DNA of 64,000 nt from Leptolyngbya sp. BC1307 (GTDB lineage: Bacteria > Cyanobacteriota > Cyanobacteriia > Phormidesmidales > Phormidesmidaceae): positions 62,001 to 126,000 of the forward strand of contig NZ_NRTA01000008.1 in NCBI RefSeq assembly GCF_002286735.1, given 5' to 3'. The notes beneath the pieces are model-generated. The model searched no databases and was not told the DNA's origin. It saw nothing but the letters and a program-made list of their open reading frames with translations. Positions 1 through 64,000 of the stretch are shown here, one piece after another. Position numbers and translations under genes: made by a program. Every line of letters starts with the position of its first letter. Position 1 is the first letter of the stretch.

Positions 1-756
1 TTGGTCCAGCCGGGGCTGCTGTCGGCGTCTTTAGCCTTAGTGCGCAGGCCAGTTGGTATTTTGCTCTCTAGTCTGATGGTGTTTTACTACCTGTTTGCAG
101 TGCGGGCATTTCAGCTAGCGCCAGTAAGCGATGTGACGCTAATGGTCGGGCTGTCGCCGATTTTGGGTCTGGCTTTTAAGCTGTTAACCAGAAAAGCGCT
201 GGTGCGTTCAGAAATCGTCGGGGCGCTGACTGCGTTTGCCGGGTTGCTGCTGTTTGTCTTGCCCAAACTGCAAGGGGCTGCGGGCGATCGCAAGACGTAT
301 TTAACCGGTCTGTGTTTTGCTGCGCTCGCCGCCTGTGTTTCACTCGGCTATGCGGCCCTCTTTAAGCACTGCGCCGCTAGTAAAGTTTCGCTGAGTCCGA
401 TTGCAGTCTCCTGTACGACTTTTGCGATTGGCTCAGTAGCGATCGCCCCCATTGCCCTGGTCAGCTCGCCCGCCCTCTTAAGCAAACTAGCGCAGCCTCA
501 TGCGCTCACGATTGCGCTTAGCCTGGGGATTGTCTCAACGGTCGTGCCGACCTTTTGCTACAGCTATGCGGCCAAGCATTTGCCGCCCGTGTTGACGACT
601 GGGCTCAATTTGCTTGTCCCGATTTTCGCCGCCCTACTGGCCTTCTTTTTGCTGGGTGAAACACTGCCGGGGCTTAGCATGGTGGGCGCAGTTCTGGTTT
701 TAGTTGGCGTTATGGTACTTTCTACCGCTCGGCTAGGGGCTAGCCTTGAGCGATAA
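1..756 (+). CDS. DMT-superfamily (EamA-type) transporter, 5' end cut by window edge
   Basis: Multi-pass inner-membrane protein of the drug/metabolite transporter superfamily; the substrate cannot be read from sequence. The 251 visible residues hold about eight hydrophobic helices. The tail (LLVPIFAALLAFFLLGE, then a final helix and a short basic end) is the typical second EamA repeat, with a Pro-rich helix and the closing LGE motif. Family members usually have about 300 residues and ten helices in two EamA repeats, so the first two helices are probably upstream. A TTG sits at base 1, but it is more likely an internal codon than the real start. The gene ends 137 bp before the convergent RND pump gene. 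The family is sure; completeness and substrate are not. Confidence 0.85.
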   Translation: MVQPGLLSASLALVRRPVGILLSSLMVFYYLFAVRAFQLAPVSDVTLMVGLSPILGLAFKLLTRKALVRSEIVGALTAFAGLLLFVLPKLQGAAGDRKTYLTGLCFAALAACVSLGYAALFKHCAASKVSLSPIAVSCTTFAIGSVAIAPIALVSSPALLSKLAQPHALTIALSLGIVSTVVPTFCYSYAAKHLPPVLTTGLNLLVPIFAALLAFFLLGETLPGLSMVGAVLVLVGVMVLSTARLGASLER

Positions 757-893
757 CATCGGGGCGTAGCAGCACAAAGTCCCAATAGAGCACGACCCGG
801 CATGGTATCGGCGATCGCCTTTGTCATACTCTATCTGAGGGCGCTGAAATATCGATTCAAGACAATACAGGGACGGTACTGTAAGGGTCTCCC

Positions 894-3800
894 TTAGTCA
901 GTGATTGGGACTTTGGGCATTGATTTTTTGCCGATGCCGGTGGCACGGCTGAGCACCCGGGCGCTACGGCTACGGGCTCCGCTGATGTAGGTGAAAAAGA
1001 CAGGGACGACGACCAGCGTGAGCAGCGTGGACGTGGAGAAACCGCCGATGACGGCGATCGCCATCGGGCTTCGGGTGTCGCCACCTGCGCCAATTGCCAG
1101 CGCGATCGGCACCATTCCGGCCATCGTCGAAATCGAGGTCATGAGAATAGGCCGCAGACGGGTCATCCCCGCTTCAATCACGGCCTGACGACGAGACTTG
1201 CCTTCCTGCACCGCAAGCAGCGCGTAGTCCACCAGCAAAATAGAGTTTTTGGTGACCAGGCCGATCAGCAGCACCATGCCGATCAGGGCAAACAGGCCCA
1301 GTGGCTTTTGGGCAATTAGCAGACCCATCAGGGCACCGCCCAGACATAAAGGCAGCGCCACCATCACTGCAAACGGATAGAGAAAATCGTTGTACAGCAG
1401 CACCAGCACGGCGTAGATAATCATTACCGCTGTACCTAGCGCCAGGCCAAAGCGGCTGAAAATCTCTTTTTGAATTTCGGCGTCTCCTGTGGGCTGCTGT
1501 CTCACGCCAGCGGGCAGATCTTTGAAGGCGGGTAGTTCGTCTACGGCTGCAATCGCTTCGCCCAGGGTAATGCCCTGTAAGTTCGCACCGACGGTGACCT
1601 GACGGGAGCGGTCAAACCGATCAATCTGCGCGGGGCCACTGCCAAACTCAATGTCGGCGACGGCGATTAGCGGTACCAGATCGCCATTTTGGGCGGGTAC
1701 CTGAAGGTTTTGCAGGGTGCTGAGGTCGTTGGTAGAGTCGGGATTGAGACGAACGCGGATGGGAATTTGGCGATCGCCCGCATCAAAGTCAGCCAGATTC
1801 GATTCGGTATCTCCCATCGTCGCTAAAGATGCCGTGCGGGCAATACTGCTGACCGACACGCCTAGATCAGCTGCTCTAGCCGCATTTGGCTGGATCAAAA
1901 TTTCGGGCTTGACCAGCGCTGCCGTAGAACTAACTTCGACTAGACCGGGTAGCTGCTGCATCTGCTGAGTAAGGTTTTGGGCAGCTTCGTTTAGCCGTTC
2001 TGGATCTTCTCCGGTCAGGACGACTTCAAACGCTTTGCTGCTCCCTGCGCCCCCCTGATTTTGGAAGTTAATACGCGCCCCTGGCACAGTTCTGAATTCA
2101 TTTCTCAGTTTCTCTTCAAACTCCGCTCTGCCAATTCGCTCACCTTTGGGTTTAAGCTGCACAAATGCGGTTGCCTCCGCCGGTGACTGCACGATAAACA
2201 CGCGCTCGGTAGCGTCGTCGGCCAACAGCAGATCGCTCACCCGGTCTGTGAGCTGCTCCGTTTTCTCCAGGGTAGAACCGGGCGGTAGCTCAACCGACAC
2301 TCGGCTTAAGTCCGTATTGCCCGCGTCGAATAGAGACGTGGGAATAAAAGGAACCAGAGCCAGACTGGCGACAAAGAAGGCAACGGCCAGGGTGATGGTC
2401 ATCAGACGATGCTTCAATGCGCTGTTAAGCAATCGGTGATAAGGCAGCAACCGCCTGGGCACGCGCGTTCCGTCTGCGGCTAGTACGGTGTTCTCTTCGC
2501 TGGTGTCAGACTTCGGCTTGAGTAAGTAGGCCGACATCATTGGCGTCACCAGTCGGGCAACTAGCGTAGAGAACATGGTGGCAACGGCCACTGTGACCCC
2601 AAAGGGCTTGAAGAACTGACCGGGAATGCCGCCCATGAAAGCGACCGGGATAAAGACGGCCACAATGGTCGCCGTGGTCGTGATCACGGCTAGCCCAACT
2701 TCAGCGGTAGAATCTAGCGACGCTTGAAAGGGCGATTTGCCCATTTGAATATGGCGCTCGGCGTTTTCAATTTCGACAATGGCGTCGTCTACCAGGTTGC
2801 CGACGGCCAGCGTCAGCGCCAGCAGCGACATGCTGTTGAGGGTGTAATTGAGCGCTTGCAACACCAAAAAAGTCGGGATGATAGACAGCGGCAGCGCGGT
2901 TGCTGTGATCAGCGTGGAGCGCCAGTCGCGGAGGAAAACACCGACCACCACAATGGCCAAAATACAGCCCAGCACTAGCGAGTCAATAGACGCCTGATAG
3001 GAGTCACGGATTTCGGTCGCTTCGGTGTAAATGAGCTGAAAGTTGATGTCGTCGGGGAGGGTGGCTTCAAGATCGGCGATCGCTTCTTTTACCCCTTCTT
3101 CTACCGTAACGACGATACTGCCCTTACTCCGGTAAACCTGAAAGCCAACCACCGCTTCGTTGTTGAGGTAGGCCGACTGCCGCACTTCAGCAAAGTCATC
3201 TGCGACGGTTCCCAAACTATTTAAAGGCACCGTACCGCCACTGGGTAGGACGACCTGAAAGCTTTGGATAGCCGCAACCGTCTCAGCGCTGCCCAGCGTA
3301 CGAATGCCCTGCTCTACGCCAGAAATATCGCTGCGGCCACCCGGCAGGTTGATATTGAACTGGCGGATTTGGTCATTGACCTGAGTAGCGGTAATGCCCA
3401 GCGCGTTTAGCTGCGAGGGGTCTAAATCTACGCGAATTTCCCGGTCTAAGCCGCCCGTGCGCTCCACCCGGGAGACGCCTTTGGCCGACAGCAGCCGACG
3501 GCTGATGGTTCTATCTACCAGGTCGCTGAGCTCTTCGACTGAGCGCTGATCCGAGCTGACGGTGTAGATCACGACAGGCGCGCCGCCGGAGAACTCCAGT
3601 CGTCTCACGGTGGGGTCTTGCGCATCTTCGGGGAGGTCTTGCCGAATGCGGGTAATCGCATCGCGCACGTCGTTGGTCACCTGATCGGTATCTACGCCAA
3701 GGTCAAATTCGATCACGGTGGTCGAAAATCCATCGCTCACCGTGGAGGTGAGATTGTCGATATTGCCCAGGCCCGCGACGGCGTCTTCTACTTTTTTGGT

Positions 3801-3992
3801 GACCTGAGTTTCTAGCTCTTCGGGGCCAGCGCCGGTTTGCTGCACTTCGACAATCACAGCGGGCACGTCAATATTGGGGTTGGAGTCGATGCCGAGCTGA
3901 CCAAAGGCGACAATCCCGGCGACCGTCAGCACCAGAAACAGCACAATCGTGGGCACCGGGCGCTTAATTGACCAGGCAGAAATATTGAACAT
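894..3992 (-). CDS. RND efflux pump, inner-membrane transporter subunit (AcrB/HAE1 type)
   Basis: Proton-driven exporter of the resistance-nodulation-division superfamily, expected to work as a trimer with a periplasmic adaptor and an outer-membrane channel to expel hydrophobic compounds. The length, 1032 residues, is normal. The first transmembrane helix follows the usual start (SIKRPVPTIVLF), two large periplasmic loops follow helices 1 and 7, and there are about twelve helices. The proton-relay aspartate pair in helix 4 is intact at residues 402-403 (motif VDDAIVEIEN). The C-terminal half carries the repeated GLVTKNSILLVDY motif. The ATG lies 3 bp after the stop of the adaptor gene at 3996-5339, so the two form one operon. 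No TolC-like gene is seen nearby; the outer channel must be shared. Substrate unknown. Confidence 0.95.
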   Translation of the reverse strand: MFNISAWSIKRPVPTIVLFLVLTVAGIVAFGQLGIDSNPNIDVPAVIVEVQQTGAGPEELETQVTKKVEDAVAGLGNIDNLTSTVSDGFSTTVIEFDLGVDTDQVTNDVRDAITRIRQDLPEDAQDPTVRRLEFSGGAPVVIYTVSSDQRSVEELSDLVDRTISRRLLSAKGVSRVERTGGLDREIRVDLDPSQLNALGITATQVNDQIRQFNINLPGGRSDISGVEQGIRTLGSAETVAAIQSFQVVLPSGGTVPLNSLGTVADDFAEVRQSAYLNNEAVVGFQVYRSKGSIVVTVEEGVKEAIADLEATLPDDINFQLIYTEATEIRDSYQASIDSLVLGCILAIVVVGVFLRDWRSTLITATALPLSIIPTFLVLQALNYTLNSMSLLALTLAVGNLVDDAIVEIENAERHIQMGKSPFQASLDSTAEVGLAVITTTATIVAVFIPVAFMGGIPGQFFKPFGVTVAVATMFSTLVARLVTPMMSAYLLKPKSDTSEENTVLAADGTRVPRRLLPYHRLLNSALKHRLMTITLAVAFFVASLALVPFIPTSLFDAGNTDLSRVSVELPPGSTLEKTEQLTDRVSDLLLADDATERVFIVQSPAEATAFVQLKPKGERIGRAEFEEKLRNEFRTVPGARINFQNQGGAGSSKAFEVVLTGEDPERLNEAAQNLTQQMQQLPGLVEVSSTAALVKPEILIQPNAARAADLGVSVSSIARTASLATMGDTESNLADFDAGDRQIPIRVRLNPDSTNDLSTLQNLQVPAQNGDLVPLIAVADIEFGSGPAQIDRFDRSRQVTVGANLQGITLGEAIAAVDELPAFKDLPAGVRQQPTGDAEIQKEIFSRFGLALGTAVMIIYAVLVLLYNDFLYPFAVMVALPLCLGGALMGLLIAQKPLGLFALIGMVLLIGLVTKNSILLVDYALLAVQEGKSRRQAVIEAGMTRLRPILMTSISTMAGMVPIALAIGAGGDTRSPMAIAVIGGFSTSTLLTLVVVPVFFTYISGARSRSARVLSRATGIGKKSMPKVPITD

Positions 3993-3995
3993 AGG

Positions 3996-5339
3996 TTACT
4001 TTACGACCTCTACAATGTCGCCATCCTGGATGTAGCTAGCGCCTTCGACGACGACCGCAACGTTGGGCTGCAATCCTGAAGTAATTTCGGTTTTGGCGGG
4101 GGTGTCGCCACTAGCTGAAATGCGATCGCCCACTTCCACCGTCCGGGCCACGGCTTTGCCTTCTGCGCTCACGGTATACACCACAAAGCCGCCGTCGGGC
4201 TGGGGTAGCAAGGCTTCAGCCGGAACCACAACGCCCTGACGCGAGCCTGTGACAATCGCCGCTTGCAGAAACATGCCGGGACGGAGGCGATCGCTCCCCG
4301 GCAACCCAATTTTCGCCGTGGCCTGCCGGGTCTGCGGGTCAACCGTTGGGTCGATGCTGCGAACGCTGCCCTCCAGTCGTAAGGAAGGGTCAGAATCGGA
4401 GGTGATTTGCACTGGCGCGCCCAGGTTGACCTGAGCGATCTGAGTCTGAGGGATCTTGACGGCTAGCTCTAGCTGGTCGCCGCTGATAATTTTGAACAGG
4501 GGCGTGCCAGCTGAGGCAATATCACCGACCGTAGCAGTTTTCTCGGCGATGATGCCGCTCTCCGGAGCGAGTACTTCAGTCTGCGCGAGCTGAGTCTGGA
4601 GCTGATCGACTTCGGCCTGACGGCTGCGAACGGTGGCCTGAGCGCTTTGAATCGCGGCGGCACCTGCGCCTACCGTCTGTTCTGCGGTCGCAACCTGGGT
4701 ACGGCGACTGGTCAACTCCTCCTGGCTGATCGCCCCCCGGCTGTACAGGCTGGCGTAGCGGTCGAGGCTTTCTCTCGCTTCGGCCAGAGAAGCGGCAGAC
4801 TGGGCTCTTTCAGCTTCAGCCTGGGCGACCTGGGCGCGGGCGGCGGTGACTTGAGATCTGGCCTGTTCTAGCTGCGCTTCTAATACTGAGCTGTCGAGGA
4901 TGGCGAGGACTTGACCGGCGCTGACGCGATCGCCTTCCCGCACCCGCACCGACTGAATCTGCAAACCGCTGGCCCGAGGTGACACTGAAAGCAAGTCAAA
5001 GGCTTCTACCGTGCCATTAGTGGTGATAGTTTGGCGAATTGGCGCAGTTTCAGAGCGCGCTACCGTCACACTGGCGCTAGCGACCTGCTCACTCTCAGCC
5101 GGGGCTGCCGGCGGCGAAGATTGCGACATCAAGCGGTTGCCCAATAGCGCCAATCCCAAGCCAATCCCTAGCCCAATTAGCAGCCCCTGCGGGCCGCTCA
5201 GCCAACCTATTCCCTTTTTCTGAGGCTGGGGCTGACGGGTGGGTCGCTCTGTAGAAGATCGCTCTGTAGAAATAGGAACAGGCGGCAGACTCGAATTCAG
5301 CAAGTTATCTTCGCTGTTATTGAGGTTTGGGTAGGTCAC
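3996..5339 (-). CDS. RND efflux periplasmic adaptor subunit (HlyD/MFP family)
   Basis: Membrane-fusion protein that bridges the RND transporter encoded immediately downstream and an outer-membrane channel. Residues about 43-70 form one Gly/Leu-rich membrane anchor rather than a lipobox. They follow a Ser/Thr/Pro/Gln-rich cytoplasmic tail containing a small internal duplication (RSSTE repeated). Next come the first lipoyl half (VREGDRVSAGQVLAILD), a long Ala/Gln/Glu-rich helical hairpin (about residues 150-255), the second lipoyl half (APESGIIAEKTATVGDIAS), a beta-barrel domain with DPTVDPQTRQ, and a membrane-proximal domain (RPGMFLQAAIV). This order is standard for AcrA/MexA-type adaptors. 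First gene of a two-gene operon; its promoter should lie in 5340-5715. Confidence 0.94.
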   Translation of the reverse strand: MTYPNLNNSEDNLLNSSLPPVPISTERSSTERPTRQPQPQKKGIGWLSGPQGLLIGLGIGLGLALLGNRLMSQSSPPAAPAESEQVASASVTVARSETAPIRQTITTNGTVEAFDLLSVSPRASGLQIQSVRVREGDRVSAGQVLAILDSSVLEAQLEQARSQVTAARAQVAQAEAERAQSAASLAEARESLDRYASLYSRGAISQEELTSRRTQVATAEQTVGAGAAAIQSAQATVRSRQAEVDQLQTQLAQTEVLAPESGIIAEKTATVGDIASAGTPLFKIISGDQLELAVKIPQTQIAQVNLGAPVQITSDSDPSLRLEGSVRSIDPTVDPQTRQATAKIGLPGSDRLRPGMFLQAAIVTGSRQGVVVPAEALLPQPDGGFVVYTVSAEGKAVARTVEVGDRISASGDTPAKTEITSGLQPNVAVVVEGASYIQDGDIVEVVK

Positions 5340-5715
5340 AGGTAAGGTCAGCCAATAGGTGCAGACGAATAGATCGAGACTGAAGTATCAGACCGGGCCT
5401 CCGCGTCAACCCAACTAAACCGAGCAGGCTAGATCTGTCAGAAAAAAACGCCGAGACATCGCCGAGACATCAGATGAGGGCAGTTAACAAAAGTTCATTC
5501 TAACCAAATTATTACGGAATTGTTACGGATTGCTCACTGCCTAGGAGACGCTATCGGCCACCCGCAAAACAGACACATCCCCCCTTGTATTTGTGGGTAA
5601 TTGCGCTAGTCCATCTTTAAAGCGCCACTTGACAATCGCGGCCTTAACCCGTCAGAGCGCTAAATTACTGCTACTCTGAAGTTTCAAAATAGCGTTCAGT
5701 CATAGCGCAGCAAAT
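5340..5715. other. Divergent intergenic region between efflux operon and ABC permease
   Basis: 376 bp between divergently transcribed genes, so it should carry both promoters. It holds an 11-bp perfect tandem duplication (5450-5471) and an AT-rich core (about 5480-5535) with TTAAC, TCTAACC and TTACGGA/TTACGGAT elements. No open frame or convincing operator was recognised. Confidence 0.5.
5450..5471. repeat. 11-bp perfect tandem duplication
   Basis: The unit GCCGAGACATC occurs twice head to tail, upstream of the efflux adaptor gene. One of a series of private tandem duplications in this window. Confidence 0.9.
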
Positions 5716-6972
5716 ATGGAAACCCGATCCTGGTGGCAAAAGCTCAAAAACAACTCCATGGCTCGCTTTGGGGCGACCGTGCTGATTATTTTTTACATTG
5801 CGGTCATTTTTGCTGACTTTGTTGCCCCTTACGATCCCCTTGCTCAGCAGCCTAACGGCTCTCTGCTACCCCCTACCCAAATCTATTGGCGTGGCGCTGA
5901 TCGTTGGCGCGGCGCTGAGCGGGAGTTTATAGGCCCCCACGTTTATCCAACGATTCAAGGCCCCATAGACTTAGACACGGGCCGTCAGGAAATAGAGGTA
6001 GACTACAGCCGCCCGGCCCCCATTCGTTTATTTGTGCGCGGCAGCGAATACCGTCTGTTTGAGCTGAGCATACCCATCATCACTAGCTTGTCTTTCGATG
6101 GTGAAATTACCATGAGAGAGCAAGACATCTTTCCAGGCATTCCAAGCGATCTGCATCTGTTTGGCACGGTGGGTCCGGCTAGCCCAAATGCGATCGCCGC
6201 TGACCCTACGATTGGTGAGGCAACCGAGGGCGAAGACGCACCTGAAGCGGTCTCTATTTCTCCGGCCTATATAAACCTGCTAGGTACCGACAACGCGGCC
6301 CGCGATGTGCTCAGTCGCCTGATATACGGCGGACGCATCAGCCTGAGCATCGGACTGATAGGAATTGCGATTTCTTTTCCTTTGGGGCTTTTAGTCGGGG
6401 GAATTTCTGGCTATTTCGGCGGTTGGATCGATTCGGTGTTGATGCGCCTGGTCGAAGTAATTATGACCATTCCTTCGCTTTATTTGCTAGTGGCGCTGGG
6501 GGTGATTTTGCCGCCTGAGCTGAATAGCTCTGAGCGATTTTTGCTAATTATTTTGATTATTTCGTTTGTGGGCTGGGCGGGGCTAGCCCGGGTGATTCGT
6601 GGCGAGGTGCTTTCCATTAAAGAGCGGACGTTTGTGCAGGCTTCGCGGTCTATGGGTGGGCGCAGTCTTCACATCATCACTCGCCACATCTTGCCGCAAA
6701 CGGCCACCTACGTCATTATCGCTGCTACCCTATCGATTCCAAGCTACATCGTTGCAGAAGCCGTTCTCAGTCTGATTGGGTTAGGCATTCAGGAGCCGGA
6801 CCCGTCTTGGGGCAACATGCTCTCAGCCGGTACCAATGCCTCTATTTTAGTGCTCAACCCCTGGCTGGTATGGCCCCCGGCAGCGCTGATTGTGATCACC
6901 GTTTTGTCTTTCAACCTGCTTGGCGACGGCCTCCGCGATGCGCTAGATCCTCGTAGTTTGCAAGAACGTTAG
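5716..6972 (+). CDS. ABC transporter permease, DppC/OppC type, with long periplasmic insert
   Basis: Inner-membrane permease of the peptide/nickel uptake class (binding-protein-dependent transport). Residues about 17-37 form helix 1, ending in the family motif FADFVAPYDPL. Five more helices lie in residues about 205-410. The cytoplasmic coupling loop is visible (ASRSMGGRSLHIITRHILP) and so is the LSLIGLGIQEPDPSWGNML motif. At 418 residues it is over 100 longer than the usual 280-300, because an extra soluble stretch (about residues 45-185, motifs FIGPHVYP and RLFVRGSEYRLF) lies between helix 1 and the transport domain. No partner permease, ATPase or binding protein is adjacent, so the partners must be elsewhere. 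Substrate unknown. Confidence 0.9.
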   Translation: METRSWWQKLKNNSMARFGATVLIIFYIAVIFADFVAPYDPLAQQPNGSLLPPTQIYWRGADRWRGAEREFIGPHVYPTIQGPIDLDTGRQEIEVDYSRPAPIRLFVRGSEYRLFELSIPIITSLSFDGEITMREQDIFPGIPSDLHLFGTVGPASPNAIAADPTIGEATEGEDAPEAVSISPAYINLLGTDNAARDVLSRLIYGGRISLSIGLIGIAISFPLGLLVGGISGYFGGWIDSVLMRLVEVIMTIPSLYLLVALGVILPPELNSSERFLLIILIISFVGWAGLARVIRGEVLSIKERTFVQASRSMGGRSLHIITRHILPQTATYVIIAATLSIPSYIVAEAVLSLIGLGIQEPDPSWGNMLSAGTNASILVLNPWLVWPPAALIVITVLSFNLLGDGLRDALDPRSLQER

Positions 6973-7157
6973 CCACGCTGCTATCTGCAAAAAAAAAATT
7001 AGGATTTTATACTCTACAGGGAAACTAGATGGCACATTTTCCTGAGCAGCTTTTCTATCTGCCTCCTGCAATAAAAAAGCCTCTGACCAGGCTGCATCTT
7101 ATGAGACCACCTCTACTTTTCTACTTTCTTCACACAATGGCCTCAGGGCTTGCACAG

Positions 7158-7185
7158 GCAGATAGGTACTAGCAGATAGGCACTA
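7158..7185. repeat. 14-bp tandem duplication (one mismatch)
   Basis: GCAGATAGGTACTA is followed directly by GCAGATAGGCACTA. It abuts and slightly overlaps the 3' end of the minus-strand gene at 7183-7611. Confidence 0.8.
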
Positions 7186-7611
7186 TAGGACAGCGCGTGT
7201 ATCAAGGTCTCTCAAATAGTAAAGCGCAAAGCAGGCGGCGAGCATTGGCCAAGCGGCGTAGAACAAAATGTTACCGCTCTCAAAAGGAGCTAGATATTTA
7301 GGGAACGATACCAGCGTAGAGGCGGTGTGCATCAGCAGTACCAGTCCATAGGTAATTCTTTTCTGGTAGCCCAGCAAAAAGCCCACCATGATGATTAGCT
7401 GTAAAGTTCCTAGTATGTAGACCAGGCCGGTAGTGACGCCGCTCACCCCATAAAAGGCTTTAAACACAGCAGCCGTATGATCTGGCTGTACGAATTTGTC
7501 TATCACCCAGATCATCATGGCGACGAATACGCTGAGCCGGGTCAGCAATAGTACCCGCGATACGCGCTGAGCGATGGGGGTGCTGGCTGATTTTATATTG
7601 GTTTCTATCAT
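7183..7611 (-). CDS. Small four-helix membrane protein (DoxX-like)
   Basis: 142-residue protein with four predicted membrane helices (about residues 18-38, 58-80, 84-104 and 113-133) and a short hydrophilic N-terminus. The layout, with helices separated by short loops and a GYQKRITYG turn between helices 2 and 3, resembles small DoxX-like or DUF-type quinone-associated membrane proteins, but no diagnostic catalytic residue is seen and the function is unknown. The ATG at 7611 is preceded only by a weak AAAG ribosome-binding stretch. It stands alone between two plus-strand genes. Confidence 0.75.
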   Translation of the reverse strand: MIETNIKSASTPIAQRVSRVLLLTRLSVFVAMMIWVIDKFVQPDHTAAVFKAFYGVSGVTTGLVYILGTLQLIIMVGFLLGYQKRITYGLVLLMHTASTLVSFPKYLAPFESGNILFYAAWPMLAACFALYYLRDLDTRAVL

Positions 7612-7842
7612 GAGCTTTGCGCCTGTCTGCGTAGGTAGGGCCTGTGTAGATAGCGTTATTGTGGCGCGATCGCCCCACCCCTAAATGAGTGCCGACTTAA
7701 ATCGCGCTTAATTCTTTAGCTGTCTGCCCCGAAATCATCGGGCCTCACCGCCGTTTGCAGTATAGTTTTCTACAAAAGGCCCCTCATAATAGAGCTAGTT
7801 GCCTCTGCTCGACTTAGCCGCCTGCTTCTGAGAAAGTTGCCC

Positions 7843-8445
7843 ATGTTTTATGACCTGCTCGCCACTCAAAATAGAGCCCTCGTCCTGCAGTTTTACAAGG
7901 CGTTTGATAATCGTCGCCAGCAAGAAGGTCTGTCGTTGCTCTCTACAGAAATGGTGGCCCATATGGCCGGGATAGAGGCCCCTCTCAGTCAGGCAGACTT
8001 TATCAATGTCGGCACAGAACTATACAACGCTTTTCCCGATGGGCGTCACAGTTTTACTCAGGTGATTGCTCATAAAGACACTGTGGTAACCAGCGGCTTT
8101 TTTGCCGGCACTCATTTGGGGCCATTTCAGGGCTTACCCCCGACTGGTAAAGCTGTTCGCTTTGCGGTGATGCACATTGACCGGGTGAGCCATAGCAAAA
8201 TTGTGGAGCATTGGGGGCAGGGAGATAGCCTCTCGCTAGTACAGCAGCTAGGTGTCAAACTTGTTCCTGGCCCTGGCATTTTGCTAAAAATGGGGCTTAA
8301 AGCGGGCAGACGAGTGCAGAAAGAAGCCTTCAGTCGGTTGAGCGCCGTGACTCAGCCCGATCAGGTCGCTGACCTATCTGGTGTCGAACCTGGCGCTGAC
8401 TCATCGAGCTATTCGTTGGCAAAACCACAAGATCCATCGCTATAG
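7843..8445 (+). CDS. SnoaL-like / ester-cyclase family protein
   Basis: About 200 residues. Residues about 10-140 form a SnoaL-like NTF2 fold: ALVLQFYKAFDNR at the start, an FPDGRHSFTQVIAHKDTV strand, GTHLGPFQGLPPTGK, and HIDRVSHSKIVEHWGQGD at the end, which are the classical ester-cyclase positions. Such domains bind small polyketide-like or lipid substrates, and many members have no known reaction. The C-terminal 60 residues (basic, then acidic and Ser-rich) fall outside the fold. The frame is open from a TTG at 7837, but the ATG at 7843 is the likelier start. Alone in its transcription unit; cellular role unknown. Confidence 0.8.
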   Translation: MFYDLLATQNRALVLQFYKAFDNRRQQEGLSLLSTEMVAHMAGIEAPLSQADFINVGTELYNAFPDGRHSFTQVIAHKDTVVTSGFFAGTHLGPFQGLPPTGKAVRFAVMHIDRVSHSKIVEHWGQGDSLSLVQQLGVKLVPGPGILLKMGLKAGRRVQKEAFSRLSAVTQPDQVADLSGVEPGADSSSYSLAKPQDPSL

Positions 8446-8647
8446 CATTGAAAACCTCTTCTTCTCTCTGTTGTCATTCTAAAGAGAGACTTTTCGGCCA
8501 TAGACGTTATCAATCGGCCTATCACAATAGATGTCGGCTGAATCACCCTGAAGGAGGAAGAGACTTTTTGAAAATCACGGAATCATGATAGGGGTGATTT
8601 AATTGACCGCAGAGACTTAAAAAGAACTGTGGTTTGGAGATAACAAT

Positions 8648-9202
8648 ATGGCTGATATGACAACACTGGCAACTAAGCTAGCTGACCTAAAACTGTTTCA
8701 AAATGTTTTGATCGAGGCTGGTCAAAAACTGATGGCAGAGACGACTGACAGCACGATTAAGAAGCGGTTAGAAGGGATTGTGAAGAGCGATCGTGACAAC
8801 CTTCCCGTAATTGAGGAAGCAATTACTAAATTTGGCACTCGCGCCGAACCGCGTGACATCACACAAAAGCATGCTGAAGCCGTCAGCAAAATGATGAACG
8901 GCTCCGAGCTAACCCCATATGACAAGTTCTTTCAATTTGAGCTGCTTAAGCATCAGCAGTCCATGACCGGCTTAGTTTTGCACAAAGCCGCTCAGTCTTT
9001 AGACAAAGAGCTGCAAGATGCCATGGAGCCCTTGAACAAAGTCAATTTCGAGAACCGTGCTCATCAAGAAGTGCTCAAAGGTGTTTTATACTTTGTTGGC
9101 ACCCGAGAGCTAGCTGGCAAAGAGCCTGATATGGGCCTGTGGGCTAGCGTTGAGCAGGGGGTTGCCGCACTTAAAGGAGCTGTCGGTAGCGCTACTAGCT
9201 AG
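8648..9202 (+). CDS. All-helical ferritin-like / hemerythrin-like protein, function unknown
   Basis: 184 residues, soluble and predicted almost fully helical. The N-terminal half has a helix (LFQNVLIEAGQKLMAET) and a second with KRLEGIVKSDRDNLPVIEEAI. The third and fourth contain YDKFFQFELLKHQQSMTGLVLHKAAQ and ENRAHQEVLKGVLYFVGTRELAGKEPD. Repeated Glu, His and Gln positions on the helices (ELLKHQQ, ENRAHQE) recall four-helix-bundle proteins of the ferritin/hemerythrin class, but a complete metal site cannot be assigned by eye. A good ribosome site (GGAGA, seven bases before ATG) supports the start. A strong terminator follows at 9257-9289. Probably a stress-related protein, by family habit only. 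Confidence 0.8.
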   Translation: MADMTTLATKLADLKLFQNVLIEAGQKLMAETTDSTIKKRLEGIVKSDRDNLPVIEEAITKFGTRAEPRDITQKHAEAVSKMMNGSELTPYDKFFQFELLKHQQSMTGLVLHKAAQSLDKELQDAMEPLNKVNFENRAHQEVLKGVLYFVGTRELAGKEPDMGLWASVEQGVAALKGAVGSATS

Positions 9203-9256
9203 TTACCGTAGCCACGGGGCATCTGTAGATTCCCCTTCTGCTAGCTGCCAAGTCTT

Positions 9257-9289
9257 AGCGACTCTGATACTGTAATCAGAGTCGCTTTT
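9257..9289 (+). terminator. Rho-independent terminator
   Basis: A perfect 12-bp stem (AGCGACTCTGAT against ATCAGAGTCGCT) with a 6-base loop (ACTGTA) and a T-run. It lies 55 bp after the stop of the helical-bundle gene. One of the two best intrinsic terminators in the window. Confidence 0.92.
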
Positions 9290-9503
9290 GCTATCTAATA
9301 TCAGCTGGCTTTTTGCTGCTCAATCAGGAACGTGTTTCAGTGTAGATATCTTATAGAGGCTTCAGTCAAGCAATTGGGCGCAGCTACCGCGTATTCCCGT
9401 TCAAAAAGTGTATTGCTATGAAATTTCAGTTCTCTTACACCAGACTGTTCTTTGAAGACTATACAGCTTGCTATGAATTTTATTGCACATTTAAGGGTTA
9501 GAC

Positions 9504-9674
9504 GTGACCTTTACCTCCGAAATTGATTTTTATACAGCCCTGATGGATGGCAGGGTTGGGCTGTCGCTAATCAGCCGCAAGGAAATTATTGAACATTTTG
9601 GTAGAGAGACCCCGCTCTTTTTTGAACATAAGAACGATAGCATTGCGCTGAGCTTTCAGAGTAGATCACGTTGA
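9504..9674 (+). CDS. Possible small protein of 56 residues, unrecognised
   Basis: GTG start with AAGGG eight bases upstream; it ends with TGA at 9672. The composition looks coding rather than random: TSEIDFYTALMDGRVG, then SRKEIIEHFGRETPLFFEHK, acidic and aromatic with a helical middle. No family was recognised. It may be a genuine small protein or the surviving end of a larger decayed gene. It lies between the terminator at 9257-9289 and the SDR gene at 9869. Confidence 0.35.
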   Translation: MTFTSEIDFYTALMDGRVGLSLISRKEIIEHFGRETPLFFEHKNDSIALSFQSRSR

Positions 9675-9868
9675 GGAGGCCTGTCAGTATTTGAAGGCAA
9701 TAAGACATAGAGATTGTTAGATCGCCCCGGAACTTTTTGGGTTGGGGGATTAGAGCGGCTTTGGTGAGGGGCCCGGAGGATAACTCAATTGAGATATCGC
9801 AGATGGGTGAGATAGTAGGCGTAGAACAGAGATAAGTTAAGACGTAAATCTAAGCTGGGTAAACACGA

Positions 9869-10582
9869 ATGGTCTCTCAACCGATACACAAGACGGCCTT
9901 GGTAACAGGTGGTAATAAAGGCATTGGGTATGCGATTTGTCAGGGGCTATTGAACGCTGGATTTGATGTTTTTTTAGCGGCTAGAGATGCCGAGCAGGGT
10001 AGGCTGGCCGTAGAATCGCTATCTGCTGAGGGCAAATCAGCACGGCTAATCGTGTTAGATGTTGCTGATGATGACAGCATAGAGGCCGCTGCTAGCAGCA
10101 TTGCTCAGATCACAGGTTCCCTAGACGTGTTAGTTAACAATGCTGGCATTTATCCAGATGAGGGTGTTGATATTCTTACGGTCTCTAGAACAGTGTTAGC
10201 TCAGGCTATGAACACCAACGCCTTTAGCTCGCTCGAAATGACTCAAGCTTTTCTCCCTTTCTTAGAAAAAGCAGACAGCCCCAAAGTCATCAACATCTCT
10301 AGCGGCAATGGCCAGCTCGAAGGCATTTCTGAAAATGTTCCGAGCTACTCCCTTTCTAAACTGGCGCTCAATGGCGCAACTATACTGTTAGCCAATAGTC
10401 TGCGCCCGAAAGGTATTGCCGTCTATGCAATGTGCCCGGGATGGGTAAAAACAGATATGGGCGGTCCGTCGGCCCCGCGATCGCCAGAAGAAGGCGCAGA
10501 CACAGCAGTTTGGCTAGCAACAGCCGCTGGCATGGCAGAGAGCGGGAATTTTTTCCGCGATCGTACTCAACAACCTTATTGA
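9869..10582 (+). CDS. Short-chain dehydrogenase/reductase (SDR)
   Basis: NAD(P)-dependent oxidoreductase of 237 residues, classical SDR. The cofactor motif TGGNKGIG is at residues about 14-21. The NNAG motif lies near residue 90 (LVNNAGIYPDEG), the catalytic Ser in INISSGNGQ, and the YSLSK catalytic pair near residues 155-159. Then comes the PGWVKTDMGG substrate-loop motif. The first strand is followed by ALVTGGNKG, and an Arg after the second strand (AARDAEQG) suggests NADPH preference. The closest annotation types are carbonyl reductase-like SDRs; substrate unknown. It lies 314 bp upstream of and co-directional with the adenylation-reductase gene, so a joint role in aldehyde reduction is possible but unproven. 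Confidence 0.9.
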   Translation: MVSQPIHKTALVTGGNKGIGYAICQGLLNAGFDVFLAARDAEQGRLAVESLSAEGKSARLIVLDVADDDSIEAAASSIAQITGSLDVLVNNAGIYPDEGVDILTVSRTVLAQAMNTNAFSSLEMTQAFLPFLEKADSPKVINISSGNGQLEGISENVPSYSLSKLALNGATILLANSLRPKGIAVYAMCPGWVKTDMGGPSAPRSPEEGADTAVWLATAAGMAESGNFFRDRTQQPY

Positions 10583-10667
10583 GCGTCGCTGTCCTTGAAG
10601 TGAACTACACCTGAGCAAGCAGCTAGACAAAACGATGGGCACGGTTACCTGATTATTAGAAACGGCT

Positions 10668-10695
10668 ACGTAGATTCACCGATGCTAATCTACGT
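10668..10695. promoter_or_regulatory. Inverted repeat ACGTAGATT / AATCTACGT
   Basis: A perfect 9-bp inverted repeat with a 10-base spacer lies in the 314-bp gap between the SDR gene and the adenylation-reductase gene. No T-run follows, so it is a poor terminator. A further ACGTAGATC copy lies at 10882-10890, just before the ATG at 10897. The pattern could be an operator for the downstream gene; this is inference. Nothing else was recognised in 10583-10896. Confidence 0.4.
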
Positions 10696-10896
10696 GGGTT
10701 CAGTGATATTATTGCCGTGTAGTGCTTGCAATACTTTACATCTAGCTAATTTTACTGAGGTCCAAGTAAATAGACTTGGCCGGGATTCCTTTCGGATTTT
10801 CCTATTGTTTTCTTGAGTGTATTTCTATGTGTTGTTCTCCTTGGGAAAATAACACTACAGAGTGAACTCTTATTAAGATCAACGTAGATCATTTTC

Positions 10897-13800
10897 ATGA
10901 AAAATATTTCTTCCGGACGACTGGTTCATTGTCAGTTTGAAGCTCAGGTTGCCCGGACGCCAGAAGCGATCGCCCTCATCGACCAAGGTCGCCAGTTTAC
11001 CTACCAACAGCTCAATGCTAAAGCCAATCAGCTCGCTCACTATCTGCAAAAACAAGGGGTAGGGCCAGAAGTGTTGGTCGGTCTGTGCATCAGACGTTCT
11101 CCCGATCTGATCGTTTCCCTGCTGGCAATTCTCAAAGCTGGGGGTGCCTATGTTCCCTTCGATCCAGACTATCCAGCTGAGCGTCTAGTGATGATGCAAG
11201 AAGATTCTCAAGTCGAGTTGATTTTGACTGCTCGGCACGATCTTGTCGGTTGGGCAACAAACGTCCAGATTATCTGTACAGACACTCAAGGCAATAAGAT
11301 TGCACAAGAACCTACAGAAAACTTAAACAGTGCCGTCGCGCCTCATCATTTGGCCTACGTTATTTACACCTCAGGATCTACCGGCAAGCCTAAAGGAGTG
11401 ATGATCGAACATCGATCTCTGGCGGCTTATGTATCAACAGCAGCGATCGCCTATGCGATTCAGCCAGCTGATCGGGTACTGCAATTTGCCTCTGTTAATT
11501 TTGACACCTCAGCAGAAGAGATCTATCCCTGTCTGGTACGGGGAGCCACGTTGGTCTTACGCACAGCCGAGATGATTGGCTCAGTTCAATCCTTTTTAGA
11601 ATACTCACAGACCTGGGGCATCACCGTTTGGAATCTGCCCACAGCCTTCTGGCATTTCCTCTCTACTGAACTAGCCCGCCTGAGCTTAGCCCCGCCTGCT
11701 AGCCTCCGATTAGTCATCATTGGCGGCGAAAAGGCGCTGCCTACAAGATTGGCACTATGGCGGCGGCAGGTCGGCGAACAGGTGCGCCTGGTCAATACCT
11801 ATGGCCCTACCGAAACAACGATTGTTGCGACCATGTGTGACCTGACGGGAGCCCAGGCAGTAGACGCCTCGGCAGAACTGCCTATTGGCAAAGCAATTTC
11901 TCAGACGCAGCTCTACATCCTCGACGATTTTCTGCAGCCTGTTGTCCCTGGTACAGTTGGGAATCTCTACATTGGCGGCGCTGGTGTAGCGCGCGGGTAT
12001 CTCAACCGCCCCGAACTTACCGCTGAAAGCTTCATAGCCAGTCCATTAGGGAACCGAAAGCAGGCTGAGACAGACTGTGACAGCCCGTCTGCTCCTGTCT
12101 CTCGGATGTATAGGACAGGCGATCGCGTGCGAGACCGAGGTGATGGCTTGTTGGAATATATAGGTCGCGCCGACCATCAGGTCAAGATCAGAGGTTTCCG
12201 AGTCGAGCTGTTTGAGATTGAATCCGTTCTCAATCAGCATCCAACCGTTCGTGAAGGCATTGTGCTTGCCAAAAGAGATGCGCTGGGAAATCAGCGGTTG
12301 GTGGCATATGTGCTGCCAGAGAACAACTCTGCGAAGGTGACAGGCGAATGGGTTTCGACGTTAAAATCGCATCTCAGCGTCCGGTTGCCCAACTATATGG
12401 TGCCCGCCTTATTTTTGCTACTTGACCACCTCCCCCTCACCCCCAACGGCAAGGTTGATCGGCGTGCCTTGCCTGAGCCTGGTAGCACCTCCCCCCTGCC
12501 CGACTCGCCCAAAACGCCGCTGGAAACGCCACTAGCCAGGCAAATCGCTGACCTTTGGACTCATGTTTTAGCTATACCCTCTGTAGGTGGTCAAGATAAC
12601 TTTTTTGAACTGGGCGGCAACTCTCTTTTGGCAGCGCACCTGGTCAGTCTCCTACGAGAAACTCTATCAATAGATCTTCCTATTCGCTGTGTTTATGAAG
12701 CGCTCACCCTCCAAGACCTGGCAGAAACTATCGAGGCCATTCAACAAAACGAGGGAACCCTGCAGATCGGCCTTACCGATCTCAAGACTCAAGCAATTCC
12801 TGCGCCACCTCAAGTGCTAATACACCAGCGGGGGATTGCCCCCCTCGCTACCCCCAACGCCATCTTTTTGACTGGGGCCACCGGCTTTCTAGGTGCCTTT
12901 CTACTGTATGAATTGCTACAGCAGACCCAGGCCGATATCTACTGCCTGATTCGCTGTGACAATCGTAGTGAAGGGCTGACCCGATTGCGAGCGACCTTTG
13001 CTAAGTATTCACTCTCGGCTACAGCACTAGACCGACGCCTTGTTCTAGTGCCCGGTTACCTCGATAAGCCCCGGTTTGGCCTCTCTCCGGTTCAATTTGC
13101 CCGTTTAGCCGACAAAATAGATACGATCTATCACGTGGGGGCAATGGTCAACTTTGTGAAACCCTATTCGGCGTTAGCTGCCACCAATGTTCAGGGTACC
13201 TACGAGATATTGAGGCTCGCCAGCCAAGGCCGATTGAAGCCCGTTAATTACATTTCGACCGTAGGCGTTTTTGGTGCCACTGCTTACTTCACCGGACTGC
13301 AAACAGTTTACGAAAATGACAATGTCGACCTCAGTCGCGACTTTCTTTGCTGGGATGATGGCTATGCCCAAACCAAATGGGCTGCCGAAAAACTAATCCT
13401 CGCGGCCCGCGCTCAGGGCATCCCTGTCACCATCTTCAGACCTGGCTTCATCATGGGACACAGCCATACCGGAGCTACTAACACTCAAGATTTTCTTTCT
13501 CGAGCCGTGATGGGATGTATTCAGATAGGCAGCTATCCCGATCTGGCCAACTTCAAGAACCAGATAGTCACTGTCGACTATGCCAGTCGCGCTATCGTCT
13601 ACCTCTCGCAGCAATCAGCCTGCCTCGGTCAGACCTTTCATCTGACCCCCTGGTCAGCTGCTCACGATCCAGCCTGGAACGATCTTTTTCAATGGATCAC
13701 CGACTACGGATATTCTCTGATCAAGCGGTCTTACGCCGACTGGAAAGACGAGCTTATTCACCAGAGTAAAGCCTCTCAAAGCAACTTCCTCTACCCGCTG

Positions 13801-14040
13801 TTACCTTTTCTAAGTGAAAAAATCTACAGGCAAGAACTCACTATTCTCGAACTCTACGAAAACACATCGGATTTTAATTGCCAGAATGCAATCAATGGCT
13901 TAAGGGGCAGCCGTATTGATTGCCCCGTTATTGACGCAGATTTGATTTATACCTATTTATCGACGTTTGATCTCAGCACCGAGCTAAAGCAATCTGCCCG
14001 CCTGATTGCGAAAAGGGGAGATGCTACCCTGGCCTGCTAG
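10897..14040 (+). CDS. NRPS-like single-module enzyme: adenylation - carrier - thioester reductase
   Basis: 1047 residues. The adenylation domain (about 1-540) starts directly at the usual LVHxxFEAQ motif, so no condensation domain is missing from a wrong start. A3 core YTSGSTGKPKG lies near residue 155, YGPTETT near 304 and NGKVDRRALP near 525. The carrier domain has its phosphopantetheine serine in FFELGGNSLL (about 569-578). The reductase domain begins at LTGATGFLG (about 657), with a YAQTK catalytic pair near 823. Such A-T-R enzymes activate a carboxylic or amino acid, tether it, and release an aldehyde or alcohol with NADPH. By eye the specificity positions read D-T-E-N-I-G-T-I-V plus the A10 Lys; the acidic third position would suit a substrate with a basic side chain. 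Product unknown. Its stop overlaps the next gene's stop. Confidence 0.92.
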   Translation: MKNISSGRLVHCQFEAQVARTPEAIALIDQGRQFTYQQLNAKANQLAHYLQKQGVGPEVLVGLCIRRSPDLIVSLLAILKAGGAYVPFDPDYPAERLVMMQEDSQVELILTARHDLVGWATNVQIICTDTQGNKIAQEPTENLNSAVAPHHLAYVIYTSGSTGKPKGVMIEHRSLAAYVSTAAIAYAIQPADRVLQFASVNFDTSAEEIYPCLVRGATLVLRTAEMIGSVQSFLEYSQTWGITVWNLPTAFWHFLSTELARLSLAPPASLRLVIIGGEKALPTRLALWRRQVGEQVRLVNTYGPTETTIVATMCDLTGAQAVDASAELPIGKAISQTQLYILDDFLQPVVPGTVGNLYIGGAGVARGYLNRPELTAESFIASPLGNRKQAETDCDSPSAPVSRMYRTGDRVRDRGDGLLEYIGRADHQVKIRGFRVELFEIESVLNQHPTVREGIVLAKRDALGNQRLVAYVLPENNSAKVTGEWVSTLKSHLSVRLPNYMVPALFLLLDHLPLTPNGKVDRRALPEPGSTSPLPDSPKTPLETPLARQIADLWTHVLAIPSVGGQDNFFELGGNSLLAAHLVSLLRETLSIDLPIRCVYEALTLQDLAETIEAIQQNEGTLQIGLTDLKTQAIPAPPQVLIHQRGIAPLATPNAIFLTGATGFLGAFLLYELLQQTQADIYCLIRCDNRSEGLTRLRATFAKYSLSATALDRRLVLVPGYLDKPRFGLSPVQFARLADKIDTIYHVGAMVNFVKPYSALAATNVQGTYEILRLASQGRLKPVNYISTVGVFGATAYFTGLQTVYENDNVDLSRDFLCWDDGYAQTKWAAEKLILAARAQGIPVTIFRPGFIMGHSHTGATNTQDFLSRAVMGCIQIGSYPDLANFKNQIVTVDYASRAIVYLSQQSACLGQTFHLTPWSAAHDPAWNDLFQWITDYGYSLIKRSYADWKDELIHQSKASQSNFLYPLLPFLSEKIYRQELTILELYENTSDFNCQNAINGLRGSRIDCPVIDADLIYTYLSTFDLSTELKQSARLIAKRGDATLAC

Positions 14041-16364
14041 AGGGTTAGCTGTGGCCCAATCAGTTTTGACGAAGCAAACTTATCAGACATCGCCGGTTGA
14101 GTCTGCTGAGCTGGAATCTCAATGACAAACGTTGTCCCCTCCCCTAGCTGAGACTGGCAAGTTAGATATCCTCTATGTTTTTGGATAATAATCTCGTAGC
14201 AGATGGCTAACCCCAGCCCGGTTCCTTTCCCCACTGGTTTAGTCGTGAAGAAAGGGTCAAACAAACGAGTTTGCACATCTGCTGGGATTCCAGGGCCATT
14301 ATCTGCGATTGTCAGTGTCACCCACTCGCTATTCAGCCTACGAGTTTGAATGCGAATAGCGGGACGATCTAAGGGCAGCTCCGTGAATATGCCAGGTTTA
14401 TCCAGGTCAGCTTCAGCGGCTGAAAGCGTAGTCTTTGCCTCTAAAGCATCAAGAGCATTCGACAAAATATTCATAATCACCTGGTTTAGCTGCCCGGGGT
14501 AACATTCTATCAGCGGTAAATCATCGTAGTCTTTGATAATCTCTACCCCAGGCCAATCGGGTTTTCTTTTAATGCGATGCTGTAAAATCATCAGCGTACT
14601 ATCGATACCCTCGTGGATATCGGCTGTCTTGAAGTCTGATTCATCTAAGCGAGAAAAGGTTCGCAGAGACTTAACAATTTCACGAATTCGTTCAGCTCCA
14701 ACATGCATAGATTTCATGAGCTTGGGCAGATCTTCGACGATAAATGTGAGATCAATCGACTCGATCCAGTCATCAATTTCACTATCAGGCTGAGCTTGTT
14801 TTCGCTGATAAAGATCAACTAGATTGAGCAAATCCTGGATATTGCTATCGGCATACTGCAAGTTGCCGTAGATAAAGTTGATGGGATTGTTGACTTCATG
14901 CGCAACCCCTGCGACCATCTGCCCCAATGCTGACATCTTCTCACTCTGCAGCATTTTAGCCTGAGTGCGATGCAGCTCTTGCAGCGTGTTTTGTAGCTCT
15001 TGCGTGCGCAGATCGACTCGACCTTCTAGATCTTCGTTGAGTGTTTCTAATTCAATGAAGGTCTCTTGGAGCTGCTGAGCCATCAGCATAAAGGAGTCAG
15101 CCAACGCGTCTAGCTCTTGAATGCCAGCTCTATCTACATTGACTGCTATCGGCATTGCCCTGTCGTGCTGAGTTCCCTCAGAAAACCGGGCGCGGGCCGA
15201 CTCCGCTAGCTTCTGACTGGCCTGACTTAGTTTAAAAATAGGTCGGGTGATTTGCTGAGACGTAAAGATGCCCAGAAGAGTTGCTACCCCTAGCGCGCCT
15301 AGACACAAGAAGAAAGTTGTCCGACTGTTAGCATCGATGGTGCTCATGAAGTCCGATTCGGGAACTACCGTCACAACGACCCAATCTAGCCCGTACTCAT
15401 CCCGCCAGGGCTGTGCGTGAATATAGTAGCGATCGCCCTGAAACCGAAGATTCAAATCCTGCTGCGAGACAATTTCAAAGCGACCTAGTTTCTGTGGCAA
15501 TGCTTGAATGATTGCCTGCGTCAGAGGATCGGCGCTATCGGCAACATTGACTCTTTGAATGTCGTCACCTGATAGCTTAAAAGGTTTGTCGCTGCCAGAG
15601 TTGGCAATCAGCATACCGTTCCGTTCCATGATGAAAATCTGACCGGACGGGCTAATCTTTAGATCCTTCAGAAAGTTGCTGAGCTTAAGCAGATGAACGT
15701 CAGCGGCGATCATGCCCAGCAGCTGCTGATTAGAGTCGTAGATAGGGCGGCCTGCCGATGCCGTGATATAAGGATAACCACCCGGGAAAGACCACACATA
15801 GATACGAGACCAGATAGGACGCCCGGCCTTAACTGGCTCGTTGTACCAAGTCTCGTTAAAGTTGTCAAAGTCAAACTTCTCGTTTAGGCCAGCGCGGTTT
15901 CCCTGATCGTCGGCTGCATAGTTGGAAACATTATTAGGTAGCTGGCCAGTCCATTCTTCTAAAGTAATGGTTTTACCGTCATATTTAGCGGCCCCCGCCC
16001 CTGCGCCAGTCGTCAGGCCATAGCCTACGTAAGTCAGGCTGTGAGTTTGCAGCTGCCCCCAAAAGTATTGAGCTGCTTGTTCTGGGTTGTTAACATCCAG
16101 CAGACCCAGCTTCACAGCACTGGCATTAATTCGGTTAATATCTTGAGGAACAGAAAGATAACTGTCAAGATGATTGGCGACCGAATCATTCGTTTTGTTG
16201 ATAATTTCTTTCGCCAGGGTATTAATAGATCTCTCACCGTTACGAAATGATAGATAACCTACTAAACTGACAACAGCAAAAGTCTGAGCGACGAAAGGAA
16301 CGACTAGGACCAGCCTCAGGGGCAGCTGAATGCGCGAATGGAATGGTTTTTCATTTGTTTTCAT
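14037..16364 (-). CDS. Cache-domain membrane sensor histidine kinase
   Basis: 775 residues. Helix 1 is at about residues 16-38. A large extracytoplasmic double-Cache sensor (about 45-335) has the WYNEPVKAGRPIWSRIY and GQIFIMERNGMLIAN signatures seen in small-molecule-binding Cache domains. Helix 2 is near 347-367, then HAMP, a coiled coil, and a transmitter. The phospho-acceptor is H489 in VAHEVNNPINF. The ATPase domain has NILSNALDAL (N box), ADNGPGIP (G1) and TGLGLAICYEI (G2). Everything needed for autophosphorylation is present. No response regulator is adjacent, so it is an orphan kinase. It converges on the adenylation-reductase gene, the two stops sharing CTAG at 14037-14040. Ligand unknown. 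Confidence 0.93.
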   Translation of the reverse strand: MKTNEKPFHSRIQLPLRLVLVVPFVAQTFAVVSLVGYLSFRNGERSINTLAKEIINKTNDSVANHLDSYLSVPQDINRINASAVKLGLLDVNNPEQAAQYFWGQLQTHSLTYVGYGLTTGAGAGAAKYDGKTITLEEWTGQLPNNVSNYAADDQGNRAGLNEKFDFDNFNETWYNEPVKAGRPIWSRIYVWSFPGGYPYITASAGRPIYDSNQQLLGMIAADVHLLKLSNFLKDLKISPSGQIFIMERNGMLIANSGSDKPFKLSGDDIQRVNVADSADPLTQAIIQALPQKLGRFEIVSQQDLNLRFQGDRYYIHAQPWRDEYGLDWVVVTVVPESDFMSTIDANSRTTFFLCLGALGVATLLGIFTSQQITRPIFKLSQASQKLAESARARFSEGTQHDRAMPIAVNVDRAGIQELDALADSFMLMAQQLQETFIELETLNEDLEGRVDLRTQELQNTLQELHRTQAKMLQSEKMSALGQMVAGVAHEVNNPINFIYGNLQYADSNIQDLLNLVDLYQRKQAQPDSEIDDWIESIDLTFIVEDLPKLMKSMHVGAERIREIVKSLRTFSRLDESDFKTADIHEGIDSTLMILQHRIKRKPDWPGVEIIKDYDDLPLIECYPGQLNQVIMNILSNALDALEAKTTLSAAEADLDKPGIFTELPLDRPAIRIQTRRLNSEWVTLTIADNGPGIPADVQTRLFDPFFTTKPVGKGTGLGLAICYEIIIQKHRGYLTCQSQLGEGTTFVIEIPAQQTQPAMSDKFASSKLIGPQLTL

Positions 16365-16465
16365 TTATCTTAAAAATAGGGAACGCACTATTGCCTATCG
16401 CTACTGACTCTTCGGTATTATTCCCAGAAAGCAAAGGGCGTACCCCCTATTTTTGCTGAAAGGTT

Positions 16466-16714
16466 ATGGCGCAAGGCGAAACGACGCATTGCATTAAACT
16501 AAAGCACCGAATCGCGATGGCAGGGCCACTCCTTTGGAGTATCGCCGTGATGGCATTGACTGGGCCAGACCTGGCGGTGCGTCAGGAGTTATTTGACTTC
16601 GCTGAAACCGAACTCAAACAGCGGGCAGGCAAGCAGTATCTGACAATCCGCAAGCTCAGGAAAGCCCCGCACAATCAGCGCGATCAGTTGCTGGCCTTAG
16701 CTACTCGGCTTTGA
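16466..16714 (+). CDS. Small hypothetical protein, 82 residues
   Basis: Unrecognised. A GAAAGG ribosome-binding stretch lies just before the ATG, and codon use matches neighbouring genes. A short hydrophobic segment (about residues 18-33) is followed by a charged, probably helical C-terminal part (RQELFDFAETELKQRAGK, LRKAPHNQRDQLL). It could be a small membrane-attached protein. It lies divergent from the sensor kinase gene and convergent with the gene ending at 16815. Confidence 0.45.
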   Translation: MAQGETTHCIKLKHRIAMAGPLLWSIAVMALTGPDLAVRQELFDFAETELKQRAGKQYLTIRKLRKAPHNQRDQLLALATRL

Positions 16715-16814
16715 GCGCTTCCAGAGAGCGTAGAAATTAACGGAATAAGCAGGTTGAGCCATTGACAACGATGGCCTAATTTGGGCTGCGAGTGTGACCT
16801 AAAATCGGCTGTCT

Positions 16815-18137
16815 TTAACCCACGCCTGTTTTTCGATGAGAGCGCAACCACAATTTCTGCAGCAGTAGATAGTTGCGCTCCTTTATGAAAAAGTAAATAT
16901 AAACGCTGAGAATAGCGACAACGCAGACGCTGCCAATGCTGTTGTAGGTATCAATAATCTGCTGATCGCTCCAGCCGTATACAATGTGTAGCTGATTCAT
17001 ATCGCCGCCGATATGGTCAGAGCCGCCAAACAGCGTCCCCCAGGGTATATCGGCCAGCCCCCGATCAATTTGCCGCCACTGCCACAGCGACCCTAAAAAA
17101 GTGAACCCGGCAAGTAGGACGGCTGGATAGCGGAAAAAGTCCCAGCGCCAGTACGCAGGCAGCGGCAAGTAAAAGCCGATAATCAGCAGGGTCGATAGAT
17201 AGAACTCGCCCCCGATGCCGCCGAATGACAGCAGCATATCAAAGGTATCTGCCGAAATCACCCAGGTCATAAAGAATTGAATGACGGTAAGTGCGATCGC
17301 CAGACCCATTGGCCACCGGCGCTGTTCTTTTGCTCCTGTCCAAAATAACAATCCAAACAGCGTCAGCACGCCAAAGTAGACAAACAGAGATCTTTCTTCG
17401 CCTATGTTAGTCCAGCCAAAGGGCAAGGGTGTTGCCTGGTGTCCGCCCAGCCAGGCGACGGTTGCATGGCCAAATTCATGAATCCAAATATGTATGCCAA
17501 ACAGCAACAGCTTAATCATTTCTACGCTGTTGAGCAGGGCTGCTGCCAAAAGCAACCCTGGAAAGATAAACGTATTGCTGTAGCGATTTTCAAAAGAATA
17601 GAGATCGCTGTCGTCGGCTTGGCTGTGCTGTTGCGGTGGCGCAAAAGACTTTTTCCACCGAGGCTTACCTCGTCCGTCCAGTCCGTAGATCGTGATGGTT
17701 TCAATCGGTTCAAAGCTATAGACTTCTGTAGGAATTTCTTCCAGACATCGACGAACCTTCGTCAGCACCTGAGATGATGAGAGCGCCGTGTCTATCTCGA
17801 TTCCCAGATGAAGAGTCTGCGCTTTTAGGCTAGCTTTTGCGGTGAGACGGTCGTTGGCTAGCGCCGTGGTTAGCACGCCTAATTCGGTAGGCAGTTGCCT
17901 GTGAGCTACTGCCTGCGGAATTTGAGAGGGCGCTGCCTGCATCATCTGCTGGCGCAGAGTTTCGCGGGCAGCTTTGAGCTGATCAATACCGGTACGATTG
18001 CCGCTATGAATTTTCTCTACTTTCAGTCGAAAGTAAGCTTCATCTACTTCTTTCAACGTCGCATCTGCTTGCAGTTGCAAGCATTGATAGCATGCCGCCA
18101 GATCGTTCACGAAATCATCAGCCTGAGCCATCGCCAC
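16815..18137 (-). CDS. Integral membrane protein with HExxH metalloprotease motif and N-terminal J-like domain
   Basis: 440 residues. The N-terminal 70 residues (CYQCLQLQADATLKEVDEAYFRLK) resemble a J-domain fold, but the HPD tripeptide is absent, so it should not stimulate Hsp70 in the usual way. A soluble region follows (about 75-190; YSFEPIETITIYGLDGRGKPRW). Residues about 190-420 hold roughly seven membrane helices. The zinc-binding motif HEFGH (H220, E221, H224) sits at the second helix, as in intramembrane metallopeptidases and in the M50-like B proteins. A third ligand is not certain; GDMNQLHIVYG near residue 375 is a candidate. Catalysis is inferred from the motif only. It lies between two small genes; substrate unknown. 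Confidence 0.75.
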   Translation of the reverse strand: MAMAQADDFVNDLAACYQCLQLQADATLKEVDEAYFRLKVEKIHSGNRTGIDQLKAARETLRQQMMQAAPSQIPQAVAHRQLPTELGVLTTALANDRLTAKASLKAQTLHLGIEIDTALSSSQVLTKVRRCLEEIPTEVYSFEPIETITIYGLDGRGKPRWKKSFAPPQQHSQADDSDLYSFENRYSNTFIFPGLLLAAALLNSVEMIKLLLFGIHIWIHEFGHATVAWLGGHQATPLPFGWTNIGEERSLFVYFGVLTLFGLLFWTGAKEQRRWPMGLAIALTVIQFFMTWVISADTFDMLLSFGGIGGEFYLSTLLIIGFYLPLPAYWRWDFFRYPAVLLAGFTFLGSLWQWRQIDRGLADIPWGTLFGGSDHIGGDMNQLHIVYGWSDQQIIDTYNSIGSVCVVAILSVYIYFFIKERNYLLLQKLWLRSHRKTGVG

Positions 18138-18233
18138 TCAACGCTTCACCTCTGAGCGAAGCTGCTACTCCTTTGTCTCAGGGTTCCCGATTAAACCACA
18201 ATTTCTTTAGGCAGGAAAATTGATGGCTCGTTG

Positions 18234-18776
18234 TCAAAAATGCTGGTCGTTGGCTGTACTGCGATCGCGAAAAAAAGAATTCAAAGCTGGGAAAGGTTCT
18301 ACTGGGCCAACAGCCATCAGCTCAGCCGTTTCTAGACACCGGCACCACTGGCTAGAAAGTATCTCTATGACAGGCGTATTGCGGCTCCGAAAAGCCTCAC
18401 TGATCGCGATCGCCTGCTCTCGCCCAGTCTCTGAAAGATTGCGCTGGGTAGAGCAGTCATTGAGCTGAAAGTTGGCAGGGTCGCCTGTGCCAGGAGCTAG
18501 CGCATGACGAAGCAGCACTACATAAGTCTCTTCATTGGCCTGCGCTAGCTTCTCCCAAAGCATGTTTTCTGCTGTCTTAGCACTAGCGGCAGGCGTAGGC
18601 GGCGGTTCCGATGGCTCAGGAGCTGGCTCAACAACTGCTGAGGAAGGCTGTTCAGTTTTTTCAATTTGCGCTGGCGATTGAGTGCTAGTACAGCCCGCTA
18701 TCAGCACACTCAAGCAGAGACTGCACCACAGCCAGCGACGAAGAATAGGATTACCCGTTAGGATGGTGAGCATCAT
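18234..18776 (-). pseudogene. Histidine-phosphatase-family lipoprotein, C-terminally truncated
   Basis: 180 residues. A lipoprotein signal peptide ends in LIAGC (lipobox), followed by a Pro/Glu/Ser-rich linker and then the start of a histidine phosphatase domain. This includes the RHA active-site motif (VVLLRHALAPGTGDP), the conserved NLSETGREQA helix and SSQWCRCLETAEL. It stops soon after ALNSFFRDRST, where relatives continue with about 50-60 residues holding the second catalytic histidine (usually in a VTHQ-like motif). No frame downstream restores that part before the next gene, so the 3' end seems deleted. Either an inactive relic or an extracytoplasmic protein with another role. The signal peptide and first half look intact, so the loss may be recent. 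Confidence 0.65.
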
Positions 18777-18846
18777 CTGTATTTACCAACATCATCTTCA
18801 TTATGTCGATTCTCTCGATGCAGGCGTATTGATAGGCTTTGCGATC

Positions 18847-18874
18847 GCCGTATTTCACTGGCCGTATTTCACTG
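18847..18874. repeat. 14-bp perfect tandem duplication
   Basis: GCCGTATTTCACTG occurs twice in direct succession, just after a HIP1 site, upstream of the truncated phosphatase gene. Confidence 0.92.
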
Positions 18875-18973
18875 TGGGAGATGACGGCAAAGTCGCCTTC
18901 TAAGCTTTTACTCGACCTACCCTTTGGCAGCATTAAAAAAGTAACACGGACACTCATGTACGGATGTGTCATA

Positions 18974-19225
18974 TCAGCTAGCTGCTTCTGACAGCAACGT
19001 AAGGCCCATAGCTATCTGTGCCGTATCGGTAAAGCTCACGCCAAACTCCGGCAAGCGTTTCGGCACGCGCAGGGCTTCCTCGCGATCCTTAGGTGGCCCC
19101 ATCATACCGGGACTACTGTGTAAAGGCGGCTTTTTAGCAAACCCCGCCGTCAATTTTGGCTGACGCTGTTTGCCACCATCTACTCGGTATGTGAGGAGGT
19201 AAATTTCACGAATGACGCCTTTCAT
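18974..19225 (-). CDS. Small hypothetical protein, 83 residues
   Basis: Unrecognised soluble protein. Codon use is like that of neighbouring real genes. Visible features are IREIYLLTYRVDGGKQ at the N-terminus, a basic and Pro-rich middle (KKPPLHSSPGMMGPPKDREEALR) and a hydrophobic C-terminal helix (IAMGLTLLSEAAS). No clear Shine-Dalgarno precedes the ATG. The overlapping plus-strand frame at 18966-19163 is less convincing. Divergent from the GTPase gene at 19336. Confidence 0.45.
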   Translation of the reverse strand: MKGVIREIYLLTYRVDGGKQRQPKLTAGFAKKPPLHSSPGMMGPPKDREEALRVPKRLPEFGVSFTDTAQIAMGLTLLSEAAS

Positions 19226-19335
19226 GAATTGCTATCTGCGATTCTCTGAAAAAAACCTCGCGGCATAGTCGCAGCGCCGCCTAAAATAAGTCGGTTTAAG
19301 ATAAGAGTGTCTCAGGCAAAACCGGGTGAAAATTC

Positions 19336-20661
19336 ATGCCGAAAGAAAGTCTTCCTAACTCACCGCAGTCGCCAGACGAACCTGGCGATCACAACCCCCT
19401 CTGGCAAAACCTGGTCGGTATTTGGAAGGAAACAACCGTTCAGGTGCGACGCTGGCTACCCACCGATGCGATCCAGCTGCGCAAAGCCTATGACAATGCT
19501 CAAAATATCTTCAAGTCATTCAGCGTCAACGATGACAAAATTGCTGAGATTTTAGAGCAAATCCGAGCTGAGCTACCCACTACAGAAGCGCTGCTCATCG
19601 GTAAGCCCCAGGCAGGGAAAAGCTCTATTGTCCGTGGCCTGACCGGTGTGTCCGCAGAAATTATCGGGCAGGGTTTTCGCCCCCACACGCAAAACACACA
19701 GCGCTATGCCTACCCCTCAGAAGATCTGCCGCTGCTGGTCTTTACAGACACTGTAGGACTCGGCGATATCGGGCAAGATACTGACAGCATTGTTCAAGAG
19801 CTGACAGGCGAGCTGCAGCAGGAGAGCAGCTATGCCCGCATTCTGATCTTGACAGTCAAAATTACTGATTTTGCAGTAGACCAGCTCCGGCAAATTGCTC
19901 AAGAGGTCAGAGCGGCCTACCCAGGAGTACCCTGCCTGCTAGCGGTTACCTGTCTACACGAGATATACCCGCCAGAAATGACGGACCATCCGAGCTATCC
20001 GCCGGAGACCGACCAGGTCACTCGGGCTTTTGACGCCCTACAGTCATCTTTTGCAGGCTGCTTCGACCGGGCGGTGCTGCTAGACTTCACCCGCGAAGAA
20101 GACGAGTTTGATCCGGTTTTCTACGGACAGGAGGCGTTGCGAGACGTGCTGGCAGAGCTACTGCCCGAAGCGGAAGCTAACGCCATTTACCAGCTGATAG
20201 ACGACCAAGAGATGGCTAGCGACCAGTTAGGCACGCTCTACCGCGACGTGGGACGGCGCTACATTTCTGCTTTTGCGGTGATTGCGGCAACGCTGGCGGC
20301 GGTACCGCTGCCTTTTGCCACAATGCCTGTGCTCACAGCCCTGCAAGTTTCTATGGTAGGACTGCTGGGCCAGCTCTATGGGCAGCGGCTGACGCCTTCT
20401 CAAGCCGGGGGGGTAGTCAGTACGATCGCGGGCGGTTTCTTCGCACAAGCGATTGGTCGCGAGCTGATTAAGTTCGTTCCCGGTATCGGCAGCGTCATAG
20501 CAGCTTCATGGGCAGCGGGCTATACTTGGGCGCTGGGAGAAGGAGCCTGCGCTTACTTTGGCGACTTAATGGGCGGCAAAAAGCCTGACCCTGAGAAAAT
20601 TCAGCAGGTGATGGCCACCGCCTTTGAATCAGCCAAAGAGCGCTTTCGGGCTAGTCGGTAG
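19336..20661 (+). CDS. Membrane-associated GTPase with C-terminal DUF697-like region
   Basis: 441 residues. The P-loop is GKPQAGKSS (about residues 89-97), the switch threonine lies in RPHTQNTQ, and the G3 motif is DTVG (D138-G141). In the position of the G4 NKxD motif the sequence reads TCLHE (about residues 204-208), so guanine recognition is altered or the nucleotide preference differs. After a helical linker, residues about 300-410 carry two or three hydrophobic segments (FAVIAATLAAVPLPFATMPVL, then GGVVSTIAGGFFAQAIGREL) typical of DUF697 proteins of the YcjF/GTPase kind. Such proteins act at membranes, but their targets are poorly known. Its 3' end overlaps the convergent gene at 20651 by 11 bp. 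Confidence 0.88.
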   Translation: MPKESLPNSPQSPDEPGDHNPLWQNLVGIWKETTVQVRRWLPTDAIQLRKAYDNAQNIFKSFSVNDDKIAEILEQIRAELPTTEALLIGKPQAGKSSIVRGLTGVSAEIIGQGFRPHTQNTQRYAYPSEDLPLLVFTDTVGLGDIGQDTDSIVQELTGELQQESSYARILILTVKITDFAVDQLRQIAQEVRAAYPGVPCLLAVTCLHEIYPPEMTDHPSYPPETDQVTRAFDALQSSFAGCFDRAVLLDFTREEDEFDPVFYGQEALRDVLAELLPEAEANAIYQLIDDQEMASDQLGTLYRDVGRRYISAFAVIAATLAAVPLPFATMPVLTALQVSMVGLLGQLYGQRLTPSQAGGVVSTIAGGFFAQAIGRELIKFVPGIGSVIAASWAAGYTWALGEGACAYFGDLMGGKKPDPEKIQQVMATAFESAKERFRASR

Positions 20662-20908
20662 TTGCCGATGGCGAGGCCTCGTTGGCGTTGATGCGAGCCG
20701 CTCTTGAGCGCATCGGCTTGAGAAACAACCAGCTCACAAAAAAGAAAGCAGCGGTAAATAGCTGAATGATATCAATTGCCGATAGATAGCCATCCATAAA
20801 CGCAGCTAGCGTTCTATCCGAGATACCAAACAGCCAGGAAGCTGTACCTACCGACCAAATGCCCGTCTTGAGCATCCATAAAAACTCGTGTGCTCCAGAT
20901 GGAAGCAT
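20651..20908 (-). CDS. Small membrane protein, 85 residues
   Basis: Two hydrophobic segments: residues about 8-30 (FLWMLKTGIWSVGTASWLFGI) and about 43-62 (AIDIIQLFTAAFFFVSWLFL). A basic, Ala/Ser-rich tail follows (KPMRSRAARINANEASPS), so the tail is likely cytoplasmic. A good ribosome site (GAGGAAAG) lies seven bases before the ATG. The last 11 bases overlap the 3' end of the convergent GTPase gene. No family recognised; a partner of the membrane GTPase is conceivable but unsupported. Confidence 0.6.
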   Translation of the reverse strand: MLPSGAHEFLWMLKTGIWSVGTASWLFGISDRTLAAFMDGYLSAIDIIQLFTAAFFFVSWLFLKPMRSRAARINANEASPSATTD

Positions 20909-20927
20909 GTCAATCTTTCCTCACTGT

Positions 20928-20966
20928 CAAAGTAAACGGGCAAAGTAAACGGGCAAAGTAAACGGG
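20928..20966. repeat. 13-bp perfect triplication
   Basis: Three head-to-tail copies of CAAAGTAAACGGG, plus the start of a fourth, lie directly upstream of the small membrane protein gene and in its probable promoter or leader. The array could vary in copy number between strains. Confidence 0.95.
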
Positions 20967-21741
20967 CAAAATGAAAATGGGTCAAAAAAGTGGGCTATGA
21001 AGCACTAACGGTGAGAACGATTGAGCAACCCGTTGATGAGCCGGTTGATGAGCGTGCGTGAAATCAGCCGCGCTCTGACAGAGCAGCAACTTTTCTAACT
21101 GTATGAAGATTTGTTATGTATTTACAGTTTTAGCGACTTATCTCAGGCAATGGCTTCTGTCTTTAGGCAGGCATGTGTCTCTGTCTGCGGGTACTATTTC
21201 GCCGCTGAAACGATTGATATCTTCCCTCAGAGAGATGTTTTTAGTACAAATCGTATCTGCGGGCAGGGATTTTCTTTGTCATACGGACACGCTAACGATA
21301 TGGATTCTTCTAGCCCTTATGTAAAGTCAAGAGATGTTGTTAATTGCGAAACCCATCAGGGGCGGTAGATAATTGGCATGAAGGGGCGTCATTGCTCGCG
21401 CGGTAAGAGAGTCGTCTACCCCCAGTATTCGCTGCTAACGCTGTGCCTCTTGAGAGGTGCGATCGCCCCGCTTCCGGCGGCGCGGCGGCGCTGATAGCCC
21501 GCACTTTGCCAAAGCGCTGAGCGAACGGACGCATGCTCAGCGGCTCACTCGTATGCTCTTTTTGCTGAGCGCTCTAACCCTACTTGACTGCCATCAGACA
21601 GTTCTCCATTGCATGGGCGACCTCGCCAGTCAGCTGGGCCATCATCAGCGACTCCAGGCAGTCCGACTTTCTCAAAAACCATCCAGATTTCTGCAAAGCC
21701 AACAGCTTAATCGTCTACGGTAGCTGTGATGAATAGGATCT
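20967..21741. other. Gene-poor stretch
   Basis: About 775 bp without a convincing gene. It holds a 12-bp tandem near-duplication at 21032-21053 (GTTGATGAGCCG then GTTGATGAGCG), a HIP1 site beside a very GC-rich segment (about 21458-21495), and only overlapping low-quality frames on both strands. It may contain decayed sequence, but no relic could be named. Confidence 0.5.
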
Positions 21742-22071
21742 CTACATCCTTTTGAGAACGTTGACCTTGGCTCTTTTGTCTGCCGTTAAGCCCTGTAGCT
21801 CTGCCATCTCTAGCCAGCCGTCTTTCACAAGCCTAGATAGCGTGTACAACAGAGAGTCCTCTCTGTTGTCATACTTTCCGTCAATGTCGTGTCTGCTGGC
21901 ACTCAGAAAGTCATGCAGTTGCCAGACATCCTCAGGTTCAGTGACTAAGCTTACTCTCTGTTGAACACTTCTGATCAGCGCCTCAACTTCGCTGCCATAA
22001 GCCTTCTTGAGCGCGGCTTCGGCGATTTTCTTTTCTGTCGTACTCCACTGAACTTCAGTTTGTTGCGTCAT
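21742..22071 (-). CDS. frp: Fluorescence recovery protein
   Basis: 109 residues, the same length as Synechocystis FRP. FRP binds the C-terminal domain of photoactivated orange carotenoid protein and speeds its return to the inactive orange form, detaching it from the phycobilisome and so ending non-photochemical quenching. The family signature is present around residues 45-65: VWQLHDFLSASRHDIDGKYD, containing the conserved Trp, His-Asp, Arg and the DGKYD turn. The end (LTADKRAKVNVLKRM) matches the family C-terminus. It lies 178 bp downstream of ocp on the same strand, the conserved neighbourhood in cyanobacteria. The gap leaves room for its own promoter, so it may be expressed separately. Confidence 0.93.
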   Translation of the reverse strand: MTQQTEVQWSTTEKKIAEAALKKAYGSEVEALIRSVQQRVSLVTEPEDVWQLHDFLSASRHDIDGKYDNREDSLLYTLSRLVKDGWLEMAELQGLTADKRAKVNVLKRM

Positions 22072-22249
22072 CTAAATTGAAATTTACATCCTTTCTCGGT
22101 CATACTCAAAGCGATGCTGCACTCACCACTCAGCCAAGAGACTGCTTGCGCTTAGCGGCTTCAGTCCCCAAGAGATCTTTCATCAAAAATGTCAGACCTC
22201 TCAGGATGCTTATATCGCTTGCTCTTTCACAAGCTCTTTTACTGATTGA

Positions 22250-23209
22250 TCAGCGAACCAGGTTTAATAGCTCCTTGGGAGAAGCCAGCAAATCAATCGC
22301 TACAAAGAATATTTTACCATCAGGATTTAATAGGAACCGCCAAGCGATATTCATCCCAACCGCTGCGCCAAACCAGGGCGTTTGGCACTTGCCAGTGACT
22401 TTGACCTGAGTGTAGCCATCTTCAGCCGGTTCAGTTACGCCGCGCTCGGGCACCAGCTTCAGATTCTGACATTCTTCTTGGAAAAACCGCCGTACGGCTT
22501 CTTTGCCGACGACTGGCTTGCGGAAAGGCGGTTGCAGGGCTCCATCTGGCGCGAAGAGTTCGATCAGGGCGTCGAAGTCATTCGCATTCAGGTTGTTCAT
22601 GTAGCTGAGCACAGTGGCGTTATCAATGCCTTCAATGGAAACCTGAGTGCGCTGCCCAATCGACTGAGGGACGACTACAGGCTCAGAGACCCGCTCGTAG
22701 CTGCCGAGCTTGCTGGTGTCATAGCCCATGTCTACGACAGCGTTGCGCAAGACAGTGATTTGCTGACCTGACTCTAGCCCTCTGATCGTCTGCAGTACAG
22801 CAGCGGCATTGGCCGAGAGCTTATAGCCCTCAGGGATGGGGGCAACGAAGCCCTGTTCCATCCATTCGCCGAGTCGGTACCAAAAGCCTAGCTTGATGTT
22901 TGGCGTCCAGGTAGCGTAGGTTCTGGAGATCTCGGTATCGGCTCTGTTCGCCAGGTCACACATAACCTGTGACTGCTCTACAGGCGTCATTTTCTTGATT
23001 CTTTCCATGGTGAGCTCGGCAAACTGCATATTGGCAGCGCCGGGGGCAGCGATCGTGATTGCCTGCCCCATCTCCAGATAGGCAAACCAGATCAGGGCGA
23101 GCTGATCTTCATCACTGAGCTGAGCAAATCTGGTAATAGTCGCCGGCACCTCAGCAGCGGACAAGGTGTTGGGAAAGATATTACGAGCTTTATCAACGGT
23201 GTAAGTCAT
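22250..23209 (-). CDS. ocp: Orange carotenoid protein (OCP1 type)
   Basis: 319 residues, full length. A water-soluble blue-light photoreceptor that binds one keto-carotenoid across two domains and quenches phycobilisome energy when light-activated. N-terminal all-helical domain (about residues 15-165): IWFAYLEMGQ, MCDLANRADTEISRTYA, FWYRLGEWMEQGF and VLRNAVVDMG. A linker follows, then an NTF2-like C-terminal domain (about 195-319): IDNATVLSYMNNLNANDFDALIELF and TPWFGAAVGMNIAWRFLL. The Tyr (LSYM) and Trp (IAWRF) that hold the carotenoid keto group are both present, and so is the interdomain salt-bridge Arg in VLRNAV. With frp next door this fits the OCP1 clade. The promoter should lie in 23210-23638. 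Confidence 0.97.
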   Translation of the reverse strand: MTYTVDKARNIFPNTLSAAEVPATITRFAQLSDEDQLALIWFAYLEMGQAITIAAPGAANMQFAELTMERIKKMTPVEQSQVMCDLANRADTEISRTYATWTPNIKLGFWYRLGEWMEQGFVAPIPEGYKLSANAAAVLQTIRGLESGQQITVLRNAVVDMGYDTSKLGSYERVSEPVVVPQSIGQRTQVSIEGIDNATVLSYMNNLNANDFDALIELFAPDGALQPPFRKPVVGKEAVRRFFQEECQNLKLVPERGVTEPAEDGYTQVKVTGKCQTPWFGAAVGMNIAWRFLLNPDGKIFFVAIDLLASPKELLNLVR

Positions 23210-23638
23210 ATGTTGGCATCTTTAAAAACGGCAGTGTTGAACGCTGAGCACCAATCGAAACCCAGTACTTTTCTGAGTTTTGTGTACTTAGCGATCGCAG
23301 ATATTCTCTCTTTAATCGGTTGTCTCTAAATAGAACGTGAAATTTTCCACACAGGGCGGCCTGAGACCTTTAGAGTACCTATCTGAAGATGGCTTCAGTC
23401 TTAAAAATTGAGTCGCCTTATCTTTTCGTTACAATAGTTTATATTGTCTCATACTGGAGCCGCTTGTCAAACAAGACTGTGACTTTGCCCAGCCGAGCAT
23501 CTTCTTCTGATGACTGCTATGTCCTTATAAATAGGCACTTTCAGCCTGCACATCTGCTGTCAAAAATCATAGGAGCTGAGAGATATTAACGGTTCGCAGC
23601 CCATTAGATCGGCCAGTTGAGTTCAGCCGCATACGCCA
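23210..23638. other. Intergenic region upstream of ocp
   Basis: 429 bp between the start of ocp and the stop of the acyltransferase gene, both minus strand, so it should contain the ocp promoter. It has a HIP1-like site near 23291 and AT-rich sequence at about 23300-23460. No specific regulator site was recognised. Confidence 0.45.
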
Positions 23639-25099
23639 TCAGCGCTCTATTGTCTCTTCTAGAGCTTGACGAATCTCTTCAGTCAGGGTGGCAACGGCGG
23701 CTCGCCCGGCCCGCCGGTTTTGCTGATAGTCTGCCAGGCGAGGGGTCACGGCAATCGGCGGCTGCACGGTCATTTTTATCCAGCGCTGCCCAAGCCTGGG
23801 TCTGCCGGGTAATTTGTCGCCCCCCAAACGGGCTAGCATATCCGACATTAGCAGCGTTGTTTCAGCGCAGCGCTCAAATGAGGGTTTCTCTTTAATGTAG
23901 CGACCGTCCACCGCCACAAACCCTTCGACGATGCGCATATGCAGCTCTCTCAGGCTGGCCTCTTCCGCTGCCCAGTCTGCCAGCCCTCTTTCCAAAGGAG
24001 AAAGCGTTGCCAGGTCAGGCAAATCTTCCCGGTAGATATAGTTCCAGCTAGCCTCTTCTAATCGCCGGCAGCGGTCTACTAACGTGCCCTGACTGGATAC
24101 AGTAAAAAACTGCTCAGCGACTTGCAGCGACCGATCTAGCAGCCGCAGCAGCCGCTCTGAGCAGACTTCATCTGTAAGATCTTTCTCAGATTCAGTCGCG
24201 ATCGCCTCGACTGAATTCCCGGCTTCATCCTGCTCAGGCTGCTCAGGCTGCTCAAGTTGCTCAAACTTTTGGTGGTAGCAGCGGCTATAAAAGCGCTCCA
24301 TGGTCTCTATCAGGTGCGCCCCCAGTCGCAGTATGCGCCGGTAGCAGTCTTTATCGGGCGTGGGGGCTAGCTGCACTGTACTCAGCCCGCTCTGAGTTTC
24401 TAGCTGTGACAATAGCTTTGCCAGCCTGTCCCAGTTAGGCTGCACGTAGCGATACTGAATGCCGATAGGCACTATCCAAACTGATTCTATGCGCTGCGAT
24501 CGCTGCAAATCTTCCGCACACCAAAAGCCCATCTGAGCGACACCGGGTTCTAAAGGGCCGAGTCGCTCACTGTGGCCATTAGTGGCTCCCTCAGGAGCTA
24601 CCACCATCGGCATAGTGCCTTCTACCATCAGCTTACGAGCCGCCTTCAGCCCCACCCAATCGGGCTTACGCCCGCGCCGAATCGGTGTCCCCCCGATGCG
24701 AGAGAGCAGCCAGCCAATGCTCTTGCCTGCCCAGATCGTCATCCCTCGCTCATAGATAAAGTGAGTATGCACCGGCTGCTGCAAGGCAATACCCCGGCGC
24801 TTAGCATCCCGAGCAACCGCCCGCGAGCACAGATACAGCCCGCTTAGCGGATCGTCAACTTCCACATGACGCACCGCCATCAAAAACCGTGCCTGCCCTG
24901 TTTCAAACTGGGCGTAAAGATCAACCAGCCGATCTACATAAGCAACCTCGATCCGCTGAATGCCTACCGGCAGCCAAGGCCGGATACGCACCCGCAGTAG
25001 TACCGGCAGCAGCCAGTGAACAGCCCGCATCAACCAGGGATTGTAAGCAGTTGGAATAAACGCTAGCGGCGACTGCACGCGGCGGACAAACTGAGGCAT
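23639..25099 (-). CDS. PlsC-like acyltransferase (1-acylglycerol-3-phosphate acyltransferase family)
   Basis: About 486 residues, roughly twice the size of PlsC. The N-terminal half has the acyltransferase motifs: HX4D as RHVEVDDPLS, a GGTPIRRGRK stretch equivalent to motif II, the EGxxS/T-type motif as VAPEGATNG, and IVPIGIQYRY as motif IV. It should transfer acyl groups to a lysolipid or similar acceptor at the membrane. The C-terminal 250 residues are mostly helical, with a low-complexity Glu-Gln-Pro repeat (EQLEQPEQPEQ) as linker, and are typical of long cyanobacterial relatives of unknown purpose. The frame is open to a TTG at 25141; the ATG at 25099 (MPQFVRR) is preferred but neither has a good ribosome site. 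Confidence 0.85.
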   Translation of the reverse strand: MPQFVRRVQSPLAFIPTAYNPWLMRAVHWLLPVLLRVRIRPWLPVGIQRIEVAYVDRLVDLYAQFETGQARFLMAVRHVEVDDPLSGLYLCSRAVARDAKRRGIALQQPVHTHFIYERGMTIWAGKSIGWLLSRIGGTPIRRGRKPDWVGLKAARKLMVEGTMPMVVAPEGATNGHSERLGPLEPGVAQMGFWCAEDLQRSQRIESVWIVPIGIQYRYVQPNWDRLAKLLSQLETQSGLSTVQLAPTPDKDCYRRILRLGAHLIETMERFYSRCYHQKFEQLEQPEQPEQDEAGNSVEAIATESEKDLTDEVCSERLLRLLDRSLQVAEQFFTVSSQGTLVDRCRRLEEASWNYIYREDLPDLATLSPLERGLADWAAEEASLRELHMRIVEGFVAVDGRYIKEKPSFERCAETTLLMSDMLARLGGDKLPGRPRLGQRWIKMTVQPPIAVTPRLADYQQNRRAGRAAVATLTEEIRQALEETIER

Positions 25100-25190
25100 A
25101 GACGGAGGCTTTTGAGCAGAGGATCTAACAAAAAAGGGCAAGACGTGATTTTATCAACGCCTCGGCCCCTTCAGGATTAAGTTATGTCTA

Positions 25191-25210
25191 GCGCAATCTG
25201 GCGCAATCTG
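25191..25210. repeat. 10-bp perfect tandem duplication
   Basis: GCGCAATCTG occurs twice in a row, between the infC-like gene and the acyltransferase gene. Confidence 0.9.
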
Positions 25211-25219
25211 GACAGCTTG

Positions 25220-25705
25220 CTAGTTGGGAACAACCTGAACGATTAGCGATCGCCGATCAAACGTCTGCACCTTGCTCACTTTCGAGAGATCTTCCACCAC
25301 TCGGTTGAGCAGGTCGGTAGCGCGATCGCGGTGCTGGTGTTCACGACCTCGCAGCCGTACCTGAAACTTCACCGAATCGCCCCGCTCCAGCCACGCCAGG
25401 GCTTTGTCAATTCTCACCTGGTAGTCAGAGTCACCCACGTTTGGCCGCAGCCTGACTTCTTTGACTGACGTGCGAGCGCTTTGCTTTTGGCGCTTGCGAC
25501 TTTGATACTGGTGTTTGCCGTAGTCCAAAATTTTGGCGACAGGCGAATCTTCGTCCGGTGAGACCACCACAAGGTCAAGTTTGGCAGCCTTAGCCAAAGC
25601 CAGCGCCTCTGACGTATCCGTCAGGCCGCGATTGGTGCCTTCGTTATCAATCAGAAGAACCTGTGCGGCTCGGATCTGTTGATTGATGAGTGGTTTTTTA
25701 GCGAT
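25220..25705 (-). CDS. infC: Translation initiation factor IF-3, divergent paralogue, likely ATC start
   Basis: IF-3 binds the 30S subunit, keeps it apart from 50S and proofreads start-codon pairing. The conserved N-domain start (PLINQQIRAAQVLLIDNEG, then NRGLTDTSEALALA) continues upstream of the first ATG (25597), so the gene must start earlier. The frame has no ATG, GTG or TTG before the in-frame stop at 25718-25720. An ATC at 25703-25705 sits eight bases after GAGG, the expected place. AUC or AUU starts are known for infC in other bacteria and allow autoregulation. The product is 161 residues: N-domain, linker with DYGKHQYQSRKRQKQ, C-domain with VKEVRLRPNVGDSDYQVR and FQVRLRGREHQH. It is shorter at the C-terminus and more divergent than the main cyanobacterial IF-3, so probably a second copy. 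Confidence 0.85.
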   Translation of the reverse strand: MAKKPLINQQIRAAQVLLIDNEGTNRGLTDTSEALALAKAAKLDLVVVSPDEDSPVAKILDYGKHQYQSRKRQKQSARTSVKEVRLRPNVGDSDYQVRIDKALAWLERGDSVKFQVRLRGREHQHRDRATDLLNRVVEDLSKVSKVQTFDRRSLIVQVVPN

Positions 25706-25817
25706 TGTATTTTCCTCTTAAAGAACGCAACAGGGATGGGAGTCAATAGGTAACCCACTGTAAACAGGTTAGGCTGATAATGGCTAAATAAAATGAGCCC
25801 TGATCGAGTGCTTCATC

Positions 25818-25837
25818 AGATCCGGTTAGATCCGGTT
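25818..25837. repeat. 10-bp perfect tandem duplication
   Basis: AGATCCGGTT occurs twice in a row, upstream of the infC-like gene. Confidence 0.9.
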
Positions 25838-25975
25838 CCGATTGATAGCACGCATCGTTGATTACATATGTATAGGCTATTTTAAACCAACTTGCCAGGG
25901 TGAACTCACACCCCGGCAATGTGTCTTTACAAACCTAGCAAAACCAGACCCGCAAGTTATCTACCCAGAGGCAAA

Positions 25976-27763
25976 TTAGATGCGGGCGCAGCCCCCGTCT
26001 AAGAGAGGAACGGTCATGCTGAAGTTTTCACCATAGGTGAGCTTTTGCTCTTCTAAAATGCCCAGGGCAATCTGCTCTCCTAGCCGCATCGACTCGTAGT
26101 AGTCGGTGAAGTAGTGAACGCCTGCCCAGTCGCGGCCAATGGCAATGTTGGCTGCGAGCTTGTTCAGTTCGCCCTCTACCGTTAGCGTCAGCGTACTGTC
26201 TTGAACGGACTCTAGCTGAGTACCGTTGCGAGAAACCACATAGGGCTGAGGCAGGACGTAGCCATGGTCAAAGAAGGCTTTGAGAATGGTTATGCAGGCC
26301 CCGGCGACCGTGGCATGGCCAGCGCCGTAGGAAGGGTGCATGGGCGATCCCTCAGGAAAGGCCATCGGCAGCAGATAATTTTCGCCGTCGAACTCTTGCT
26401 TGAGGCGATCGCTGCAGCCGTCGGCACTGAGTTCGGCCAAAAACTTTTCGTTTTGAACCCGGTTGTGCTGCGATACCTGGTGCAGGGTGTCGCTAATTTT
26501 ATTGCTGAGCTGAGAAACCGGGGCCAGGTTGGGAGCTTGAGTCTCACGCCACTGGTGAATGCGGCCAGCGATCGCCTCAGGGCGCAGCCGCCGGTGCACA
26601 TTAAACTTTTGATAGCGAACGGCTTTGAGCGCGCGGGTGGCCACTTCGGTAACCAGCGATAGAATGTGCGGGCCGCCAAAGTGAGCAAAGCCCTGCTGAT
26701 GGTCTTGGCGATCGCGCCCCTGAAAGGGAACGCCGGGATCAAAGGGAACTTTGAGCGCCATCAGGGCCAGGGTGGCGTTGAGATACGCCTGATAGAGAGC
26801 GTCGTAGTGAACGTAGGTGGCCAAGTCGCGGGGGGTGGTGATAAAGCGATATTTGTTATCGCAATTTTCGTAGGTTTCTTTGCCGCGCAGATCAGCGCCA
26901 TTTTGCACATCGAGCCACCACTCCCAGGTGGTCATGTAGTCTTTGTAAGGGGTAGCCGTGCGTACTTTGTTGGTAAAGGCCATCGCGCCGTAAGCAACTA
27001 AACCATCGAAGACACCGTCGCGATCGCCGCCTAACTCGGGCGTACCCCGCAGCAAAAACTGAGAAATGTAAGGGCCAGTTGTGTCGCCGACAGCCACGCC
27101 GCGAAAGGCAGTTTGTGCGGTGAGCTGACCCCGACGACGAGCCTGAGCGGCATCCGTCAGCGGCAGCGGCGTATTCTGAAACCAGGTCAGCTTGTTGAGC
27201 CGGTCAATTGCAGCGCCCACTTCAGGGTTACAGCCAAAATCTACAAAGGGAACATCGCGCAGCAAGGCCATCTCATAAACTTCGGCGACTTCGGCAACCA
27301 GTTCGTCGCTGTCAAGGACCGGCGCAGGCGGCATGGTGATCGACTGACAATCTGGGCCTTCCAGGTCAAACAGTAAGCCAGCGCCTGCACTTTCCCAAGC
27401 TCGCACGTCTGCTTTATGCTGCTGAGTATAGTGAGATTTCCATTCAATTTGCTCCTGGGTTTCAGATCCTTTCGGCCCCAGGGGCGTATCTCGAAAGTCG
27501 CGCGAGTCGCCCGAATCAATTCCCCGGACAAACTGCTGATAGTCGGCAGAGCAACAGATCAAACCGTCTTTTTCATCGTGAGGCAGACCCTTGGTGTAGT
27601 TAGCCAGGTGGGAGGGCTGACCGGCTCGCTCTTTGTTAGAGACGTCTTCAAAGCGATAGCGTAGCTCTTCGCCGTTGGCCCAGTGCTGCGCATGGGCGCG
27701 GTCGTAGGCAACTTTAGCAGCAGCAGTTCTCAGGTCTAACGCTCTTTTCTTTCGAGATTCCAT
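25976..27763 (-). CDS. Vanadium-dependent haloperoxidase (red-algal bromoperoxidase type)
   Basis: 595 residues, the same size as Corallina bromoperoxidase and matching it along the whole length (AGLLFDLEGPDCQSI, RDLATYVHYDALYQAYLNA, VTEVATRALKAVRYQKFNV, GVHYF). The enzyme oxidises halide with hydrogen peroxide to a hypohalous species, using vanadate held by Lys, two Arg, Ser, Gly and His. Here the vanadate site is K386 and R394 (KFNVHRRLRPE), G482 and H483 (HPSYGAGH), R544 and H550 (GRDWAGVHYF). The Ser that normally hydrogen-bonds vanadate is Ala (A481). The acid-base His in MHPSY is kept. No signal peptide is apparent. The gene stands alone, with a GMC oxidoreductase on the same strand upstream beyond a transposase relic. 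Confidence 0.95.
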   Translation of the reverse strand: MESRKKRALDLRTAAAKVAYDRAHAQHWANGEELRYRFEDVSNKERAGQPSHLANYTKGLPHDEKDGLICCSADYQQFVRGIDSGDSRDFRDTPLGPKGSETQEQIEWKSHYTQQHKADVRAWESAGAGLLFDLEGPDCQSITMPPAPVLDSDELVAEVAEVYEMALLRDVPFVDFGCNPEVGAAIDRLNKLTWFQNTPLPLTDAAQARRRGQLTAQTAFRGVAVGDTTGPYISQFLLRGTPELGGDRDGVFDGLVAYGAMAFTNKVRTATPYKDYMTTWEWWLDVQNGADLRGKETYENCDNKYRFITTPRDLATYVHYDALYQAYLNATLALMALKVPFDPGVPFQGRDRQDHQQGFAHFGGPHILSLVTEVATRALKAVRYQKFNVHRRLRPEAIAGRIHQWRETQAPNLAPVSQLSNKISDTLHQVSQHNRVQNEKFLAELSADGCSDRLKQEFDGENYLLPMAFPEGSPMHPSYGAGHATVAGACITILKAFFDHGYVLPQPYVVSRNGTQLESVQDSTLTLTVEGELNKLAANIAIGRDWAGVHYFTDYYESMRLGEQIALGILEEQKLTYGENFSMTVPLLDGGCARI

Positions 27764-27946
27764 AGCTGGGGTGTCCTTATCTAGGAGTGATGGTCGATTG
27801 ATGACACTAATCTACGAAAAACCTTCTGAACGGCGCAGTACCCGTCAGGGTCATTTGGGAGTGCCCGTAACGAGTTGTTATTGTTAGCTATCTTCGTATG
27901 AGAGCCACACACAGGGGCACCGGCTGACACCAGCAGTGACTCAGGG
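27764..27946. other. Upstream region of haloperoxidase
   Basis: 183 bp between the haloperoxidase ATG and the transposase relic; should include the haloperoxidase promoter. No clear motif was seen. Confidence 0.4.
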
Positions 27947-28118
27947 CTATTTCATTCCAAAGAGAGATTTGAGCAAGTTGAGACCATGTCCAGCTTTGCG
28001 TTGAGCTTGGGCCAGATTGTCAAAGCCGTGGTCACGATACAAATTGAGGGCTAGATTACGAGCTAAAGCAAAATTGTTCGGTAAAGGCTGCCCCCGAATC
28101 CTGGCGGCATCTTCTCCC
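27947..28118 (-). pseudogene. Transposase C-terminal relic (ISAs1-like)
   Basis: Reading on the minus strand, about 56 codons are open to a TAG at 27947-27949. They contain GEDAARIRGQPLPNNFAL, ARNLALNLYRDHGFDNLA and HGLNLLKSLFGMK. This matches the end of ISAs1-type cyanobacterial transposases (DASRIR motif, then a RNLALNL helix). The part encoding the catalytic DDE core is gone, and an in-frame stop precedes the fragment. A decayed insertion sequence lying between the haloperoxidase and GMC genes. Confidence 0.7.
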
Positions 28119-28181
28119 TAAGTCACATCGTCTCCTAATTCTGTCCGGAGTATTGTTGGAGGTATTATCTGTTTCGAACCG

Positions 28182-29735
28182 CTACGGATTAGGCGATGTG
28201 GTCGCGGTATAGGCAGCACTGCCAACCGCCGCAGGCACGGTCTCAAGCAAATGCTGACCCAAACGACGGGCGATCGCCAAAATTGTAAAAGTAGGTGAGT
28301 ACGATGGCCCCGTTGGGAACACCGCCGAACTGGCTATGTAGAGATTTTCGGTTCCAAACACCCGACAGTTGGTATCGACAACGCCTTCTTCAGGACGGCT
28401 CGCCATACGAGTTGTCCCCATTTGGTGGGCAGCGTCGGTCATCGTCTCCAGGCTTGGCCGATCTTCCCCAAAGTCAAAGGTTCCTAGCCCAGATTTAGCA
28501 AATCGCGCTGTCAAAAGCTGCAGCGTCTTCTCAAGCGATCGCCGGTCCTGGTCGGTAAAGCGCCAGTCGAGTACCGGCTTGCGTTTGCCAAGCGCGTCAC
28601 GTTCCGTTCCGAGCATCACCCGGCTGTCTCGCTGTGGCACTTGCTCTGTGACAAACTTGACCCGGTAGGCGGCGATCGCGCCATTTCCATCGAGGCAAAG
28701 CGGCTGCCTCAATAAGAGCCGTTTCAACCGATCCATACGCTTTTCGTAAATCGGCTTTATGTATAAAACATGCTCAAGCAGTTCATGCTCTCGCTGAGTC
28801 GCGTCGTCAAGCGCAAAACATATGCAAAAACGTGGCTTTGGGGCATATTGCAGCTCATGGGCATAGACCCTCGTCAGGGGGCCAGGCCGCAAGGCTCCCG
28901 TATGGTGTTTGGGGTGGTCGGTATAAAAGCGACCCACCAAATCATGGGCGTTGCCGATCCCCGTGGGCAGCTGACGGTCAGAAGCGAGCAACAATCGCGC
29001 CGCTTCTAAGGCACCTGTCGCCAAAACGACCTGTGTCCCCTCAACTTTAAGCTCTCTCCCTTCCAGCGAACGGCAGACGACCGCAGTCACCCGCTGACAA
29101 GACTCATCCAGGATGAGTTCAGTTGCTGTTGCACCTAGCAAAACCTGCAGATTTTTTGAGCGATGCATCTCCTCACCAAAGCGTATCGCTGTCCGAGTGG
29201 GGGTTTCTTCCCAATAGAAACTGCTCATCTTTAGTCCATCTGCAGCAATCTTTTGATGAAGCGTCACAATCTCAGGACGCCTGGCCTCGGCTTCTAAATC
29301 GCCAAATCCGTAGTCTTTTGCAGCCGAACGGTAGTGCTCTAAAAGATCTTCAAAGTCAATAGGCCAACCGCTATTTTCAAGCCAGGGGCTGACCTCAAAA
29401 TCTGAGGGCTGTAGGTATTTCCATTTACCGGTCCAGACATTGCTCGTGCCGCCGAACTGACGCAGGCGGCTAATGCCACGTAGCTCGGGCGGTAAGTAGC
29501 GATGATAGTAAGTATCTGGGTTAAGCTCGCGATGCCGTTTGCCTGCAAATATCAGGTCGTTTAGCCCTTGAATGGCAGGATCGAACTGTTTGCGCCCACT
29601 TTCTAAGAGCAACACTTCCCGACCGTGGCGGGCAAGGTGTGTTGCTACCTCAGCGCCCGCAATCCCAGAGCCAATGACAATTACCTGCTTTCGCAGGTTC
29701 ACATGCTCTTCTATGTCAAGAATATCGGTAAACAT
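28182..29735 (-). CDS. GMC-family FAD oxidoreductase
   Basis: 517 residues from the preferred start. Glucose-methanol-choline family flavoprotein; it oxidises an alcohol group, but the substrate is unknown. The FAD-binding GxGxxG is at the N-terminus (VIVIGSGIAGAEVATHLARHG). LRQFGGTSNVWTG is the flavin-contact loop, and VVLATGALEAARLLLAS the second nucleotide motif. The C-terminal domain has AHQMGTTRM, GVVDTNCRVFG and NLYIASSAVFPTGPSYSPTFTI. In the last stretch the catalytic base position reads with Ser/Pro-rich sequence and should be checked against the usual His-His or His-Asn pair. The frame opens at a TTG (29753), but the ATG at 29735 follows GGAG at six bases and is the better start. Possibly monocistronic. 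Confidence 0.9.
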   Translation of the reverse strand: MFTDILDIEEHVNLRKQVIVIGSGIAGAEVATHLARHGREVLLLESGRKQFDPAIQGLNDLIFAGKRHRELNPDTYYHRYLPPELRGISRLRQFGGTSNVWTGKWKYLQPSDFEVSPWLENSGWPIDFEDLLEHYRSAAKDYGFGDLEAEARRPEIVTLHQKIAADGLKMSSFYWEETPTRTAIRFGEEMHRSKNLQVLLGATATELILDESCQRVTAVVCRSLEGRELKVEGTQVVLATGALEAARLLLASDRQLPTGIGNAHDLVGRFYTDHPKHHTGALRPGPLTRVYAHELQYAPKPRFCICFALDDATQREHELLEHVLYIKPIYEKRMDRLKRLLLRQPLCLDGNGAIAAYRVKFVTEQVPQRDSRVMLGTERDALGKRKPVLDWRFTDQDRRSLEKTLQLLTARFAKSGLGTFDFGEDRPSLETMTDAAHQMGTTRMASRPEEGVVDTNCRVFGTENLYIASSAVFPTGPSYSPTFTILAIARRLGQHLLETVPAAVGSAAYTATTSPNP

Positions 29736-30183
29736 GTAGTCTCCATGGGTCAAATATTAGTCAAAAATGGGCGCTGGTCCAACATGGATCAGAAACTGTC
29801 GGGGAAGCGAAAATCTTCAATAGTTTGTAAAGAGCTGATGTTTATAGATGTCGGTTTATAGATGTTGGTTGTGCACCAAAACGATTGCAACAGACCTCCG
29901 TAGAGGCCCCTAAGAAAAGTCGCCGACTGACTGCTGCAGGGAGATCTCGGCTATTTTAATTGGAGGCTGTAATTTAGCAATGGCTGCACAGTCAGATAGT
30001 TTCAACAAACAAGAGTTAGGCGACAAGCTACCTTTTTGTATGCGTCTGTAAATCGAGACAAGAGCAACCTAAAGACTAGATCGGTGGGAAATCATTGTCT
30101 GGCCTGCAACCTGCTGCTAAACAGCATACTCGATTTGATAGAGATGTGGTAGCAACAGCCAAAGTCAACAGCTAGGATTGGCA
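29736..30183. other. Intergenic region upstream of GMC oxidoreductase
   Basis: 448 bp with a 14-bp tandem near-duplication at 29841-29868 and scattered stops in all frames. No RNA gene or clear operator seen. Confidence 0.45.
29841..29868. repeat. 14-bp tandem duplication (one mismatch)
   Basis: TTTATAGATGTCGG is followed directly by TTTATAGATGTTGG, upstream of the GMC oxidoreductase gene. Confidence 0.85.
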
Positions 30184-30786
30184 CTATTTCCCGCCGACAA
30201 AAGGGGTATTCCAGTAGCGCCAGTTTTCTTTGTTGAAAGGCGATCGCCATCGGTAGATCAAGCCTGATTCTAGCTGCTGGCGAGGCTGTCGATCGGCAGG
30301 TGCGTGGGGCCAAAAAGCGATGCCCAACTCGCTTTTTAGCCCGTTGTCATAGTGGGCCTGCCGGTAGTTGAGTAAGTAGCGCTTACAGTCGTGTTCGCCC
30401 TTCCAACGCTGGTTTGACTTGACGGTTTCACCGATATATAGCAGCAGGTTTTCGCCGCTGGTGGCATAGTCAATGACGAAGTACATGGCAGCGACCCCCA
30501 CCTCGTCAAACTGCCAGCGCCAAAACTCAGTATTCTGGCGACGCAGCATGAAAGGATCAATCGTGTCGACTGGATTCGTCGAGGCCGGGGCGGCGGCGAA
30601 CAAGCTGCCCTGCTGCGTAGCTGGTGCGATCTGAAGACGAGCTTGAAAACTGATGACTCGCTGTTTCCAAGCCCGTAGCTCTGAGGCTCCAACCGCGAGC
30701 TGGGGCTGGAAGTTTTGATAAGTAGAGTAGCTAGCGGCCTGCATCGCCGAGTCGGAAAGCAAAAAGAATTGGCTGTCTTTCGGCAT
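30184..30786 (-). CDS. GIY-YIG-like nuclease-family protein
   Basis: About 200 residues. An N-terminal, possibly disordered Ala/Gln-rich part (about 1-85) precedes a GIY-YIG-like domain. AAMYFVIDY and LLLYIGET stand for the two strands (GIY and YIG). An Arg/Lys-rich helix follows (SNQRWKGEHDCKRYLLNY), and the conserved Glu and Asn are in ESGLIYRWRSPFNKEN. These are the expected catalytic positions of a GIY-YIG nuclease, though the first Tyr motif is divergent. DNA target and role unknown. The frame opens at a GTG (30798); the ATG at 30786 is equally possible. Stands alone. Confidence 0.75.
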   Translation of the reverse strand: MPKDSQFFLLSDSAMQAASYSTYQNFQPQLAVGASELRAWKQRVISFQARLQIAPATQQGSLFAAAPASTNPVDTIDPFMLRRQNTEFWRWQFDEVGVAAMYFVIDYATSGENLLLYIGETVKSNQRWKGEHDCKRYLLNYRQAHYDNGLKSELGIAFWPHAPADRQPRQQLESGLIYRWRSPFNKENWRYWNTPFVGGK

Positions 30787-31176
30787 GATGATGGTCACTT
30801 CCTTTTATCGCTTTCTTATCGCTAGCAACTCTACAGATAGCGTAAGCCATTAAGTATTTTTGTAATGTACCGCTATATGTTGATGCTTTCAAGCGCTTTT
30901 GTAAAACTGGGCTTTATCCTGTCAGCTTTGGTAGGGCACTGTATATGTAGGGCACCACTGTATGTAAAGACTGTATATAAAGACGAATTGTAGCTATGCA
31001 GCCGATTGGATAAAGACATCAGTTGGGTATGCTCTCCGAAGTGATGCAGGGCGCTGGCATAGGCTAGGGTTCTCATCAGGACTGTTGAGATGCCGGTCGT
31101 GAGCTGCCCAAAGACTTGTTTTGAGTCAGTTCCATCTTGTTTTTTTGAACCATTCCCTCTCTACGTTTCCTAGACC
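30787..31176. other. Divergent intergenic region
   Basis: 390 bp between the divergent GIY-YIG gene and the membrane protein gene at 31177. It contains GTAGGGCAC twice at a 16-bp period (30931-30955), then AT-rich CTGTATATAAAGAC-like repeats to about 30984. No gene supported. Confidence 0.45.
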
Positions 31177-32904
31177 ATGCTCTATTTCATCGCAGTTTGG
31201 ACAGGTCTGCTCATCGTCTGTTTGACGGTTGGCTGCGGGCTGCTGCACTGGCTGCGAGCTACTGCGCTAGAACGACCGGGCGATCGCGCGATCGCAGCTA
31301 CATGGCTGGGCCTGGTAGTGCTTGCTATTTCCCTGCTGGCAATCTCAATTGGTATACCGCTTTCGCCGTTGGTCGGCATCGGCGTAACTCTGTTTTGGCT
31401 GCTGCTGGCGGTCTGGTCATCGTCCGTGCGGGCTGAATTAACTAGCTGGCGCTGCCGTTTATCGAGTCGATGGGGACTGGGGTATGGGCTGAGTGCCGGG
31501 GCGATCGCCGCCTTTTCAAGTCAGCAGGTCACCTGGCTAGATACCGGCCAGTACCACTATGGGATGATTCGCTGGTTTGCTGAGTATGGAGTGACGCCAG
31601 GGCTAGCGCTGCTGAATGAGCAGTTTGGCTTTGTTTCAGCCTGGTTTGCGATCGCTGCACCGTTTAATCCTGCTGGGCTAGACGGCAGCGGCAGCAGCGT
31701 TATGAACGGATTCGTTTTGCTCATAGCGACTCTCCAGGTGGGGATGACTATGACGCAAATTGTGCAGCAGCGAGGAAGGCTGAGCGATTGGTTCTTAGCG
31801 ACTTTTTCGCTAGCGGTATGCCTGTTGCTAACTCAGACTTCTTTTTTGTCCGCCATTACCGTCTCGCCCTCGCCTGATATTCCCGTCGCGCTGCTGACTG
31901 TGGTCGTCGCGTGGCTGATCTTGGCGATCAAGCCTGCAAAACCAGCCCAAAGCCAGACCCTGATCAGCGCTGACCTGCTGCCGCTAGTGATGTCTGTAGG
32001 CGCTGTCTCAATTAAGCTGACGGCGCTGCCGCTACTGCCAGTTGCCGCTGGGTTTTATCTTTTCAAGTCCTTTACCTGGCAGCGTATTGCCTTGTGCGGT
32101 CTGGCTGCCAGCTTTCTGCTGCTACCGTTAATTACATCCGGAATTTTAGTTTCAGGCTGTCCGCTCTACCCGTCTACCTTCGCCTGCCTAGACTTGCCCT
32201 GGACCTACTCGGCTGCAGTCACAAACGAGTTAGCAGCCGCAACGCATGGCTGGGGCAACTGGTTTGGGCAACCGCCAGCGGGCGCTCATCGATCCCTGTG
32301 GCTGTTGCAACAGTGGCTCATCAGCAATCAGTCAAGTAAGCTAATTGCCCTTTTAATCTGCTTTTCGACTGGGTCTGTCATTTATCTGCTGAGGTGCTCG
32401 CAAGGCTGTCGTGACAGATACAGACTATTCTGGCTTTTTGCCCTGGCAGTAGCCGGAACGACATTTATGATGCTGAAAGCCCCCCTCTTTCGCTTCGGTA
32501 TGGGGTATGTCTTACTGCTGCCTATGCTTTCGGGTGCTACTTTCTGCTACGGCAGGGCTCAGCGGGAGCAAGGGAGCCAATTCATAAATCGCTCAGCCCT
32601 GCTGTTTAAAAAATCGACGCTGCCACTTCTATTTTTAGGTGCCTTTGGAGTCGTTCTTCTCAACGGTCAATCTTATCAAAGCATTGGCGATCGCCTGCTC
32701 CTAGCGCCCTCGTTACCAACTCCCCCACTGCGGATACAAGCAAAAAATGAAATCACCTACTTCATCTCCCAAGATAAAAGAGGGCAGTGCTGGTCGGCAG
32801 CGCTACCCTGCGTCATGGAAGGTCGCCCAGCTATCAATCTCCGGGATCCCACCCTGGGGCTAAAAGGCGGTTTTATAAAAGGTGACTCTAGCGCAAAGCT
32901 ATGA
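31177..32904 (+). CDS. Polytopic membrane protein, LIC_10190-like
   Basis: 575 residues with about 11-13 membrane helices covering nearly all of the chain. A non-helical loop after helix 3 contains WLDTGQYHYGMIRWFAEYGVTPGLA, then LNEQFGFVSAWFAIAAPFN, a conserved pattern of the LIC_10190 family of membrane proteins found in polysaccharide loci. An acidic residue on the first outer loop (the Asp in LDTGQYH) recalls GT-C glycosyltransferases that use lipid-linked sugars, but this is not proof. A short soluble tail contains EITYFISQDKRGQCWSA. First gene of the plus-strand arm of the polysaccharide region; a glycan polymerase or transferase role is inference. Confidence 0.75.
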   Translation: MLYFIAVWTGLLIVCLTVGCGLLHWLRATALERPGDRAIAATWLGLVVLAISLLAISIGIPLSPLVGIGVTLFWLLLAVWSSSVRAELTSWRCRLSSRWGLGYGLSAGAIAAFSSQQVTWLDTGQYHYGMIRWFAEYGVTPGLALLNEQFGFVSAWFAIAAPFNPAGLDGSGSSVMNGFVLLIATLQVGMTMTQIVQQRGRLSDWFLATFSLAVCLLLTQTSFLSAITVSPSPDIPVALLTVVVAWLILAIKPAKPAQSQTLISADLLPLVMSVGAVSIKLTALPLLPVAAGFYLFKSFTWQRIALCGLAASFLLLPLITSGILVSGCPLYPSTFACLDLPWTYSAAVTNELAAATHGWGNWFGQPPAGAHRSLWLLQQWLISNQSSKLIALLICFSTGSVIYLLRCSQGCRDRYRLFWLFALAVAGTTFMMLKAPLFRFGMGYVLLLPMLSGATFCYGRAQREQGSQFINRSALLFKKSTLPLLFLGAFGVVLLNGQSYQSIGDRLLLAPSLPTPPLRIQAKNEITYFISQDKRGQCWSAALPCVMEGRPAINLRDPTLGLKGGFIKGDSSAKL

Positions 32905-33394
32905 CCGTCTTCGTAAAGAAAGCGTAAAGCATCTCTAAATCACCCCTGCACTTCTAACAGGTTTGTTACTCTGGGCTTAAGCATACTTTACTCAAGGCAT
33001 TCTGCCGCGTATCGCCTTCGTCCCTGCTAAATAGCGCACATTTTCTCCGGGTTGTAGGTAGCCATTGTTGTAGGTAGCCATTACAGGATTAGCACCACTT
33101 GAGCCCATGTCCGCCGGGATCTCTTAATTAGCTCAGTGCAGCGATCGCCGTTACAAATTCTCAACTTTCTTTTCTATTACTTTTATGCAGTTGCACTGCC
33201 CTCCAGTATCGCAGCTGGCAGGTAGCTTTCCGACTAGTTTGTTTCCTTTTGGAAACATTCTTTTTAATCTTTCGTCATCATATTTAATAACGCACGGTTG
33301 ATAACCAGCATGGCCAGGCGCGATCGCGCTCTGATGCTATCAAACTTACCTAATCGCGCTCGTTCGGGGCGGTATCTCACACACCATAGGTTAT
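32905..33394. other. Intergenic region with 16-bp tandem duplication
   Basis: 490 bp before the first glycosyltransferase gene. It holds the duplication at 33051-33082 and HIP1 sites near 33140 and 33320, with no credible frame. Probably promoter and leader sequence for the downstream GT2 gene. Confidence 0.45.
33051..33082. repeat. 16-bp perfect tandem duplication
   Basis: GTTGTAGGTAGCCATT occurs twice in a row; the longest perfect unit among the tandem duplications of this window. Confidence 0.95.
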
Positions 33395-34426
33395 ATGTCT
33401 CAGCAGTCACTGCCACCGCCTCAAGTCTCTATTGTGGTTCCTGTCCATAACGGCGGCGATAGCTTTCGCAGATGTCTTTCCAGTATCCGTCAATGGGCTT
33501 TGCAAGCTGAGCTAATCGTAGTCGCCGATGGAGAATCAGACGGCAGTTGGAAGTTGGCAGAGCAACACGGCGCTCAGCTAATTCGCCTGCCTGAGTCAGG
33601 TGGACCCGCCCGGGCTCGTAACCTCGGTGCAGAGGTTGCCACATCAGACATCTTGTTTTTTGTTGATGCTGATGTAGAGATTCATCCGACAACGGTGGAA
33701 AGGGTAAGACACGCTTTTCAGCGCGATCCTGAGCTGGCTGCGCTCATTGGCTCGTACGACGATTCGCCGGGGGCAGGCAACTTCCTATCGCAGTACAAAA
33801 ATCTTTTTCATCATTATACGCATCAGGACGGCTGTGAGGAAGCCTCTACATTTTGGGGCGCTTGCGGAGCCATTCGCAAAGATGTGTTTCTGTCATTAGG
33901 GGGCTTCGATGAGAGCTACCGCAAGCCCTGCATTGAAGATATCGAGCTCGGCTATCGGCTCAGACAAGCTGGCTATAAAATTCGGCTCTGTAAAGATATT
34001 CAGGTCAAGCATCTGAAGCTTTGGACGCCATTTTCTCTGTTGAGGGCCGAGGTATTCTACCGGGCGCTGCCTTGGACGGCACTGCTGCTAAAGATTCGCC
34101 AAAGCAATCCGCAGCAGTACCAGCGGTTTTCTGGTGATTTAAACCTGCGGTGGTCTAGCCGACTGAGCGTGATTTTAGTCTACTGCGCTGTGCTTGGGCT
34201 GTTGATGACTTGGTGGCAGCCCAACTCGCTCTGGGTCACATGTATTGCAAGTCTTGTGCTAGTCGTGATAAATCTGCCGGTCTATCGGTTTTTCTATCAA
34301 AAGCGGGGGGCGCTGTTTGCACTGCGTGTTTTACCCTGGCACTGGTTTTATTACTTTTACAGCGGGTTAGCATTCGCTATAGGAACGGGACGGCACCAGC
34401 TTCGTCGCTACCAGCCAGCGAAGTAA
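33395..34426 (+). CDS. Family 2 glycosyltransferase with C-terminal membrane helices
   Basis: 343 residues. GT-A fold: the nucleotide-binding start VSIVVPVHNGGDSFRRCLSSI, an ADGESDGS loop, GGPARARNLGA, then the metal-binding DxD as FVDADVEI (about residue 88). The acceptor side has GACGAIRKDVFLSLGGFDE and the base motif EDIELGYRLRQAG. Two or three hydrophobic segments near residues 245-330 place it at the cytoplasmic membrane face, as in polyprenyl-linked glycan synthesis. It should add one sugar from a nucleotide donor; donor and acceptor unknown. It lies 81 bp upstream of the mutase-like flavoenzyme gene, so the two are probably co-transcribed. Confidence 0.9.
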   Translation: MSQQSLPPPQVSIVVPVHNGGDSFRRCLSSIRQWALQAELIVVADGESDGSWKLAEQHGAQLIRLPESGGPARARNLGAEVATSDILFFVDADVEIHPTTVERVRHAFQRDPELAALIGSYDDSPGAGNFLSQYKNLFHHYTHQDGCEEASTFWGACGAIRKDVFLSLGGFDESYRKPCIEDIELGYRLRQAGYKIRLCKDIQVKHLKLWTPFSLLRAEVFYRALPWTALLLKIRQSNPQQYQRFSGDLNLRWSSRLSVILVYCAVLGLLMTWWQPNSLWVTCIASLVLVVINLPVYRFFYQKRGALFALRVLPWHWFYYFYSGLAFAIGTGRHQLRRYQPAK

Positions 34427-34507
34427 GACAGTACCTGGCCCAAGCAAACTCAGCATTTAGCAATTGACAGCGAAAGTTTACTATTAGTCAATCTTAGAGG
34501 TATTTGA

Positions 34508-35977
34508 ATGTCCAGTACGGTTGTTATTGGTGCAGGGCCAGCAGGCTTAACGGCTGCTTATGAACTGGCTAAGCATGGCGAAAAGTCGGTAGTGCTGGAG
34601 CAGGCGGATAAGGTCGGCGGTATTTCACGAACTGAGGTGTATAAGGGTTACCGCTTTGACATTGGTGGGCACCGTTTTTTTACTAAGGTTGGTGAGGTTC
34701 AGCAAATTTGGAAAGAGATTCTGGGCGATGAGTTTATTCAGGTGCCCCGACTCTCGCGGATCTATTACCAGGGCAAGTTTTTTGACTATCCGCTGTCTAT
34801 TGTCAGTACGCTGTCTAACCTGGGCGTAACTGATAGCAGCATGATTATTTTGAGCTATCTCAAATCTAAGCTCAAAGGTAAATTGCAGCCCGGCCCTGAG
34901 GCAGAAAATCTAGAAGACTGGGTGATTGAGCGCTTTGGTGGTCGGCTCTATCGTACCTTTTTTAAGTCATATACCGAAAAAGTCTGGGGTATTCCCTGCG
35001 ACAAAATTCAGGCAGAGTGGGCAGCGCAGCGCATTAAGGGACTATCCTTAAAGAAAGCGGTGATCAACGCCATGTTTGGCAGCAACAACACCAAGACACT
35101 GATCAAAGAGTTTGACTACCCGATCTACGGCCCTGGCATGATGTGGGAACGCTGCCAGAAGATTTTAGAAGAAAAGGGATCGCCAGTGTATATGGAGACA
35201 CGGGTCACCCGAGTTGAACACGATGGCAAGCGGGTGCAGCGCGTGATTGCTCAAAAGGGCGAAGAAATGCTCGAACTCTCAGGAACCGACTTTGTCTCTA
35301 GCATACCTATTACCGCTTTAGCCCGGTGTCTTGACCCTGCACCGCCCGAGCCCGTTTTGAATGCGGCTCGGGGATTGAAATATCGAGATTTCTTAATTGT
35401 GCCACTGGTGATTGATCTCAAAGATATTTTTCCCGACAACTGGATCTACATTCACAGTCCTGAGTTTAAGGTTGGCCGCATTCAAAACTTTAAAAACTGG
35501 AGTGCGGCAATGGTGCCAGATGCTAGCAAAACTTGTGTTGGTATGGAGTACTTCTGTAACGAAGGAGATAATCTCTGGGAAATGTCTGATGAAGAGCTTA
35601 TTCAGCTGGCCAGTCAAGAAATCGTCGGGCTGAAGCTAGTTCCTGACATTAAATACGTAAAAGATGGCACGGTGATTCGGCAAAAAAAAGCCTACCCCGT
35701 CTACGATGGCGAATATCGTCAGCATCTTCAGGTCATTCAAGACTACTTGCAGCAGTTTGAGAATCTGCAAACCGTGGGGCGCAACGGGATGCACCGCTAC
35801 AACAACCAGGATCATTCAATGCTAACAGGGCTGCTCGCTGCTAAGAACATATTAGGAGAGGAGCATGATCTTTGGAATGTGAATGTCGAGCGTTCGTATC
35901 ATGAAGATTTTACAAAAGAACAGTGGACTGAGGCAAAAGAGAAGCTAAAGCAGCCAGTAGGAAGTTACGCCGGGTGA
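34508..35977 (+). CDS. FAD-dependent oxidoreductase of the UDP-galactopyranose mutase-like / amine-oxidase clade
   Basis: 489 residues. N-terminal Rossmann motif VVIGAGPAGLTAAYELA, then LEQADKVGGISRT, and GYRFDIGGHRFFTK, which is the flavin-contact GGHxF of this clade. A substrate-domain helix holds ERFGGRLYRTFFKSYTEKVWGIP. The end reads VGRNGMHRYNNQDHSMLTGLLAAKN and EHDLWNVNVERSYHED, the usual C-terminal signature. Relatives in sugar clusters either isomerise UDP-galactopyranose to the furanose or have unknown redox roles; this longer group (over 450 residues) is not proven to be a mutase. An AGAGG ribosome site precedes the ATG. A relic of a second copy of this C-terminus lies at 43814-44035. 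Confidence 0.9.
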   Translation: MSSTVVIGAGPAGLTAAYELAKHGEKSVVLEQADKVGGISRTEVYKGYRFDIGGHRFFTKVGEVQQIWKEILGDEFIQVPRLSRIYYQGKFFDYPLSIVSTLSNLGVTDSSMIILSYLKSKLKGKLQPGPEAENLEDWVIERFGGRLYRTFFKSYTEKVWGIPCDKIQAEWAAQRIKGLSLKKAVINAMFGSNNTKTLIKEFDYPIYGPGMMWERCQKILEEKGSPVYMETRVTRVEHDGKRVQRVIAQKGEEMLELSGTDFVSSIPITALARCLDPAPPEPVLNAARGLKYRDFLIVPLVIDLKDIFPDNWIYIHSPEFKVGRIQNFKNWSAAMVPDASKTCVGMEYFCNEGDNLWEMSDEELIQLASQEIVGLKLVPDIKYVKDGTVIRQKKAYPVYDGEYRQHLQVIQDYLQQFENLQTVGRNGMHRYNNQDHSMLTGLLAAKNILGEEHDLWNVNVERSYHEDFTKEQWTEAKEKLKQPVGSYAG

Positions 35978-36311
35978 AGGCGGCATAGCTGAGGGACAGT
36001 AGTCTGTTTGTTTCTATCATTATCTCTGTCTTTGACAATGCTAAGCGACTGCGAACAGGTTTGCAGTCGACGGTATATTAAACCTAACAGCCGGTACGCA
36101 GCCATGTTGTCCGGCTGTGGTTCGGATGCCAGTCGGTATATCGCCGATGTGGCTGCTGACTTTTCTGAGGCTACATACGACTGTGAACTGTAGGCAGGTT
36201 CTTACGCAGTCCTTAAATAAAAGACTGAAAATAAAAGACTGGTCTGGCCGAGGGTTGAAATTCTGGTGCTTGCTGATGCTGACTACACTCTAAGTTGATC
36301 TACCCTGACTT
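35978..36311. other. Intergenic region
   Basis: 334 bp with a 14-bp-period duplication near 36215-36241 (AAATAAAAGACTG twice) and one weak plus-strand frame (36008-36193) that lacks a ribosome site. No gene claimed. Confidence 0.45.
36215..36241. repeat. 13-bp unit repeated at 14-bp period
   Basis: AAATAAAAGACTG occurs at 36215-36227 and 36229-36241 with one A between, upstream of the GT2 gene at 36312. Confidence 0.85.
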
Positions 36312-37241
36312 ATGCCCAATCCACTGCTCACTGTTATTATCCCCACCTATAACCGTCCGGAGCTGCTACAGCGGTCAGTGCGAAGCGCGCTGGTACAAGC
36401 TGCAGATATGCCGGAGGGCAGTCTTGAGATTATCGTTGTTGACGATGGGTCTTCTGTCCCCCCATCACTGCCCGCGCATGCTGGCCTACGCCTGATTCAA
36501 CTGCCAGAGAATCGCGGTGGGGCGGCAGCACGTAACGAGGGTGCTAAAGTCGCTCAGGGCCGGTATATCACCTATTTAGACGATGACGATCAGCTCTTGC
36601 CCGGAATGGCCGCCGCCGCCCTTAAGGCGCTGCGGGAGACGACGCTGCCTCAGCCAGTCGCGGTACTCGCAGGCATTGAGGTAGTTAGCTCAGCCGGGCA
36701 GATCATCAACACCCGCCTGCCGCCTACTTTGCCCAAAGGATCTTACTTTTCTCTGGAGGCGATTCAACCGGGAGAATCCTTCTTAACGAAGCAAACCCTG
36801 GTGGTTGAGCGTGAGGTGCTGCTCAGTATCGGCGGATTTGACGAAACTTTTCAATCCCGTGTTCACTCAGAGTTGTTTCTGCGGCTGAATCCGGTTTGCT
36901 CGCTTTTAGGGTTGCCTCTTGTCACCTACCAGCTTGCTGCTCACGAGGGGCCACGGGTTTCTCGTAATCCAGCGCTGCGTCAGGCGAGTTTTGAGCAGCT
37001 CGTTCAGAAGCATCGCGCCCAGTTTGAAGCACATCCTAAGCAGTTCGCTCGGTTTGTCTATCAGCATGCCCAGGTTTGCTGGCGCATAGGTCAGAGAAAA
37101 GCGGCGCTCGAAGCGCTGGTTTGGGCGACGCGGATACATCCCTTACACAGCTCGATGCTGATCATGAGGGAAATCAAGTGTCGGCTGGGTCGTTATCTCG
37201 CTGACTTTAGAGCTGAGCCACTAAAGACCTCTCAGACCTGA
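36312..37241 (+). CDS. Family 2 glycosyltransferase
   Basis: 309 residues, soluble, with a single GT-A domain. Start LLTVIIPTYNRPELLQRSV, VDDGSSVPPSL, GGAAARNEGAKVAQG and the DxD region TYLDDDDQLLPGM (about residue 92). A putative acceptor-side motif is LLSIGGFDETFQSRVHSELFLRL. No membrane helix, so probably a peripheral cytoplasmic enzyme. It should transfer one sugar in assembly of the surface polysaccharide. Separated by 130 bp from the HepA-like exporter gene, on the same strand. Confidence 0.88.
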   Translation: MPNPLLTVIIPTYNRPELLQRSVRSALVQAADMPEGSLEIIVVDDGSSVPPSLPAHAGLRLIQLPENRGGAAARNEGAKVAQGRYITYLDDDDQLLPGMAAAALKALRETTLPQPVAVLAGIEVVSSAGQIINTRLPPTLPKGSYFSLEAIQPGESFLTKQTLVVEREVLLSIGGFDETFQSRVHSELFLRLNPVCSLLGLPLVTYQLAAHEGPRVSRNPALRQASFEQLVQKHRAQFEAHPKQFARFVYQHAQVCWRIGQRKAALEALVWATRIHPLHSSMLIMREIKCRLGRYLADFRAEPLKTSQT

Positions 37242-37370
37242 AAATATCTGCTGGCGTCGAAAGCGTCCTAGCATTAAGAATATTCTGAACAATCTCTTGA
37301 TGCCAGTGTCTTTTCCCTGGCATCTTCTCCTGAAAAGAGGGTTTAATTCACTCCAGAGCGTTAACTGCCC

Positions 37371-39230
37371 ATGAGACTAAAGCTGCCTGTTGCGATCAGA
37401 AGAGCCATTAAAACCACCGATTTTTGGCGAGAAAATCATTTAATCCTGCGCGAATTCAGAAACTTCCGCAGAATTGCCCTACTCGCTGTCTTATTTGCCT
37501 TGGTCGCCGCTTTTTTCGAAGGAATCACAGTTGGCTTCATTGCGTCATTTTTACAGGGATTGACGAATCCCGAAGAGCCTCCCCTGCAGACCGGAATCGC
37601 CTGGTTCGATGTCGTATTTTTAGCCACGGAGGCGTCGGCTACCGACAGAATTTACCGGCTTTCTGGGCTGCTGCTGGTGGGTGTGTGGCTGCGAGCTGGG
37701 TGTGACTATTTAGGCGTCGTATATTCTAAAAAAGCCTCTCTCACTTTAGTCGACTGCCTGCGCCGTCAGATTTTTGACCAGCTCAAGAGCTTTAGCTTGA
37801 GCTTTTATACGACCGCCAATCCTGGCGCTTTGATCAATACGGTTAGAGGAGAAGTAAAGCAAGTTCAGCAGGCCTTTGACCTGCTGTCTACTTCTCTGGT
37901 GTTTGGGGCAAAGCTACTGGCCTATTTGATCGCCATGCTGCTGCTGTCCTGGCAGCTATTTCTCGCCTCCTTCCTGGTCTTCGGGCTGATGTCTGTCGGC
38001 TTATCTTCTCTGACGAGCCGGGTGAGAGAAGCTAGCTTTGGCGTGCCTAAAGCAAACAAAATATTTACGTCTAGCGCACTTTCGTTTGTCAACGGTATTC
38101 GAACCGTGCATGCGTCGGGGACACAAGAGTTTGAGCGCCGACGCTATCATGCGGCGACCCACGATGTCTACCAGTCTCAGATCAATGTGATTAAGCTCTC
38201 GGCACTGGTACAGCCGCTGATTGAGGGTGTGGGCGCGACGCTGCTGGTAGGGCTGGTGATTGTCTCTTATGGTCTGCTGATCGCGACCGGGCAGATGAAA
38301 GCTGCGGAGCTGCTGACGTTTTTGTTTGTGTTGATTCGGACGACACCTATGCTCTCTGCGCTCAACGGTGCGCTGATCGGCTTTATGTCTTCTCAGGGAT
38401 CGCTGAGCTGTGTAACTGATCTTTTAAGGCGTGACGATAAGCCCTACTTTGAAGACGGCCATCGGGCGTTTACCGGCCTGCAGCGCTCGATTGATTTTGA
38501 GACGGTTGACTTTGCTTATAACCCCGGTGAGCCGGTGCTAAGCGAGATTACGCTATCGATAAAACGAGGTGAGACGACGGCTTTGGTTGGTGCTTCAGGC
38601 GCGGGCAAGACGACCCTGGCCGATTTGCTGCCGAGGTTTTACGACCCAACTCAGGGCCGAGTGCTAGTCGATGGGATCGACCTGCGCGAGCTCAAGATCA
38701 ACTCGCTGCGGCAACGCATGGCAGTTGTGAGCCAGGACACTTTTATTTTTCATACGACGGTGAAAGAGAATATTGTCTACGGGGTTGAGAGTGCCAGTGA
38801 TACAGATGTTTATGAAGCGGCGCAGATGGCCAATGCCTTAGACTTTATCCTGGCGTTGCCGCAGGGGTTTGACACGGTTCTAGGCGATCGCGGTGTCCGT
38901 CTGTCAGGCGGGCAAAGGCAGCGAATTGCGATCGCCCGAGCCCTGCTGCGAAATCCAGAAATCCTGATTTTAGACGAGGCCACTAGCGCCTTGGACTCGG
39001 TCACTGAGCGGCTGATTCAAGAGTCGCTTGAGCGGCTGTCGGCAGGGCGCACGGTGATTGCGATTGCCCATCGCCTATCGACTATTGCGAATGCTGACAA
39101 AGTTGTAGTGATGGAGAAAGGGCGAATCGTAGAGCAGGGCGGCTATCAAGATCTGCTCAGGAATCGGGGGAAACTATGGAAATATCATCGAATGCAGTTT
39201 GAAACCAGCGGAGTTGGAGCAGACAAGTAA
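37371..39230 (+). CDS. HepA-like ABC exporter (fused permease and ATPase)
   Basis: 619 residues. Six membrane helices in residues about 30-340, then the nucleotide-binding domain. Walker A GASGAGKTTL (about 408-417), Q-loop in AVVSQDTFIF, signature LSGGQRQRIAIARALL, Walker B ILILDEATSALD, H-loop IAHRLSTI. Works as a homodimer. The sequence follows Anabaena HepA closely through both domains, including the start (RLKLP, FREFRNF-like stretch), AFFEGITVGFIASFLQ and the end KLWKYHRMQ. HepA exports or assembles heterocyst envelope polysaccharide; here it is more likely the exporter for the cell-surface glycan made by the neighbouring glycosyltransferases. It faces the minus-strand GT2 gene at 39342. 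Confidence 0.93.
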   Translation: MRLKLPVAIRRAIKTTDFWRENHLILREFRNFRRIALLAVLFALVAAFFEGITVGFIASFLQGLTNPEEPPLQTGIAWFDVVFLATEASATDRIYRLSGLLLVGVWLRAGCDYLGVVYSKKASLTLVDCLRRQIFDQLKSFSLSFYTTANPGALINTVRGEVKQVQQAFDLLSTSLVFGAKLLAYLIAMLLLSWQLFLASFLVFGLMSVGLSSLTSRVREASFGVPKANKIFTSSALSFVNGIRTVHASGTQEFERRRYHAATHDVYQSQINVIKLSALVQPLIEGVGATLLVGLVIVSYGLLIATGQMKAAELLTFLFVLIRTTPMLSALNGALIGFMSSQGSLSCVTDLLRRDDKPYFEDGHRAFTGLQRSIDFETVDFAYNPGEPVLSEITLSIKRGETTALVGASGAGKTTLADLLPRFYDPTQGRVLVDGIDLRELKINSLRQRMAVVSQDTFIFHTTVKENIVYGVESASDTDVYEAAQMANALDFILALPQGFDTVLGDRGVRLSGGQRQRIAIARALLRNPEILILDEATSALDSVTERLIQESLERLSAGRTVIAIAHRLSTIANADKVVVMEKGRIVEQGGYQDLLRNRGKLWKYHRMQFETSGVGADK

Positions 39231-39251
39231 GTCTATTTTCGAGCCTTTGGC

Positions 39252-39271
39252 GCTGTCGGATGCTGTCGGAT
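39252..39271. repeat. 10-bp perfect tandem duplication
   Basis: GCTGTCGGAT occurs twice in a row in the convergent gap between the exporter gene and the GT2 gene. Confidence 0.9.
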
Positions 39272-39341
39272 AGAGTATGCTACCGACAGGCACAACTCCG
39301 TAATATTCTCTGCAATCCAGCCCCGTCTTTCGGAAGCAGTC

Positions 39342-40271
39342 TTATGCTTTTGACCGAGATTCCTTTCCGGAGCTAGAAGACTCTCCTGAGTCAGGATGCT
39401 GATACTGAAGCATTTCCTGAAAGAAACCAGCAGCATTGGCAACTTGAGATACAAATAGCACAGCGGTTAAAGCTAGCCCTTTATAACCTTCACCATTTAC
39501 AAACGGATAGCGCAGTAAGTTTAAGTAGTAGTTTTCTTCGATTTTAAAGTTACCCCAGCCCTTTTCTGCGCGAGTTTTGTGGAAGCGAAAGGCTCCTTGC
39601 CCATAGCTATAATGCTGTTTCCAAAAGCTCTTTAAGGACATGGGATGCGCATGATAGATGATGACCTCAGGGGCGTAGGTCATCTGGTATCCCTGATGCA
39701 GCCAGCGATCGCACAACTCCCGATCTTCTGAGGTTATAAAACTTTCATCGAACCCATTCAGTTCTCGAAAGCGATCAGCAGGTACCACCATATTGTTAGA
39801 GGCAAAGAACCGGGCCTCGTCGCGGACCGCGTTGTAGTGGTCATACCCCATACTGATGATATTTTGGCTGGTGGCAGAATAAGGATTATCTGGCAACGCA
39901 TTGACCGTTCTGCCCCCGACGATATGGTCAGGTGCGGTAGAAAAGCAGGCTTCCAACGAAGTTAGCCAGTCTGTTGCAGGGCGACAGTCATCGTCAGTAA
40001 ATGCCAGGTATTTTCCATTGGCCAGTTGAGCGGCGTGATTGCGCGCAGCGGCAGGGCCAGCATTTTCCTGCCGCTGTAGGCGAATATCCAGGCGATCAAG
40101 GAAGGGCGCAACCACTGAATCTAACCGTTGGCGGCTACCGTCATCCATGACGATAACTTCAAAGCGATCGCGGGGATAATCCATCTGAGCCAACGACTCC
40201 AGGCAACCCGCTAACTGCTGCGGACGATTATAGGTGGGAATGATGATTGAAAATAAACAATCTTGTGTCAT
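39342..40271 (-). CDS. Family 2 glycosyltransferase
   Basis: 309 residues, GT-A fold. FSIIIPTYNRPQQLAGCLESL, VMDDGSRQ, GPAAARNHAAQLANG and DxD as FTDDDCRP (about residue 96). A putative acceptor side has NNMVVPADRFRELNGFDE and SEDRELCDRWLHQGY, the expected catalytic ED motif. Then HPMSLKSFWKQHYSYGQGAFRFH, often seen in GT2 enzymes acting on lipid-linked acceptors. The tail is Ser-rich and basic. Last gene of the minus-strand arm; it lies 27 bp after the gene at 40299 and is probably co-transcribed with it. Confidence 0.9.
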   Translation of the reverse strand: MTQDCLFSIIIPTYNRPQQLAGCLESLAQMDYPRDRFEVIVMDDGSRQRLDSVVAPFLDRLDIRLQRQENAGPAAARNHAAQLANGKYLAFTDDDCRPATDWLTSLEACFSTAPDHIVGGRTVNALPDNPYSATSQNIISMGYDHYNAVRDEARFFASNNMVVPADRFRELNGFDESFITSEDRELCDRWLHQGYQMTYAPEVIIYHAHPMSLKSFWKQHYSYGQGAFRFHKTRAEKGWGNFKIEENYYLNLLRYPFVNGEGYKGLALTAVLFVSQVANAAGFFQEMLQYQHPDSGESSSSGKESRSKA

Positions 40272-40298
40272 AAGTCATCTCAGCTAGGTAATTGATTG

Positions 40299-41384
40299 CT
40301 AACGCTTGGCATAGCTGGCAGTTGAGGCTTCCATCAACACCTGAGAGTCTTGCTGTTGCGCAGAATGATGTTTTGCGTGACGAGTCGTCAACGTGCGATT
40401 CAGCATTCGTTCGGGCCTGACCAAAACGCTTTCTATCTTTCCGCTCCCTAGACCCAGCGTTAGTTTCGTCACAAATGGGCTGATAATCGTGCCTCGCCGA
40501 CGCCATCCCTTCTGCAACTTTTTGTATTTGGTTTTAAAGTAGCTATCTTCAGCGAGATTCCATTTGCTCCGCAGACGCTTAAGGCTTCTCATTGTCCAAG
40601 CATCGCTCCAGCGCAGCATATAAAAATGCAGATCAGACCATTCTAAGGGAGGGCCAGGAACATAGGTCACAATACTGTCTGGTTCAAAGTAAACCGTCCC
40701 GCCCAACTGACGCACGCTCATACAAAAGTCCAGATGTTCTTTGGTATTGAGCATCTCTTCATCGAGAGCGCCGAGCTGATCAAAAATTGAACGGCGGACT
40801 AGAACACAGTGAAATTCTGCGAGTTCTGTCTGAGTCTGCTGCAGGCGATCGCGAATATTGGCAACCCGTTTGCCCTGGTGATACATTTTTTCTCGCAATC
40901 GCTGCTGCCCAGTTTTATCCGTCCAAATATGAGATTCCCCGCCAGCAAAGTGGACGACTTCATGAATCGGCTCGTATTGACACATCAAGGGCCCCACAAC
41001 GGTCGCCCCTGTAGTCTTTGCGCACTCGACAAGAGCCGTGAGCCAGTTAGGCGAAACGATGACATCGTTGTCTAAGAAGACAACGTATTCCGTTTTGGCT
41101 TTCGACAGTCCCAAATTCCTAGCATGATTGGGGTAAGGATAATACTCAGTGCGCACTATCTGAAAGTCGTGAGCGATCGCCTGCTGCCTCAAATAGTCTC
41201 GAACGGGTGCCGGGGAATTGCCATCGACATAGATAAGCCGGTAGGGAAATTGAGTGTGCGCTAGTACGCTTTCTAAAGACTGCTGCGTGCAGCTAAAACG
41301 TTCGCGAGGAACGATTACAATTGTTACTGAAGGCTGCTCCAATGAGGAGGAATCGCTCGGTTTTTGAGCAATAGAGATAGTCAT
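40299..41384 (-). CDS. Family 2 glycosyltransferase
   Basis: 361 residues, GT-A fold. VTIVIVPRERFSCTQQSLESVL at the start, YVDGNSPAPV, ARNLGLSKAKTEYVVFLDNDV with the DxD (DND). GPLMCQYEPIHEVVHFAGG and LDEEMLNTKEHLDFCMSVRQLGG form the putative acceptor region. The C-terminal 100 residues are very basic (SLKRLRSKWNLAEDSYFKTKYKK), perhaps contacting membrane or polymer. Donor and acceptor unknown. Second of three closely spaced minus-strand genes; it starts 52 bp after the stop of the GT4 gene. Confidence 0.88.
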   Translation of the reverse strand: MTISIAQKPSDSSSLEQPSVTIVIVPRERFSCTQQSLESVLAHTQFPYRLIYVDGNSPAPVRDYLRQQAIAHDFQIVRTEYYPYPNHARNLGLSKAKTEYVVFLDNDVIVSPNWLTALVECAKTTGATVVGPLMCQYEPIHEVVHFAGGESHIWTDKTGQQRLREKMYHQGKRVANIRDRLQQTQTELAEFHCVLVRRSIFDQLGALDEEMLNTKEHLDFCMSVRQLGGTVYFEPDSIVTYVPGPPLEWSDLHFYMLRWSDAWTMRSLKRLRSKWNLAEDSYFKTKYKKLQKGWRRRGTIISPFVTKLTLGLGSGKIESVLVRPERMLNRTLTTRHAKHHSAQQQDSQVLMEASTASYAKR

Positions 41385-41419
41385 AAGGAATCTTTCCGGT
41401 ATAGCTAATTAACTCAAAG

Positions 41420-41443
41420 GCTGTTTAACTTGCTGTTTAACTT
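41420..41443. repeat. 12-bp perfect tandem duplication
   Basis: GCTGTTTAACTT occurs twice in a row and overlaps the stop codon of the GT4 gene at 41437. Slippage here would shift the end of that protein. Confidence 0.92.
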
Positions 41444-42711
41444 AAAAAAAGGGCAACTTTTGAATGGGATACTGAACCGTCATTCAATAGTGATTGATAG
41501 AGGGATGAAAGCGCATCATTCAATCGGTCGAGATCATAACTTTTCTCAACAAACAGGCGTCCGGCACGCCCCATTTCTGGCCAGCGTTCTGGATGTTCGA
41601 CTAGATCAATTAGCCGAGCTGCGATCGCTTCGGCGTCCCGTTCAGGCACTAAGTAGCCCGAGATCCCGTCTTCTACTAATTCTGGAATGCCGCCATGAAA
41701 GGTACTAATGACTGGTAGCCCCATCGCCATAGCTTCCTTCAAAACGTTTATGGGTGCATCTTGGTTCCCATTAGCAGCGGTCACACTAGGCGCAATAAAT
41801 AGATGCGATTCTGCCAGGATCTCAATCAACTCTGCCTGGGACTTTTGCCCGATCAGTTTAATCGAGTCTTCAACGCCTAGCGAACAAATCAAATCTTCAA
41901 AATCTGGTCGTAGCAGACCTTCTCCAATGATTGTGTATTCTATATTGGGATACTGCTTTAGCGTTTGGGCCACGCCTCGAATACCATATTCGATACCTTT
42001 TTTTTCCACCAGACGGCCCGTCGTTGCAATGCGAATCACGCCATCTTTAGGAAGCTGACGAACCCGAAAAGGAAACCGGCTGTAGTCCAGGCCTGACCCG
42101 TGAACCCGAATTTTTTCCGCAGGGCACCCTAAACTGATAGCCCGGCGCTTAAAGAATTCGCAGTTTGCAAGAAAATAATCCCCGTTCTTAAACAGGGGAG
42201 CATAAATATTGTCGCCATGCTCCTGAACGAAGTTGCTGATGTCATGGCCTCTAAAGATTGTAATGAGTTTTGCAGAGGGGCAATTCATCGTCCGAAATGC
42301 CATGCCTCTGAACCCTACCGTACCAAATTGGCAATGGACGATGTCGTAATTGTAATCGTGCTGAGGATCTAATAGCAGCGTGTATAGTAACCAGAGTGAG
42401 ATCGCCTGCTTCTCGTATCGGAAAAAGTTGAGAGCTTTTAAAGTTGACCGTGGGGCCTTAATAAAGTTAGAGGCCAGCAGCCTTGTTCCTTTAACAGCGC
42501 GCAGAAATAAGTTCTCAGGTATTTCTGGAAAGACGTAAGTCCTGTCGAGTAAGTGATACTCGGCCACATCTTTATGAGCTTTTGCGTGCTCGACAAGCTG
42601 GTCAGCGAAAATATCTACTTCATGACCTTGCTTCAATAAGCCTACTGCTTGATTGATAATGAATGTTTCGGAGATTACAGGAAACTCACCGACAATGAAG
42701 GCAATTCTCAT
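41437..42711 (-). CDS. Family 4 glycosyltransferase
   Basis: 424 residues, GT-B fold. N-terminal half: AFIVGEFPVISETFIINQAVGLLKQGHEV (acceptor-domain start) and DIVHCQFGTVGFRGM. The C-terminal donor domain has IRIATTGRLVEKKGIEYGI, the Glu-rich loop with SHLFIAPSVTAANGNQDAPINVLKEAMAMG, and PVISTFHGGIPELVEDG; this E-x7-E region binds the nucleotide sugar and is typical of GT4. The DAPINVLKEAMA version resembles colanic-acid-type WcaL enzymes. It should be a retaining transferase, though the sugar is unknown. Flanked on both sides by GT2 genes on the same strand. Confidence 0.92.
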   Translation of the reverse strand: MRIAFIVGEFPVISETFIINQAVGLLKQGHEVDIFADQLVEHAKAHKDVAEYHLLDRTYVFPEIPENLFLRAVKGTRLLASNFIKAPRSTLKALNFFRYEKQAISLWLLYTLLLDPQHDYNYDIVHCQFGTVGFRGMAFRTMNCPSAKLITIFRGHDISNFVQEHGDNIYAPLFKNGDYFLANCEFFKRRAISLGCPAEKIRVHGSGLDYSRFPFRVRQLPKDGVIRIATTGRLVEKKGIEYGIRGVAQTLKQYPNIEYTIIGEGLLRPDFEDLICSLGVEDSIKLIGQKSQAELIEILAESHLFIAPSVTAANGNQDAPINVLKEAMAMGLPVISTFHGGIPELVEDGISGYLVPERDAEAIAARLIDLVEHPERWPEMGRAGRLFVEKSYDLDRLNDALSSLYQSLLNDGSVSHSKVALFLS

Positions 42712-42812
42712 AGCTGTCTTAGGAAATGGCTGCTTTGGGGGAAGAGAGTCGATGATAACTTAGACTTGTTTAAAGCGTATTTGAAAGAAAAGCTGCCCGG
42801 CATCCAAATCAC

Positions 42813-43796
42813 CTAGTATCTAATCGATACTTGACCAAACTTCAGATGTAGCTTAGCCCAAGCACTAATGTAGCGAATTCTGAAAATTACCCAGGCAACC
42901 TTCGATTTCTCACTCCAAGTCGTGAGCTTTGGACTGCGGCAGGAAGTCTTTACATAATTAATGGGGGGGATTAAGTCCTGCATCAAAATAATCAGAAAAA
43001 TGATTTCTTTGAGCAGAGATTTAGGTAGAAACTTTTGTTCTGTTAGGGTAAATAACAAAGTGTGTCTGTGAAAGAAATGATAAAGCCCGCGTTCTAATAA
43101 ATCGTAGTGTCCACCCGCAAGTCGGATAGTTTTTTGCCTGATTTCCTTAAAGGAGAATCTTGCAGGATGTTTTAGCCGTACTTCTTCAGCATAAACCTGC
43201 TGATAGCCTGCTTCGTAAACACGTATGCCCCAGTCTAAATCTCCACCTGACTTGAGAGTTTCATCGAAATTTCCTACCTTCTGAACCACAGAGTCCCAGG
43301 TAAACAAATTGGCTGTTGCCCCGTACTTCATCTGCTCTAGATGTTCCGCTTGGGGAAAAGCGGTCGTCAGTTCAAACAGTTCGACTGCAGTAGGACAACT
43401 AGCATCCTTAGGAAATATCTCAATCTTGCCTGAGACCAGACCACAGTTTGGGGTGTCCAGCAATCGCTTGATACCTTTCTCAAGCCAGTCTAGGGCAGGA
43501 ATGCAGTCGGCATCGGTAAAGGCAATGGCCTCTCCCTTAGCTAAGGAAAGACCTGTGTTACGCGCAGCATAGGAACCAGGCGTCGGTTCGAAGGCCAAGG
43601 TCACGTTGCTATAGGGCAGCACTGTTGTTTTAATTAGCTCTAGCTCGTTAGAGCCATTGTCTACGACGATAATTTCGAAGTTCTCTAAGCCGTAGCTCTG
43701 GTGAGCTAGCGCCGTCAAGCAGAGCTTCAATCGCTCTCCGTCATTAAAAACGGGAATAATCACCGAAACAAAGGGGCATCGTGCACCGGTCAGCAT
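42813..43796 (-). CDS. Family 2 glycosyltransferase
   Basis: 327 residues from the preferred ATG. VSVIIPVFNDGERLKLCLTAL, VVDNGSNELE, AARNTGLSLAKGEAIAFTDADCIP with DxD, NLFTWDSVVQKVGNFDE, and GGDLDWGIRVYEAGYQ (putative catalytic base). A hydrophobic stretch (SLLKEIIFLIILMQDLI) near residue 265 may touch the membrane. The frame opens at a GTG (43829), but GGAGGGAG lies just before the ATG at 43796 and decides the start. First gene of the four-gene minus-strand arm. Base composition is more AT-rich than the flanks, and HIP1 sites are scarce here. Confidence 0.9.
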   Translation of the reverse strand: MLTGARCPFVSVIIPVFNDGERLKLCLTALAHQSYGLENFEIIVVDNGSNELELIKTTVLPYSNVTLAFEPTPGSYAARNTGLSLAKGEAIAFTDADCIPALDWLEKGIKRLLDTPNCGLVSGKIEIFPKDASCPTAVELFELTTAFPQAEHLEQMKYGATANLFTWDSVVQKVGNFDETLKSGGDLDWGIRVYEAGYQQVYAEEVRLKHPARFSFKEIRQKTIRLAGGHYDLLERGLYHFFHRHTLLFTLTEQKFLPKSLLKEIIFLIILMQDLIPPINYVKTSCRSPKLTTWSEKSKVAWVIFRIRYISAWAKLHLKFGQVSIRY

Positions 43797-43813
43797 AACT
43801 TCTCTCCCTCCAC

Positions 43814-44035
43814 CTAACTTAAACTGCACAGAAGAACGAACGAAATTCTGCTGGTGCTTTCATATCTTGCTGCCTCAGCCATGCCATTCTCTAACTGATA
43901 AGTTTTCATGGCATGAGCGTTCGAATCAATATTCCAGAGGTCATGCTCCTTTCGGGCGCTATTCTTCGTAGCTGCTAGGGTAGCTGATAGGGCTAAAAGC
44001 ATAGAATGATCCCGATTGTTATAGCGGTCCCACCA
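43814..44035 (-). pseudogene. Relic of a UDP-galactopyranose-mutase-like C-terminus
   Basis: The minus strand reads WWDRYNNRDHSMLLALSATL, then AATKNSARKEHDLWNIDSNA, before losing similarity and ending near 43814. The intact gene at 34508-35977 ends HRYNNQDHSMLTGLLAAKN and EHDLWNVNV, so RYNN-DHSML and EHDLWN align at nearly the same spacing. A TGA at 44036-44038 lies just upstream and no FAD-binding domain remains. This is the last 60 or so residues of a second, deleted member of the family, left in front of the GT2 gene at 42813. Confidence 0.7.
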
Positions 44036-44482
44036 TCACGTCAGAGTGCCTGTGCCATTTTCTTCAACGGCGCAAGCGTAGTTGTCAGGTATTCATAAAT
44101 GCTAGTGAGTTACTCCGGGCTCAGTACCATCAATATGATAGACAATGATCCAAAAACAAGTGTTCGCAATTAGCAGTTGACGTTGTTTTTTGATCCGCGA
44201 CTCAATAGATTACGTCTCAGTTTTACGATCCATTAAAACTTCCAAAAGGATGCCTGATACACGCAAAATAAGAACGCTTTCGTTCGAGTAACAATGCCAT
44301 CAAGGAAGTCTTAATCTAAATTGCTTCCACATTACTTCCACATTACTATAGTATTCAAAAGCCTGATGGTGCGTGAATCTTCTTTGAATCCCAGGCAAAA
44401 TACCTCACCCTTCATAGAAGATTTATGCAAGCTTTACAGTCAGTGCAGACCTTAAGCCTCGCACACCCTTTCAAAGTCTTGC
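44036..44482. other. AT-rich non-coding stretch
   Basis: 447 bp between two relics. It contains an 11-bp tandem duplication (44324-44345). No functional gene; probably a decayed segment at the edge of the polysaccharide locus. Confidence 0.5.
44324..44345. repeat. 11-bp perfect tandem duplication
   Basis: CTTCCACATTA occurs twice in a row. Confidence 0.92.
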
Positions 44483-44866
44483 TCACCTGCTGACGATTGA
44501 GGGTAAGTATTGGGCGGACTGCTTGAGCAGTTCTTGATAAGTCTCAAATGAAGCCGAGGCACTCTTGTGCTTCAATACCCGTCAAGCTAAAGGCCCCGCC
44601 CGTCCTTGATGCACCACCGCCAGCCGAATCAGGCAGTATTCCTCCCAAAACAACGAGGTGTCTAAACTCAGATAAAGGCACTCTGCTTCCCACGTCGCTA
44701 ACGCTGCCTGAATCATCGGGTTTGTATAAACGGTGGATGTTGATGCGACTATTGCCGAGCCAGTGCCTGACTCGTCTCTGTTTGCTTTGCGCATAGGGGC
44801 CACGGCAGGGCAAGTAAGTCGTCCATTTCGTAACTTCTCTGCACCACTAAGGGCCAGACCAGTCAA
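44483..44866 (-). pseudogene. Frameshifted transposase relic (IS4-like)
   Basis: The minus strand reads, in one frame, KQRRVRHWLGNSRINIHRLY. It then shifts to IQAALATWEAECLYLSLDTS, LFWEEYCLIRLAVVHQGRAG and, after an in-frame TGA, RVLKHKSASASFETYQELL up to a stop at 44483-44485. This is the N-terminal and first catalytic (SLDTS Asp) part of an IS4-type transposase common in cyanobacteria. At least one frameshift and one nonsense codon are present, and the C-terminal part is missing. The element is dead. Confidence 0.75.
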
Positions 44867-44879
44867 ATTGACCCCATGA

Positions 44880-46031
44880 CTAACCCTTCTGCTTCCCCTT
44901 TCCCTTCTTCCTTGCCGCCTTAGCCGCCGCAGGCTCTGCCAGGTGAGCCGTCTTCAGTCCTTCCCGATGATTGCGAGAGGCTTTGATCGTCGCCCCGATC
45001 AGGCCCACATGCTGATTGAGCACCACCCGTACCGGAATCTCATCAAGCAGATGGCTGACTCTCCCCTTGCTGGCAAAAGCGTACATAAATTCACCGCCTG
45101 TAATCAGCGGCAGGTTTTTAGCTGTCACCCCGCCCGCAATGTATAGTCCGCCTTTGGGCAGCAGCTTTAGCGACAGATTTCCCGCTTCTGAACCATACGC
45201 CTGAATGAAAATCTCCATCGTTTTTTGAGAGAGCAGATCGGTCTTTTCGGTTGCGGCCTTAGAGATCATTGCCGCTGGGTCGTCAAGTTCGCTGCGCTGA
45301 CCTGCACTGCGCTCCCACATATCCATAATTTGGCCAATTTCGTGAGATTCGCTGGCATACTGGCGATCGCGCAAAAACTGGTAAATCGAAATCAGCCCCA
45401 TCCCCGACACTACCCGCTCCTCAGAGACCCGCGAAATGCCGTGCTTTTCGATCAGATACTTACGCAGCTGAAACTCCAACTCCGACTGCGGTGCAAAGTC
45501 TACATGCCCCCCTTCAGAAGGAAACACCCTGTACTCACCGTTGCAGGGCAGCAAAAATCCTTGGCCCAGCCCCGTCCCGGCCCCGAGCACGGCAATCGGC
45601 GCAGACTCATCGGGCTTGCCGGGCTGTAGCTCGTAGATATCTTCAGGTTCTAAGCCCATTACGCCATAGCCAATCGCCTCAAAGTCATTGATTAGCTGCA
45701 CGCTCTCAATATCTAGCGCCGCCATGAGAAATTCGCCCCGCAAAAACCAGGAGAGGTTCGTGAGCTGCGAGGTATTGCGGACGATGGGGCCAGCGATCGC
45801 TAAACAGGCCGCATGAGGCTTAATCTCAGGGACCGTCTTAGCGGCAGCGGCGAAAAACGCTTTTACCATCGGCACAAATTCGGAGTAGTCAGCGCTAGAA
45901 AATTTAGCTTCAAACAGCGTCTCTATCGGCAGTTCGTGGCTAGCATAGCGCTGAATATCTTCATCTTTGGCTTGAGCGAGCCTCAAAATAGTTTTCGTTC
46001 CGCCAATGTCTCCAGCAAGCAGTTGTACCAT
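44880..46031 (-). CDS. glk: Glucokinase
   Basis: 383 residues. ATP-dependent phosphorylation of glucose to glucose-6-phosphate in the cytoplasm. The phosphate-1 motif is LLAGDIGGTKTILRL at the N-terminus. INDFEAIGYG holds the catalytic Asp, GAGTGLGQGFL is the adenosine/phosphate loop, and SEGGHVDFAPQ contains the glucose-binding Glu-Gly-Gly-His. Family length is about 320-350. The excess is a C-terminal Lys/Ala-rich tail (about 25 residues, ending in RKKGKGKQKG), which is unusual but occurs in some cyanobacterial copies. The ATG follows a moderate AT-rich leader. Supplies glycolysis or glycogen and polysaccharide precursors. Confidence 0.93.
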   Translation of the reverse strand: MVQLLAGDIGGTKTILRLAQAKDEDIQRYASHELPIETLFEAKFSSADYSEFVPMVKAFFAAAAKTVPEIKPHAACLAIAGPIVRNTSQLTNLSWFLRGEFLMAALDIESVQLINDFEAIGYGVMGLEPEDIYELQPGKPDESAPIAVLGAGTGLGQGFLLPCNGEYRVFPSEGGHVDFAPQSELEFQLRKYLIEKHGISRVSEERVVSGMGLISIYQFLRDRQYASESHEIGQIMDMWERSAGQRSELDDPAAMISKAATEKTDLLSQKTMEIFIQAYGSEAGNLSLKLLPKGGLYIAGGVTAKNLPLITGGEFMYAFASKGRVSHLLDEIPVRVVLNQHVGLIGATIKASRNHREGLKTAHLAEPAAAKAARKKGKGKQKG

Positions 46032-46180
46032 AGGTCTGAATGGATTTTAAAAGAGGGCTACGTTGGCAATTATCCTGAGAGCGTTCAGGCGCAAGACCAG
46101 CGTAATCAAATATTTCAGGGCTATGCTATCGGGCGTAAAAACTATTCACAATCCCTCGGAGGGCTGCTTTATGTCGTTAG

Positions 46181-46945
46181 CTACTCCAACCCTGCCGCCC
46201 GCAGCTTAGCTAATAAAGCAGCTTTTTCCTGCTCCGCCTGCTGAGCGCGAGCCTCAGCCTGCTGGGCCTGAACCTGGGCCTGCTGAACCTGAACTTGGGC
46301 CTGCTGAACCCGCTCTTCTGACCAGGGCACGAGCTCACCAGCGGCTGTCCACCAGCGCAGCCACGGCCCGGTGCGCACTTCATGAGTGCCTTCCCACACG
46401 CCCAAAAAGAGATCGAGCCCCGGAATAAAATAGCGGCCCTGCTCGTCAGCGGTTTCTAGCTCGTAACGGTTGTCTTGCAGAGCATATACCTCTAATTCAG
46501 CCGAGTCAGGATCGAAAATGACATATCTCGGCACTTCGATAATGCGCTCATAAAAGTACCATTTGCCAATCTTGCGGCCCGGTTTCATTGAGTATTCGCC
46601 GCAGTCGCGCTCAGACAAAAACTCCATCACCACTGGGGGAACGACGCCTTCTGTATGCGGCGTGTAGCTGCGGCGGATGCGATCGCTGGGCGGTACAGGC
46701 GCAACGTACATCCAGTCAGGCGCTTTGCAGATGATCTGACGGTTGATACCCGCGCACAGCGCAAAGTTCGAGACAATAAGCGCGTCTTTAATCACCGCTG
46801 GCTGACTGGATAGGGCCTGGGTAAGGGCAGCGGCGAGTAGCGGTTGAGCTTCGTTTTCCACAGGGTCATCCGGTAGGACAAAATCGTCTGGCAATAGCGG
46901 CCAGGTAATGCTGTAGGGCGAGGTGATAGGGGTAGTAGCGGTCAT
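46181..46945 (-). CDS. Uma2-family (DUF820) PD-(D/E)XK endonuclease-like protein
   Basis: 254 residues. The conserved core has PDWMYV (first Asp), VVMEFLSERD (Glu), EYSMKPGRKIGKWYFYERIIEVPRYVIFDPDS and YFIPGLDLFLGVWEG, the recognised Uma2 pattern of a PD-(D/E)XK nuclease fold. Cyanobacteria carry dozens of copies, often near mobile DNA; the target is unknown. The C-terminus is a Gln/Ala/Glu coiled coil built of seven-residue-like repeats (QQAQVQV, QQAQVQA, QQAEARA), followed by LLAKLRAAGLE. Not obviously part of an operon. Confidence 0.9.
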   Translation of the reverse strand: MTATTPITSPYSITWPLLPDDFVLPDDPVENEAQPLLAAALTQALSSQPAVIKDALIVSNFALCAGINRQIICKAPDWMYVAPVPPSDRIRRSYTPHTEGVVPPVVMEFLSERDCGEYSMKPGRKIGKWYFYERIIEVPRYVIFDPDSAELEVYALQDNRYELETADEQGRYFIPGLDLFLGVWEGTHEVRTGPWLRWWTAAGELVPWSEERVQQAQVQVQQAQVQAQQAEARAQQAEQEKAALLAKLRAAGLE

Positions 46946-47083
46946 GATGACGGTGCTCTTGTCTACTCTGTTTCTATTTTAAGGTGCAGCGGTTTATCGG
47001 GTTTGACCCTTTATAATGGGGAACTTGTAAAATTTGGACTATAGACTGCTCCAAACATATTGTTCACAACTCAGGTAATCGCT

Positions 47084-48346
47084 GTGACTGTTACTCCTCT
47101 CTCTGCTAAAAAAACCCTTCAGGCGACAGATGAATCGCTGTCGCTCAATGCCCGCCCGGATAAGCTCGGTCGATTTGGGCGCTTTGGCGGTAAGTATGTG
47201 CCCGAAACGCTGATGCCAGCGCTGAAGGAGCTAGAAGACGCTTACTACCAATACCGGGACGAAGCTGGGTTTAAAGCAGAGCTAGAAGGACTGCTCAAAG
47301 ACTACGTAGGCCGGGCCAATCCATTATATTTTGCCGAGCGGCTCACCCAGCACTATGCCAGACCCGATGGCAGCGGCCCGCAGATCTACCTGAAGCGCGA
47401 AGACCTCAACCATACGGGCGCTCATAAGATTAACAATGCGCTGGGCCAGGTGCTGCTCGCTAAGCGCATGGGCAAGCAGCGGGTAATTGCCGAGACCGGG
47501 GCCGGTCAGCACGGGGTGGCGACGGCGACGGTATGCGCTCGCTTTGGCCTAGAGTGCGTCATTTATATGGGCGTCGAAGACATGCGGCGGCAGGCGCTGA
47601 ACGTGTTTCGGATGCGGCTGATGGGGGCGACAGTGAGCCCGGTCACAGCCGGTACCGGGACGCTCAAGGATGCGACATCTGAGGCGATTCGCGACTGGGT
47701 GACGAATGTGGAGAGCACTCACTATATATTGGGATCCGTCGCAGGGCCGCACCCCTACCCAATGCTGGTACGCGATTTTCACGGCGTAATTGGCAAAGAA
47801 ACCCGCGCTCAGTGCTTAGAAAAGTGGGGCGGTAAGCCTGACCTGCTGCTGGCCTGCGTCGGCGGTGGCTCAAATGCAATGGGGCTGTTTCACGAGTTTG
47901 TAAGCGACACTGAGATTCGCCTGATTGGCGTTGAAGCGGCGGGCGAAGGGGCTGAGACTGACAAGCACGCGGCGACGCTGACGAAAGGTCGGGTGGGCGT
48001 GCTGCACGGGGCGATGAGCTATTTGCTGCAAGATGGTGAAGGGCAGGTGATAGAGGCGCACTCGATCAGCGCCGGGCTGGACTATCCGGGCGTGGGGCCA
48101 GAGCACAGCTATCTCAAAGATTTGGGGCGGGCGGAGTATTACAGCGTGACCGATGCCGATGCGATCGCTGCTTTCCAACTGGTCTCACAGCTAGAGGGCA
48201 TCATTCCAGCGCTAGAGACGGCTCATGCGTTTGCCTACTTAGAGACGCTCTGCCCAACGCTCACCGATGAGAAAATCGTGATCAACTGTTCTGGCCGGGG
48301 CGATAAAGATGTGCAGACGGTGGCGGAGGTGCTGAAGTTTGAGTAA
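47084..48346 (+). CDS. trpB: Tryptophan synthase beta chain
   Basis: 420 residues from the preferred start. It condenses indole and serine to tryptophan, as beta subunit of an alpha2-beta2 complex. N-terminal [18 protein letters not shown]; the pyridoxal-phosphate Lys is in [13 protein letters not shown] (K115 from the GTG). Also [17 protein letters not shown], the Glu-containing ETGAG loop, the phosphate-binding [12 protein letters not shown], and the [13 protein letters not shown] end motif. All catalytic features are present. The frame opens at a TTG (47060); the GTG at 47084, eight bases after AGG, is more plausible. No trpA adjacent. The next gene, an exonuclease, is 60 bp downstream and may be co-transcribed. 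Confidence 0.97.
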
Positions 48347-48406
48347 GCGGACGGCTGTCGGTCTGCTGAGCTGTTAAGCTGGTCTGCTAATAAAGGGGAG
48401 TGATGA

Positions 48407-49030
48407 GTGGAAAACTTTGAGGTGTGCGATCGCGATCTGTCGCCCGCACTGCTAGCGCGCTACCAAAAGGCTAGTGCGCTGGCAATAGATACGGAGACCA
48501 TGGGGCTCAATCCGCTGCGCGATCGCCTCTGCCTGATTCAGATCAGCGACCCGGATGGCTACGTTTGCGCCATTCGGATAGAGCGCGGCCAAACCGCAGC
48601 GCCTCATCTCAAGCAGCTGCTAGAAGCTGAGGAAATTACCAAAATTTTCCACTTTGCCCGGTTTGACCTGGCGACGCTACAGCATCATCTGGGCATTGCC
48701 ACCACGCCAGCTTTCTGTACCAAAATTGCCAGCAAAATTGCCCGCACCTACAGCCCTCGTCATGGGCTCAAAGCGCTGGTACAGGAGCTAGAAGGCATCG
48801 AACTTGACAAGAGTCAGCAAAGCTCCGACTGGGGCAATGCCCAAGCCCTCAGCGACGAACAGCTCAGCTACGCGGCTAACGATGTGCGCTATCTCCACTC
48901 GCTGCGCGACAAACTCACCGCCATGCTGAAGCGAGAAGATCGCTGGGAGCTATTTCAGCAGTGTTTGACCTGCCTGCCAACCTTTGTAGCCTTAGATTTG
49001 CAGCAGTACAGCGGTGTTTTCGAGCATTAG
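48407..49030 (+). CDS. Ribonuclease D-like 3'-5' exonuclease (DEDD family)
   Basis: 207 residues. A single DEDDy exonuclease domain without the C-terminal HRDC domains of E. coli RNase D, as usual in cyanobacteria. Exo I: AIDTETMGL (Asp, Glu). Exo II: IFHFARFDLATL (Asp). Exo III: YAANDVRYLHSL (Tyr, Asp). All four metal ligands and the Tyr are present. It should trim 3' ends of structured RNAs, for example tRNA precursors. The GTG start at 48407 is supported by AAGGGGAG six bases upstream. It follows trpB by 60 bp. Confidence 0.9.
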   Translation: MENFEVCDRDLSPALLARYQKASALAIDTETMGLNPLRDRLCLIQISDPDGYVCAIRIERGQTAAPHLKQLLEAEEITKIFHFARFDLATLQHHLGIATTPAFCTKIASKIARTYSPRHGLKALVQELEGIELDKSQQSSDWGNAQALSDEQLSYAANDVRYLHSLRDKLTAMLKREDRWELFQQCLTCLPTFVALDLQQYSGVFEH

Positions 49031-49036
49031 GTTCTT

Positions 49037-50137
49037 CTAAGCCGACAGCGCCTCAAATAAAAACCCACGCCCTTTCCGAATGGCCCGATCCAGGTAGCTA
49101 GCTGACTGCGTGGCAATCAGCACCTGCTGCCGCTGCCGGGGAGAATACTCGCACCATTCCGCGTAGGCAGGCACCGCTATCACTTCTAAAAATACTTCCC
49201 ACTTGCGCAAAATCTTCTCGGGAGTGTAGTCCTGTGCTCTCAGGCTGCCCTGAGTGATTAGCGATCGCCGCCAGCTCGCATCTGCTTTTAGCCGGTCCAG
49301 GCTGTCTAGCAGCTCCCGAAAAGATTTGGCTTCCACATAGTCCTGTCCGGGCTGGCCGGTCTGCCGGTAGGCGCTTTCTACCCCTAAAACGGCAATGGTG
49401 CCGCTCAGCCAGGCGTTGTAGAGTTTGGTCGCAGGCTTACCGGCAAAGCCTCGGGTTAGCCGTCGTCGCCAGGTATCAAAAGAGCGAACGGCAATAATCG
49501 CATCGACATCGCTGTAGTCATTCCATCGGGTGTCCAGATCACTGTAGTGATTCCAGTGATTGCTATTGACGACCATGCGACCGCGCAACCCCCGTTCGGC
49601 CAGAGCAATTTGCCAGTCGCGCGACTGGAGTTCGTCGGCCAGACTATTTTCGTGGCCGAAGAAAGCAACCATCTCGAAGCGATCGCCTCGGTCAGCCTGA
49701 CGCGGTATCAGCTGCGGCTGCGGCCAGTGAGGAATGTAGTAACGTTCAGCCGCAGCCGACGCCTCCGACGGATTCTGAACAATATGCATTGACGCCACTG
49801 CGCAAAGCGGTGCTTCTGCCTTCATGCAGATCAGCAGTCTCTTGGCAGCAGGCGCAATCTCGACCGTGCGAAGGGCATTGCTATGGCAAAAAACGATCCC
49901 TTCAGCGGGTAGCTGACTCGTCAGTTCGCAGGCTACACCTGCTGCCTTGAGCCACATGTAGGTCTGCACCGTCCAAGCGTAAAGCCCCAGCCCGTAACCC
50001 GCCCAATTTTGATTAGGGCCAGTCGGCAGCTGATCGGGCCAGAGAGAAGGCGGAATAAAAAATGAGATGGACGGCGTCGTCACAGCAGTATTTGGCCGAT
50101 GATCATGGAGCGGGTCAATTAGGCTACAGCTTTTCAC
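49037..50137 (-). CDS. GT-B-like glycosyltransferase-related protein, unknown function
   Basis: 366 residues. N-terminal part: SISFFIPPSLWPDQLP, NWAGYGLGLYAWTVQTYMWLKAAG, IVFCHSNALRT. C-terminal part: ATKLYNAWLSGTIAVLGVES, YVEAKSFRELLDSLDRLK and RRSLITQGSLRAQDYTPEKILRKWEVFLE, which resembles the donor-binding end of GT-B glycosyltransferases (acidic residue after a Gly-rich turn, then a capture loop). A full catalytic set is not visible, so activity is uncertain. It is convergent with the exonuclease gene, six bases apart. Likely a cyanobacterial family without a known role. Confidence 0.7.
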   Translation of the reverse strand: MKSCSLIDPLHDHRPNTAVTTPSISFFIPPSLWPDQLPTGPNQNWAGYGLGLYAWTVQTYMWLKAAGVACELTSQLPAEGIVFCHSNALRTVEIAPAAKRLLICMKAEAPLCAVASMHIVQNPSEASAAAERYYIPHWPQPQLIPRQADRGDRFEMVAFFGHENSLADELQSRDWQIALAERGLRGRMVVNSNHWNHYSDLDTRWNDYSDVDAIIAVRSFDTWRRRLTRGFAGKPATKLYNAWLSGTIAVLGVESAYRQTGQPGQDYVEAKSFRELLDSLDRLKADASWRRSLITQGSLRAQDYTPEKILRKWEVFLEVIAVPAYAEWCEYSPRQRQQVLIATQSASYLDRAIRKGRGFLFEALSA

Positions 50138-50803
50138 TCCGTAGACTATAGAAACAAGACATTAAGATAAGACCAAGATAGGGTTATGCTGCGCGCACAA
50201 AGCCTGCTCTACTTGTCGCCTGACAAGACCCAATGACACACACCATTTTGCCAAGAATGTCTCAGTTGGTATAAAAACAAGAGATTCCGTCCTGAAAATC
50301 TAGAGGCTTCAACAGAATATTAGCAGCGGCTAACGTCGATGTTCACTTGATAGCTTTTTCTAGCATTTGCTTCATCTGGAGCGATCGCAGTCTCTAGTCA
50401 GCGAAAACAGGCCGCGCATTGATAACCCTTTCATAACCTTCCCTTTACCTGTAGGGAGAAGAACTCTGGTAGCTTACAAAAGACATCAAAAACAATTGAT
50501 AACAAGAGGGTTTACAGCCTGTAATCCTGACTCCAGTTAAGGCTAGGAAAAACTCCCAAGTCTCTGCTGAATGCTGCCATTCGGCAATATCAAGGTGTGT
50601 ATCTGTGCCCGCTCCACTAGCTAGGGCACTGTCTGCGTAAACGTCATGCCAAATTCTCATAGGTTTGTCTAACGGGTTGTTCTTAAATTCTGTTAGTGAC
50701 ACTTACTGCGCTGGTATGCGGAAAGTGAGCTATTGGGCTGAGAACTGGCTGTAGCAGGCGCATGTAAGAACTTCGGCAGCCGCGAAAGAATATTAGGAAA
50801 ATC
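50138..50803. other. Long regulatory region upstream of the phosphoesterase fusion
   Basis: 666 bp with divergent promoters. It contains the Pho-box-like array at 50419-50451 and one weak minus-strand frame (50445-50702) that was rejected. The distance from the array to the ATG (353 bp) implies a long leader or an unannotated start. Confidence 0.5.
50419..50451 (+). promoter_or_regulatory. Pho-box-like array (three 11-bp-spaced repeats)
   Basis: Three direct repeats at exact 11-bp spacing: TTGATAACCCT, TTCATAACCTT, CCCTTTACCTG. Cyanobacterial PhoB/SphR boxes are tandem 8-bp repeats of CTTAACCT type with 3-bp spacers, that is an 11-bp period. The downstream gene encodes a phosphoesterase, which fits. 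Binding is inferred, not shown. Confidence 0.6.
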
Positions 50804-53800
50804 ATGACGCCCTCTCTTGAAAGAATCGGTAGCTTTGTCAGCGAAATTGGCGCTGAGATTATTGCCTTCGACGATACCCAAAAGCTGCTCTATGTAGTTT
50901 CCGGGCAAACCACGATTCAAATACTCAGTCTGAGCGACCCGACTGCGCCCGAAGAAGTTCTTTCTTTAGACTTGGCGACGTTGGGTGTGCCCATTGCCGG
51001 GGCTAACAGCGTCGCTTATCGCAATGGGTTGCTGGCAGTCGCTTTACAAGCTGCTGTTAAGACCGATGCGGGCACAGTCGCTGTGATTGATCTGGCCCTG
51101 TCCGAGACAGCTGGCTTGCCAGGTGCGTCCCAACTCTTCACGGTGGGCGCACTGCCCGACATGGTTACCTTTACCCCAGACGGCAGCAAAGTGCTAGTCG
51201 CTAATGAAGGCGAACCTCAAACCGATGAGGAGGAGGCAGACTTTGGCGTTGACCCCGATGGTTCTGTCAGCATTATTGATGTCTCTGGCGACTTTGCCAG
51301 CCTTTCTCAAGCGAACGTTTCGACCGCTGATTTTCTGAGGTTCAATGGTAGCGAAGCCGATTTACGCGCCGATGGGGTGCGAATTTTTCCCGATGCGATG
51401 GCCGCGCAAGACTTTGAGCCTGAATACATTGCGGTCTCGCCAGATGGCACCAAGGCGTTTGTGACGCTGCAAGAGAATAATGCGATCGCCATCATCGACA
51501 TTGAGAGCGCTACCGTAGAAAGCGTTAAGCCACTAGGATTAAAGGACTTTAGCCTTGAAGGTAACGGCTTAGATGCCAGTGACGCCGACGGCGGTATCAA
51601 TATCAGGCCGCAGTCAGTGTTTGGGCTGTATATGCCCGATTCGATTGCGTCTTTTGAAGCGAATGGTGAGACTTACTATCTAATAGCTAATGAAGGCGAT
51701 GATCGTGGCGATGCTGACGAAGCCGGGCGGGGCGATGCTATTCGGCTCAACGGTCTGGCCGATGTCGTCTCTTTGGGCCGCAGCGGTTTAGCGCTTGACG
51801 AAAGCTTTGATGCCGCCGTAGAAAATGGCCTCTTAGCAGATGAAAACCTGGGCCGATTAACCATTTCCTCGATTGACGGCGACCTCGATGGGGACGGCGA
51901 TCTTGACCAGATTGTGGCTTATGGGGCGCGGTCTTTTTCAGTGCTCGATGACAATGGCAATCTGGTCTTTGACAGCGGCGACCAGATTGCTCGGATTACT
52001 GCTGAGCAAACGCCCGAACTGTTTAATGCAAATGACGGTGATCCAGCCGAGGTAGATACCCGCTCTGACAACAAGGGCGCAGAGCCCGAGGCGATTACCA
52101 CCGGCATAATCGGCGGGCGCCCCTACGGATTTGTCGGCTTAGAGCGCGCAGGCGGCGGCATTTTGGTCTACGACCTCTCAAATCCGCGTCAGCCTGAATT
52201 TGTGCAGTATGTGCGCAGCGATGAAGATATTGCGCCAGAGGGTCTAGCATTCATCTCGGCTGATAAAAGTCCTAACGGTCAGCCTCTGTTAGCGGTGGCA
52301 AATGAAGAGTCTAATACGGTCGCGATCTACGAGGTTGATATTCCGGCAGCGGCTGTGAGTGAAATTCAAGGGGCCGCGCATCTCTCACCTTTAGCCGGTG
52401 AAGTGGTGAAGACCGAGGGCATCGTCACGGGCGTGGCCTTTAACGGGTTTTACCTGCAGGGCAAGAGCGATGGAGATGACGCGACTTCGGACGGTATTTT
52501 TGTCTTCACAGGCGCTCAGCCGACGGTGAGCTTAGGTGACCAGGCGCGGGTATTTGGCACCGTTAGCGAATTTATCCCCGGCGGAGCAGATACGGGCAAC
52601 CTGTCGATTACGCAGCTGACTTCGCCCGATGTGGTCGTGCTCTCTGAAGGCAATGAGCTGCCAGCGGCGATGGTGATTGGCCAGAGCGGTCGGGTGGCAC
52701 CCAGCGAGATTGTAATTAGTGACGATGAGCTGCCGGTAAATCTGCAAAGCGATCCGGGTAACTTCGACCCTGAGCAAGACGCGATTGATTTTTATGAAAG
52801 CTTAGAAGGGATGCGGGTGACGGTAGAAGATGCGATCGCTATCTCCCCCACTCGTGTCTTCAACCCATTTTCAGCCGAAGCCTTTACCCTGCCCAACCAG
52901 GGCGCAACCGCTACCCCAGAAGGCGCACTCACAGCACGCGGCGGCATCAACCTGCGCTCCGGCCCAGAGAATATAGGCGACCAAAACCCGGAGCGGGTAC
53001 AGATTCAGTTTGATCCGAACCTCTTGCCTGAAGGATTCGAGACGCCAGCGCTCACGGTCGGCGATCAGCTCGGTGATGTCACAGGCGTGGTTGGCTATAG
53101 CTTCGGCAACTTTGAAGTGAACGTGACCGAAGCCTTTGAAGTGACGCCTAGCGGCTTAACTCAAGAGGTGACTTCCCTAGCCGGTAACGAAGGCGAGCTG
53201 ACAGTTGCTAGCTACAACGTGCTCAACTTGAGCGCCCTAGAGGAAGATGACAGCCAGCGCATGCTGCTAGCTGAGCAAATTGCTAATAATCTCAACTCGC
53301 CCGACATCATTGGCTTACAGGAGATTCAAGACAATGATGGGGAGACTGACGGCGCTGATAGCCCGGTGACGGATGCCAGTGAGACTTTGCAGAAGTTGGT
53401 AGATGCGATCGCCCTCGCTGGCGGCCCTACCTACGCCTTTGCCGACATTGCCCCCGTAGATGACTCCACAGGCGGCGTCCCCGGCGGCAATATTCGCAAT
53501 TCGTTCTTGTACAATCCTGACCGGGTCTCTCTAGAGTCGCTCACGTTGCTAGGCGGCATAGAAGCCTTTGCCGGTAGCCGCGAGCCGCTAGTCGGAGAGT
53601 TTTTATTCAATGGCGATTTAGTCACTGTTGTTAATAATCACTTCTCTTCACGATTTGGCTCTACGCCCATATTCGGTGGTCCGCAGCCGTTTGTGCAGGC
53701 GGTAGAAGAGACTAGAGAAGCCCAAGCTCAGGCAATTAACGACTATGTCGATGGGCTTTTGAGCGACCGGCCCGGCGCTAACGTTGTTGTCCTGGGCGAT

Positions 53801-56800
53801 TTGAACACCTTTGAATTCACCAACGACCTCACAGAGATTTTACCGGGCGTAGGCGATGAAAAAGTGTTGACCAACCTGGTCGATCAAGCGTTAGCGGCTG
53901 GCGATGCCTACAGTTTTATTTTTGATGGCAACAGTCAGGTCTTAGACAATCTGTTTGTCTCTGACGCGCTATTGCCAGGTGCCAAATTTGACATTGTTCA
54001 TGTCAACAACGATTTTCCGCGCGACGACAATCGCCTTCGCTTTGCCGATACCGTCGTCGCCAGCGATCACGAACCAATTGTTGCTCAACTCACTTTAGCT
54101 GGTTCTAATTCAGGAGAGCCCCCCATGACGAGTGCGCCTTTTCAGCTACAGCTTTTACACCTGGCCGACCAGGAAGCGGGCATTCCCGCACTAGACGATG
54201 CCCCTCGCGCCTCGGCAGTGATCAACGCGCTTAAAGACGACTATGAGAATACGCTCATTCTCTCTTCGGGCGATGCGATTATTCCGGGTCTCTTCTTTAC
54301 CGCCAGTGAAGAAGCCTTTGGTGGAGCCGGTCGCGCGGATATTCAAATTCAAAATGAGCTGGGTATTCAGGCGATCGCCTTTGGCAACCACGAATTTGAC
54401 CTGGGTACAGCGCTGCTGCGCGACTTGATTGCTGGCGGTGAAGACGACCCTGAAACGCCCGACATTGACGAATCTTTTATCGGCGCTCAGTTTCCCTACC
54501 TCAGCAGCAACCTCGACTTCAGCACAGACCCTAATCTGGCTGACCTGGTAGTGACCGACGATCAGTCGCCCAAGCCCAACAGCATCGCCGCTACAACCGT
54601 GATCGATGTAAATGGTCAAAAGATTGGCGTGGTCGGCGCAACGACCCCAACCCTGCCATCCATCTCCAGCCCTGGCGACGTTACCGTTTTACCCGAAGAC
54701 TTTGATGGGACGCCGACGCCTGAGCAGCTAGACGCCCTGGCTGCTGAAATTCAAACCGATGTCGATGAGCTGCTAGCGGCTAACCCCGACTTGAACAAAG
54801 TGGTCTTGCTTGCTCACATGCAGCAGATCTCGATTGAGCAGGAGCTGGCAACCCGGCTGAAAAATGTGGACATCATCGTAGCGGGCGGCTCTAACACGCG
54901 CCTGTTTGATGAGAACGATCGGCCTCGCGATGGCGATACGGTGCAGGGTGAGTACCCCATCTTTAAAGTCGATGCTGACGGTAAGCCAGTCGCTGTGGTC
55001 AATACCGATGGCAACTACAAGTACATCGGTCAGCTGGTAATTGACTTTGATGAGAATGGCAACATTATTCCTGAGAGCTACGATCCGGCGGTGAGTGGCG
55101 CTTACGCGACCGATGAACAAGGCGTCGCGGCGCTGAATGCACAGGGATTAGTAGATCCTGAAATTCAGGCGATTGTCGATACGCTGGAGGCGGTCATCAT
55201 TGCTAAAGAGAGCAATGTCTTGGGCATTAGCGATGTCTACCTCAACGGATTACGCAGCAGCGTGCGCACCGAAGAGACTAACCTGGGGAACCTGACGGCG
55301 GATGCGAATTTGGCGATCGCCAAACAAACCGACGACAGCGTTGTTATCTCGATCAAAAACGGCGGCGGCATTCGTGACGACATCGGTCAGGTGATTGTGC
55401 CACCGGGCGGTACGGGCGAACCTGAGAGACTGCCAACAGAAGAGATTCCGGGCGTGAAGCCAGCTGGCGGCATCTCGCAAAACGACATTGCCAACAGCCT
55501 GCGATTTAACAACGGCCTGGCGCTGCTAACGGTCACCGCCGAAGAGCTGCTAGCGATCATAGAGCATGGGGTATCAGCTAGCGCACTCGACGATGCGGAG
55601 ACGCCAGGGCAATTTCCGCAGGTAGCGGGCATTGAGTTTAGCTTTGATGTGACAGCCGCACCAGGCGATCGCGTTCAGTCTTTAGCCGTACTCGATGAAG
55701 CCGGTAACGATGCCGACGTGATTGTTCAAGACAGCGAACTCGTCGGCGACCCCGCTCGAACCTTCCGATTGGTGACGCTCGGATTTTTGGCAGGCGGCGG
55801 CGATGGCTATCCTTTCCCCGTGCGCGATGTCGTAGACCTGACCCAGCCTGACGATGCGGCTCGCACTGGCACGGCAACCTTTGCACCCGATGGCTCCGAG
55901 CAAGATGCCCTGGCGGAGTACTTAGCCGCTAACTTTGGCGTCACCAATCCCTTTGACAGCCCTGATCAGCCTCGCGCCGGAGACACCCGGATTCAAAACC
56001 TGGCCTTCCGCGAAGACACGGTGATTGACGGCGCAGGCGGCGGCACTGGTGGCGGCAACGGCGGCGGCAACGTGGGCGAAGAGCTGGCGACTACCCTCAA
56101 CAATCTGCTGGCGATCGCCAGTAACAGCGTCACTCAGCTCACAGCGACTCTCACGGGCCGTGCTGCTAGCGAAGTCAGCGAGATTTTGGCCATTGTCACC
56201 GACGATGAGCAAGGCACTATCGACGGCCTAGCGCCGGGGAGTTCTGGCTATGTGCAAGCGGCCTTAGAAAGAGCGACCGTCGTGCTCTCAGCTTTAGCGA
56301 CTGGCCAGTTTAACGATCTCAACCCGCAGCGCATTCTAGATGTCGCGGGCGGCGAGTTCTTGCAGTTTGCCACCGTCAGAGGCGGGACGCTCGGCGACCT
56401 CCTCAGGGGCGGCGCAGGTGAAGTCATCTTTGCCGATGCAGCGGCCAATGGTGATAGTCAGTCAGCGATTCAACCCAGCGCATTCACTGACGGCACTGTG
56501 CAAATAGGCTTCCGGCTACCTGGCAGCAACCGCTTTGACGACCTGACGCTGAATCTGGCTTTGGGCGACGCGGCTCGTCCGCTCGGTACGCTGCTACAGG
56601 GCCAGGGGGCCGAGGGCGAATTAATTGACCTGACCGGTATCACAGACGCGGTTGTGACCGCTGCTATCGAGGTCTTCCGCGAGGCCGGCTTCGACAACAC
56701 CATGGGTTTCTATACAGTTGACGATCAGCAGGGTACGGTTCAAGATCTGCTGACTGGCAACTCACTCAGCCCCGGTGACGAGGGCTATGTGCGAGCGGCA

Positions 56801-57100
56801 TTGGCTAATCGGGTGGGGCTCGACCTAACGGGGCAAAACGGACAGACCACGCAGTTTAGTACTGAGCTACCCACCGGTAAGCTGCTGTCCACATTCTTAG
56901 TCGCCAACGGCACAGTCGAGGCGCTGCTAGATACCGATGCCTTTAACGACCCTGCGGTTTACTTCAACCACATTGGTGCGAACGCCGACGGCAAAGACCA
57001 CATCCGATTGCTTGGCGATAACCTGTTTGGCTATGAAGACCTGCCGGGTGGTGGCGATATGGACTTTAACGATGCGATCGTGAAAGTGTCTTTTGCTTAA
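50804..57100 (+). CDS. Giant phosphoesterase fusion: choice-of-anchor I, OB-fold, EEP nuclease, 5'-nucleotidase, DUF4114
   Basis: 2098 residues. Residues about 1-515: choice-of-anchor I beta-propeller (ISPDGT- and APEGLAFI-type repeats, EPEAIT). About 525-620: OB-fold. About 800-1105: endonuclease/exonuclease/phosphatase domain, with LTVASYNVLNL, LQEIQDND, NNHFSSRFG, GDLNTFEF (about 998) and SDHEPIV, all catalytic residues kept, as in ExeM/NucH extracellular nucleases. About 1112-1440: metallophosphatase half of a UshA-type 5'-nucleotidase, with GDAIIPG and GNHEFD (about 1195), but the first DxH metal motif reads ADQE. About 1490-1735: 5'-nucleotidase C-terminal domain. A Gly-rich linker near 1745, then two related modules (TVDDQQGTVQDLL) and a DUF4114 end (DLPGGGDMDFNDAIV). 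No N-terminal signal peptide. Likely a secreted phosphate-scavenging DNase/nucleotidase. AGGA precedes the ATG. Confidence 0.93.
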   Translation: MTPSLERIGSFVSEIGAEIIAFDDTQKLLYVVSGQTTIQILSLSDPTAPEEVLSLDLATLGVPIAGANSVAYRNGLLAVALQAAVKTDAGTVAVIDLALSETAGLPGASQLFTVGALPDMVTFTPDGSKVLVANEGEPQTDEEEADFGVDPDGSVSIIDVSGDFASLSQANVSTADFLRFNGSEADLRADGVRIFPDAMAAQDFEPEYIAVSPDGTKAFVTLQENNAIAIIDIESATVESVKPLGLKDFSLEGNGLDASDADGGINIRPQSVFGLYMPDSIASFEANGETYYLIANEGDDRGDADEAGRGDAIRLNGLADVVSLGRSGLALDESFDAAVENGLLADENLGRLTISSIDGDLDGDGDLDQIVAYGARSFSVLDDNGNLVFDSGDQIARITAEQTPELFNANDGDPAEVDTRSDNKGAEPEAITTGIIGGRPYGFVGLERAGGGILVYDLSNPRQPEFVQYVRSDEDIAPEGLAFISADKSPNGQPLLAVANEESNTVAIYEVDIPAAAVSEIQGAAHLSPLAGEVVKTEGIVTGVAFNGFYLQGKSDGDDATSDGIFVFTGAQPTVSLGDQARVFGTVSEFIPGGADTGNLSITQLTSPDVVVLSEGNELPAAMVIGQSGRVAPSEIVISDDELPVNLQSDPGNFDPEQDAIDFYESLEGMRVTVEDAIAISPTRVFNPFSAEAFTLPNQGATATPEGALTARGGINLRSGPENIGDQNPERVQIQFDPNLLPEGFETPALTVGDQLGDVTGVVGYSFGNFEVNVTEAFEVTPSGLTQEVTSLAGNEGELTVASYNVLNLSALEEDDSQRMLLAEQIANNLNSPDIIGLQEIQDNDGETDGADSPVTDASETLQKLVDAIALAGGPTYAFADIAPVDDSTGGVPGGNIRNSFLYNPDRVSLESLTLLGGIEAFAGSREPLVGEFLFNGDLVTVVNNHFSSRFGSTPIFGGPQPFVQAVEETREAQAQAINDYVDGLLSDRPGANVVVLGDLNTFEFTNDLTEILPGVGDEKVLTNLVDQALAAGDAYSFIFDGNSQVLDNLFVSDALLPGAKFDIVHVNNDFPRDDNRLRFADTVVASDHEPIVAQLTLAGSNSGEPPMTSAPFQLQLLHLADQEAGIPALDDAPRASAVINALKDDYENTLILSSGDAIIPGLFFTASEEAFGGAGRADIQIQNELGIQAIAFGNHEFDLGTALLRDLIAGGEDDPETPDIDESFIGAQFPYLSSNLDFSTDPNLADLVVTDDQSPKPNSIAATTVIDVNGQKIGVVGATTPTLPSISSPGDVTVLPEDFDGTPTPEQLDALAAEIQTDVDELLAANPDLNKVVLLAHMQQISIEQELATRLKNVDIIVAGGSNTRLFDENDRPRDGDTVQGEYPIFKVDADGKPVAVVNTDGNYKYIGQLVIDFDENGNIIPESYDPAVSGAYATDEQGVAALNAQGLVDPEIQAIVDTLEAVIIAKESNVLGISDVYLNGLRSSVRTEETNLGNLTADANLAIAKQTDDSVVISIKNGGGIRDDIGQVIVPPGGTGEPERLPTEEIPGVKPAGGISQNDIANSLRFNNGLALLTVTAEELLAIIEHGVSASALDDAETPGQFPQVAGIEFSFDVTAAPGDRVQSLAVLDEAGNDADVIVQDSELVGDPARTFRLVTLGFLAGGGDGYPFPVRDVVDLTQPDDAARTGTATFAPDGSEQDALAEYLAANFGVTNPFDSPDQPRAGDTRIQNLAFREDTVIDGAGGGTGGGNGGGNVGEELATTLNNLLAIASNSVTQLTATLTGRAASEVSEILAIVTDDEQGTIDGLAPGSSGYVQAALERATVVLSALATGQFNDLNPQRILDVAGGEFLQFATVRGGTLGDLLRGGAGEVIFADAAANGDSQSAIQPSAFTDGTVQIGFRLPGSNRFDDLTLNLALGDAARPLGTLLQGQGAEGELIDLTGITDAVVTAAIEVFREAGFDNTMGFYTVDDQQGTVQDLLTGNSLSPGDEGYVRAALANRVGLDLTGQNGQTTQFSTELPTGKLLSTFLVANGTVEALLDTDAFNDPAVYFNHIGANADGKDHIRLLGDNLFGYEDLPGGGDMDFNDAIVKVSFA

Positions 57101-57128
57101 GCAAATCACCCACCCATCGAATCAGCCA

Positions 57129-57159
57129 GGGGGCCGTGCGCTGCACAGCCCCTTTTTTT
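57129..57159 (+). terminator. Rho-independent terminator after the phosphoesterase gene
   Basis: Hairpin GGGGGCCGTGC with GCACAGCCCC (one internal mismatch, short loop) followed by seven T. It lies 28 bp after the stop and just before the stop of the convergent LOTUS-domain gene. Confidence 0.88.
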
Positions 57160-57166
57160 GGATATC

Positions 57167-57541
57167 TTACGCCGTCTTTTTGCCGTTTTTGCCCTTTTGC
57201 TTACTGCGCACGTAAATTGTCTTATCTCTGCGATCAACTTCAAACGAGTCAATCGCTTCAAACAGCCCGCTGAGATTTGCATATCCATAATTGCGCGAAT
57301 CAAACGAAGCCTGATTTGAAATGTGAGCGCCTACCGTGGAGAGCCGCGACCAGCCGTTCTCATCTTGAATAGCTGTGACAGCGCCTCTCAAAAGATTCAT
57401 CAGCTTAGTATCCTGCTTGAGCTGTTCACCCGTTTTCCGGGTACATGCAGCAACGCCGACAGAAGATCCGTACTGAAGCAAAGACTTTATGAGGTTGCCC
57501 AAACGCATAAAGACGCGAAGCAAGGCAGGTTTCATAGCCAC
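57167..57541 (-). pseudogene. LOTUS (OST-HTH) domain protein, likely 5'-truncated NYN-LOTUS gene
   Basis: 124 residues. Residues about 48-115 form a LOTUS/OST-HTH winged helix: LLRGAVTAIQDENGWSRLSTVGAHISNQASFD, then SRNYGYANLSGLFEAIDSFEV. In cyanobacteria this domain usually follows an NYN (PIN-like) RNase domain in proteins of about 250-300 residues. Here the preceding 45 residues do not resemble NYN, but contain the usual linker (KTGEQLKQDTKLMN). Another frame just upstream (57426-57560) carries a YAFGQ stretch recalling the NYN end, so a frameshift plus deletion seems likely. LOTUS domains bind RNA or helicases. Could be a functional single-domain protein. Confidence 0.55.
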
Positions 57542-57842
57542 CTACACCGTTCGAGAGCAGCGTTATAGCCATTGCCGGAACCTGTAGGACATTCCGTATA
57601 TCCCTGGGGCGATGGCTATATGCCACGATAAAAGCTAGGGCTGGCCGCCGCCGCCAGGAAATTCCTGATCTATGGGGTACTGGGGCCTGAGATCGCCATT
57701 ATTTCTGAAATCGAGCCGTTAGCGCCGCCCGTTATTAAGACAAGAGGCCTGTGTAGACTTGGGGACAGCCCTGGCCACAACCCGCCTGCTAAGTCAGGGC
57801 AATGACTGTTCAGGTGCGCAATAGAGGCAATAGAGGCCCAGT
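57542..57842. other. Intergenic region
   Basis: About 300 bp. No NYN-domain remnant could be recognised. It ends in a 9-bp tandem duplication (57819-57836) that doubles the ribosome-binding AGAGG of the next gene. Confidence 0.45.
57819..57836 (+). repeat. 9-bp tandem duplication carrying the ribosome-binding site
   Basis: CAATAGAGG occurs twice in a row. Each copy contains AGAGG; the second ends six bases before the ATG at 57843, so the Shine-Dalgarno element is duplicated. Confidence 0.8.
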
Positions 57843-58493
57843 ATGTCAATTATTCAGCTGGTAATTGCCGATAACCACACTCTGGTGCGGGCGGGCTTTC
57901 GATCGCTAGTAGAAGAGCTTGACGGCATTGAGGTGATTGGCGAAGCCGAGAATGGGCGCGACGTCCTCCAGCTGATCGAAACCCTCAAACCCCAGATTGT
58001 GCTGATGGATATCGCTATGCCAGAGATGAACGGGCTAGAAGCCACTGCCCGCATTGCCCGCGAGTTTCCTCAGGTGCGGGTGCTAATTTTGTCGATGCAC
58101 GCCAACGAAGAGTACGTCTACCAGGCGCTGCGATCAGGGGCCAGCGGCTACCTGCTTAAAGACAGCGGCACCGAAGAATTGGAGTTGGCCCTGCGGGCGA
58201 TCGCCCGAGGCGAAACCTACCTCTGCCCGGCGGTGTCTAAATACGTGGTCAGCGACTACGTACGGCGACTGAGCGAAGACCAAACCCCCCTCGACCAAAT
58301 TACCCCCCGCCAGCGCGAAATCCTCCAGCTAATCGCCGAGGGCAAAAGCACTAAAGTCATCGCCGAACTGCTTTACATCAGCACCAAAACCGTCGAAACC
58401 CACCGTACCCAGCTAATGAATCGCCTGGATATTCACGATATTGCCGGGCTGGTGCGCTACGCGATTCGTATAGGGCTGGTGGTGTTGGAGTAG
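57843..58493 (+). CDS. NarL/FixJ-type response regulator
   Basis: 216 residues. Receiver domain (about 1-120): acidic pair near VIADNHTLVRAGF, phospho-acceptor Asp in IVLMDIAMPEMNG, then LSMHANEEYVYQALRSGASGYLLKD with the conserved Lys. A LuxR-type helix-turn-helix follows (about 150-210): ITPRQREILQLIAEGKSTKVIAELLYIS, STKTVETHRTQLMNRLDIHD. A complete DNA-binding regulator. The GAF hybrid kinase gene 195 bp downstream on the same strand is a plausible partner. The ATG is six bases after AGAGG, which is duplicated upstream. Targets unknown. Confidence 0.95.
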   Translation: MSIIQLVIADNHTLVRAGFRSLVEELDGIEVIGEAENGRDVLQLIETLKPQIVLMDIAMPEMNGLEATARIAREFPQVRVLILSMHANEEYVYQALRSGASGYLLKDSGTEELELALRAIARGETYLCPAVSKYVVSDYVRRLSEDQTPLDQITPRQREILQLIAEGKSTKVIAELLYISTKTVETHRTQLMNRLDIHDIAGLVRYAIRIGLVVLE

Positions 58494-58688
58494 GAGGATG
58501 CAGTTACGAAGAGAGTGGGCGCACCTGGCAGGAGGGGCGCTGCCGGGGGAAGCACCAGATCAGGAGACTGACGGCAAAACTCAGCCTTTTCCTGATGCGG
58601 AGCCAAGGCTCTATTACGTATCGTAGATGTACCCATTGGTAATGCAAATGGATGATTGTCGGGGGCATAGAAATTTTGGGAAGCCGCT

Positions 58689-60485
58689 ATGAAGCATCCA
58701 TGCGTTGATGGTACTGAACCCTGTACCGCCTATTTAGGGTCGGCCGTTGGACCTCGCCGCCTGCCGCCTGAGACGCCCCAGCCGGTTCTGAGCCAGGGGG
58801 CTGGACACAGCGATCGCAACCCCCTGGCGCAGGCATTCAGTTCGCTGCAGCACATTCATCAATCCTTAGATCTCAATGTGGTGCTGCCGACAACGGTGTC
58901 TGAGGTGCGGCAGCTGTTGCAGGTAGAGCGGGTGTTTTTATTTCGCTTCGAGCCCGACTGGAGTGGGATAGTAGAGGTCGAAGACTGTGACCCTCGCTGT
59001 CTGCCGCTGAAAGGGCAGCGGGTGTATGACGAAATCTTTGCCGAAAAATGGGTCAGCGCCTATACCCAGGGCCGCATCCAGGCAGTGGCCGATGTAGAGC
59101 AGGCGGGGTTGACACCCTGCCATTTGGAGTTGCTCAGAGGTCTAGGGGTAAGGGCCAATTTGGTGGTGCCGCTGCTGGCAAAGGGCCGCCTTTGGGGGCT
59201 GTTGGTGGCCCAACACTGCTCGGCTCCGCGCCATTGGCAGGAGTCGGAGGTGCAGATGATGCAGCAGCTGGCGGTGCAGGTGGGCCTAGCCATTCAGCAG
59301 GCAGAGCTGTACCAGCAGATGCAGACAGAGCTGACCGCCCACCGGCAGGCAGCGGCCCATCTGGTGCAGCAGGCGCAGCGATCGCACGAGCGGCACCTGG
59401 AAAGCCTTAGCACCCTAGCCAAGGGCATGGCCCACGACCTCAGCGATATTCTCACCCCAATCATGCTGGCGGCAGAAGTGCTCAAGCAGCCCGATCTCGA
59501 TAGCGAACAGCGGCGGCGGTGGCTCAGCCGCATTCAGACCAGCGCCCGCCAGGGTGTCAGCCTGGCAGATCAGGTGCTCACCTTTGCCCAGGGGATGGGC
59601 GGTCAGCGGACAGAGATTCAGCTGACCTACCTGCTGGGGGAACTGGTGCAAACCCTGAAAGAGATTTGCACTAGGGATATTTCTGTGACCTCGCGGCTGC
59701 GGCTGCCTCGTCTGTGGACTGTGGAGGCCGACGCCACTCAGCTAAACCAGGTGTTTATGAATCTCTGCCTCAACGGTTTGGAGGCCATGGCCGAGGGCGG
59801 CATCCTGCACCTGGAGGCATGCAATATTTGGTGGCACGGAGCGCCCGACCATCCCCAACTTACGCCCGGGGCCTATGTGGTAGTGACAATCGCCGACACG
59901 GGCACAGGGATGACGGCGGCAGTCTGCGATCGCAGCTGCGAACCCTTTTTTACCACTCGCGCCCAGGAAGGCCACTCGGGGCTAGGGCTGTCTACGGCTC
60001 AGGGCCTGGTCAAGGGCTGCGGCGGCTGGCTGGAGGTCTATAGCCAGATGGGGGAGGGCACCACTGTCGAAGTATATCTACCGGCCAGGGTTGACACCGC
60101 CGATCTGCCCCTCCTGCCGACCGGGATAGAAAGCCCAGGTGCCCAGGTGCTCTTGGTCATGGCCGATGATCCAATTCGTGAGCTGCACCGCGCCCTGCTG
60201 GAGAGCTACGGCTATCAGGTGCTGGTGGCGGAGGAAGGGGCCGATGCGATCGCGCTCTTTATTCAGCACCAGACCGAGCTGAGCACCGTGGTCTTAGATC
60301 TGGCTCTGCCCACTCTCAATGGCACAGCCATGCTGCGCCGCATGCAGCACATTTTGCCTGCGCTACCCCTTGTGGCCCTGGGCCATGGCGACCTCGCCGA
60401 GGTGGCAGTGACCACCCTAGACTCACCCAATAGCGCAACCCTACTGACTACCCTGGCTCAGGTATGCCCCTCGCCTCAGGCTTAA
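58689..60485 (+). CDS. GAF hybrid histidine kinase with cyanobacteriochrome-like Cys-His motif
   Basis: 598 residues, no membrane helix. A short Pro-rich N-terminus; GAF about 52-205 with C144-H145 in LTPCHLELL, followed by [27 protein letters not shown]. This is the position and flanking of the bilin-binding Cys-His in cyanobacteriochromes. The extra DXCF cysteine is absent (reads DEIF). Coiled coil, then a transmitter with H249 in [11 protein letters not shown] (the usual HDLNN reads HDLSD), N box [11 protein letters not shown]1 ADTGTGM, G2 [12 protein letters not shown]-terminal receiver (about 485-590) has the phospho-acceptor Asp in [12 protein letters not shown]. Phytochrome-like light sensing is a hypothesis; other GAF ligands are possible. 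Sits after the NarL regulator. Confidence 0.88.
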
Positions 60486-60705
60486 CTCAGGCATAATCTG
60501 CCCCAGACTCAGGCATTTCCTGATGGGTAAAGCCACCTGCAAGGCCTAAGCTAGAACTCTCTAAGCGGTGTGTTACCGGGGTTAAGCCAGGGCTGGCTTC
60601 ACCAGTAGGGTGTTATATATCTTGCTCCGGTTTTTTCGCCCTTGCCCTAACGGGTTGCAGACACCATTTTCCTATTCCCGTATACCTATTTCTGTTTACT
60701 ATGCT

Positions 60706-62640
60706 ATGGCACAGTCTCTTACCACTGCCTACCAGCACATTCCCTTCGTGCCCCCGGCTGAGTCCGCAGCAGATTACCTTGGCATGACTGTCGCCCCCGA
60801 CCAGCCCCTGCGTCAGTGTGCCGCTGAGTTCAGTGCCTACCTCCAGCGCTGCTCAACCCTGCCCGACCTGTTGCAAACCGCAACGGCCAAGATTTGTAGG
60901 GCGATCGCCGCCGATGTGGTAGCGGTGAGCCAGCGGTCGTCGAACGACGATGAGTGCCGGCTAGCTACAGTCTATGGCCAGGGCCTTACGCCTGAGGTAT
61001 GCCCTCGCTATTTTCGCTGGGCGTTGGGCTCGGCTGGCCCAGAGCACACCCAGTGTCTCAACGCTACTGCCCTACAGCAGATGCCCGCCGTTCTGGGGCA
61101 GAGTTTACAGTTTCAGCACATGGACAGTGGCTGGATTGTTCCCCTGTGGTACAACGGGCAGCTCTGGGGGCACTTGATGGGGTTTTGGCGATCGCCCTTT
61201 GCCCCCAGGGTCGTGGATATTATGGCTCACCTAGAGCAGATGGCGGTTCAGCTGATGGTGGGCGTCAGACTGATTGAACTTCAGCGGCAGGCCGACTACA
61301 GCCAGGGCCAGCAGCGGGGGCTAGAGCAGTTGCTCCATCATATTCAGATGCACGACCCGCTGACCGGGCTGCCCAATCGCAATTACCTTTTGCAAGAGCT
61401 CATCCAGGCGCTGGCCGCTGAGTCAGCCTCCCAATTGACCGGGGTTGTACTGGTGAATATTGATCGGTTTCAGGCGATTAAAGACAGCCTGGGCCACGAT
61501 ACAGGCGAGCTGCTGCTGCTAGAGGTAAGCTTCCGGCTAGCCCAAGCCCTAAAATCTACCCACGCTTTGGCCCGCTGGGGCGAAGACACCTTTGCCATTG
61601 TGCTGCGGCAGTTGGCTGACTCAGACAGCGCGGAGGCGATCGCCGCCAAACTACGCCACGAACTTGAGCGCCCCTACGACTGCAACCAGATCGAAGTCTT
61701 TCTCACTAGCTGCATGGGCATTTCCCTGAGTCACGCTGCCCACACTACACTCGAAACGCTGCTGCAAGAAGCTGGCACTGCCCTGTACCAGGCTAAGGGC
61801 CAGGGCCAGGGGAAAATTTTGAGCTTTCATCCCGCCATGCACGATCAGATGGTGGCCCGTCTCCAGCTCGAAACCGATCTGCATAAAGCCATCCAGAACC
61901 AAGAGTTTTTGCTTCACTACCAGCCCATTGTGACCTTGAGCGACCAAACGCTGGTGGGCTTTGAGGCCCTAGTACGCTGGCAGCACCCTATCCTAGGCAT
62001 AATTTCTCCAGCGAAGTTTATCCCCCTCGCCGAAGAAACTGGGCTAATTGTAGCCATCGATCAGTGGTGCTTACAAACGGTCTGCGAGCAGATGCATCAG
62101 TGGCAGCAGCGGTGGCCCAACCTACCGCCCCTGACGATTAGCGTCAATCTCTCTAGCCATCATTTTTTTCAGCCCAACTTGGTCAAGTATATTCAGACAC
62201 GTTTAGAGACAGCTAAGATTGCTCCCGATCGCCTCAAGCTCGAAATTACCGAGAGCACTTTAATTAGCGACACCAGCTTGGCCACCGCTGTTTTGACTGA
62301 GCTTCAGCAACTCGGCATTCAAGTCAGCATGGATGACTTTGGCACAGGCTACTCATCGCTCAACTATCTGCACCAGTTTAAGTTCAACACCCTCAAGATC
62401 GATCAGTCGTTTATTGCTTTACTCAAAGCCGATACCGAACAAGGGGCGATCGTTCAAGCCATTATTACCCTGGCCCACGCCCTGGGCATGAATGTGGTAG
62501 CCGAAGGGGTAGAAACCTCAGCGCAGCACAATTTATTGGCAGCTATGCATTGCGAGTACGGTCAGGGATATTTATTTGACAGGCCGCTAACTTTAGACGA
62601 CGCCACCAAGACAATCGAACAGCAAATTTTCCTGGGGTAG
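60706..62640 (+). CDS. GAF-GGDEF-EAL protein, probable c-di-GMP phosphodiesterase
   Basis: 644 residues from the ATG (the frame is open from 60610, with weaker starts). GAF-like domain about 55-205, without the Cys-His motif of the upstream kinase. GGDEF domain about 225-385: DPLTGLPNRNYLLQEL is normal, but the active-site loop reads RWGEDTF instead of GGDEF, so cyclase activity is unlikely; it may bind GTP. EAL domain about 395-640: GFEALVRWQHP, SVNLSSHHF, EITESTLI, DDFGTGYSSLNYL, KIDQSFI, EGVETSAQ, with all metal and catalytic residues present. Expected to hydrolyse c-di-GMP under control of GAF/GGDEF. Third gene in a co-directional signalling group. Confidence 0.9.
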   Translation: MAQSLTTAYQHIPFVPPAESAADYLGMTVAPDQPLRQCAAEFSAYLQRCSTLPDLLQTATAKICRAIAADVVAVSQRSSNDDECRLATVYGQGLTPEVCPRYFRWALGSAGPEHTQCLNATALQQMPAVLGQSLQFQHMDSGWIVPLWYNGQLWGHLMGFWRSPFAPRVVDIMAHLEQMAVQLMVGVRLIELQRQADYSQGQQRGLEQLLHHIQMHDPLTGLPNRNYLLQELIQALAAESASQLTGVVLVNIDRFQAIKDSLGHDTGELLLLEVSFRLAQALKSTHALARWGEDTFAIVLRQLADSDSAEAIAAKLRHELERPYDCNQIEVFLTSCMGISLSHAAHTTLETLLQEAGTALYQAKGQGQGKILSFHPAMHDQMVARLQLETDLHKAIQNQEFLLHYQPIVTLSDQTLVGFEALVRWQHPILGIISPAKFIPLAEETGLIVAIDQWCLQTVCEQMHQWQQRWPNLPPLTISVNLSSHHFFQPNLVKYIQTRLETAKIAPDRLKLEITESTLISDTSLATAVLTELQQLGIQVSMDDFGTGYSSLNYLHQFKFNTLKIDQSFIALLKADTEQGAIVQAIITLAHALGMNVVAEGVETSAQHNLLAAMHCEYGQGYLFDRPLTLDDATKTIEQQIFLG

Positions 62641-63559
62641 ACATTAGGAAGTTGATTAAGCCAGGGATAAGCGAATCATTTTTTATCCCTAGCTAAGCCT
62701 GTGAGCAGGGCAGTAATCATTTCAATAAGGGAAGTGCGCCTCAATAAAGCACCGGGATCGTTGATCACTTTAGGGTGCATATAGCGGTTCTCGGTCGAGT
62801 GCGGTACGCTTTCAGCCCTGAAACCCTCGCCAGTCAGGAGTTGTTGCACCTCACCCGTTTAGGAGCCGCTATAACAGCCTCTGCTATGGATGGCGAGACT
62901 GAGGATGTCTCTGTAGGCTGGGGTCACAATGCTTAAAGAGCAGATTGCCAACTCCGCAAAAAGCAGAAAAAATCAATCTTTGACAACTCCGGAAGGGCTT
63001 AATATATCGATACAAACTTAGTATAGGCCTGGCAAAATACGATTTTTCGCCAATCCGGAAAGGCCTTGAAACTATTCTTATAAAGTTAAGAATAAGCTAG
63101 ATTTTTAATTGCGTTTCGACATATTCTTTATCAAAATTAAGCAGCTTAAACTAGATAGCTTTTACTCTTTAATTATCTCAACATAATTACGCAAAAAAAT
63201 CTAATTATGAAAATATCACTAGCAAAAATTAGGTGCAATTAACGTGGGTTAATTTGGTTAGGCTCACTAAAGTAGTAAACATGAAGGAAAGAGATAAAAA
63301 CCTGATCGAGAGCAAGCGGTTCACCCATCTGCTATTCGAAGATCGAAACGACTAGCACTTTCGCCAACAGCTTCAGCAGATCATCTCTCTATTTCAGTGC
63401 AAACTACCGCCATTCTGGTCGAGGAAGAGATTGTTCCTTTAGTTACAAAGAGGAATGTATTTCTAAACCTAACCCAGACTGCAAGCCGCAGGGGGCATTA
63501 CCTATACCCTGCCAACAAACTCACTTCAGGCAAAACTTGCCACTTCAGGAGAACACATC
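62641..63559. other. AT-rich intergenic region with candidate MITE
   Basis: About 920 bp, clearly more AT-rich than the rest and without HIP1 sites. It contains the candidate MITE at 62780-62873, an AGGGATAA/TTATCCCT hairpin without T-run near 62663-62691, a pair of imperfect CCGGAA-G-GGC-TT segments near 62985 and 63051, and a 24-codon frame at 63281-63355 that is too short to claim. The promoter and leader of the secreted protein at 63560 should lie here. Confidence 0.5.
62780..62873. mobile_element. Candidate MITE (about 94 bp)
   Basis: The left end TATAGCGGTTCTCGG and the right end (reversed) TATAGCGGCTCCTAA form imperfect terminal inverted repeats around an interior without a frame. TA at the ends would fit target duplication by an IS630-type transposase. 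No second copy in the window, so this is tentative. Confidence 0.45.
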
Positions 63560-64000
63560 ATGTTTGCTAAAACCTTCCGTAATATTCTAGTTGCTTCTAG
63601 CCTGCTCATCGGCGCATCGCTACTCGCTGGCCCTGCTGCCCTAGCAGCCACTGACAACGGCGAAGTAACCGGTACTGTCGCAGCCGTTAACGCCATTACG
63701 TTTAACCCAGCGACAGGTACAGTAATTACCGGTGGGGCCGCCGTGCCAGCTTACCCCATGGGGACATTAGACCTTCAAGACAACGCGGCCGCTGGCTGGA
63801 CCTTAAATGTGCAATCGCTTAACGGTGGCGAATTGCGCAAGGTAGGCTCTCCCACCGATCTTATTACCTACACGCAGCTAAAAACAGGTAATATTGGCGC
63901 TTCGACATCTGCCTCTGTAGACCTTGCGACGGCAGCTACTGACGAACTGTTGCACAGTTCTCTCTACGACCCTGCTGTAGCAGCAGGAGTCACTGGTGTT
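63560..64000 (+). CDS. Secreted protein with Sec signal peptide, 3' end beyond window
   Basis: 147 codons visible, no stop before the window end. ATG seven bases after AGGAGA. Signal peptide: basic start (MFAKTFRN), hydrophobic core (LLIGASLLAGPAA) and a probable cleavage after ALA-A near residue 30. The mature part is Thr/Ala/Gly-rich and probably beta-stranded (GEVTGTVAAVNAITFNP, YPMGTLDLQDNAAAGWTLNVQSLNGGELRKVG, ITYTQLKTGN), like bacterial surface or spore-coat/pilin-type adhesin modules, but no family was recognised. Codon use matches the neighbours despite the AT-rich leader. Confidence 0.8.
   Translation, partial: MFAKTFRNILVASSLLIGASLLAGPAALAATDNGEVTGTVAAVNAITFNPATGTVITGGAAVPAYPMGTLDLQDNAAAGWTLNVQSLNGGELRKVGSPTDLITYTQLKTGNIGASTSASVDLATAATDELLHSSLYDPAVAAGVTGV

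Follow-up and report, generated by a model that had tools for sequence, protein, structure and literature searches.

A divergent IF-3 with a putative AUC start codon, the only IF-3 found in the genome of Leptolyngbya sp. BC1307, appears to have replaced the canonical cyanobacterial factor

Background

The initiation factor IF-3 is found in nearly all bacteria, and both non-AUG starts of its gene, infC, and control of infC by IF-3 itself are already known. The infC gene of E. coli belongs to the same family as the gene described here, has the same fold, and starts at a non-AUG isoleucine codon behind a Shine-Dalgarno sequence (ATT, confirmed here). The divergent gene, unlike that of E. coli, does not lie beside thrS, rpmI and rplT, and its product differs in having a short linker and no EGR motif; identity between the two proteins is 34–39% in structure-based rows and 37.7% by tblastn. 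Streptomyces infC, which encodes the sole, ancestral IF-3 and not a divergent replacement, shares the ATC start codon with our gene. According to PMC5472188, infC starts at ATT in E. coli and at ATC in Streptomyces, and such starts serve autocontrol in both, in E. coli by IF-3; in most Streptomyces species the annotation of the ATC start is wrong. The same feedback logic would be expected for the divergent gene. Canonical cyanobacterial IF-3 (A2) shares both domains with the divergent type and differs from it in forming its own clade and in having a conventional start, an EGR motif and a 20-residue linker.

Among the papers listed in literature searches on cyanobacterial and duplicated infC, IF-3 residues and autocontrol, none describes an AUH-start IF-3 lineage of its own in cyanobacteria, and those listed on cyanobacterial or duplicated infC report no loss of the canonical factor there. 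We consider it very likely, from sequence and comparative analysis, that the gene described here encodes the sole IF-3 of its genome, that of a Phormidesmis-group cyanobacterium, belongs to a divergent clade seen here only in cyanobacteria, starts at AUC and has replaced the canonical gene, with autocontrol as the expected consequence of its start codon.

Results and discussion

An infC gene with an ATC start

The window, the whole 64-kb stretch of DNA that was analysed, contains a minus-strand frame open from 25717 to 25220, the 5' end of which, with the preceding stop, reads TAA GAG GAA AAT ACA ATC GCT. Its features are as follows.

25220..25705, minus strand: infC, divergent type, 161 residues, from ATC (25705-25703) to TAG (25220-25222); open frame, TIGR00168, conserved start
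25714..25717, minus strand: Shine-Dalgarno sequence GAGG, 8 nt ahead of the ATC
25718..25720, minus strand: TAA that shuts the frame 5 codons upstream of the ATC (sequence and congeners)
25481..25687, minus strand: IF-3 N-terminal domain (PF05198, frame residues 11-79)
25262..25468, minus strand: IF-3 C-terminal domain (PF00707, residues 84-152), short at its end and without the EGR motif
25595..25597, minus strand: TTG, the first conventional in-frame start codon, rejected as the start
25722..25732, minus strand: leader motif TGTTGCGTTCT, immediately 5' of the stop and Shine-Dalgarno sequence (genus alignment)
25892..25919, minus strand: terminator-like hairpin (11 pairs; consensus scan) in the gap that separates infC from the gene upstream

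A preliminary description of this DNA had proposed the ATC behind GAGG as the start of an infC gene whose homology to IF-3 extends about 36 codons ahead of any conventional start codon, and the analysis agrees on both points. No in-frame ATG, GTG or TTG precedes position 25597, 36 codons into the frame, where the codon is a TTG and not the ATG originally reported. With initiation there the N-terminal domain would lose its first half, and the IF3_N score falls from 88.6 to 48.5 bits. In the window and six congeners a stop codon lies 5 codons upstream of the ATC (TAA, 25720-25718, in the window), with no other initiator codon between the two.

The start is conserved well beyond the genus. Among 41 relatives the aligned start codon was ATC in 28, ATT in seven, ATA in three and an ATC one codon earlier in the remaining three, while the 80 named genome-collection loci gave 64 ATC, 13 ATT and three ATA, even though the scoring of these 80 allowed any ATG, GTG or TTG within two codons to compete equally; none was picked. 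Every one of the 121 loci thus has an isoleucine codon at, or one before, the expected position. As the two sets share source genomes, the overlap was collapsed to 103 distinct 5' contexts, comprising 82 ATC, 16 ATT and five ATA, with no ATG, GTG or TTG. A G occupies position -10 in 100 of these contexts and GAGG with an 8-nt spacer is found in 73. The Shine-Dalgarno sequence is weak in a few Nostocales, where ATT and ATC also occur in tandem, making the exact start codon ambiguous in that order. One broken divergent frame (L080) has no usable start and falls outside the 41-locus count. In canonical infC, a conventional start codon was available in 32/32 frames examined, a count that leaves out L010 (664-residue frame).

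The codons between the ATC and the TTG are conserved as protein in every aligned relative, as the proposal of a start upstream of the TTG requires. Across seven congeners, codons 2–36 display 200 synonymous against 27 non-synonymous pairwise differences, with 3, 1 and 20 variable columns at codon positions 1, 2 and 3 respectively, and this synonymous excess and third-position variation indicate that the stretch is translated. The alternative, in which translation begins at the TTG at 25597 and yields a shortened IF-3 without half of its N-terminal domain, has in its favour that this is the first conventional in-frame start and that two Nostoc plasmid copies are publicly annotated with TTG starts lying 14 and 15 codons inside the aligned match. 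We give it almost no credence, since the loss of IF3_N score and the coding constraint upstream both oppose it, the first conventional start in the six congeners lies 45–46 codons in and not at this position, and the isoleucine codon with its Shine-Dalgarno sequence is conserved in 121/121 start-scored loci, if weakly as regards the latter in those few Nostocales. A translation start at AUC behind a strong Shine-Dalgarno sequence is accordingly strongly supported on sequence grounds. In a third Nostoc plasmid copy the TTG annotated as start precedes the beginning of the aligned match by 11 codons, so that the annotated start is TTG in 3/3 copies whose start region was read, exposing a systematic mis-annotation of the infC start. 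On an Azospirillum plasmid (L249, ~601), the sequence upstream of the infC homology offers ATA/ATC and no conventional codon, and the annotated start is 30 bases further in.

The GTTGCGTTCT part of the leader motif TGTTGCGTTCT does not vary among the seven congeners, the remaining near leader being variable in the genus alignment. The hairpin at 25892..25919, which resembles one visible in several congeners, is among three terminator-like sites observed by consensus scan in the region, where 1.3 would be expected. No Rfam match was found within the window, nor any sigma-70 promoter ahead of infC, the single site returned by the scan of the region lying on the other strand. A conserved operon partner was also rejected, as the downstream acyltransferase gene and the upstream 595-residue gene are common to the genus only. 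The latter (25976-27763, minus strand), which precedes infC in most members of the genus, has no Pfam match; by eye we take it to resemble the vanadium-dependent haloperoxidase-like phosphatases. Elsewhere in the window, a photoprotection pair is formed by adjoining minus-strand genes for an orange carotenoid protein (22250-23209; Carot_N 212 bits, plus NTF2) and a fluorescence recovery protein (21742-22071; FRP 138 bits).

The product is a two-domain IF-3 with altered features

The product scores 154 bits against TIGR00168 (cut-off 60) and matches both domain models, IF3_N (PF05198) at 88.6 bits (cut-off 26.9) and IF3_C (PF00707) at 73.9 (cut-off 34.8), and its AUU/AUC/AUA-type start behind a Shine-Dalgarno sequence is of the E. 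coli kind. The AlphaFold2 model (pLDDT 85.5, pTM 0.52) has the two-domain fold with a helical linker and matches IF-3 of E. coli, Thermus and Geobacillus, with Z 14–16 for full-length IF-3 chains, Z 15.1 for the C-domain (1tig) and Z 12.2 for the N-domain (1tif).

After collapsing identical rows, we compared residues and motifs in 100 divergent and 61 canonical proteins. Positions Y75, R99, R131 and R133 of E. coli are kept in all 100 divergent proteins and R147 in 98; the first three we take to be fidelity sites of E. coli IF-3. The C-terminal EGR (or DGR) motif is found in none of the divergent proteins, compared to EGR in 59 of the 61 canonical ones; it presumably contains R168 of E. coli IF-3. 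The interdomain linker is 16 residues long in 83/100 divergent proteins and 20 in 58/61 canonical proteins. Residue conservation is compatible with 30S binding and start-codon discrimination by the divergent IF-3; with EGR lost and the linker shorter, this discrimination may differ from that of canonical IF-3.

The only IF-3 found in the genome

The preliminary description called the gene a paralogue that hinted at an IF-3 additional to the main one, and suggested a search for canonical infC elsewhere. That search, using IF3_N, IF3_C and a canonical-cyanobacterial profile, found the window gene as the single IF-3 in a genome that is 99.99% complete in 222 contigs, and the label of paralogue is thus wrong here. 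The residual profile matches were weak, at 13.6 bits (loose cut-off) and 21 bits; the latter, a canonical-profile match on contig C75 of G000, was read out and recognised as NusA, not an IF-3. All seven genomes of the genus, including Phormidesmis priestleyi Ana, Phormidesmis cf. LEGE 11477, P. priestleyi ULC027 and Leptolyngbya foveolarum ULC129, have one IF-3 each, of the divergent type. Table 2 of PMC4971617 gives the number of infC BLAST hits for P. priestleyi BC1401 as one and makes no remark on type, which fits the reading of a sole IF-3.

It could still be argued that the gene is a specialised second IF-3 and that a canonical infC is present but unassembled or missed, given that the assembly is in 222 contigs, that both IF-3 types occur together in many other cyanobacteria, and that an unrelated 99%-complete genome (G290) likewise gives no canonical match at the cut-off used. 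This seems very improbable, as canonical infC is absent from all seven genomes of the genus and from genomes assembled in only 2 to 10 contigs (G063, G008, G076, G078, G002), nine relatives retain the canonical site with infC missing from it (see below), and IF-2 scores over the cut-off in 7/7 congeners. On the preferred reading, that of a sole IF-3, the divergent protein would have to act as the general IF-3 in genomes that possess no other.

A separate cyanobacterial clade

That the gene departs from the usual cyanobacterial IF-3, as the preliminary description noted, is confirmed by phylogeny. In a tree to which six relatives from the same phylum and twelve further bacteria were added, all 34 sampled divergent rows fall in one clade with 100/100 support and a long stem branch, outside the canonical cyanobacterial (A2) clade (21 rows, 99/99). 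A FastTree run of 170 rows, using the collapsed protein sets, agrees in placing all 100 divergent rows together. The trees and counts exclude the window-locus copies L001 and L002, a contig-end fragment (L026), a broken canonical copy (L078) and L080, in which the divergent infC of a 73%-complete draft (G029) is split across two frames.

Divergent IF-3 was found in 71/241 Cyanobacteriia genomes searched and, among the best 80 of 570 relatives, in Nostocales, Spirulina, Nodosilinea and Richelia; no member of the clade from outside the cyanobacteria occurs among these 80. It coexists with canonical IF-3 in many cyanobacteria. Two canonical-type genes occur together in a further genome (L197 and L198 in G175, 310 and 274 bits). 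Among the matches listed, plasmid and phage records from organisms other than Nostoc stay at or below ~42% identity, giving no sign there of a non-cyanobacterial donor, and three distant viral contigs show 29–35% identity. Divergent infC is carried by Nostoc plasmids L241, L242, L243 and L244, one of which was typed as conjugative and two as mobilizable, with an IS605-family transposase gene adjoining one copy and an IS630 transposase gene another. Plasmid carriage is a possible route of spread.

Probable repeated replacement of canonical IF-3

Beyond the window's family, 116 of the 117 Cyanobacteriia genomes have canonical IF-3, and the remaining one, G290, gave no match at the cut-off used. 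Among genomes of the family, the canonical profile finds it in only 12 of 47 (>269 bits) and the Pfam model in 12 of 50; the 12 include a contig-fragment pair (G011) and a broken copy (G031). The other 35 of the 47 give divergent-type matches only (124–143 bits), from one or two divergent genes each, and include assemblies of 2 to 10 contigs. Mapped on an rpoB tree of 30 genomes, this distribution requires four changes, placed in g11, g3, g1 and the group g5+g13+g14, a count drawn from a single gene tree in which several forks are weak.

Synteny points the same way. In this family, canonical infC is flanked by ilvN (opposite strand) on one side and by a large ORF of ~1000 residues on the other, and in nine genomes (G018, G078, G030, G034, G024, G019, G063, G010, G016) ilvN and the large ORF occur together with no infC match between them, leaving an empty site. 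Five other genomes without canonical infC have the large ORF (G076, G077, G021, G008, G032), with ilvN not found in the locus. The large ORF is absent from five tested members of g1, the window's own genus, and an empty site therefore cannot be demonstrated in either set. In G031, which also carries a divergent infC, the canonical gene (L078, 1941-2519) is broken, with its usual ATG out of frame, an in-frame TGA in the N-domain, and D at the otherwise invariant Y107 position, although this genome is a draft and sequencing error may be responsible. Together, genome content, synteny and the broken copy indicate takeover in several lineages, and the best reading is that AUH-start IF-3 repeatedly replaced canonical IF-3 in the window's family.

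Probable autocontrol

The claim that an AUC start makes infC self-limiting is probably correct, because IF-3 represses starts other than AUG, GUG and UUG. IF-3 on the 30S subunit would reject such starts, so that plentiful IF-3 would block translation of its own AUC-start mRNA, whereas scarce IF-3 would allow that mRNA to be translated, giving a homeostatic loop as in E. coli infC. Where a genome has both types, the divergent gene could be under repression by canonical IF-3 as well.

It is also conceivable that the AUC start simply reduces output with no IF-3-dependent feedback, since a protein without EGR and with a shorter linker may discriminate start codons poorly, and a strong Shine-Dalgarno sequence could compensate for a weak start. 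We regard this as unlikely: the invariant ATH in 103 distinct contexts, using all three isoleucine codons, suggests selection against AUG as such, and the putative fidelity residues Y75, R99 and R131 are kept. A self-limiting, AUC-start infC is thus the reading we retain.

The divergent IF-3, with its short linker, absent EGR and AUH start, falls outside every other group of rows sampled, be it canonical cyanobacterial, melainabacterial or from other bacteria. It is possible, though we hold it only tentatively and on balance with some doubt, that this IF-3 is functionally distinct and specific to cyanobacteria, and that within one family it took the place of the canonical factor on at least four occasions, bringing with it its own feedback and altered rules of start selection. 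The repeated swap of an ancestral gene supplies related genomes as natural pairs for studying how IF-3 governs the choice of start codon, and the same pairs bear on why IF-3 genes retain AUH starts.

Follow-up and report, generated by a model that had tools for sequence, protein, structure and literature searches.

Which task could a single cyanobacterial polypeptide perform that joins a propeller, a nuclease and a nucleotidase, and how might it be switched on and leave the cell? Such a protein is encoded in the window analysed here, a 64,000-nucleotide stretch of DNA from Leptolyngbya sp. BC1307. The ORF lies at 50804-57100 on the + strand, as do all features given below; it starts with ATG, includes its stop codon and has no internal stop. 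Its translation has 2098 residues, and a genome search found the ORF intact and in single copy in the parent genome (4.9 Mb). The single 2098-residue multidomain protein described in an earlier note on this DNA is thus real and uninterrupted. The domain search proposed there placed choice_anch_I, ExeM/NucH-type and EEP, 5_nucleotid_C and DUF4114 regions by Pfam and NCBIfam. We consider it likely that the protein is a phosphate-starvation-induced, secreted multi-enzyme phosphorus scavenger, with activities and export predicted from the sequence.

The window was scanned on both strands with a Pho box matrix derived from 17 three-box sites in the literature (PMC1906773). Upstream of the ORF, at 50421-50450 (+), it found three 8-bp Pho boxes in tandem, separated by 3-bp spacers and reading GATAACCC ttt CATAACCT tcc CTTTACCT. 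This predicted SphR/PhoB site was the top site of the window on both strands, with 21.9 bits against 16.5 bits for the next best. When the whole window was shuffled 60 times, this score was never reached; with 5000 shuffles of the upstream DNA, it was reached once. A strict consensus pattern missed the site that the matrix of published sites found, and a generic sigma-70 scan upstream of the ORF gave no match. Upstream of the gene in two relatives (L006 and L008), little of the DNA can be aligned, and conservation is mainly confined to the triple box. Among cyanobacterial loci, sites at p <= 0.01 were present upstream of 22 of 51 homologs compared to 9 of 249 other genes (Fisher p ~1e-12, which overstates the enrichment because the relatives are not independent); the PCC 7002 homolog had no strong Pho box. 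As a positive control, a site of 27 bits was found in the same genome upstream of an ABC-transporter ATPase resembling a phosphonate/phosphate importer. Since the site is the best in the window, is conserved and is enriched upstream of homologs, the gene is very probably phosphate-regulated via this predicted Pho box.

In Synechocystis, phoA and nucH form an operon activated by SphR via triple Pho boxes (PMC1906773). As judged from the published description, phoA (sll0654) and nucH (sll0656) of PCC 6803 are probable counterparts of both enzymes under the same type of control, but they are two genes, whereas one polypeptide is found here. By this analogy, the protein looks as if the phoA-nucH pair of cyanobacteria had been merged into a single gene, and it represents a variant form of Pho-regulon enzymes that are already known. 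Synechocystis-like relatives in our sample were proteins of ~1404-1409 aa with the choice_anch_I (CAI) and nucleotidase (NT) modules. In the stretch examined around two of them (L123 and L124), no nuclease gene was adjacent, so that a step from two genes to one is without support there. Under low phosphate, SphR/PhoB would bind the predicted triple Pho box and the gene would be transcribed. Type I secretion, directed by the C-terminus, would then carry the protein out of the cell. Once exported, the EEP domain would cut DNA or RNA, and the CD73-like domain would strip phosphate from the nucleotides. The earlier note had proposed that one molecule takes DNA to nucleotides and then to phosphate. 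This proposal fits the predicted activities, and it was strengthened by the Pho box and by the likeness to phoA-nucH. Overall, the interpretation in the note is sound in its main lines but needed amendment for the propeller, the spread of the metal motif and of the fusion, and the export route.

The nuclease consists of an OB-type region (residues 515-795; 52346-53188) and an EEP domain (residues 796-1100; 53189-54103). NCBIfam detected an ExeM/NucH-type region at residues 537-1097 that covered the whole model NF033681; as its score of 155 bits is below the curated cut-off of 300, we refer to the region as ExeM/NucH-like. The EEP match at residues 802-1089 was above cut-off for both PF03372 and PF19580, and its motifs are complete (N805, E840, H946, D999-x-N1001 and S1087-D1088-H1089). 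In addition, the nuclease region aligned end to end with the solved structure 9sf9 (1.2e-79). An OB-fold plus EEP nuclease with all catalytic motifs, as noted earlier, is therefore confirmed at the level of the usual EEP motif set and this alignment. ExeM of Shewanella oneidensis also contains an OB-like region and EEP; it is Ca and Mg/Mn-dependent and cuts DNA and RNA (PMC6085458), but it has a signal sequence and a lamin-tail domain and lacks the nucleotidase and the propeller. The ExeM/NucH-family endonuclease WP_012305544.1, encoded on pAQ7 of Picosynechococcus PCC 7002, has nuclease and nucleotidase fused as here. However, no propeller was found in it, and its gene lies beside a presumed type I exporter.

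The nucleotidase occupies residues 1106-1742 (54119-56029) and was assigned by profile and fold matches. Its C-terminal part matched 5_nucleotid_C (PF02872) at residues 1484-1670 with 82.7 bits against a cut-off of 23.6, and profile searches matched the region to the Thermus 5'-nucleotidase and CD73. PF00149 gave no match in the nucleotidase region. In a structure prediction, the two-lobed fold matched 2z1a and CD73 with modest TM-scores of 0.46-0.57, as would be expected if the lobes of the model were turned relative to each other. The earlier description of a UshA-like 5'-nucleotidase thus held for the C-terminal domain and the two-lobed fold, but not for the D-x-H and GGH motifs or for PF00149. 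CD73, the Thermus 5'-nucleotidase and UshA share this fold and the nucleotide-contact residues but have D-x-H and GGH, whereas the present protein has D-x-E and GGS.

The metal site was compared with that of 62 aligned relatives. At the position of the usual D-x-H, the protein reads A-D1122-Q-E1124 (motif at 54167-54175), while SGD1157 and G-N1195-H1196-E are intact; the latter belongs to GNHEFD (54383-54400), which by homology to CD73 would supply the metal ligand N1195 and the catalytic dyad H1196/D1199. The earlier note had read these motifs correctly and had supposed that the chemistry may differ, but it missed that nearly all relatives carry the change, and it also missed a linked second deviation, G1361-G1362-S1363 (54884-54892) in place of GGH(S/T). 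Among the relatives, D1122 and G1361-G1362-S1363 show no variation, and position 1124 carries E in 61 and D in the remaining one. In a profile alignment, G1362 aligns with a histidine of CD73 that we take, from roles known in CD73 and UshA, to be a ligand of the second metal. As relatives carry the same motif, D-x-E was judged not to stem from sequencing error or decay. No relative departs from D1157, H1196, D1199, H1338, R1488 or R1524, and 61 of 62 have N1195. The CD73 nucleotide-contact positions R1488, N1519, R1524 and F1568 are likewise kept, and Y1669 in 58 of 62. Next to H1338 there is an additional Gln (H-M-Q-Q, with each Gln present in 61 of 62), which might compensate for the changed ligands. 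D-x-H and GGHSH are found in homologs of Bacillus and Paenibacillus that are likewise arranged as OB-EEP-NT. This contrast indicates that the D-x-E and GGS switches go together and define a subfamily; by sequence, these nucleotidases are a distinct metal-site subfamily. The domain would work with this rebuilt site, which probably prefers a metal other than zinc.

The N-terminal choice_anch_I domain (residues 16-511; 50849-52336) was detected with a Pfam E-value of 9.5e-110, as a full domain above the curated cut-offs of NF038117 (532 bits against 300) and PF22494 (368 against 32). The earlier note had called it an anchor-type domain, which misread the NCBI family name. The anchors meant by the label "choice-of-anchor" are the differing C-terminal anchors found on proteins with such a domain, and the label is not known to denote an anchoring function. 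The structure model was confident (pLDDT 91.9, pTM 0.93) and matched seven-bladed propellers in a fold search. In an alignment of 41 sequences, the invariant polar residues of choice_anch_I are mostly Asp or Glu, with some Arg, Lys and Asn. In five blades of the model, one strand begins with such residues and the following strand ends with them: D119/E135, E205-E207/E224-N226, D279/N296-R301, E427-E429/E447-R448 and E479/E501, the last being nearly invariant. This strand-end placement puts the invariant acidic residues of the model on one face of the propeller, as in propeller metalloenzymes. The model therefore makes an enzyme more likely than an anchor.

Dinoflagellate and haptophyte atypical alkaline phosphatases PhoA (PhoA-aty), such as ACAAP and EH-PhoA-aty, have reported acidic and Pro-Asp motifs and non-zinc activation (PMC4548154, PMC6723241); they are ~75 kDa proteins without the other modules. 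These motifs are common to the algal enzymes and part of cyanobacterial PhoA (PMC4548154, PMC6723241), and a recombinant algal PhoA-aty was activated by Ca, Mg or Mn (PMC6723241). The agreement of choice_anch_I with these enzymes is limited to the reported acidic and Pro-Asp motifs, P118-D119 being invariant in the choice_anch_I alignment. The part of cyanobacterial PhoA common to the algal enzymes had no recognisable domain in 2015, which choice_anch_I fits better than the nucleotidase does. Cyanobacterial PhoA was termed atypical because it matched no known phosphatase. Synechococcus elongatus, presumably the source of the original PhoA or a close relative of that source, encodes a choice_anch_I protein. 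On balance, we favour the view that the propeller is the catalytic module of PhoA-aty, and it would probably act as a Ca-dependent phosphatase of this type. PhoX and Psip1, propeller phosphatases with Ca/Fe sites (PMC11098088), represent the type of mechanism proposed; they are six-bladed and without detectable sequence kinship, whereas the top propeller matches here are seven-bladed. PhoX was absent from the fold-match lists, an absence that excludes nothing. A literature search for choice-of-anchor I together with phosphatase found nothing, and solved sequence relatives were limited to an S-layer propeller and weak matches.

The C-terminus consists of a region at residues 1750-2022 (56051-56869) and DUF4114 at residues 2023-2097 (56870-57094), which was placed by Pfam and is a candidate export or C-terminal module. 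The former region recurs in an unrelated protein encoded on contig C40 of this genome and in large proteins of other cyanobacteria. By inspection, no N-terminal signal peptide was visible here or in the cyanobacterial relatives inspected, whichever module came first; the frame can be extended by no more than 12 residues ahead of the ATG, and the protein opens directly with the propeller. The domain search found no RTX repeats in the 2098-residue protein, but four orthologs (L004, L005, L006 and L010) carry them at the place of DUF4114. Downstream of the NucH-nucleotidase gene of Picosynechococcus PCC 7002 lie genes for a peptidylprolyl isomerase, an ABC exporter with a peptidase domain and an HlyD adaptor, and such a trio also borders homologs in Calothrix NIES-3974 (L014) and Thermosynechococcus WC_1 (L039). 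In the genome of the window, this trio lies on another contig (C33), where its ABC protein is 53% identical to that of PCC 7002 and the operon is preceded by a predicted Pho box of 22.4 bits. A PhoB-regulated type I system has been reported in Synechocystis (PMC11126600). The RTX tails of orthologs, the exporter operons beside homologs and the Pho box of the operon itself make type I secretion quite likely as the export route. The earlier note had left the route open in view of the missing signal peptide; the latter observation stood, but orthologs and neighbouring genes now point to type I secretion.

Other readings were weighed against these. The propeller might be a structural or ligand-binding scaffold rather than a phosphatase, with the PhoA-aty activity of cyanobacterial relatives in the nucleotidase domain. 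CAI-only proteins are common, and the fold search returned only generic WD40 and lyase propellers without phosphatase function, which do not point to a function. However, invariant Asp, Glu, Arg and Lys residues at matching strand ends of five blades resemble a metal centre, and the algal motifs match only that part of cyanobacterial PhoA that was domain-less in 2015. We regard the scaffold as a serious but less probable reading than a catalytic propeller. It is also conceivable, though improbable, that the nucleotidase is a pseudo-enzyme in which two histidine ligands were lost and nucleotide binding alone remains, with phosphate released by the propeller or other phosphatases. Two ligand positions are indeed replaced (E1124 and G1362) in a domain that PF00149 does not recognise. 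Nevertheless, the replacement at 1124 is a fixed acidic ligand rather than drift, and the invariant set includes D1122, D1157, H1196, D1199, H1338, R1488 and R1524, with N1195 nearly so. Dead domains seldom retain a full residue set. Because the catalytic dyad and the nucleotide-contact residues are kept, an active nucleotidase with a changed metal preference appears more likely than a dead domain.

Export by another route, or an intracellular protein released on lysis, is rather unlikely. It would agree with the lack of RTX repeats in this protein, with DUF4114 having no proven secretion role and with an exporter that is not adjacent to the gene in this genome. Against it are the RTX tails at the corresponding place of orthologs, the exporter operon beside homologs in three cyanobacteria with its matching, Pho box-preceded counterpart here, and the detection of the PhoA-type proteins Alr2234 and Alr5291 in the Anabaena exoproteome (PMC4390845). 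Shewanella ExeM chiefly affects biofilm formation (PMC6085458), and the main task could be degradation of extracellular DNA for biofilm remodelling or defence, with phosphate release secondary. The fusion of the nuclease to nucleotidase and propeller modules and the upstream Pho box make this very improbable, and phosphorus scavenging remains the preferred reading.

A bolder form of the scavenger is more tentative, and we would not bet on it: a three-catalyst extracellular phosphorus machine with two undescribed phosphoesterase centres, a seven-bladed propeller phosphatase that goes under the name choice_anch_I and a D-x-E/GGS nucleotidase with a metal centre remodelled for an ion other than zinc, the exporter being under the same phosphate regulator. 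The importance of the protein hinges on the propeller and the D-x-E site being non-zinc phosphatase centres. If the D-x-E site avoids zinc, it would join PhoX, PhoD and Psip1 among the non-zinc phosphatases of phosphorus-poor waters. If very large phosphatases without a leader are served by an exporter that is itself Pho-regulated, their passage to the outside would be explained.

The spread of the fusion was followed in the many relatives obtained by scanning bacterial and archaeal genomes and by sampling 292 genomes of the phylum; this sample was drawn by similarity to the 2098-residue protein and is hence biased towards it. The modules are combined in many ways on single polypeptides. All four (CAI, OB, EEP and NT) were found on one polypeptide in 15 other loci and in four orders: CAI-OB-EEP-NT in 4, NT-CAI-OB-EEP in 5, OB-EEP-CAI-NT in 5 and OB-EEP-NT-CAI in 1. 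By sequence, the fusion is a widespread, recurrent theme, and not a singular case. The family provides separable modules and named residues for locating the catalytic part of PhoA. RefSeq contains a four-module fusion of similar length, WP_203099293.1 of Skermanella rosea (plasmid pSR-2), which is named a choice-of-anchor I family protein and carries no assigned function; it differs in its order, NT-CAI-OB-EEP, and in coming from an alphaproteobacterium.

The predicted Pho-box-like site ranking second in the window (16.5 bits) was found at 50159-50188 on the minus strand, where it lies upstream of, and is directed at, the divergent neighbour gene at 49037-50137 (-), whose product gave a weak glycosyltransferase match. 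Phosphate control may be common to this gene and the fusion gene at 50804-57100. The 3' side of the fusion gene is adjoined on the opposite strand by a short ORF with an OST-HTH/LOTUS domain (57167-57541, (-)).

On contig C33 of the same genome, a strong predicted Pho-box-like site (22.4 bits; locus L127, 703-732) precedes an operon encoding a peptidylprolyl isomerase, an HlyB-type ABC exporter and HlyD. A Calx-beta-domain protein on contig C40 of this genome (locus L002, 1-2379) shares with the fusion protein a C-terminal region including DUF4114 at about 40% identity, and is a possible second substrate of its candidate exporter.

The highest-scoring predicted Pho-box-like site seen in the genome (27 bits; locus L112, 1500-1529, contig C3:114131) is followed after about 80 bp by an ABC ATPase gene resembling a phosphonate importer subunit.

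The nucleotidase modules of loci L096 and L074 were divergent, reading HYYG-ES without even the first Asp of D-x-E, and are possibly additional metal-site variants.
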